From: a virus
Length of the DNA: 26,428 nt
Strand: one strand, 5' to 3'
Virus record (IMG/VR): IMGVR_UViG_3300006166_000009
Span: 1-26,428 of that record
Shown: positions 1 to 26,428 of the stretch, piece after piece
Numbering within the stretch: position 1 is the stretch's first letter
How the letters are laid out: every line of letters begins with the position of its first letter
Program-made: the position numbers and the translations under genes
Notes under the pieces: generated by a model
Told to the model about the DNA's origin: nothing
Seen by the model: the letters and a program-made list of their open reading frames with translations, nothing else
The model's database searches: none

Positions 1-1
1 A

Positions 2-124
2 AATTATTGTAAGACTTGTACCGAGTTTGTACAACCTAAAGGTCATTTTCCTATGAGAAAATATGCTAAAGTATTAACTGAATCAGAAAGATTACAAGAC
101 GAATTGGAACCAATAGATGACTAA
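2..124 (+). CDS. C-terminal end of an unidentified upstream gene (partial)
   Basis: An open frame enters from the left edge and runs 40 codons to a TAA stop, so only the C-terminus is visible. It starts within a Cys-x-x-Cys pair (YCKTC) and ends in an acidic tail (DELEPIDD). It overlaps the carbamoyltransferase start by 8 bases in another frame, the same coupling seen through the downstream operon, which argues that it is a real gene. The two cysteines could be part of a zinc or iron site, but too little is present to name a family. Product unknown. Confidence 0.6.
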   Translation, partial: NYCKTCTEFVQPKGHFPMRKYAKVLTESERLQDELEPIDD

Positions 125-1607
125 AATATTTGCAGTTGCATTAAATCTACACGACCATAATACTTATGATGGTGTCTTTCATAATCAAAGAGAAAGATAT
201 ACTAGGTTTAAACATAATCTACCATTACAGGTAGACTCTTATGCTCATCAGGAACAATTAAACACTGCTGATTATAGATTGAATAATGAATTTGTTAAAG
301 AATATTTTAAAAAAAGAGATAATGAAACATTAGCATTTACTATGACGGTGGGTGGTATTAGAATGTGTAAAGATATATTACCAAAAGAAGTATTAGATTA
401 TAAACCTAAAAAGTTATGGGATCATTATTTTGATGATGATATGTATTTTATAGACCATCATCAATCTCACGCCACTTATGCTTATATCAATTCTGGATTT
501 GATGAATCAGATATTGTTGCTATTGATGGTATTGGTTATAATTTTAGATGTATCTTTGTTGATAAAGATGGAAACATAAAAGATTTATCAAACGAATTGC
601 CAATCGGTTGGTTATGGAATCATATGTCTAAAATAACAGGATTTGGTTCGTTAGGTGCAAGTAAATTAATGGGGTTAGTTGGTTATGGAAAATTTAGTCA
701 ATACTATTATGATGTATTTGAAACAATACTTGCTGGAGAGATAACAGAAAAGAAAAATCTTCCAGGTGATGTAATTAGAATTTCCGAATATGGAAAACAA
801 GATTTAGCATTTACATTACAGAAAATTACATTAGATAAAATTAAAGAATATATCTATCCGCTTAAAACTTGCGACAATCTTTGTATTGCAGGAGGTGTTG
901 CTTATAATGGATATATGAATGAAGAATTTACAAAACATTATAAAAATGTTTTTGTTCCACCTGCTGTAGGAGATGAAGGACAAGCAATAGGAGTTTATCA
1001 ACACGCTGATTATATGATGAATGATAATGTACATAAATCAGAAACATTTGCTGGTAAAGAATATGATTATGTAGGAGATGAAAAATTAACATCTTATAAA
1101 GAAGTAGCACAAGCAATTGCTGATGGCAAGATAGTAGGTTGGTTTCAAGGTAAATCAGAAAGTGGTAATAGAGCATTAGGTAATAGAAGTATATTAGCAG
1201 ATCCAAGAAGAAAAGATATTAAAGATATAATTAACGATACTATAAAAGATAGAGAAGACTTTAGACCATTTGCACCTGTTGTATTAGAAGAGCACTATAA
1301 AAAATACTTTGATACAAATAGTCCTAGTCCTTATATGAGTAGAATATGTAAAGTTAAAACTGATAAAGTACCTGGCGTAACTCATATAGATAATACTGCT
1401 AGAATACAAACGGTTAATAAGGAACAAAATAATAAATTGTATGAATTGATAAGAGAGTTTTATGTTATCACAGGTATACCTATGTTGTTAAATACAAGTT
1501 TTAATTGCCACGAACCTATTGTAGAAACACCACAAAATGCTATAAGAACATTTAAAAGAACAGGATTAGATATGCTGATAATTAACGATTGGATTATAAG
1601 AAAATGA
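117..1607 (+). CDS. NodU/CmcH/TobZ-type carbamoyltransferase
   Basis: A 496-residue protein likely to transfer a carbamoyl group from carbamoyl phosphate, through carbamoyl-AMP, to a hydroxyl of a sugar or small molecule in the cytoplasm. The N-terminal half has the metal-site signature HHQSHA (residues 114-119) and a following AIDGIG with D137. The next conserved block is AGGVAYNGYMN (258-268), then PAVGDEGQAIG (282-292). The YrdC-like C-terminal half carries GKSESGNRALGNRSILADPR (345-364), the family signature for carbamoyl-AMP handling. It is somewhat shorter than many NodU proteins. The ATG overlaps the previous gene, and the stop overlaps the next start (ATGA at 1604). The acceptor is unknown. 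The neighbouring glycosyltransferases make a sugar or glycan acceptor plausible, which is inference. Confidence 0.9.
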   Translation: MTKIFAVALNLHDHNTYDGVFHNQRERYTRFKHNLPLQVDSYAHQEQLNTADYRLNNEFVKEYFKKRDNETLAFTMTVGGIRMCKDILPKEVLDYKPKKLWDHYFDDDMYFIDHHQSHATYAYINSGFDESDIVAIDGIGYNFRCIFVDKDGNIKDLSNELPIGWLWNHMSKITGFGSLGASKLMGLVGYGKFSQYYYDVFETILAGEITEKKNLPGDVIRISEYGKQDLAFTLQKITLDKIKEYIYPLKTCDNLCIAGGVAYNGYMNEEFTKHYKNVFVPPAVGDEGQAIGVYQHADYMMNDNVHKSETFAGKEYDYVGDEKLTSYKEVAQAIADGKIVGWFQGKSESGNRALGNRSILADPRRKDIKDIINDTIKDREDFRPFAPVVLEEHYKKYFDTNSPSPYMSRICKVKTDKVPGVTHIDNTARIQTVNKEQNNKLYELIREFYVITGIPMLLNTSFNCHEPIVETPQNAIRTFKRTGLDMLIINDWIIRK

Positions 1608-2296
1608 ATTACTTTGACACATTAGAAAAGAAAAGAAAACACGTAAGAAGATATAATATGAATAGGATACCACCTAAAGAAATGATAGAACGAGCATTAT
1701 ACAAAGCGTGGAAAACAACTCCATCTAAAAATAATTCTATGGCATATAAAGTATTAGTATGGGGTCCAGAAAAGGAATTAGAAAAAGCAGCAATACATAG
1801 TTTAGTTAGAAAATCACATATAGTTGTGGAAGAAAAAGCAGTAGAGGAAGGACTTGCTGAAACAACACAAAAGGGAGTACCAAATCCTTTTTATGAGCAC
1901 GTGATGTATAATCCATATTTATTTACCGTTCATAGTAGAGTTTCAACTCCTAATCGTTTCTATAAAGAAAAGGTTGAAGAAGGACATTTTTACGATCAAG
2001 GTTATGAACATTATATTGAAAAAGTAATTGACGCTGTTGCTGTTGAAGTTGGTATGTTTATTTCTAATTTAGGATATTACTTATTGGAAGAAGGATTGGA
2101 TATTTCTCACAATTCTTGCTTTAGGAGAAGACCTGAGCAATGGCATAATGTAGGTTTACATATGGTTAAGAGAAGACCTATAACTATGTTAAGTTGTGGT
2201 TATGCAGAAAGATATAGAACACAGGATTTAACGGATTGGGGAAAAGAAACTTGGGATATAAAACCAGAGATGAATGACATAATAAAATGGATATAG
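1604..2296 (+). CDS. Nitroreductase-fold FMN protein A
   Basis: A 230-residue protein with the layout of the FMN-dependent nitroreductase superfamily. It has an N-terminal basic stretch (RKHVRRY, residues 11-17) expected to contact FMN phosphate, then PSKNN (40-44) leading into a beta-strand. A central helix GMFISNLGYYLLEEGLD matches the family's dimer and FMN helix, and a C-terminal strand is followed by GYAERYR. A TTG 15 bases upstream is in frame, but the ATG at 1604 forms an ATGA overlap with the carbamoyltransferase stop and is the better start. It overlaps the methyltransferase by 10 bases. The substrate cannot be told: this fold covers nitro and quinone reductases, flavin-cleaving enzymes and dehydrogenases that finish peptide or sugar products. 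A second, divergent member lies at 4482-5384. Confidence 0.7.
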   Translation: MNYFDTLEKKRKHVRRYNMNRIPPKEMIERALYKAWKTTPSKNNSMAYKVLVWGPEKELEKAAIHSLVRKSHIVVEEKAVEEGLAETTQKGVPNPFYEHVMYNPYLFTVHSRVSTPNRFYKEKVEEGHFYDQGYEHYIEKVIDAVAVEVGMFISNLGYYLLEEGLDISHNSCFRRRPEQWHNVGLHMVKRRPITMLSCGYAERYRTQDLTDWGKETWDIKPEMNDIIKWI

Positions 2297-2910
2297 ATTT
2301 ACAATTATTTAAAAATATAATAGAAGAAGGAAGAAACAATACTGATTTGTTAGATTCATATAGTCCTAATCAATTTAAATCAAAAGAAACATTGATTAAA
2401 CTATTAAAGGATCAATTAATACTTGATAGTAGGAATGAAATAGTAATTTTAGGTTGTTGGTACGGTAGTATTCTGGTACCATCTTTAAAACACTCTAAAA
2501 GAATTACTGCTATAGATATAAATCCTACAACAATTAGTATTGCAAAAAATAGATTGTTTAGTCATTATGAAAATGTTGATTGGATAACAAGTGATGTGTT
2601 TGATGAAAATAGGTATGGAAGAATTAAAAATGCAAATTTAATTATTAATGCTTCTTGTGAAAATATGAAATCAATGAAAGAATTAAAACCATTGAAAGAA
2701 TCTAAATCATATTTTGCTTTTCAGTCAAATAATATGTTTGGTATCCACGATAGTGTAAATTGTGTAAAGAGTATAGATGAATTTAAAAAACAATTACCAG
2801 ATAACGCAAAAGTAATTGCTGAAGATACTCTATCAGATGATAGAGGAGTTAGATTTACATTAATAGGTAAATTACATAGTTTTGATTCTAATAGTTGGGG
2901 AATAATATGA
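2287..2910 (+). CDS. Class I SAM-dependent methyltransferase-like protein
   Basis: A 207-residue protein with a Rossmann-type SAM-binding core. Motif I is VILGCWYGS (residues 53-61), followed by the acidic end of strand beta-2 in AIDINP (D77), and then a TSDVFD segment (101-106) that fits motif III. The usual glycine-rich loop is altered (GCWYGS), so cofactor binding is likely but not certain. No DNA-methyltransferase catalytic motif (DPPY/NPPY or the Pro-Cys of C5 enzymes) is visible, so it is more likely to act on a small molecule or protein. It overlaps both neighbours: 10 bases with the nitroreductase, and an ATGA with the glycosyltransferase. It therefore probably works in the same tailoring pathway. 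Confidence 0.65.
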   Translation: MDIDLQLFKNIIEEGRNNTDLLDSYSPNQFKSKETLIKLLKDQLILDSRNEIVILGCWYGSILVPSLKHSKRITAIDINPTTISIAKNRLFSHYENVDWITSDVFDENRYGRIKNANLIINASCENMKSMKELKPLKESKSYFAFQSNNMFGIHDSVNCVKSIDEFKKQLPDNAKVIAEDTLSDDRGVRFTLIGKLHSFDSNSWGII

Positions 2911-3752
2911 AACGAGTAATATATAGCGTTTATGTTGATGTGCCATCGGAAGAACATTATGGTCAATCTAAACAAAGAAATGATACAACAGAAAAGGCAG
3001 ATATAACGGTTAATGCTTTTAAAAAACATTATGATAAATTAGTTAATACTAAAATAACATATGCTGAGTATTGTGAATCTGATTTTATTATGTTTGAATA
3101 TGATGACCAATATAAAACTTTTGAAACGAATTTTAAGAAAGACTTTCCTGAATTAACTGGTTATGAAATAATTAATTTCTATAAAATACATTTACTATAT
3201 CATTTAGCAGAAAATTATGACGAGATACTATATTTAGATTTTGACGCTGTACCTTTAACAGATGAATCATTTTTTGATCGTTGGGATTTATCAAAAGGTA
3301 TGTGTGTATATAATAACAACTCTATGGTTAAAAAAGATAGACTTATTAATCATAGTATTAGAAGTCCAACAGCAAAGTATTTCAATTGTCAAGCAATGCT
3401 TATAGATAAAGGACTTGGCGCTAGAAATGATGTTATCAATACAGGTATCATTGGTGCTAGTAGAGAAGATATACTTAAATTAGATTTCTTTGGTGGGTTT
3501 AAAGATACAATAGATTTGATGACAAGATTGAGAAGTGATACAAGTTTATATCCTCAAAACATTGTTGATATGTTTAGATATGATAATGAAACAATCTTTT
3601 CATACAAGAGAGAGATTAATAAAATTAAATTACAATGGTTAGATAATCAATGGCATTATTTTTTAGATACTCAAAATTTTATACCAGAAGAAATAAAAAT
3701 AGTACATTGTGTCTGTAAAGATTTTGATTTAGTTTGGAGAAGATATGCTTAA
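2907..3752 (+). CDS. GT-A fold glycosyltransferase-like protein 1
   Basis: A 281-residue protein when started at the ATG that overlaps the previous stop (ATGA at 2907). An upstream in-frame TTG at 2895 is less likely. The key feature is a hydrophobic strand ending in a DxD metal and nucleotide-sugar motif, EILYLDFDAVPL, with D111 and D113. It is followed by an acceptor-side region containing an NTGIIGAS segment, a layout common in GT8-like and capsular sugar transferases. No signal peptide or membrane segment is visible, so the enzyme should be cytoplasmic. Its donor and acceptor are unknown. It is larger than and only distantly like the two other GT-A-like proteins of the operon (3745-4482 and 5381-5947). 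Confidence 0.65.
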   Translation: MKRVIYSVYVDVPSEEHYGQSKQRNDTTEKADITVNAFKKHYDKLVNTKITYAEYCESDFIMFEYDDQYKTFETNFKKDFPELTGYEIINFYKIHLLYHLAENYDEILYLDFDAVPLTDESFFDRWDLSKGMCVYNNNSMVKKDRLINHSIRSPTAKYFNCQAMLIDKGLGARNDVINTGIIGASREDILKLDFFGGFKDTIDLMTRLRSDTSLYPQNIVDMFRYDNETIFSYKREINKIKLQWLDNQWHYFLDTQNFIPEEIKIVHCVCKDFDLVWRRYA

Positions 3753-4482
3753 AATATGTACCGTGTATCATAAAGGTTTTTATACACCAGATTATGTATC
3801 AAAGTTATATAGAAGTTTAAAAAGAAACTCATCTATACCTTTTGAGTTTGTTTGTATAAGTGATACAGATGTTGAGGCAGATGTTGTACTACCTTATAAT
3901 CACTATGACAAGATTAAGAAACATTGGCACAAATTAAAATACTTTAGTCCAAATTTCGCTTATCAAAAACCTGGAGATGACATTATAGTTATGGATATTG
4001 ACCAAGTGATTACGGGCAATGTAGATGACCTTTTAGGTTATCCTGTACAAGATAATGAAATGATTACTTATGGTATATGGTGGGAATCAAAGTTAAAAAC
4101 AAATGGTGGGTTTTATAAGTTTAAATCTGGTAGTTTAAAGTATGTGTGGGACGACTTTGCTGAAAATCCTGACTATTGGCAATTACATTATTACAATAAC
4201 GGTGATGTTCATACAAAATATTATGGAGAACAAAATTATGTTAATTGGAAGATACAAGAATATAAAACTAAATTAACTAGAACACCTGAGCAATGGATAT
4301 GTAAATACTCAACTGACTTTAAAGAAAACCTTGCTTTAAATAAATCATATTGTAAAAAATTCAATACAGATTATATGATATTAGGAGATGTTAATAAATA
4401 TATTAAAGTAATACATTTTACAGGACCAGGTAAAACTATACACGAACATAAGGACGATTTCATAAAGGAGTATTGGAAGTAA
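3745..4482 (+). CDS. GT-A fold glycosyltransferase-like protein 2
   Basis: A 245-residue protein starting with a strand and turn typical of nucleotide-sugar binding folds. Residues 58-90 contain a Trp-His-Lys-Leu-Lys-Tyr-Phe element and then IIVMDIDQVITGNVDDLL, with a DxD at D84/D86. The later GGFYKFKSGS and YYGEQNYVNW segments resemble the acceptor region of small capsular or LPS-type transferases. The start overlaps the preceding gene by 8 bases, and the TAATG junction at 4480-4484 couples it to the next gene. The arrangement of a W-x-K-F element before the DxD is shared with the 5381-5947 protein, so the two are probably paralogues. Donor and acceptor are unknown. Confidence 0.65.
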   Translation: MLKICTVYHKGFYTPDYVSKLYRSLKRNSSIPFEFVCISDTDVEADVVLPYNHYDKIKKHWHKLKYFSPNFAYQKPGDDIIVMDIDQVITGNVDDLLGYPVQDNEMITYGIWWESKLKTNGGFYKFKSGSLKYVWDDFAENPDYWQLHYYNNGDVHTKYYGEQNYVNWKIQEYKTKLTRTPEQWICKYSTDFKENLALNKSYCKKFNTDYMILGDVNKYIKVIHFTGPGKTIHEHKDDFIKEYWK

Positions 4483-5384
4483 TGAAAGATCATTGGAAAG
4501 AGAATTGGAAAGATTTAACTTATTTAAGAGATGAGAAAGAAACAGGAATTAAGAATATGTTTTATGATTGGAATGATGAAATGGAAACTATCCGTAAAAT
4601 ACAAAAGTGCCAAAGAGTTTGGGATCATAAAAGAACAATTGCAAAAGAAGTTATAGATTATCTATTATGGGTTGCTCAAAATGCTCCTTCAAAACAACAC
4701 GAAGCATATTATGATGTTTATTGGACTGCTGATAGAAAAGTATTAGATGAGTTATCAAAATATACTTGGGGATGTACTCATAATCGTATGCCTCCATCAA
4801 CTTGGCAAAACTCACAAATGAACGCTAATCTATATATTTTATTTGTTGGAAAAGAACCAGATACAAATTTAAACTGCCACGCAGATGGTACAGAAAAATC
4901 TAATACAGATATTGCTCGTTGGGAAAATGCTTATGTTAGTGTAGGTATTGCTATGGGTTTAGTTATGAGGACGGCTGCTAAAATAGGTTTTTCTACTGGT
5001 TGCAATAAAAGTCATAATGATATAAATGGTGATAAATTTTGGGAAAAGAAATTAGGAATACTTGATGATGTTAAAGCAGGTAAAAAGAAAATAACATATG
5101 GTATTGGTATTGGATATCCTAAAGAAGGAGTTGAAAGGTGGGAATCAGATCAAACAGAATTGGCTATTGGCGCTGGAAATGGTAGTAATTTAGCTACAGA
5201 TATAACACTAGATAAAAATGAAAATGGCAAAATATTTAGAAAAATTAAGATAGTTAATATTAAAGAAAATGCTGGTAAACAAATGCAAGACCCTAATGGT
5301 GATTGGCATATGATACCAGAAAAAGCAGATATTAAAATTAATACTATGAGAATAAGACATATAAATTGTACGGAAATTAAATGA
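4482..5384 (+). CDS. Nitroreductase-fold FMN protein B
   Basis: A 300-residue protein, longer than most nitroreductases. The recognisable core is QRVWDHKRTIAKEVIDYLL (residues 44-62) running into AQNAPSKQHEAYYDVYW, which matches the R-x-x-R...A-x-x-APS-x-x-x...V pattern. A central helix ENAYVSVGIAMGLVMRTAAK fits the FMN and dimer helix, followed by GFSTGCNKSH and the strand ITYGIGIGYP. The last 90 residues after GIGYP are an extra domain of unknown role. The chosen ATG at 4482 sits in a TAATG overlap, and the TTG at 4473 is less likely. It lies between two glycosyltransferase genes and ends in an ATGA overlap. It is not a recent duplicate of the 1604-2296 protein, because the sequences differ beyond the fold signature. 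Confidence 0.65.
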   Translation: MKDHWKENWKDLTYLRDEKETGIKNMFYDWNDEMETIRKIQKCQRVWDHKRTIAKEVIDYLLWVAQNAPSKQHEAYYDVYWTADRKVLDELSKYTWGCTHNRMPPSTWQNSQMNANLYILFVGKEPDTNLNCHADGTEKSNTDIARWENAYVSVGIAMGLVMRTAAKIGFSTGCNKSHNDINGDKFWEKKLGILDDVKAGKKKITYGIGIGYPKEGVERWESDQTELAIGAGNGSNLATDITLDKNENGKIFRKIKIVNIKENAGKQMQDPNGDWHMIPEKADIKINTMRIRHINCTEIK

Positions 5385-5947
5385 GAATAATATGTTGTAA
5401 GTTTGGTAATAAATTTACTGATTGGCACATTAAAAATTTGAAACATATGATAGACACTTATTCAGGTCTAAAGTATGATAGTTTTGAAGTTATCAAAAAT
5501 AACTTGTATGGTAATTGGTATAATAAATTTCAAATGTATAATTTGTTTAGAAGTGGAGAAAATTTATACTTTGATTTAGATGTTATTATCTATGATAAAC
5601 TACCAAATTTAATTAGAAAAGATTTTACATTGTTAGATGATACTTGGTGGAGACCAAATTTTGGACATACACCATTAAACTCTTCCGTTGTATCTTGGAC
5701 AGGTGATGTATCTCATATATGGAAAAAGTTTAGGTCTAATGATGAATATTACTTAAAGAAATATTATAAAGGTAGTGATGAGTTTTATTATAAAGAAATA
5801 GACTATAAAACATACGATAAAGTTTGTCCAAGATTTAAAGAAACTAAAGATGAAGATTATAGTATGTGTACACTAGGTCAATTACATCATATAATGGAAG
5901 AAGGTTGGACTGGTTGGTGGACGCCTTATTTTATACCTCATAAATAG
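5381..5947 (+). CDS. GT-A fold glycosyltransferase-like protein 3 (short)
   Basis: A 188-residue protein with the same core as the glycosyltransferase at 3745-4482: a W-Y-N-K-F element, then GENLYFDLDVII with a DxD at D65/D67. It ends with Trp-rich sequence (GWTGWWTPYF). At 188 residues it is short for a complete GT-A enzyme and may have a reduced acceptor domain, so activity is less sure than for the other two. The ATG overlaps the nitroreductase stop (ATGA at 5381), and only four bases separate its stop from the next ATG. It is probably co-expressed with the rest of the operon. Confidence 0.6.
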   Translation: MRIICCKFGNKFTDWHIKNLKHMIDTYSGLKYDSFEVIKNNLYGNWYNKFQMYNLFRSGENLYFDLDVIIYDKLPNLIRKDFTLLDDTWWRPNFGHTPLNSSVVSWTGDVSHIWKKFRSNDEYYLKKYYKGSDEFYYKEIDYKTYDKVCPRFKETKDEDYSMCTLGQLHHIMEEGWTGWWTPYFIPHK

Positions 5948-5951
5948 ATAT

Positions 5952-6332
5952 ATGTTAGTTAAATGCGAAAAAGGAATTAGTACAGGATATATGGCATACA
6001 CAGCAAAATGGATAGTAAAAAATAAAAAAGTAGATTTAATTTTTACTTCTTTATCTAATTTTTGGTCTATTGTAGAAAATGATGAATCAGCGATGGTTCA
6101 ACATTCCATTTTAAATAGAAGATATACAATGGATAAAGGTGGATTTTTAGCAAAAGATGGAAAAACAATTTTGTATTGGATGATGTTTAGAAATGAAGAT
6201 GATTATAAAAGGTGGTCTGAAGCATATAAAAAATTACCTCCTATTGATGAAGATTTAGAGTGGGCTGAAATTGAAGAAATGGATACAGAAAAGTACATTC
6301 CTTATAGGGATGGAAAACCATTTTCAGTATAA
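5952..6332 (+). CDS. Hypothetical protein, 126 aa
   Basis: No family was recognised. The protein begins with a short strand-rich region (KWIVKNKKVDLIFTSLSNFW), has a central KDGKTILYWMMFRNEDDYKRWSEAYKKL stretch (positions about 69-96) and ends acidic. The alternation of a short strand with an aromatic helix (YKRWSEAYKKL) recalls small ferredoxin-like or antibiotic-monooxygenase-like folds, but that is only a shape impression. It has no signal peptide or membrane segment. It sits between a glycosyltransferase and the probable iron oxygenase with very short gaps, so it is likely part of the same operon. Confidence 0.55.
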   Translation: MLVKCEKGISTGYMAYTAKWIVKNKKVDLIFTSLSNFWSIVENDESAMVQHSILNRRYTMDKGGFLAKDGKTILYWMMFRNEDDYKRWSEAYKKLPPIDEDLEWAEIEEMDTEKYIPYRDGKPFSV

Positions 6333-6344
6333 GAGTTTAAAATT

Positions 6345-6989
6345 ATGAATGATGATGATAAGGCGTTATTGCGTCTAAACACAATGTCTGATTGGATAGA
6401 GTTTCCAAGTTTCAAAAAAGATAAATTGTTAGAAGAATTAAAACCTTTTGAAAAAGATTGGAAAAGGTATAATTATAATACAAAGAAACCAAACAATCGC
6501 TGGGGATTAAGTGTAACTAGTATTGATGGTGGACTTCACGGCGTTCCTGATTTATCAAGTTTAAGAGATTGGGAAACACAAACAGGTGAAGTAATACACA
6601 ACCACGACTTAAATGTTCCAACAGATGTTTGGAAAAAATGTCCAACACTACAAACAATTTTAGAACCTTGGAAGAAATGGTTAGGTCGTTGTCATTTTTT
6701 AAGAATGGATAGAGGCAGTTATTTTCCAGAACACTTTGATATTAATAAAGAAGATTATAGTTATGATGAAGTTAGATTTGTTGGGTTTGTTAAATGTAAT
6801 GAATATGACTTTAAATGGATTTATGATGATAAAGTTATAAAAGGTAATAGTGGTTCTCTTTGGTATTTTAATGGCAATAAAAGACATAGTGTTTTTTCAT
6901 TTTCAGATGGAATAGTTTTATTAGTTATGTGTTTAAAATTTGATAAAGAGTTGTTTCAAAAGATGTTGGAGTATGGTAGGGTAAAATAA
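6345..6989 (+). CDS. Probable non-haem Fe(II)/2-oxoglutarate oxygenase-like protein
   Basis: A 214-residue protein. The suggestive feature is a double-stranded beta-helix pattern. An HxD pair (H130-F-D132) follows RMDRGSYFPEH, then comes a strand with RFVGFVKC, and a distal histidine appears in SLWYFNGNKRHSVFSFSDG (H181) followed by a hydrophobic strand. This is the layout of aspartyl/asparaginyl beta-hydroxylase-like and other 2OG-Fe(II) oxygenases, which hydroxylate proteins or small molecules and are common in marine T4-like phages. A clear arginine for 2OG binding after the distal His is not obvious, so cofactor use is uncertain. The AAGAG at 6331 supports the ATG at 6345. The TAATG overlap at 6987-6991 couples it to the TctA gene. 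A cupin of other function is the main alternative. Confidence 0.55.
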   Translation: MNDDDKALLRLNTMSDWIEFPSFKKDKLLEELKPFEKDWKRYNYNTKKPNNRWGLSVTSIDGGLHGVPDLSSLRDWETQTGEVIHNHDLNVPTDVWKKCPTLQTILEPWKKWLGRCHFLRMDRGSYFPEHFDINKEDYSYDEVRFVGFVKCNEYDFKWIYDDKVIKGNSGSLWYFNGNKRHSVFSFSDGIVLLVMCLKFDKELFQKMLEYGRVK

Positions 6990-8257
6990 TGCTTTCTTTG
7001 TTATGGTGTTTATGTGGAATATTATCAGGAGTTCTTTTTGGAGTAATACCTGGTGCAGGACCTTTTTTAGCAATCGCAACATTATATCCTTTACTACTTA
7101 TTTTAGACCCTTTTAATATATTACTATTTTATATTTCACTCCTTATTACAACAAATTATACCAATTCAGTAACAGGTATTCTTTATGGAATACCAGGTGA
7201 CGCTACCGCTGTAACTACTGCTAGACACGGACATAATTTATTCTTAAAAGGAGAAGGACATCTTGCAGTAAGTACCAATGCTATTTCAAGTACAATAGGT
7301 TCTATTTTTGCAATATGTTTATTTCTATTATTTCTTCCTAGTATCTACAACATATTTCAGTTTTATAATAGCACAATACAACTTTCTATTATAGTATTAG
7401 CAGTTTTATTATTAACTCTATTATCAAAACAAAAGATGTGGAAGACTATACTTCTATTTCTATTTGGTGGTATATTAGCAAAGATAGGGTTTGATAATCA
7501 ATCATATGAAACTTGGGGAACATTTGGTATTGATTATTTAACTTTAGGTATTCCTTTTAGTGCTGTGATGATTGGGTTGTATATTATACCTGAATTATTA
7601 AAATTTAAAGATGTTAAAATTACTAAACAAAAAGAGATTAAGAAATTTGGTATAGCAAAGAGTACATTACCTTCAACAGGTATAGGTAGTTTTGTTGGGT
7701 TTTGGTGTGGTCTTATTCCAGGAGTAACTAATATTTTAGGAAGTTATTTAAGTTCTAGTTTAGTTAAGACAGATATAAAGAAAATATCGGCAGCAGAATC
7801 AGCAAACAATAGTGGTGCGTTAAGTTCTTTATTACCTTTAATCATACTTGGCATACCGATTGTAGGTAGTGAGGTATTAGTTTATTATTTAATTGTAACT
7901 AAAGGTTTCACTTTTGGTATAGAAACAATGTCCCATTTTACTAATATATTTTATTACATACCAATCATATTAATAGTATGTTTAATATTATCTTGGAGTT
8001 GTTTTAATCTATTAGGTCAATTAGCACATCTATATAAGAAACATAAAAATAAATTGATATATGGTATTGTATTGTTCGTTTCTATAATGAGTATTTACAT
8101 TTATCCAGTAAGAGAGTGGTTGTTAATAACATTGATTGTATTAAGTATAATAGGTTATTATTTAAAGAGAGTAGATACTTTTCCAATACTATATGGATTT
8201 TTCTTAACAGATTTGTTTTGGGATAACTTAATGAGAGTAATGATAATATACGGATGA
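6989..8257 (+). CDS. tctA: TctA-family permease of a tripartite tricarboxylate transporter
   Basis: A 422-residue polytopic inner-membrane protein, shorter than the roughly 500 residues usual for TctA. Family marks are clear in both inverted halves. The first half has GVLFGVIPGAGP (residues 14-25), ILYGIPGDATAVTTARHGH (64-82) and KGEGHLAV. The second half has GLIPGVTNILGSYLS (241-255) and AAESANNSGALSSLLPLIIL, LGIP (268-290), matching the TctA EAANNA...PLLTLGIP block. TctA is the large channel subunit that normally works with a small four-helix TctB and a periplasmic TctC to take up citrate or other carboxylates using the ion gradient. No TctB is seen in this window, but a TctC-like gene lies nearby on the opposite strand. 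The stop overlaps the ATP-grasp start (ATGA at 8254). Confidence 0.88.
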   Translation: MLSLLWCLCGILSGVLFGVIPGAGPFLAIATLYPLLLILDPFNILLFYISLLITTNYTNSVTGILYGIPGDATAVTTARHGHNLFLKGEGHLAVSTNAISSTIGSIFAICLFLLFLPSIYNIFQFYNSTIQLSIIVLAVLLLTLLSKQKMWKTILLFLFGGILAKIGFDNQSYETWGTFGIDYLTLGIPFSAVMIGLYIIPELLKFKDVKITKQKEIKKFGIAKSTLPSTGIGSFVGFWCGLIPGVTNILGSYLSSSLVKTDIKKISAAESANNSGALSSLLPLIILGIPIVGSEVLVYYLIVTKGFTFGIETMSHFTNIFYYIPIILIVCLILSWSCFNLLGQLAHLYKKHKNKLIYGIVLFVSIMSIYIYPVREWLLITLIVLSIIGYYLKRVDTFPILYGFFLTDLFWDNLMRVMIIYG

Positions 8258-9429
8258 AAAATTTAATACTAGGATATCCAAGAGGTCGGCACAGATTTCA
8301 ATGCCTTGAAACAGCATTGGATAGTTGTGATATAGTTACTGAAAATTTTGATAAGATAAAAGGACCATACGATAGAATTTTTACAATATCAGAAAGTTTA
8401 TTACCTATACAAGCTAAGTTAGAGAAACAATGGGGATTAAAAAATGTATCAGAAAGAGCTGCAGATATATTATCTGATAAAAAGAAATTTGATGATTTAT
8501 GTATTAGTATAGGCCTTCAAAGTTTAATACCTCATAATGTCATACCTACAAAACCAGATCATTTAGATTATTGGAAAGATAAACCTTTTATAGTAAAACC
8601 TGTTATTGGTTCAGGTAGTAAACCTGGAGGTTTAAACTATCTTTCTTTTAAAAATAAGAAAGAGTTTTTATCATATTGTTTAAACAATAAAATATTTGAT
8701 TTTTTTACTAACAATGAAAAGGGTTGGGAAGATCCACAATTTAACAATCGTATTAATTATTATATAATACAAGATCAACTTCCAAATACTGCTAAAATTT
8801 GGGCTCCATATTGTTATGTAAATAATAGTGGAGTTATAAAAGATTTATTATGGGTAAGAGGTAAAGTTTGGTATAATCAAATAGACAAATATAGATATGA
8901 AACTAAAGCAGCTGAGTGGATGAGTTTTGATGAGAAAGATGTACCAGACGATATAAAATTATATTCTGATCGTTTTTATAATAAAGTAATTAATAATCTA
9001 CAATTAAGAAATATGTTTTTTTCTGGACCTGATTTTTATAAATGGGAAGATAATATTAAGATGATAGATTGCAATCCAAGAATTGGTCAAGGTCTACAAC
9101 AAATGGATGATGTACATAACAATACAATAGTTTCAAAAATTATAAATGATAAACCATATTCTTTTGACAAACAAATGCTATGGAAAATTTCTAAATTAAA
9201 ACCAGGTAAGATAAAATCTGTAAAAGATGTATCTCACTTAAAGAAATATTGGGTTAAAACTAATAATGATAGATTAAGACCTGGAGAAACAATACTAGAA
9301 TATACTCAAATTACTTCCGAAAGAGTTCCTAGAATAGCTTTTTTAATAACTGGTACTAACGAATCCGATATGTATAAAACATATCAGACCGTTAATGACC
9401 AACTTCAAAGTTGTATTGAATATTATTAA
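8254..9429 (+). CDS. ATP-grasp carboxylate-amine ligase-like protein
   Basis: A 391-residue protein with two diagnostic parts of the ATP-grasp fold. A strand and glycine-rich loop, FIVKPVIGSGSKPGG (residues 112-126), holds the nucleotide-binding lysine. The Mg-ATP site is in SGPDFYKW (257-264) and KMIDCNPRIGQG (269-280), with D260, D272 and N274. The N-terminal 100 residues would form the pre-ATP-grasp domain. Enzymes of this class activate a carboxylate as an acyl phosphate and join it to an amine or other nucleophile. The substrate is not evident. Its start is fused by ATGA to the stop of the TctA permease, so the imported carboxylate may be its substrate, which is inference. Its stop codon overlaps the stop of the convergent TctC-like gene. 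Confidence 0.75.
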   Translation: MKNLILGYPRGRHRFQCLETALDSCDIVTENFDKIKGPYDRIFTISESLLPIQAKLEKQWGLKNVSERAADILSDKKKFDDLCISIGLQSLIPHNVIPTKPDHLDYWKDKPFIVKPVIGSGSKPGGLNYLSFKNKKEFLSYCLNNKIFDFFTNNEKGWEDPQFNNRINYYIIQDQLPNTAKIWAPYCYVNNSGVIKDLLWVRGKVWYNQIDKYRYETKAAEWMSFDEKDVPDDIKLYSDRFYNKVINNLQLRNMFFSGPDFYKWEDNIKMIDCNPRIGQGLQQMDDVHNNTIVSKIINDKPYSFDKQMLWKISKLKPGKIKSVKDVSHLKKYWVKTNNDRLRPGETILEYTQITSERVPRIAFLITGTNESDMYKTYQTVNDQLQSCIEYY

Positions 9430-10208
9430 TTAGTGTTTAGTTCAATAGCAGAGTTCACTTTATTAACTAGTGAATCTTTATTACCATTATCTAAAACATA
9501 AGTGACCGTTCCTGCAAATGCAGTTTGCCACGCTTCAGTAGTTATTAAATCTTTAACAACTTTTCTGAAATTTTCAATTGTTCCATTTTCAGCATTAACT
9601 GATAATAGTACATCAACAAAAGCAAAATCTAAATCGCCATTAGCACTAAAAGCAATACAATTTCCGTCTGCCTCTACTTTAGATTGTTTAGTTTGAATTG
9701 TAAAAATTGTATCAGCGTCTTTACCTAGATAACCTCTAACCGTATCTCCACTTCCACCGTAAGGTACGATTTCAAATGTAGTGTTGTTTGCTTTACCTAG
9801 ATTTTCAATAAACTTACTAACAGCAGGAGAATCTCCCCAGGTTGCTATTTTAATAGTCTTACCACTCATATCAGATAATGAATTGAAAGTACGACTACAA
9901 AGTATAGTTTCGTATGCTTGAACAGCAACGATTGTACTTGCGTCTATTGTTACCGATGGCATTGATTCATCACCAGGCCATTCTGTACTCCACATAGTCA
10001 AAACATTGCCTTTATCAAAGTGTGTTTTTGCTATAATGGGATTGTTTGCTTGTATAAATTTATGATTGTTTAGTTTGTCGCCAATCATAGTTAAAACTTG
10101 ATGAAATGCGCCAGAATCACTTCCTGCATTTACTATTGTTGCTGATCCTCCAGCGATTGCTGTATGAGACCATAATAACATCAATATTGTGATTAAATAT
10201 TTCTTCAT
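9426..10208 (-). CDS. tctC: TctC/Bug-like periplasmic solute-binding protein
   Basis: A 260-residue protein with a clear Sec signal peptide: MKKYL, a hydrophobic core, then a TAIA cleavage site with the mature protein from about G20. The body resembles the Bug/TctC receptor family, most clearly in KIATWGDSPAVSKFIENLGK (residues 120-139) and FEIVPYGGSGDTVRGYLGKD (145-164), equivalent to the VPYKGG...LLGG ligand-domain block. It is shorter than the roughly 320 residues usual for the family. It should capture a carboxylate-like ligand in the periplasm and hand it to TctA/TctB. This is the only minus-strand gene in the window, with its own sigma70-like promoter and a GAGGAA ribosome site at 10211-10216. 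A related type II binding protein, such as a TAXI type, is the alternative. Confidence 0.7.
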   Translation of the reverse strand: MKKYLITILMLLWSHTAIAGGSATIVNAGSDSGAFHQVLTMIGDKLNNHKFIQANNPIIAKTHFDKGNVLTMWSTEWPGDESMPSVTIDASTIVAVQAYETILCSRTFNSLSDMSGKTIKIATWGDSPAVSKFIENLGKANNTTFEIVPYGGSGDTVRGYLGKDADTIFTIQTKQSKVEADGNCIAFSANGDLDFAFVDVLLSVNAENGTIENFRKVVKDLITTEAWQTAFAGTVTYVLDNGNKDSLVNKVNSAIELNTN

Positions 10209-10241
10209 ATTTCCTCTTTAATTAATTAATTGTATATATCA

Positions 10242-10270
10242 AATATAACATAATTTGACAAAAAAGTCAA
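10242..10270 (-). promoter_or_regulatory. Sigma70-like promoter for the TctC-like gene
   Basis: Reading the minus strand, TTGACT (10270-10265) is followed by exactly 17 bases and TATATT (10247-10242). This is close to the bacterial TTGACA-N17-TATAAT consensus. A start near 10235 gives a leader of about 27 bases ending in GAGGAAATATG. None of the + strand virion genes has such a promoter, so this gene is probably read by the unmodified host polymerase early in infection. Confidence 0.65.
10255..10270. repeat. Perfect inverted repeat overlapping the tctC -35 box
   Basis: TTGAC-AAAAAA-GTCAA is a perfect 5-bp inverted repeat around six A residues. Its right arm is the -35 box of the minus-strand promoter. 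It could be an operator half-site pair, a short hairpin, or chance in AT-rich DNA. Confidence 0.4.
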
Positions 10271-10303
10271 TGCTGATTTATGTTATATCTCTTATTTATT
10301 TCG

Positions 10304-10311
10304 TATAAATA
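10304..10311 (+). promoter_or_regulatory. T4-type late promoter TATAAATA
   Basis: An exact TATAAATA, the -10 element used by the T4 late sigma factor gp55, lies upstream of the first virion gene of the module. The expected start is near 10317, leaving a short leader with AGGAG at 10331-10335 before the ATG at 10342. It shares a 133-base intergenic region with the divergent sigma70 promoter. Confidence 0.75.
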
Positions 10312-10341
10312 TACCTATATATTATAACAAAGGAGTATATA

Positions 10342-10566
10342 ATGGCTATATTAATAGACGGAAAGACATATGACGAAACATCTTTTAGCATAGAGTTACG
10401 AAACAAAATCGTAGCTAGGCAAGAGATTGAAGCGTCAAAAGTAAGACACAATGTAGAATTGGAAAAAATTGGAGTATTGACTGAATTTTATAATAAGAAA
10501 ATACTAGAATTAATGGAAAAAGAGAAAGTTCAACCAATAAAAGACGCAAATGGCAGCAATAGCTAA
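10342..10566 (+). CDS. Small virion-module protein, 74 aa
   Basis: A 74-residue protein with a short beta start (MAILIDGKTYD) followed by one long charged helix (residues about 16-66) likely to form a coiled coil. The pattern of an IDGKTYD start and then a helix resembles small proteins often found beside phage tail-fibre genes, but no function is known to me. AGGAG six bases before the ATG gives a strong ribosome site, directly under a late promoter. Its 3' end overlaps the next gene by 17 bases. It may be a structural accessory or a fibre-assembly helper; no evidence separates these. Confidence 0.7.
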   Translation: MAILIDGKTYDETSFSIELRNKIVARQEIEASKVRHNVELEKIGVLTEFYNKKILELMEKEKVQPIKDANGSNS

Positions 10567-10891
10567 TTTAATAATAGATCAAGGTGCTAATTTTAGTTCG
10601 GATGTAACCGTAAAAGACGCAAACGGAAACGCATTTGACTTAACTGGCTATACGACACAAGCCAAAATGGCAAAAGGTTATGCGTCAACAAGAACAAGAA
10701 CATCTATGACTTCGGTTATTGCTACAGACGCTACTTCAGGAGTAGTTGCTTTGTCAATGACGGCAACTCAAACAGCAGCTTTAGACGCAGAAAGATATGT
10801 CTATGATGTAGAGATTACAAAGACTGATACTGGTACGGTAACTAGAGTAATTGAGGGTTTAATTACCGTAAGACCCAATGTAACTACATAA
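10550..10891 (+). CDS. Beta-rich virion protein, 113 aa
   Basis: A 113-residue protein rich in Thr, Ala and Val with alternating strand-like segments and no signal peptide or membrane helix. The order (an unstructured start, a strand pair around DVTVKDANGNAFDLTGYT, a Thr/Arg-rich loop, then YVYDVEITK and a final VTRVIEGLITVRP strand) fits an immunoglobulin-like sandwich as found in N-terminal domains of phage baseplate-upper or receptor-binding proteins. It overlaps the upstream gene and is followed by a late promoter. Family name not known to me; its role as a virion component is inferred from context. Confidence 0.7.
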   Translation: MAAIANLIIDQGANFSSDVTVKDANGNAFDLTGYTTQAKMAKGYASTRTRTSMTSVIATDATSGVVALSMTATQTAALDAERYVYDVEITKTDTGTVTRVIEGLITVRPNVTT

Positions 10892-10900
10892 TAAAAGTAT

Positions 10901-10908
10901 TATAAATA
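10901..10908 (+). promoter_or_regulatory. T4-type late promoter TATAAATA
   Basis: An exact late motif 19 bases before the ATG at 10928. The predicted leader is about 14 bases and includes AGAGAGG as ribosome site. Confidence 0.7.
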
Positions 10909-10927
10909 TAACAAAAGAGAGAGGTTT

Positions 10928-11176
10928 ATGGCAAGTATTACAGCGAAAATTAATGCTTCTACTGGAAGCGGACCCAAAAAAGTTTCAGTAACCCTGCCAT
11001 CAGGTACTTCACTACAAAACAATTCTCTCTCATTAAAATTATTAGGTGATGTTGATGTTACTTCTTTAGATGATGGTGCATTATTACAATACAGAGCTAG
11101 TGATGGTAAGTTCGTAAGTAGAAACGAAATTGTTACCACTACTGGAACTTTAACATTTAACGGCGGATCATTTTAG
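10928..11176 (+). CDS. Small fibre-associated protein, 82 aa
   Basis: An 82-residue Ser/Thr/Gly-rich protein. Its C-terminal half reads LGDVDVTSLDDGALLQYRAS (residues 40-59), a motif repeated in many marine phage tail fibres, and ends in LTFNGGSF. The same kind of ending (VDGGTF) closes the next, 571-residue fibre, suggesting a shared interaction tip. It has its own late promoter and an AGAGAGG ribosome site. It is probably a virion protein of the fibre or baseplate periphery; it could also be the detached tip of a formerly longer fibre. Confidence 0.65.
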   Translation: MASITAKINASTGSGPKKVSVTLPSGTSLQNNSLSLKLLGDVDVTSLDDGALLQYRASDGKFVSRNEIVTTTGTLTFNGGSF

Positions 11177-11186
11177 AGAGTAATAT

Positions 11187-12902
11187 ATGGCAACGGTAAT
11201 ACAGATAAAAAGAAGTTCAGCAACTTCAGCACCAGGAACACTTAAACTTGGTGAATTAGCATACACATATGGAACAGGCGCACAAAATAACCTAGGAGAT
11301 AGAATCTTTATAGGGGAAGGTGGCGTTGACGGTAACGGTGACGCAAATAATGTATCAGTAATTGGAGGTCAATATTTTACAGATATGTTAGACCACGTGA
11401 ATGGTACTCTAACAGGAAATTCAGCGATCATAGCAGACGCTAACTTAGCAGTAGATACTTTGAATGTAGGTAATTCACTTACAACAGGTGGCGAAATTAG
11501 ATTTAACGAAGGTACTAATAACGGTACTAACTTCATAGGAATTAAATCTCCTAATGCAGTAACAGCTTCTCAAACTTTTGTTTTACCTGACGGCGACGGT
11601 ACTGCTGGTCAGTTCTTAAAAACTGACGGATCAGGAAATTTAGATTTCACAACCGTTAATCAATTTATTAATTTAGCAGGTGATACAGGTACAGATACTT
11701 ACAATACTTCAGAAACATTAAACTTTTTAGGTACTGGTGGTATGACACAAACGGTTACTGATAATACGGTAACGGTAACTGCTACAGCATTAACAAATGC
11801 TAACTTATCTGGTACTGCCGCTATTTCAAATGCTAATTTAGCAAATCCTCAAACAACAATAGGTAGTTCAGTATTAACTTTAGGTTCTACTGAAACTGAT
11901 ATTGCAGGATTAACTTCTTTAGTAGTAGATGATATTACAATTAACGGTCAATCAGTTACTACAACAGCAAGTAATAAAGATATTAATTTATCGCCACACG
12001 GAACAGGAACGGTAGTTGTACCAAGTGGTTATGAAGATAGAGCAGGATTTACAGACAATTCACTTGCAAACAAAATGTATGTTGACCAAGTTGCTCAAGG
12101 TTTAGATACTAAACCTTCTTGTAAACTTGCAACAACAGCTAACTTATCAGCAACTTATTCAAATGGTTCTGCTGGTGTTGGTGCAACACTAACTAATTCA
12201 GGTACTCAAGCAGTATTAGTTTTAGATACTCAAGCTGCAAATCTTAATGATAGAATTTTAGTTAAAGATCAAACAACTCGTACACAAAACGGTATTTACT
12301 CGGTTACAAATGTAGGTTCAGGATCAACAAATTGGGTGTTAACAAGATCAACTCCAGAAGATCAACCTGCTGAATTATCAGGTGGTTCTTTTGTATTCGT
12401 TGAAGAAGGTGCTTTAAATGCTAACAATGGTTATACATTTACACACACAGGTGCTCCTACTTTTGGAACAACTAATTTAGATGTATCTCAATTTTCTGGT
12501 GCAGGTCAAATTACTGCTGGTGCTGCTATGTCAAAAGACGGTAACCAATTAGATGTTGAAGTTGACAATTCTTCAATTGAAGTTAATACAGACGCATTAA
12601 GAGTTAAGGCATTAGGAATTACAAACGCTATGTTAGGTGGTTCAATTGAAACAACTAAACTTGCAAATCCATTTATTACTTTAACAGATGAATCTTCTAC
12701 AACAGGAAGAGTTTATTTAGAAGAAAATTTAGAATTTTTAGCAGGAGAAGGAGTTAACACTATTGTTGATAACAACACAATTAGAATTGAAGGTGAAAAC
12801 GCTTCAAACTCAAACAAAGGTGTTGCTAAATTTCATTCTGATAATTTCACGGTAACCTCTGGTGATGTTGAAATATCTACGGTTGATGGTGGTACTTTCT
12901 AA
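11187..12902 (+). CDS. Tail fibre-like protein, 571 aa
   Basis: The N-terminus (MATVIQIKRSS...PGTLKLGELAY) matches the N-terminal domain found in major tropism determinants and many marine phage fibres, which attaches the trimer to the baseplate. It continues through Gly/Thr/Asn-rich strands with fibre-type segments such as FVLPDGDGTAGQFLKTDGSG (residues about 131-150), a middle domain containing QAANLNDRILVKDQTTRTQN, and a C-terminal NKGVAKFHSDNFTVTSGDVE motif typical of cyanophage-like fibres. No enzymatic motif is visible. The stop overlaps the next ATG (TAATG at 12900). It is probably a receptor-contacting fibre; its length and low complexity are normal for the class. Confidence 0.82.
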   Translation: MATVIQIKRSSATSAPGTLKLGELAYTYGTGAQNNLGDRIFIGEGGVDGNGDANNVSVIGGQYFTDMLDHVNGTLTGNSAIIADANLAVDTLNVGNSLTTGGEIRFNEGTNNGTNFIGIKSPNAVTASQTFVLPDGDGTAGQFLKTDGSGNLDFTTVNQFINLAGDTGTDTYNTSETLNFLGTGGMTQTVTDNTVTVTATALTNANLSGTAAISNANLANPQTTIGSSVLTLGSTETDIAGLTSLVVDDITINGQSVTTTASNKDINLSPHGTGTVVVPSGYEDRAGFTDNSLANKMYVDQVAQGLDTKPSCKLATTANLSATYSNGSAGVGATLTNSGTQAVLVLDTQAANLNDRILVKDQTTRTQNGIYSVTNVGSGSTNWVLTRSTPEDQPAELSGGSFVFVEEGALNANNGYTFTHTGAPTFGTTNLDVSQFSGAGQITAGAAMSKDGNQLDVEVDNSSIEVNTDALRVKALGITNAMLGGSIETTKLANPFITLTDESSTTGRVYLEENLEFLAGEGVNTIVDNNTIRIEGENASNSNKGVAKFHSDNFTVTSGDVEISTVDGGTF

Positions 12903-13099
12903 TGAATATATTTCAAAAAATTAAATGGTTTTTTGTTTCAGGTGCTCCTTCTATAAAAAAACCTAAAATATCATTAAAAGAATTAAAAAATAAAACTAAA
13001 AAACAATTAGAAAAAATTGGTAGAAAATTAGGAGTAGAGTTAGATAGAAGATTATCTAAATCTAAACTTATAAAAAAAATACAGAAATTAAATAAATAA
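12902..13099 (+). CDS. Very basic 65-aa protein with a SAP/Rho-N-like helix pair
   Basis: A 65-residue lysine-rich protein. After MNIFQKIKWFFVSGAPS, the second half has the pattern KTKKQLEKIGRKLGVELDRR...SKSKLIKKI (residues about 31-60). This resembles the helix-turn-helix SAP or Rho-N type modules that end many T4-like phage proteins and are thought to bind nucleic acid or act as small assembly modules. It is unlike its acidic, Thr-rich fibre neighbours in composition. Both ends overlap neighbouring genes through TAATG, so its level is tied to the fibres. It could be a fibre chaperone or anchor; a DNA-binding role is possible but odd in this place. Confidence 0.6.
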   Translation: MNIFQKIKWFFVSGAPSIKKPKISLKELKNKTKKQLEKIGRKLGVELDRRLSKSKLIKKIQKLNK

Positions 13100-13479
13100 T
13101 GTCAACGGTAATTAAACCAAAAAGATCAGAAACACCAAATCAAATTCCAGGTGCAGCTGCTTTAGCAGTACACGAATTGGCTATGAATGTTACCGATGGT
13201 AAACTTTATACTAAAACATCTGGTAATGTTGTTAAAGAAGTTGGTGGTGCAGGTGCTGTATCTTTACAAACGGTTACAGACGGTGGTGCCGTAACTGATA
13301 ATGATATTACTTTAAACGGTTCAAATTTAATTTTTGAAGGTTATCAGGAGAACGCATACGAAACAACTATAACGGTTGCAGAACCTACAGGAGATAGAAC
13401 AATAACTTTTCCAGACGCAGATGGTGATGTAGCAATGTTAGGAGATTCATTAGCGTTTTCAATAGTATTCGGTAGTTAA
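13099..13479 (+). CDS. Short fibre-like protein, 126 aa
   Basis: A 126-residue protein with the same N-terminal plan as the 571-residue fibre: MSTVIKPKRSE...VHELAMNVTDGKLYTKTSG. It then has TDGGAVTDNDITLNG and a final TITFPDADGDVAML strand, a common fibre repeat (RTITFPDATGTV). It therefore looks like a baseplate-anchoring N-terminal domain with a very short shaft. It may cap or plug fibre attachment points, or be a remnant of a longer fibre. The start is in a TAATG overlap, and only two bases separate it from the next gene. Confidence 0.7.
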   Translation: MSTVIKPKRSETPNQIPGAAALAVHELAMNVTDGKLYTKTSGNVVKEVGGAGAVSLQTVTDGGAVTDNDITLNGSNLIFEGYQENAYETTITVAEPTGDRTITFPDADGDVAMLGDSLAFSIVFGS

Positions 13480-13481
13480 TT

Positions 13482-13829
13482 ATGGCAAGTACATTTAAAA
13501 ATGCAGGAATAACGGTTCCAGTAGTGGATGACGCTACAGGAAATTTATATACTACTGGTGCAAGTGAACAGGCAGTAATTCACGCTTTATATATTTCAAA
13601 TAAGAGTACAAGTGCTAGTGCAACCGTAAATGTTAAAGTTACAACTGATGGTGGTTCTACTTTTTATCATATCGGTAGAAGTTTAGAAGTTCCGCCAAAC
13701 AATACATTAACTTTAGACAAACCAGTTAATTTAGAGAACAACGATATTATTAGAGTTGTCGCTGACGCTAATCCTGATTCGTCTTCAGTTGATTGTGAGG
13801 CATATGCAAGTATCCTTGCATTAACATAA
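13482..13829 (+). CDS. Beta-rich virion protein, 115 aa
   Basis: A 115-residue protein of alternating strands (HALYISNKSTSASATVNVKV, positions about 35-54; GGSTFYHIGRSLEVPPNNTL, 62-81; NDIIRVVAD) that reads like a single jelly-roll or Ig-like domain. Proteins of this kind accompany fibre and baseplate genes in marine T4-like phages. No catalytic residues, signal or membrane segment. The position inside the fibre cluster supports a virion role; exact place unknown. Confidence 0.7.
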   Translation: MASTFKNAGITVPVVDDATGNLYTTGASEQAVIHALYISNKSTSASATVNVKVTTDGGSTFYHIGRSLEVPPNNTLTLDKPVNLENNDIIRVVADANPDSSSVDCEAYASILALT

Positions 13830-13832
13830 TAA

Positions 13833-13840
13833 TATAAATA
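13833..13840 (+). promoter_or_regulatory. T4-type late promoter TATAAATA
   Basis: An exact motif only 10 bases before the ATG at 13851. If transcription starts 6 bases after the motif as in T4, the leader is about 5 bases, too short for a usual ribosome site. AGGGA at 13842-13846 would serve only read-through mRNA. Confidence 0.6.
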
Positions 13841-13850
13841 TAGGGAAAAT

Positions 13851-14480
13851 ATGGCATATCTAGTAAATCATACACCTGCTGCTTCAGTAATACAGAAATC
13901 TTTTAATGGTATAAGAAGAACAAAAGATGGTATGTTATATCTAACTTCAGTAAATCCTAACAAGGGTAATGAAACAATTGAAGTATCAAAATATTACGAA
14001 GATGGTAAGTCAGATTTTGTCGCAAGAGCAGAAACAGATTATGTTGATGAAAGATTAGAGATGTTTGATGTTAGTTATTTTACAACTGACGGTTCAGCAT
14101 ATCAATTTACAATAGGAACACCAGTATTAAACGAGTCAAGGATTGCAGTATTTTTAGATGGAGTTCAACAAGTTCCATTTTCAGACTTTGTTTTAGTCAA
14201 TAATACCGTAGTTACATTTACACTAATACCAAAGACTGGATTGAGTATTGTAGTAGGTCAAGTTAAGAAACGATACTTTAATAATGATAGTGATAAATTT
14301 CAACAAATTAACTTTTCAGTAAATCCTACCACAACTTTTCTTATAAATAGTTCTAGTGGTGATTTAGTAAAAAGATCAAATGCAGGAGTAGTAAGATCCG
14401 CTGAAGGTTCAGACGATTTTGATACTTTTGAAGACACAACGGCAAGTTCAGGTACGACAACTTACCAAAGTGCTGTATAA
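13851..14480 (+). CDS. Virion structural protein, 209 aa
   Basis: A 209-residue protein. The middle section (YQFTIGTPVLNESRIAVFLD, residues about 83-102, then GVQQVPFSDFVLVNNTVVTF) is a compact beta domain of a type recurring in marine phage baseplate and fibre proteins: an N-ter strand, an FLDGVQQ turn, a VTFT strand and a G-x-x-V-x-V end. The C-terminal 60 residues are Ser/Thr/Asp-rich and end flexible. No enzymatic motif. It has a late promoter immediately upstream and precedes the very large fibre, so it may be its connector to the baseplate. This placement is inference. Confidence 0.68.
   Translation: MAYLVNHTPAASVIQKSFNGIRRTKDGMLYLTSVNPNKGNETIEVSKYYEDGKSDFVARAETDYVDERLEMFDVSYFTTDGSAYQFTIGTPVLNESRIAVFLDGVQQVPFSDFVLVNNTVVTFTLIPKTGLSIVVGQVKKRYFNNDSDKFQQINFSVNPTTTFLINSSSGDLVKRSNAGVVRSAEGSDDFDTFEDTTASSGTTTYQSAV
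14342..14349 (+). promoter_or_regulatory. Possible internal late promoter
   Basis: TATAAATA occurs inside the 209-residue gene, about 160 bases before the giant fibre ATG, which lacks a motif in its own short upstream gap. It could drive the fibre, but the sequence also simply encodes Leu-Ile-Asn-Ser. Confidence 0.35.
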
Positions 14481-14509
14481 CAAAATGGGAAACTAAAGAG
14501 AGAAATTAA

Positions 14510-17500
14510 ATGGCAGATTTTAAACTAGGTAGACTTAAATTTAAATGGAGAGGTGATTGGGCAACTAGTACAGGCTATGTTATAGATGACATAGTTAAGT
14601 ACGGTGGTAATTCGTATGTTTGTATAGCAAACCATACATCACCAAACGCAACAGATTTATTTTATTCACAACCTACAACTTACACAACTAATTGGCAATT
14701 ACACGGAGAATCATTTTACTTCAAAGGTGCCTACGCAAATTCAACTTGGTATAAATTAAACGACCTAGTATCTTACGGTGGTAAACAATACCGAGTTACA
14801 ACTGCTCATACTTCTTCAAGTGCAGTTTTAGATAGTTCTAAATTTGAACAATATTCAGACGGTATCACTTTTAGAGGTGATTACGCTTCTTCAACTCAAT
14901 ACAGATTAAACGATTTAGTTAAGTATGGGGGAAGAACATACAGAGTCATAACTGAACACACATCAGCTTCAGGTGGCGATATTAATATAGTATTAGGAAA
15001 CTTTTCACTTTATAGTGAAGGTTTAGCATTTAGAGGTGATTGGGCTGCGACAACATATTACAGATTAGATGATGTTGTTAAATTTGGTTCATATCAATAT
15101 AGATGTACAACTGCTCACCAATCAGGTGCAACTGCTGATGATTTTGCTCAGGCAAATTTCTCAATTTATTCAGAAGGTTTACAATTTGAAGATTCATACA
15201 ACGCAAGTACGGTTTACTCTAAAGGAGATGTCGTAACTTATGGTGGATATTCTTATGTGTTTATCGCTGCTGAAGAAGCTTCAGGACAAACTCCTGCTGA
15301 CAATGCTACTTGGGATGTAGTAACTACTGGTTTCAATGCAACTGGTGTTTACTCTCACGGAACAGCATACAAAACTGGAGACACGGTTCAGTACGGTGGT
15401 AATTCATATGTTTCTATTTTATCTTCAACAAATGAATATCCTGCTCAGGCTACTGGTGCAGTTAACTCAACTTACTGGAAAGTAGTTGTAGAAGGATTTA
15501 AATGGAGAGGTACTTATGACGCCGCTACAACTTATAATATTGGCGATGTTGTTAGATATTCTTCAAACTCATATGTACAATTAAAAGATCAACAAGTAAA
15601 TGTTCAACCTGGTTCAGACGCAACCGTTTGGACAATTCTTGCTCAAGGAGATACTGCTGCTGTATTAACTACTCGTGGAGATATTCTTTACGAAAGTTCT
15701 GGTGGTGTTGCAAGATTACCATTAGGAATGCCTGGTGGTGTTTTAACTAACGATGGTTTAGATATTAAATGGAGTGGAGTTTCAGGTAAAAATATTTTAT
15801 GGGTTTCACCAAGTGGTTCAAATAGTAACCCAGGTTCAGAATCATTACCTTACAAAACGGTTCAATACGCTGCTACTAAAGCAAAAGTAGATTCAGTAAG
15901 AGAAATAGAAAATGTATCTGGTGGTACTGGTGGTACTGCTAATGTTTATAATGATGTTAAGGCAATTGCATACAAAGAATTAACGGTATCAGCAGTTCCT
16001 ACTACAACATCATTTGAAGTTCAATTAGGAACATCAACTTATACACACACTTATGTTAGTGGTGGTGAAGTTAAAAAATCAGATAACTCAAATTTAACGG
16101 TTACAAACGGACCTTACAATCATACAACTGGTGTAGTTACAATCACAACTTCAGGTGTTCACGGTTTATCAATTAATGATAAAGTAAGAGTAAGAGATTT
16201 AGATTACACTTGTGCTCTTGGTGCAAAAACTTATCCTGCTGTTGGTAAAGACTCTTTCTTTAGAGTAGATACAAATAGTGGTCTTGTTAATGTAGAAATA
16301 CAAAATGGTACAAGCGATCACAATGTTGGAGACAAATTATATATTGATGGATCATTGATCGGTAATGCTACCGTTCCTATAACTATGGATGTTAAATCTG
16401 TTGCTGGAGATATTTTAAGAGTTAAAAACGGAACTTACAAAGAAACTTTACCTTTAAGAATTAGAGCAGGTATTTCTGTAATGGGAGAAACTTTAAGAAA
16501 TACAAGGGTTACTCCTGCTGCTGGTTCAGGTACACAAATTAAAACTATGAAGATGGTTAACAATCCATCTTCAGGTAAAACAAATGGAGAGTACAAATAT
16601 CTTCACCCTAGTAAAATTGAAAAATCTTATACCGTTGTATCAACTCCAGACTCAACTTCATTTACAATTAATGTAGGCACAGATTCCAGAGTACACACTT
16701 ATAAAAGAGGTGGATTAATTACAAACGCTGCTTTTGGTGAATTAATAGTAGCTAACGCTCCTTACGATAATGCGACAGGTGTTATAACAATCACAACTAC
16801 TGGTTCTCACGGATTATCTGTTAGTGATGTTATTAAACTATCAGGTTTACAATATAGTTGTATAGAAGGAGAAAAAACATATCCAAAAGTTGGATTAGGT
16901 GCAGTATTCAATGTAACCGTTCAAGGTAATAAAGCAGTTGAAATTAATACATATCACGGTGGTTCAGGATTCCACGTTGGTGATGTTATCACTTTAGCGT
17001 CAGGAGATACAGGCGGAAGTGGTGATATTACTTTAGAAGTTGGTTCATTAGAAGATAATGACGCTTCAAATATGTTCCTATGTAATGACGCAAACAATAT
17101 TAGAAACTTTACATACACAGGTTTAACTGGCAAGAAAAAGGCTGGTGGTTTATACCAGGTAACGGTAACAAGTGGAACATCATTTACGGTTCCAACAGCA
17201 ACCCACGAGCTAGCACACAATTATGTTAGTGGTGGTAATGTTATTGCTGAAGGTTCAGAAGCATCCGATATTACGGTTGCTAATTACGCATATGCTCACG
17301 CAGCTGGAGAAATAACGGTTAATACAAACTCAGCACACGGATTAACAACAGGTGATTGGGTAACTCTTGGAAAAGCAAAATTCATTATTACAGACGCAGG
17401 CGAAAGAGTATTACCTAAAGGTTTGATAATGGCTGCAGTTATGTCATTAGACCCAGCAGGAAATATTAAATTACAATCTCCATACATACAAAACTGCACA

Positions 17501-19171
17501 TCAATAAATGCTGGTGCTTGTGGTATGCAAGTAGATGGTAATTTACACAAAAACACTCACACATCATCTTACAAATCAATGTTAGGTAATGACTTTACTC
17601 AAATCAATAGTGATGGTATGGGTATTCACATCCTAGGAAAAGGAAGAGTTGAAGCAGTATCAGTATTCGTTTATTATTGTGAGAAGGCTATTTACGCTGA
17701 ATCAGGTGGATTTATTAGAGGTCTAAACTGCTCACACGCATACGGAGAACAGGCTTGTGTTGCAGAAGGTACAGATGAAGATGAAGTTCCAGTAAACTTA
17801 CAAACTAGAGGTTTAATGTTGAAATACAATGCTGCTGGTTTTGTTGGTGGTGCTACGGTTGCAGATATTGAAAATATGATTACAACGCAAGGACAAGGTA
17901 CTGCTGTAATTCAAGGTGCTACTTCAGGTGCAACTGCTAAAATATTCAGATTTAATACTTCATTAACATATTTACATATAGAAAATGTAAGTGGTAACTT
18001 CGTAAACGGAGAAGTATGTACAATTGAAAAAGAAGATTCATCTACATTCCAAGTTTCTTTGGACGGAAGTTTCGGTTCACCTGCTCAACAAGGTCAAAGA
18101 GGACCATTACTTGCAGTTAAATCAGGAACAACAACTTTAAACGCAACTGGTATAATTAAACTTGCTTCAAATGTTAAATTTGCAGGCGATACAAAATATT
18201 ATAGAGTTGGGTTAGTATCTGAAGAAGATACAACAACTGGAACAGCAGTAGTCAGATTAACGGAAGATATAGGAACTAGTAAGGCAAAAATTGATAGTAT
18301 AGTAACTGAAGTATCTAGTAATTTCTCAAACATTCGTTTAACAGGCCACGATTTCTTAAATATCGGTACTGGTGATTTCATAACTACAAATTATCCAGGA
18401 ATACCTACTCAAAATCCAGACCAAGATGATGAAATTATTGAAACCGATGGTGGTAGAATCTATTGGGTATCTACTGACCAACAAGGTGACTTTAGAGTTG
18501 GAGATTTATTCAAAATTGAACAGGCAACTGGTACTGCTACTCTTAACGCAGACGCCTTTAACCTTTCAGGATTAAGTGAATTAAAACTTGGATCTATCGG
18601 TGCAGAATTAGGTGCCGCTATTAACGAATTTAGTACAGACGAAACTTTAGCAGGTAACTCAAACAATGCAGTACCTACTGAAAACGCTATATTAGGATAT
18701 ATGACAAGAGATAATGCAGGCGTTGGCGCTTGGGTTCCACCAACAGGAACAACATCTCAAAGACCTATCGGTGGTGCTTTATACGCTGGTGCTATAAGAT
18801 ACAATACATCTCTAGTTGCTTGGGAAGGTTATAACGGATCTTCTTGGACAGGTTTAGGTGGTGGTACACCATATGTAACTATTGTTGCTGATGGTTCAAC
18901 GGTAACTCTTGCTGAAAGTAATCAAAGATTTTTAGTTAATACTGCTGCCGCTGAATGTACGATACAATTACCTGCTTCACCATTAACTGGAGACGCAGTT
19001 ACATTTTTAGATTTAAACGGAACATTTGCGGTTAATAAATTAACGGTTGATAGAAATGGTAATGAAATTATGAATCTTGCTGAAGATATGATCGCAGAAA
19101 CTAATCACGCAGGCTTTACACTAGTATATACTGGTGCAAGTAATGGTTGGAAATTACTAGAGGTTGCTTAA
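14510..19171 (+). CDS. Giant tail fibre/adhesin with CBM-like modules and beta-helix, 1553 aa
   Basis: The largest gene of the window. Residues 11-378 hold seven tandem CBM5/12-like modules (W-x-G-x-Y...T-x-Y-x-x-x-D-x-V-x-Y-G-G-x-x-Y-x-C), likely sugar-binding. Residues 387-421 are a linker (TTRGDILYESSGG). From 428 (GKNILWVSPSGSNSNPGSES) a pectate-lyase-like parallel beta-helix begins, with ILRVKNGTYKETLPLRIRAG (635-654) as its second recognisable turn. Three copies of a roughly 85-130-residue beta insert interrupt it. The C-terminal 100 residues form a separate tip domain shared with the 20745-21374 protein. No catalytic acid cluster was identified, so adhesion is more likely than glycan cleavage. 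AGAGAG at 14497-14502 is the ribosome site. Confidence 0.82.
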   Translation: MADFKLGRLKFKWRGDWATSTGYVIDDIVKYGGNSYVCIANHTSPNATDLFYSQPTTYTTNWQLHGESFYFKGAYANSTWYKLNDLVSYGGKQYRVTTAHTSSSAVLDSSKFEQYSDGITFRGDYASSTQYRLNDLVKYGGRTYRVITEHTSASGGDINIVLGNFSLYSEGLAFRGDWAATTYYRLDDVVKFGSYQYRCTTAHQSGATADDFAQANFSIYSEGLQFEDSYNASTVYSKGDVVTYGGYSYVFIAAEEASGQTPADNATWDVVTTGFNATGVYSHGTAYKTGDTVQYGGNSYVSILSSTNEYPAQATGAVNSTYWKVVVEGFKWRGTYDAATTYNIGDVVRYSSNSYVQLKDQQVNVQPGSDATVWTILAQGDTAAVLTTRGDILYESSGGVARLPLGMPGGVLTNDGLDIKWSGVSGKNILWVSPSGSNSNPGSESLPYKTVQYAATKAKVDSVREIENVSGGTGGTANVYNDVKAIAYKELTVSAVPTTTSFEVQLGTSTYTHTYVSGGEVKKSDNSNLTVTNGPYNHTTGVVTITTSGVHGLSINDKVRVRDLDYTCALGAKTYPAVGKDSFFRVDTNSGLVNVEIQNGTSDHNVGDKLYIDGSLIGNATVPITMDVKSVAGDILRVKNGTYKETLPLRIRAGISVMGETLRNTRVTPAAGSGTQIKTMKMVNNPSSGKTNGEYKYLHPSKIEKSYTVVSTPDSTSFTINVGTDSRVHTYKRGGLITNAAFGELIVANAPYDNATGVITITTTGSHGLSVSDVIKLSGLQYSCIEGEKTYPKVGLGAVFNVTVQGNKAVEINTYHGGSGFHVGDVITLASGDTGGSGDITLEVGSLEDNDASNMFLCNDANNIRNFTYTGLTGKKKAGGLYQVTVTSGTSFTVPTATHELAHNYVSGGNVIAEGSEASDITVANYAYAHAAGEITVNTNSAHGLTTGDWVTLGKAKFIITDAGERVLPKGLIMAAVMSLDPAGNIKLQSPYIQNCTSINAGACGMQVDGNLHKNTHTSSYKSMLGNDFTQINSDGMGIHILGKGRVEAVSVFVYYCEKAIYAESGGFIRGLNCSHAYGEQACVAEGTDEDEVPVNLQTRGLMLKYNAAGFVGGATVADIENMITTQGQGTAVIQGATSGATAKIFRFNTSLTYLHIENVSGNFVNGEVCTIEKEDSSTFQVSLDGSFGSPAQQGQRGPLLAVKSGTTTLNATGIIKLASNVKFAGDTKYYRVGLVSEEDTTTGTAVVRLTEDIGTSKAKIDSIVTEVSSNFSNIRLTGHDFLNIGTGDFITTNYPGIPTQNPDQDDEIIETDGGRIYWVSTDQQGDFRVGDLFKIEQATGTATLNADAFNLSGLSELKLGSIGAELGAAINEFSTDETLAGNSNNAVPTENAILGYMTRDNAGVGAWVPPTGTTSQRPIGGALYAGAIRYNTSLVAWEGYNGSSWTGLGGGTPYVTIVADGSTVTLAESNQRFLVNTAAAECTIQLPASPLTGDAVTFLDLNGTFAVNKLTVDRNGNEIMNLAEDMIAETNHAGFTLVYTGASNGWKLLEVA
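14540..15643 (+). repeat. Seven tandem carbohydrate-binding-like modules
   Basis: Protein-level repeats at residues about 11-66, 70-116, 120-168, 173-220, 225-274, 277-326 and 330-378 of the giant fibre. Each has an opening aromatic-Gly turn (FRGDYASSTQYRLNDLVKYG in the third), a GG turn and a Y-x-C/V strand. The first four carry a THT/AHTS ending, the last three do not, showing two sub-types. Confidence 0.75.
15968..17395 (+). repeat. Three diverged copies of a beta insert module in the giant fibre
   Basis: Copies at residues about 487-615, 703-832 and 880-962. Each has a T-S-F-x-V strand, an HTYVSGG or HNYVSGG-like turn, A-x-Y-x-H/N...G-x-I-T-I-x-T and then HGLS/T-x-x-D-x-V-x-L. The first two also share the Y-x-C-x-x-G-x-K-T-Y-P block; the third ends earlier. 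They sit between turns of the beta-helix. Confidence 0.65.
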
Positions 19172-19176
19172 TAGGA

Positions 19177-19184
19177 TATAAATA
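19177..19184 (+). promoter_or_regulatory. T4-type late promoter with a possible leaderless start
   Basis: An exact TATAAATA ends 5 bases before the ATG at 19190. With T4 spacing, transcription would start at or next to the A of the start codon. AGGA at 19173-19176 lies upstream of the motif and could only be used by read-through mRNA. Confidence 0.55.
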
Positions 19185-19189
19185 AAGAT

Positions 19190-20680
19190 ATGAGCTCATT
19201 AACACAATTTACGGTAACAGGAAAAGAAAAAGATGATTTCTACGGATTTCATATTGCTGCTACTACTAATCAAACAATAAGAAAAGTTATAACTAAACTT
19301 ATAACTGGTGTAAACACAAATCATAGTGTCTATGAATACGCATTAGGTACTCCTTATGACGCTACTAGTGCTACATTTACAACTACAACATCTTTAGTTA
19401 GAAACAATGCTGAAACTTCTACTCAATCAGGAAAATCAGATATTCACGGTGTTTGTTGGAATAACAATGGTACAAAATTTTATGCTGTTGATAAGTTTCA
19501 CGCAAGAATTATACAATACGCTTTAACAAGTGCTTATGATGTAACTACTTTAACTTATGAAAAAGAAGTAAGTATTTCTGCTGAAGGCCAAAGTCCTGTT
19601 GCAATGACTTTTAACAATGACGGTACTAAAATGTTCGTTATTGAAAATGGTGGATCAACTGCTGAAGCTTCACCTCAAATTACTGCTGGTAATATTAATG
19701 AATATACTCTTTCAAGTGCTTATGATGTAACTAGTAGAACATACTCACAAAGATTATCTGTTGCAACACAAGACGCTAATATGTTAGATTTAAAATTTAA
19801 CAAAGTTGCTAGAGGTGCTGTAAACCCTGGAGAATTATTATTTGTAGTTGGAGATGATGGCAATGATATTAATGAATATCTATTAACAACTGCTTATGAT
19901 CTTTCAACTGCTTCATTCGTTGACGCACATTCAGTTGCTACTGAAGAATCAGATCCAAGAGCATTAGAATTTGATGATGATGGAGATAGAGTTTATGTTG
20001 TAGGAAAAACTGGTAATGATGTTATGCAATATCCATTAGTAACTGGTTATGACATATCTACTACTCAAGCAGTAACTTCAGCTCATTCTTTAAGAACAAA
20101 TAATATTGATCCTAGAGGATTTGCTTTCAATAGTAATGGAACAAAGATGTATGTAATTGGTTTTGGTGGAACACTATGCGTTGATGGTGGTGATGACAAT
20201 TTACCTATTACACATATAACAAGAGTAAGAAACGATATTACATTAAGAGAAGGAAATACATATATTTTTGATGTATCAGACTCAAATCTTGCAGATTCAG
20301 ACTTTAAATTTTCAACAACTAAAGGTGGAACAAAGTCAGGTGGTGCTGAATATTCAACAAATGTAACTACTTCAGGAACAATAGGTAATGCTGGTGCAAC
20401 GGTAACGATAGTTGTACCTAAAAAAGGTGTAAGTACGGTAGCTGGAAGTGCTGTATCTGACTTATACTACTACGAAACTAACTTTACTGATACTGGTGGT
20501 AAACTATACACTCCAGAATGGAAAGGTGAATTACAAATAACAAAGACCAACGGTGTTGATGACATAGAAACTCGTTTTGAAACTAAAGAACAAGAGGATA
20601 TCTTCAAAAATAGTTTCTTTATGAGGGCTGGTCTAACTTTTAGTGTTGACAACGGAGACTTAAAAGTAGAATTAAATTAA
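19190..20680 (+). CDS. Beta-propeller adhesin with a C-terminal cupredoxin-like domain
   Basis: A 496-residue protein. Residues 46-325 contain about five blades of a beta-propeller. Each has F-x-x-x-G-T-K-M/F-Y-V-I/V (311-322 is the clearest) followed by I-x-E/Q-Y-x-L-x-x-A-Y-D-V/L (50-57, 110-117, 172-179, 230-237, 281-288). Residues 345-442 form a Greek-key domain (FKFSTTKGG, SGGAEYSTNVTTSGTIG, then LYYYETNFTDTGG). It resembles a cupredoxin-like domain common in marine phage virion proteins. There the corresponding segment usually reads YYYCxxHxxMGG; here the Cys, His and Met positions are lost, so copper binding is not expected. It is most likely a receptor-binding or decoration protein of the tail. 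Confidence 0.75.
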   Translation: MSSLTQFTVTGKEKDDFYGFHIAATTNQTIRKVITKLITGVNTNHSVYEYALGTPYDATSATFTTTTSLVRNNAETSTQSGKSDIHGVCWNNNGTKFYAVDKFHARIIQYALTSAYDVTTLTYEKEVSISAEGQSPVAMTFNNDGTKMFVIENGGSTAEASPQITAGNINEYTLSSAYDVTSRTYSQRLSVATQDANMLDLKFNKVARGAVNPGELLFVVGDDGNDINEYLLTTAYDLSTASFVDAHSVATEESDPRALEFDDDGDRVYVVGKTGNDVMQYPLVTGYDISTTQAVTSAHSLRTNNIDPRGFAFNSNGTKMYVIGFGGTLCVDGGDDNLPITHITRVRNDITLREGNTYIFDVSDSNLADSDFKFSTTKGGTKSGGAEYSTNVTTSGTIGNAGATVTIVVPKKGVSTVAGSAVSDLYYYETNFTDTGGKLYTPEWKGELQITKTNGVDDIETRFETKEQEDIFKNSFFMRAGLTFSVDNGDLKVELN

Positions 20681-20709
20681 AAATTTTTTATAGTTGAAGT
20701 ATAAACGAT

Positions 20710-20723
20710 TATAAATATAAATA
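20710..20723 (+). promoter_or_regulatory. Two overlapping late promoters
   Basis: TATAAATATAAATA contains the late motif twice (20710-20717 and 20716-20723), six bases apart. AAGGA at 20729-20733 is the ribosome site for the ATG at 20745. Confidence 0.7.
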
Positions 20724-20744
20724 GAAATAAGGAAAATTAGAATT

Positions 20745-21374
20745 ATGGCAACAATAAATTTAGGTAGAATTAAACCAGTATTTCAAGGTGCTTATAACGC
20801 TTCAACTGCTTATGTTGTTGACGATATAGTAACTTTTGATGGTGAGTCATTTATCTGTATTTTAGCTTCAACTGGTAATGCTACTTCAAATGCAACTTAC
20901 TGGTCAAAAATCGCTAAAAAAGGTGATGATGTAACACAATTAACAACACACGGAGATATTCTTTTTAGAGATTCTACTGGTGTTCAAAGACTTGCTGCTG
21001 GAACAAGTGGGCAAGTATTACAAACTAAAGGTGCTAGTGCTGATCCTATATGGGCAGACGCAACTGGTATTCAATGGTCTACAAAAAATGCTAATTTCAC
21101 TGCTGTTTCAGGTGGTGCTTACATCGCTAACACAGGAGATATTGGGGCATTTACAATGACTTTACCTGCTAACCCTAGTGATAACGATTATGTAATCGTT
21201 GCTGACGGTTTCGGTAAATGGGATGTTGCTAATTTAACAATTGCGAGAAACGGAAATAACATCGCTGGAGAGGCTTCCGATCTAATCGGTGACGCTAAAT
21301 ATGCAAGTGTAAGACTTGTATTCAAAACTACTCCAGATGTAACATCTTCTTTCACAGGTTGGGTAATAACATAA
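20745..21374 (+). CDS. Short paralogue of the giant fibre, 209 aa
   Basis: A 209-residue protein built from three parts also found in the giant fibre. The N-terminus MATINLGRIKPVFQGAYNAS continues into a single CBM5/12-like module (STAYVVDDIVTFDGESFICI). A linker LTTHGDILFRDSTGVQRLAAG follows in the same pattern as LTTRGDILYESSG. The C-terminal domain (MTLPANPSDNDYVIVADGFG, then LTIARNGNNIAGE) corresponds to the giant protein's IQLPASPLTGDAVTFLDLNG...LTVDRNGNEIM tip. The beta-helix and six modules are missing. It therefore looks like a mini-fibre made by internal deletion after duplication. It could assemble at the same site as the long fibre or form a separate short fibre. A double late promoter suggests strong expression. 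Confidence 0.75.
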   Translation: MATINLGRIKPVFQGAYNASTAYVVDDIVTFDGESFICILASTGNATSNATYWSKIAKKGDDVTQLTTHGDILFRDSTGVQRLAAGTSGQVLQTKGASADPIWADATGIQWSTKNANFTAVSGGAYIANTGDIGAFTMTLPANPSDNDYVIVADGFGKWDVANLTIARNGNNIAGEASDLIGDAKYASVRLVFKTTPDVTSSFTGWVIT

Positions 21375-21384
21375 TGAAAAAAGA

Positions 21385-21398
21385 TATAAATATAAATA
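21385..21398 (+). promoter_or_regulatory. Two overlapping late promoters
   Basis: TATAAATATAAATA again gives two late motifs (21385-21392 and 21391-21398). AGGAG at 21415-21419 lies nine bases before the ATG at 21429. This is the last late promoter seen before the bilin genes and so the probable source of their mRNA. Confidence 0.7.
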
Positions 21399-21428
21399 TT
21401 ACAAAGAAAAATTTAGGAGATCAATTCA

Positions 21429-22922
21429 ATGGCTAGTTTATCAAATTTATTGGGCGGAAGTGGCGGAACAATAGACCACAGAAAAGAAGGACTTCCATTA
21501 TTCGGTATATGGGGAGACAACGGCGACCAAAACCACAATGTTAATTACCGAATATATGACTCAGGTTTCAACAATGTAGGGTCACCTTGGGCTGCAGTAT
21601 GTAACTCAACAACTAACTATCGTTTTGGTATGTTAGCAGACGCTTCACACTCATATGGATACAATGACCACGGTACAGATGTATCGCATTGTAACTTCAC
21701 ATCACAAGACTATACGACTTGGACTTGTTATAACAAATCACTTTACCAATGTGACCAATATCCTTGGGCACAATATTACACATCTTCTAAAGATGGTTTT
21801 ATATCTTGGCACTCATATCACCAAATTAGTTCTTCTTTTGAATGGACTTCTGCTTGGAGTAAATTAAATCACGTGCTTCCTGAAGGTATCAGACCAAGAA
21901 GATTGTTTACAAATAGAAGACAAACAATGAGAGAATTAACACCTGGTCAGGCTGCAGGTAATGGTCAAAAAGATTATTACGATTATTCTACTCATATGCT
22001 TAATACAGACCAAACATACGCAACTGGTACTGGTTACAATGAGAAAAACAAAATGCTTGTTATGGTTCACTCTGGTGATGAAGGTGGAAATACTTCAAAA
22101 ACTATTCACATTTTCAAATCAAGTAAATGTTTAAATCAAGTAGATAAAATTTCAGAATACTTTGCTGCTTTAACATCTACTGAATACTTTACTGACACTT
22201 GGACAATCAATAACAACAAAAATATTTGTGTTGCTGTTGGTAATAACGAGTGGGTTGGTTTCGGATACAAAAACGGTAACTCAATGAAATACGCTGCTTA
22301 CAATTGTAAGAACGGAACATCATTAGGAACTACTGCTGCTGCTAGAGTTTATATTGGTTGGCAAGATTTTGCTGGATCAACTACAACATCTTATAGTGCT
22401 GAAAACTCTAACTACCTATATACTAAATTCAATCATACTTGGGATGGTACTTGGGGAATGATTTACGGTGCTTACTACTACTACGGAGTTGGTATCAATG
22501 CTTTCTGTATGAGTTTAGAAAATCCTAGAAAGTTTATAAGTATTAACCAGACTAAATCTAGTCGTGCTAATCCTTATTTGGCTTGGGGCAGAACTGGATT
22601 CCACGGTGGCTATTCTGATAACACAGATGGTGAATCTTGGAGAACATATTGTTGGTCATTTGATCCTAAAGACTCAGATCACACGGTAGATACTAGAGTT
22701 TATTACGGAAATGATAACTCTAATACTACTAATCCTGATGGAAACGGTGCTTCTACATCAACAACGATTACAAACAAAACTGGTAATCACGGTTTAGGTT
22801 CTTATTACAACTACCTACACGGTGGATATCAATCTACGGTTTATCCTCTAATGACACAAATTGATTGGTGGGGTAACTATGGTAATGGTGATAGTAGATA
22901 CGGTGGAAAACACGGCGAATAA
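21429..22922 (+). CDS. Aromatic-rich putative receptor-binding protein, 497 aa
   Basis: A 497-residue protein unusually rich in Tyr, Trp, Asn, Gly and His (for example IYGAYYYYGVGINAF). After MASLSNLLGGSGG it has a succession of short aromatic strands and several paired cysteines, with no recognised catalytic motif, signal peptide or membrane segment. The composition, size and position at the end of the fibre cluster fit a tail tip that binds a surface glycan or protein. I do not recognise the family. It sits under a double late promoter with a good AGGAG site. Beta-propeller-like repetition is possible (W-x-x-x-x-N turns) but not regular enough to assert. Confidence 0.65.
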   Translation: MASLSNLLGGSGGTIDHRKEGLPLFGIWGDNGDQNHNVNYRIYDSGFNNVGSPWAAVCNSTTNYRFGMLADASHSYGYNDHGTDVSHCNFTSQDYTTWTCYNKSLYQCDQYPWAQYYTSSKDGFISWHSYHQISSSFEWTSAWSKLNHVLPEGIRPRRLFTNRRQTMRELTPGQAAGNGQKDYYDYSTHMLNTDQTYATGTGYNEKNKMLVMVHSGDEGGNTSKTIHIFKSSKCLNQVDKISEYFAALTSTEYFTDTWTINNNKNICVAVGNNEWVGFGYKNGNSMKYAAYNCKNGTSLGTTAAARVYIGWQDFAGSTTTSYSAENSNYLYTKFNHTWDGTWGMIYGAYYYYGVGINAFCMSLENPRKFISINQTKSSRANPYLAWGRTGFHGGYSDNTDGESWRTYCWSFDPKDSDHTVDTRVYYGNDNSNTTNPDGNGASTSTTITNKTGNHGLGSYYNYLHGGYQSTVYPLMTQIDWWGNYGNGDSRYGGKHGE

Positions 22923-22948
22923 TATTAACAATAGAAGGAATATAAAAA

Positions 22949-23227
22949 ATGGATTATTACTTTAGAAAAACAACTGGTGAACCTTTTACTGGAAATGCTG
23001 TAGCAGGTGATGACGCAGTTGCAAAAGGCCAGGCAGTTAAAAAAACTGGAATTACAGACGGAATTGAGTCTTGGAGATTATCTTTAGACGGTTCAGGTAA
23101 TGTAGTTATTTTTGCTGAAGGCAAGAATGAGGCAGACGCTCAAACTCAAAAAGAAGAAGAAAGAGTTGCTCAAACTGCTGCTGATAAGAAAATAGAAGAA
23201 GACTTTTTAGCAACTTTATCTAGTTAA
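22949..23227 (+). CDS. Small protein with C-terminal coiled coil, 92 aa
   Basis: A 92-residue protein with an N-terminal beta part (YYFRKTTGEPFTGNAVAGDD, then WRLSLDGSGNVVIFAEGK) and a helical Glu/Lys/Ala-rich tail (residues about 60-90). This plan, placed directly after a receptor-binding gene, is like small tail-fibre assembly chaperones, but no specific family is recognised. AAGGAA eight bases before the ATG is the ribosome site. Its stop lies 30 bases before the haem oxygenase start. It could also be a minor virion protein. Confidence 0.6.
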   Translation: MDYYFRKTTGEPFTGNAVAGDDAVAKGQAVKKTGITDGIESWRLSLDGSGNVVIFAEGKNEADAQTQKEEERVAQTAADKKIEEDFLATLSS

Positions 23228-23257
23228 TTCTTAACTTAACATCGCTGGTTTTATATT

Positions 23258-23911
23258 ATGTACGACATTAAAGAGCTCACAAAAGAGATTCATCAAAACG
23301 CTGAACGACAAGAGTTTGTAAAAACTCTAATGAGTGGTACGATTCGTCCTGAATTGTACGCTATCTATTTGTATAATCAGTTACAATGTTATTCTGTACT
23401 AGAGAAGTATGGAATGCACAATGACTTGTTTAGACAGACACCTGGTCTACAAAGAGCAGAAAACATACATAGAGATTACAAAAAATTGTGGCCTGATCTA
23501 TCAAACCCACCTCGTATAACTGATAGTACAAAAAAATACATAGAACATATAGAAACTATACAAGACGATCCAGAAAAATTATACGGACACATTTATGTTA
23601 GACATTTAGGTGATCTATCTGGTGGTCAAATGATTTCTAAAAAAGTACCTGTCAAAGCTTATTATGATTTTCAAGGCAAAGGACAAGAGTATAAAAGAAT
23701 TGTAAAAGAAATCATAAACGAATATTTAAACACATACCAAATTAATGTTATGGCTGAAGTAGAGTATGCTTTTAAATCAGCTACAAATTTATTTATTGAG
23801 ATGAATGAAATCGGTAAACCTCTAGTGTTGACAGATGAAGTTTATAATGAAGACAATAGAGATACAGAAAAAGATCCTTTCAAAGGAACAAGTATTGAAG
23901 GCAAAGACTAA
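23258..23911 (+). CDS. ho1: Haem oxygenase (biliverdin-forming)
   Basis: A 217-residue cytoplasmic enzyme expected to open haem to biliverdin IXalpha, releasing CO and iron, with electrons from ferredoxin. The proximal haem ligand is H12 in EIHQNAE (the family's H-x-x-A-E), followed by FVKTLMSGTI. The distal helix holds YVRHLGDLSGGQ (113-124) with the flexible G-D-L-S-G-G that lets oxygen bind. Length matches bacterial and cyanobacterial HO1. The last 30 residues are an acidic tail beyond the usual domain. The stop and next start form TAATG, so it is translationally coupled to the bilin reductase, its natural partner. No clear ribosome site or own promoter precedes the ATG at 23258. It probably relies on read-through from the fibre genes. 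Confidence 0.93.
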   Translation: MYDIKELTKEIHQNAERQEFVKTLMSGTIRPELYAIYLYNQLQCYSVLEKYGMHNDLFRQTPGLQRAENIHRDYKKLWPDLSNPPRITDSTKKYIEHIETIQDDPEKLYGHIYVRHLGDLSGGQMISKKVPVKAYYDFQGKGQEYKRIVKEIINEYLNTYQINVMAEVEYAFKSATNLFIEMNEIGKPLVLTDEVYNEDNRDTEKDPFKGTSIEGKD

Positions 23912-24591
23912 TGATTTGGGATAGATTAGTTAAATTAGAAAAAGAAATTATTGAAATATTTGATAAACACTTGGTTGAATATAATGAACCAGGTATGGAT
24001 AGATTTAATCAACCAGGTTGGGTAAATCGTACTTGGTCTAATATGAGTATTAGACGAGCACACATTGATGTTGTGGATGCCAGAGAAACTAAAGGTCTTT
24101 GGATGGCACACATATGTTTATTTCCAATGTTAGAAAATGGAGGACCTATTTACGGTTTTGATATTATTGCAGGTAAGAAAAAAGTTACAGGCGCATTCCA
24201 CGACTTTAGTCCACTATTATTAAAAGAACATCCCTTAACAAAATATTTTATAGAAGAAAATAAATGGTTTAAACCAAGTAAAGAGAGAGAACTACCAGAT
24301 TGGGCAAAGGCAATCTTCAGTAAAGGTATGATTGCCGCTGGGAATATTACGGAAGAGAAAGAGTTAAATCAAATATGTACATTAGCAGTAGCAAATTTAA
24401 ACGCATATATTGATAAAATAAGTCATTTTAATAGTGATTCTAAAAAAGAAGATGTAATAAGAGCACAAAATTTCTATTGCGAACATCAACAACAGAATCC
24501 ACATACACCTAGAACAATGAAATCACTAGGTTTACCAGAGGATGATATAAAGTTATTTTGTGCTGATAATCTCTTTCCTACCATTAAATAA
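23911..24591 (+). CDS. pcyX: Ferredoxin-dependent bilin reductase, PcyX type
   Basis: A 226-residue bilin reductase. The PcyA-like core is visible: RRAHIDVV, WMAHICLFP, PIYGFDIIAG, AFHDFSPL (residues 48-102), and the C-terminal NFYCEHQQQNPHTPRT (187-201). Aligned by eye to PcyA, H67 and D84 match the catalytic His88 and Asp105, while PcyA Glu76 is Asp (D53). A kept Asp-His pair with Glu changed to Asp is the published mark of PcyX, which makes phycoerythrobilin from biliverdin in one four-electron enzyme. The product here is thus probably phycoerythrobilin. Electrons must come from host ferredoxin, as none is encoded in the window. The gene follows ho1 with a TAATG overlap. PcyA itself is the main alternative; PebS is far less similar in the motifs. 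Confidence 0.88.
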   Translation: MIWDRLVKLEKEIIEIFDKHLVEYNEPGMDRFNQPGWVNRTWSNMSIRRAHIDVVDARETKGLWMAHICLFPMLENGGPIYGFDIIAGKKKVTGAFHDFSPLLLKEHPLTKYFIEENKWFKPSKERELPDWAKAIFSKGMIAAGNITEEKELNQICTLAVANLNAYIDKISHFNSDSKKEDVIRAQNFYCEHQQQNPHTPRTMKSLGLPEDDIKLFCADNLFPTIK

Positions 24592-24595
24592 TTCT

Positions 24596-24603
24596 TATAA
24601 ATA
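24596..24603 (+). promoter_or_regulatory. T4-type late promoter of the neck genes
   Basis: An exact TATAAATA after the bilin reductase stop. AAGGA at 24615-24619 precedes the gene 13 ATG at 24625. The neck-gene mRNA can thus be made without the bilin genes. Confidence 0.72.
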
Positions 24604-24624
24604 GTATAAAAGATAAGGATTTTT

Positions 24625-25446
24625 ATGGCAGTACCATCTACACGAGAAACATTAAAGCAATACGCATTAAGAGCATTGGGTAAACCAGTGATTGAAATTA
24701 ATGCTGATGACGACCAATTAGAAGATAGAATAGACGAAGCCGTACAATATTTTCAACAATATCATTATGACGGTATTAGAAGAACATATCTAAAATACAA
24801 ATTAACAGCAGCTGATAAAGCTCGTTTAACTGGTTTAAATGCTTCTAGTGAAACAAAATCAGATTTAAAAGATACTTCAGTTTCAACAACTTGGTATGAA
24901 GATAATAATTATCTTGTAGTACCAGAGACCGTTCTTTCTATCATTAATATATTTCCAATTACAAATAAAGGTAATATGAATCTATTTGATGTTAGGTATC
25001 AATTAAGATTAAATGACCTGTATGATTTTTCTTCAACATCTATAATTAACTATGATGTTGTATTAAGACATTTAGATTTTTTAGATCATATACTTGTAGG
25101 TGAAAAACCTATGAGATTTAATCAACACGACAATAGATTATATATTGATATGGATTGGTCAAATGATTTACAAGAAGATGAGTACCTAGTAATAGAATGT
25201 TATAGAAGATTAGATCCAAATACTTATACAGATGTTTTCAATGACATTTATTTAAAAAGATATACTACTGCTCTATTCAAAAAACAATGGGGTGCTAACT
25301 TATCTAAATTTAATGGAGTTGCAATGGTTGGTGGCGTAACTTTAAATGGACAACAAATATATTCTGAAGCACTTGCTGATATAGAAAAATTAGAAACAGA
25401 AATAAGAACTACTTACGAATTAAACCCAGCCTTTATGATAGGATAA
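24625..25446 (+). CDS. gp13: Neck protein gp13 (T4-like)
   Basis: A 273-residue homologue of T4 gp13, which with gp14 forms the neck ring that closes the filled head and connects it to the tail. The N-terminal stretch (MAVPSTRETLKQYALRALGK, then PVIEINADDDQLEDRIDEAV) is the strongly conserved start in marine T4-like phages. It continues with YFQQYHYDG and a later RYTTALFKKQWGANLSKF block. T4 gp13 is about 309 residues, so this is a somewhat shorter form. It is the first gene after a late promoter, with a good AAGGA site, and is directly followed by gene 14, matching T4 order. Confidence 0.88.
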   Translation: MAVPSTRETLKQYALRALGKPVIEINADDDQLEDRIDEAVQYFQQYHYDGIRRTYLKYKLTAADKARLTGLNASSETKSDLKDTSVSTTWYEDNNYLVVPETVLSIINIFPITNKGNMNLFDVRYQLRLNDLYDFSSTSIINYDVVLRHLDFLDHILVGEKPMRFNQHDNRLYIDMDWSNDLQEDEYLVIECYRRLDPNTYTDVFNDIYLKRYTTALFKKQWGANLSKFNGVAMVGGVTLNGQQIYSEALADIEKLETEIRTTYELNPAFMIG

Positions 25447-25450
25447 TACT

Positions 25451-26263
25451 ATGCCAGTTAATCATTACTTTCAAGGTGGAAACGGCATTGGTAATCAAAA
25501 CGAGAAAAGACTTTACGAAGACTTAATCGTGGAGGGGCTAAAGATTTACGGCCACGATGTTTATTACCTGCCAAGAACACTAGTCAATAGAGATTTAATT
25601 CTAGGAGAAGATACAACTTCTCGTTTTGATGACTCTTGGATGGTAGAGATGTATGTAGAATCAACTGAAGGTTTTGCAGGTCAACAAGAAATAGTTTCAA
25701 AATTTGGTTTAGAGATTAGAGAAGACACAACATTTATGGTGTCTAAAAGAGCTTGGGACTATCACGTGGGATTAAAAGATAGTTTAATTGCTACAGGTAG
25801 ACCAAACGAAGGTGATATAATTTACTATCCTTTGATGAACTCATTTTTTGAGATTCAATTTGTTGAAGATCAGGAACCTTTCTTTGCGTTAGGTCAATTA
25901 CCAGTTTACAAATTAAGAGTGACTCGTTGGGAGTATTCTTCGGAAGGATTGAATACTGGTTTAGAGGCAATAGATGGTGCTGAAGACAAGTACACATTAA
26001 ATCAATTAAATTACAAATTTAGTTTAGAGAGTGGTCAAGTTGCTTTAGATGGTGAAGGATCAATACTATTAGAACAAGATTTACCATCAGGAGAGCCTAC
26101 TTTCTTAATGAACGAAGACTTTACAGCATCCGCATTACAAACTCAATCATCTTATGCTTCTAATACAGATTTGGATACTGAAGCAGGTTTTGATACATCA
26201 TCAGCGCTAGATGATATATTAGACTTTACAGAAAGAAATCCATTTGGAGATGAGGATAATTAA
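25451..26263 (+). CDS. gp14: Neck protein gp14 (T4-like)
   Basis: A 270-residue homologue of T4 gp14, the partner of gp13 in the head-to-tail neck. The start MPVNHYFQGGNGIGNQNEKR, followed by LYEDLIVEGLKIYGHDVYYLP and the RDLILGEDTTSRFDDSW block (residues about 48-64), is the typical family N-terminus. The C-terminal 70 residues are acidic and Ser/Thr-rich, as in marine versions, and finish with DFTERNPFGDEDN. Length is close to T4 gp14 (about 256). AGGA at 25440-25443 is the ribosome site inside the end of gene 13. Its TAA overlaps the next ATG. Confidence 0.88.
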   Translation: MPVNHYFQGGNGIGNQNEKRLYEDLIVEGLKIYGHDVYYLPRTLVNRDLILGEDTTSRFDDSWMVEMYVESTEGFAGQQEIVSKFGLEIREDTTFMVSKRAWDYHVGLKDSLIATGRPNEGDIIYYPLMNSFFEIQFVEDQEPFFALGQLPVYKLRVTRWEYSSEGLNTGLEAIDGAEDKYTLNQLNYKFSLESGQVALDGEGSILLEQDLPSGEPTFLMNEDFTASALQTQSSYASNTDLDTEAGFDTSSALDDILDFTERNPFGDEDN

Positions 26264-26428
26264 TGTTAGGTAATAGATTTTATAATCAAAGTTTAAGAAA
26301 ACTTATTATTGCATTTGGACAAGTATTTAATAATGTAGTTATACAAAGAACTAATAGTACAGGTGGTGTAACTGCTAGAATAAAAGTACCTCTTGCATAT
26401 GCACCTAAAGAAAAATTTATGGTCAGAT
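26263..26428 (+). CDS. gp15: Tail-completion/sheath-terminator protein gp15 (5' part)
   Basis: The window ends inside this gene; 55 codons are visible. The start (MLGNRFYNQSLRKLIIAFGQ, then VFNNVVIQRT) and IKVPLAYAPKEKFMVR align by eye with T4 gp15 (FYNSSFRRY...GDLFSNIQIKR...VPITYASKEHFM). gp15 caps the tail tube and sheath and joins the tail to the neck. The ATG overlaps the gene 14 stop (TAATG). The order 13-14-15 confirms the T4-like identity of the phage. Confidence 0.85.
   Translation, partial: MLGNRFYNQSLRKLIIAFGQVFNNVVIQRTNSTGGVTARIKVPLAYAPKEKFMVR

Follow-up and report, generated by a model that had tools for sequence, protein, structure and literature searches.

Marine hemO–pcyX cassettes, in which a haem oxygenase gene is paired with the gene for a ferredoxin-dependent bilin reductase (FDBR) of the PcyX type, have been assigned to pelagiphages by gp13 phylogeny (Wegner et al., 2024; PMC11480375). 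Asp55 is described as the PcyX-specific catalytic residue in the same study, where the function of the bilin in a heterotroph is posed as an open question and called enigmatic. The products of bilin reductases are not always predictable from phylogeny and single residues (PMC13193486). The locus analysed here lies in a linear virus record of 26,428 bp, referred to below as the window. The initial annotation tied PcyX to a T4-like phage of non-cyanobacterial type; this link is right, but it had already been published (PMC11480375).

Gene order, phage affiliation and inheritance

The haem oxygenase gene hemO (217 residues) occupies positions 23258–23911 and pcyX (226 residues) positions 23911–24591, both on the plus strand. 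The open reading frames and the Pfam matches, both above cut-off (PF01126, Heme_oxygenase, 3.9e-21; PF05996, Fe_bilin_red, 1.6e-16, 61 bits against a cut-off of 31) agree on the two linked genes that had been proposed initially. The genes overlap by a single base at position 23911 of the plus strand (TAATG), where the final A of the hemO stop codon TAA also serves as the first base of the reductase start codon ATG, and this one-base overlap suggests translational coupling. Viral loci were testable where 800 nt or more of sequence precede the reductase gene; in 84 of these 84, hemO is found ahead of it on the same strand, an arrangement far beyond chance, and no hemO homologue without a reductase was found among 30 testable loci. 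Median pairwise dN/dS values, from pairs that are not independent, are 0.14 for pcyX, 0.24 for hemO and 0.16 for gp13; both cassette genes are under purifying selection. In relatives, a methyltransferase, 2OG oxygenase or porin-like gene sometimes lies inside or after the pair. A gene for a 215-residue SAM-dependent methyltransferase separates hemO from the FDBR gene in three loci (L016, L026 and L033), and in one subclade a 358-residue porin-like protein is encoded between pcyX and gp13 (L129, positions 6867–7943; also L125 and L133); the label porin-like refers to a signal peptide and a β-rich appearance by eye, without a Pfam match.

Upstream of the cassette, orf497 (21429–22922, plus strand) encodes a putative fibre or receptor-region protein that is conserved in this position and gave no match in Pfam and PHROG searches. 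It is followed by orf92 (22949–23227, plus strand), which encodes a small protein of unknown function and keeps its position before hemO in relatives. Downstream, on the same strand, are the neck protein genes gp13 (24625–25446; head–tail adaptor Ad2; PHROG 211, 8.9e-43) and gp14 (25451–26263; head closure Hc2; PF11649, 5.1e-36; PHROG 460, 5.2e-68). The phage location given in the initial annotation thus holds for the fibre-like genes on the left and gp13–gp14 on the right. It does not hold for gp15, as the window ends 165 nt past gp14; gp15 follows gp14 in Pelagibacter phage Mosig.

Among isolates, Mosig comes closest in hemO (64% identity), the reductase (76%) and gp14 (67%), and its gene order is the same, in keeping with the T4-like, non-cyanobacterial phage proposed at the outset. 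For gp14 it is followed by HTVC008M (39%) and, at 37%, by the OM43 phage Melnitz. With its neck protein gp14 closest to that of a Pelagibacter myophage, the window falls into the pelagimyophages of the Mosig/HTVC008M group, and a cyanophage origin is rejected, the closest relatives being those of a pelagiphage. From gp13, gp14 and the relation to Mosig, the phage is very probably a Mosig-like T4-type phage infecting SAR11 (Pelagibacterales). Scans of the window for tRNA genes and Rfam families returned nothing, and the 26 kb fragment holds no other host link.

Carriage of the cassette was counted in gp13 relatives that had been collected independently of it and had upstream sequence. The reductase is carried by 18 of 18 relatives with at least 90% gp13 identity and by ten of 11 with 85–90%; below 85%, 18 have it, 23 lack it and five are unclear. 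On a gp13 tree, four changes of cassette state were counted against a mean of 18.6 with shuffled labels; the tree includes loci fetched via the reductase, which biases the cassette frequencies on it. Other genes occupy the slot in relatives without the cassette: 2OG oxygenases and a ferrochelatase-like gene in HTVC008M, and fibre genes in Melnitz. The slot is variable between clades, and within the gp13 clade of the window the cassette is stable and inherited. The pigment cassette reported initially is present, but its description as inserted was overstated.

Elsewhere in the window, a TctA-family permease gene (6989–8257, plus strand) lies near a periplasmic binding-protein-like gene (9426–10208, minus strand). 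The permease has 29 relatives in IMG/VR, several of them on contigs with hemO–pcyX, and no close match in a phage isolate. A cluster of carbamoyltransferase, methyltransferase, glycosyltransferase and two nitroreductase-like genes (117–6989) is possibly a surface or tailoring module.

The two enzymes and a lineage in jumbo phages

The window reductase is 75% identical to the crystallized PcyX_EBK42635 (5OWG) and 76% identical to the Mosig protein; cyanophage reductases reach only 24–30%, with cyanophage PcyA at most 30%. The residues D53 (Asp for the Glu of PcyA), H67 and D84 had been singled out correctly in the initial annotation: they align with Asp55, His69 and Asp86 of 5OWG, the numbering offset of 2 arising from a two-residue gap at 'RFNQP--GWV'. 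Among the viral loci fetched, Asp is found at position 53 in all 61 distinct PcyX-type sequences and Glu in all five cyanophage PcyA sequences, and the catalytic His and Asp are invariant. The D/H/D signature is retained in every pelagiphage-type and jumbo-type sequence examined (seven of seven for the latter), and the alphaproteobacterial and cyanobacterial sequences carry Glu.

Placement was assessed in a maximum-likelihood tree of 58 reductases, of which the local arrangement alone was used as several branches are long and that of PebS is very long. The window groups with 5OWG and Mosig in a pelagiphage-type PcyX group (support 92/84) within a clade of all phage PcyX (100/98). Phage PcyX is sister to alphaproteobacterial reductases carrying Glu (joint clade 100/99), and the PcyX clade of the window is separate from cyanobacterial PcyA, PebA, PebB and PebS. 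The phylogeny that had been proposed as a check consequently puts the window inside the PcyX clade and not with PcyA, and the PcyX identity is borne out by the tree, the D/H/D signature and the identity to 5OWG. In the same tree, the FDBR of Nonlabens xiamenensis (L205, a Flavobacteriaceae genome) groups with cyanophage PcyA, a possible case of horizontal transfer.

Signature and tree led us to reject a PcyA identity, D53 standing at the equivalent of the PcyA residue Glu76. That the enzyme is functionally a PcyA and makes phycocyanobilin is improbable. The NCBIfam PcyA model is its best library match, yet it scores 79 of 206 bits, far under the cut-off. CB_2, the sole characterized freshwater phage reductase of the wider group, does form phycocyanobilin, but this activity is attributed to the absence of Asp55 (PMC11480375), and the window enzyme has Asp at this position and lies with 5OWG in the PcyX clade.

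The haem oxygenase aligns with solved haem oxygenases and has both the proximal His (H12) and the distal-helix motif GDLSGG (residues 118–123), as in canonical haem oxygenases of the HO-1/HmuO family (proximal His and GDxSGG). H12 and the G118-D119-x-x-G122 core are conserved among its relatives. It is 64% identical to the Mosig enzyme and about 28–30% identical to cyanophage HemO.

By analogy with characterized relatives, from which the products are taken, the pair likely converts haem to phycoerythrobilin via biliverdin. HemO would open haem at the α-meso carbon to give biliverdin IXα, CO and Fe2+, and PcyX would reduce biliverdin to 15,16-dihydrobiliverdin and then to phycoerythrobilin in two two-electron steps with electrons from ferredoxin. 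Among the phages searched, a 2Fe-2S ferredoxin was found in Mosig only; a 177 kb relative gave none, and the donor is therefore assumed to be a ferredoxin of the host. Gene identity, phage type and enzymatic route, leaving the purpose aside, are jointly held with high confidence.

A genome scan returned three contigs of metagenome-assembled genomes (MAGs) with reductases at 54–59% identity. One of these, L161, spans 335 kb, comes from a Neomarinimicrobiota MAG and carries a T4-type gp23 that shares 65–69% identity with the capsid proteins of such jumbo phages as PA5oct and Phosso. It is a phage contig misbinned in a bacterial MAG, and for this contig the gp23 rules out bacterial carriage of PcyX. 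The other two contigs, L160 and L162, share the gene order of L161, which points to a phage origin for them as well; a search of their genomes found no gp23. Ten viral contigs (L246–L255) of up to 357 kb carry relatives of the jumbo-type reductase, and the order bS21–IMPDH/GMP reductase–Hsp20–ClpS–hemO–FDBR is found in most contigs of this lineage. An ALA synthase gene is present on jumbo-lineage contigs of 335, 357 and 93 kb. A second PcyX lineage exists in uncultured jumbo phages (335–357 kb, PA5oct-type capsid), and hemO–pcyX is no peculiarity of pelagiphages. An incomplete search of the literature found no paper linking jumbo phages to bilin synthesis.

Late-promoter-like motifs around the cassette

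The window has ten copies of the motif TATAAATA, the T4 late promoter core, all of them on the plus strand. The raw count is by itself not unusual, but nine of the ten copies lie no more than 60 nt ahead of a gene start (binomial P of about 2e-10). Plus-strand sites just 5′ of late genes are at 10304, 10901, 13833, 19177, 20710, 20716, 21385, 21391 and 24596. They include two overlapping T4-type late-promoter-like motifs 5′ of orf497 (21385–21398) and one motif 29 nt 5′ of gp13 (24596–24603).

The arrangement recurs in relatives: the motif stands before the orf497 homologue in all 26 distinct sequences and before gp13 in 49 of 58. It is found upstream of none of 60 hemO and none of 71 pcyX genes, and is also absent upstream of orf92 and gp14 in relatives. 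The motif also stands before late genes in Mosig (seven of nine) and HTVC008M (nine of ten); in Mosig, which encodes a putative late sigma factor, it lies 28 nt upstream of gp13. A scan for sigma70 promoters around the cassette gave 31 against 34.5 expected.

Since the motif precedes orf497 and gp13 and never hemO or pcyX, the cassette is probably part of a late operon, orf497–orf92–hemO–pcyX, that starts at orf497. The pair would then be transcribed late, by read-through from the T4-type late promoter 5′ of orf497, and the next predicted late promoter stands in front of gp13. Prediction of late promoters in pelagimyophages failed in a metagenomic study (PMC7029224), and the pattern therefore appears to be new.

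Role of the bilin and comparison with known systems

For the purpose of the cassette in a heterotroph, we tentatively prefer, over iron release, a reading in which the bilin itself is the product needed late in infection and has a non-photosynthetic role. In a wider form, put forward with more reserve, a haem-to-phycoerythrobilin module, sometimes joined by ALA synthase, would be common to pelagimyophages and PA5oct-type jumbo phages, two distant T4-like groups of heterotrophs, and would be expressed late without a light-harvesting or phytochrome acceptor from the phage; the bilin would act late in infection as an effector unrelated to photosynthesis, for instance by countering oxidants, by screening light or by regulating a host protein. 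That both phage lineages strictly keep the PcyX signature speaks for the bilin, and not iron alone, as the product. So does ALA synthase, as making and then breaking haem gives no net iron; besides the jumbo phages, it is encoded in one pelagiphage-type subclade (L035–L043), where it lies some 3.4 kb past the start of gp13. No ALA synthase was seen near the cassette in close relatives of the window, including the sibling contig L001, in which it is absent up to 4.7 kb from the start of gp13, so iron release is a serious rival. In that case, Fe2+ released by HemO from the haem of the host during late infection would supply iron enzymes or virions, and PcyX would only clear biliverdin. Such haem catabolism is possible, though we hold it to fall short of an even chance. 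The predicted late expression of the cassette agrees with it, as does the abundance of 2OG-Fe(II) oxygenase genes near this slot in Mosig and HTVC008M, and an iron-supply role has been discussed (PMC11480375). Yet, by the median dN/dS values given above, the constraint on pcyX is no weaker than that on hemO, and pcyX is never lost from hemO loci, which is more than expected of a dispensable sink, and a net iron gain is unlikely in those cassette-bearing phages that have ALA synthase. In the Ferrojan-horse idea, iron is bound by HxH motifs in phage fibre-region proteins; none of the fibre-region proteins of the window has an HxH motif.

The preferred reading, a non-photosynthetic bilin, also has to be set against two readings linked to light. 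That the cassette provides the chromophore for a photoreceptor, of the host or of the phage, is unlikely. A functional phytochrome can be assembled with phycocyanobilin made by the CB_2 phage enzymes (PMC11480375), but domain searches for a phage-encoded acceptor, phytochrome or phycobiliprotein, came back empty. The records searched, most of which may be incomplete, gave no PHY domain for Mosig (141 kb), for the 177 kb relative or for any other phage contig, and no phycobilisome domain for Mosig or the large phage contigs. SAR11 bacteria are not known to carry phytochromes. A cyanophage-type cassette that serves phycobilisomes, the role proposed for pebS/ho1, is highly improbable; cyanophages such as P-SSM2 (pebS) do encode the same pathway, but the neck proteins, HemO and the reductase of the window are all closest to Pelagibacter phage, and the cyanophage matches of HemO and the reductase are far more distant. 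The strict coupling of the two genes, their strong purifying selection and the predicted late operon indicate that this pathway, familiar from photosynthesis, is in real use by abundant phages of heterotrophic bacteria in the ocean. The role of the bilin in a non-photosynthetic virocell becomes testable in the Mosig/HTCC1062 culture system.

The pathway of the window is shared with the T4-like marine cyanophages (ho1–pebS, pcyA). Their reductases differ in belonging to other clades, with Glu in PcyA and Asn at the His position in PebS, PebA and PebB, and their cassettes differ in genomic place and in having cyanobacterial hosts. Alphaproteobacterial FDBRs (Falsiroseomonas and relatives) form the sister group of phage PcyX in the tree (compare the AX clade; PMC10151467) but have Glu at position 53 and are encoded in cellular genomes, one of which, when checked, contained phytochrome genes. 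In Pelagibacter phage Mosig EXVC030M (MT647606) the order hemO–FDBR–gp13–gp14 (Mosig_00051 to Mosig_00054) is that of the window. Unlike the window, Mosig has three 2OG-Fe(II) oxygenase genes, an endonuclease V gene and a ferrochelatase-like gene upstream of hemO and its ferredoxin gene elsewhere in the genome, and its HemO lacks the C-terminal extension of the window protein. The published marine pelagiphage cassette (PMC11480375; 5OWG) is matched in the gene pair, its order, Asp55 and the gp13-based pelagiphage assignment; the window differs from it in having no visible ALA synthase gene beside the cassette and in its upstream neighbours, orf497 and orf92. The window is a well-resolved example of this known cassette, to which the jumbo-phage lineage and the predicted late operon are additions.
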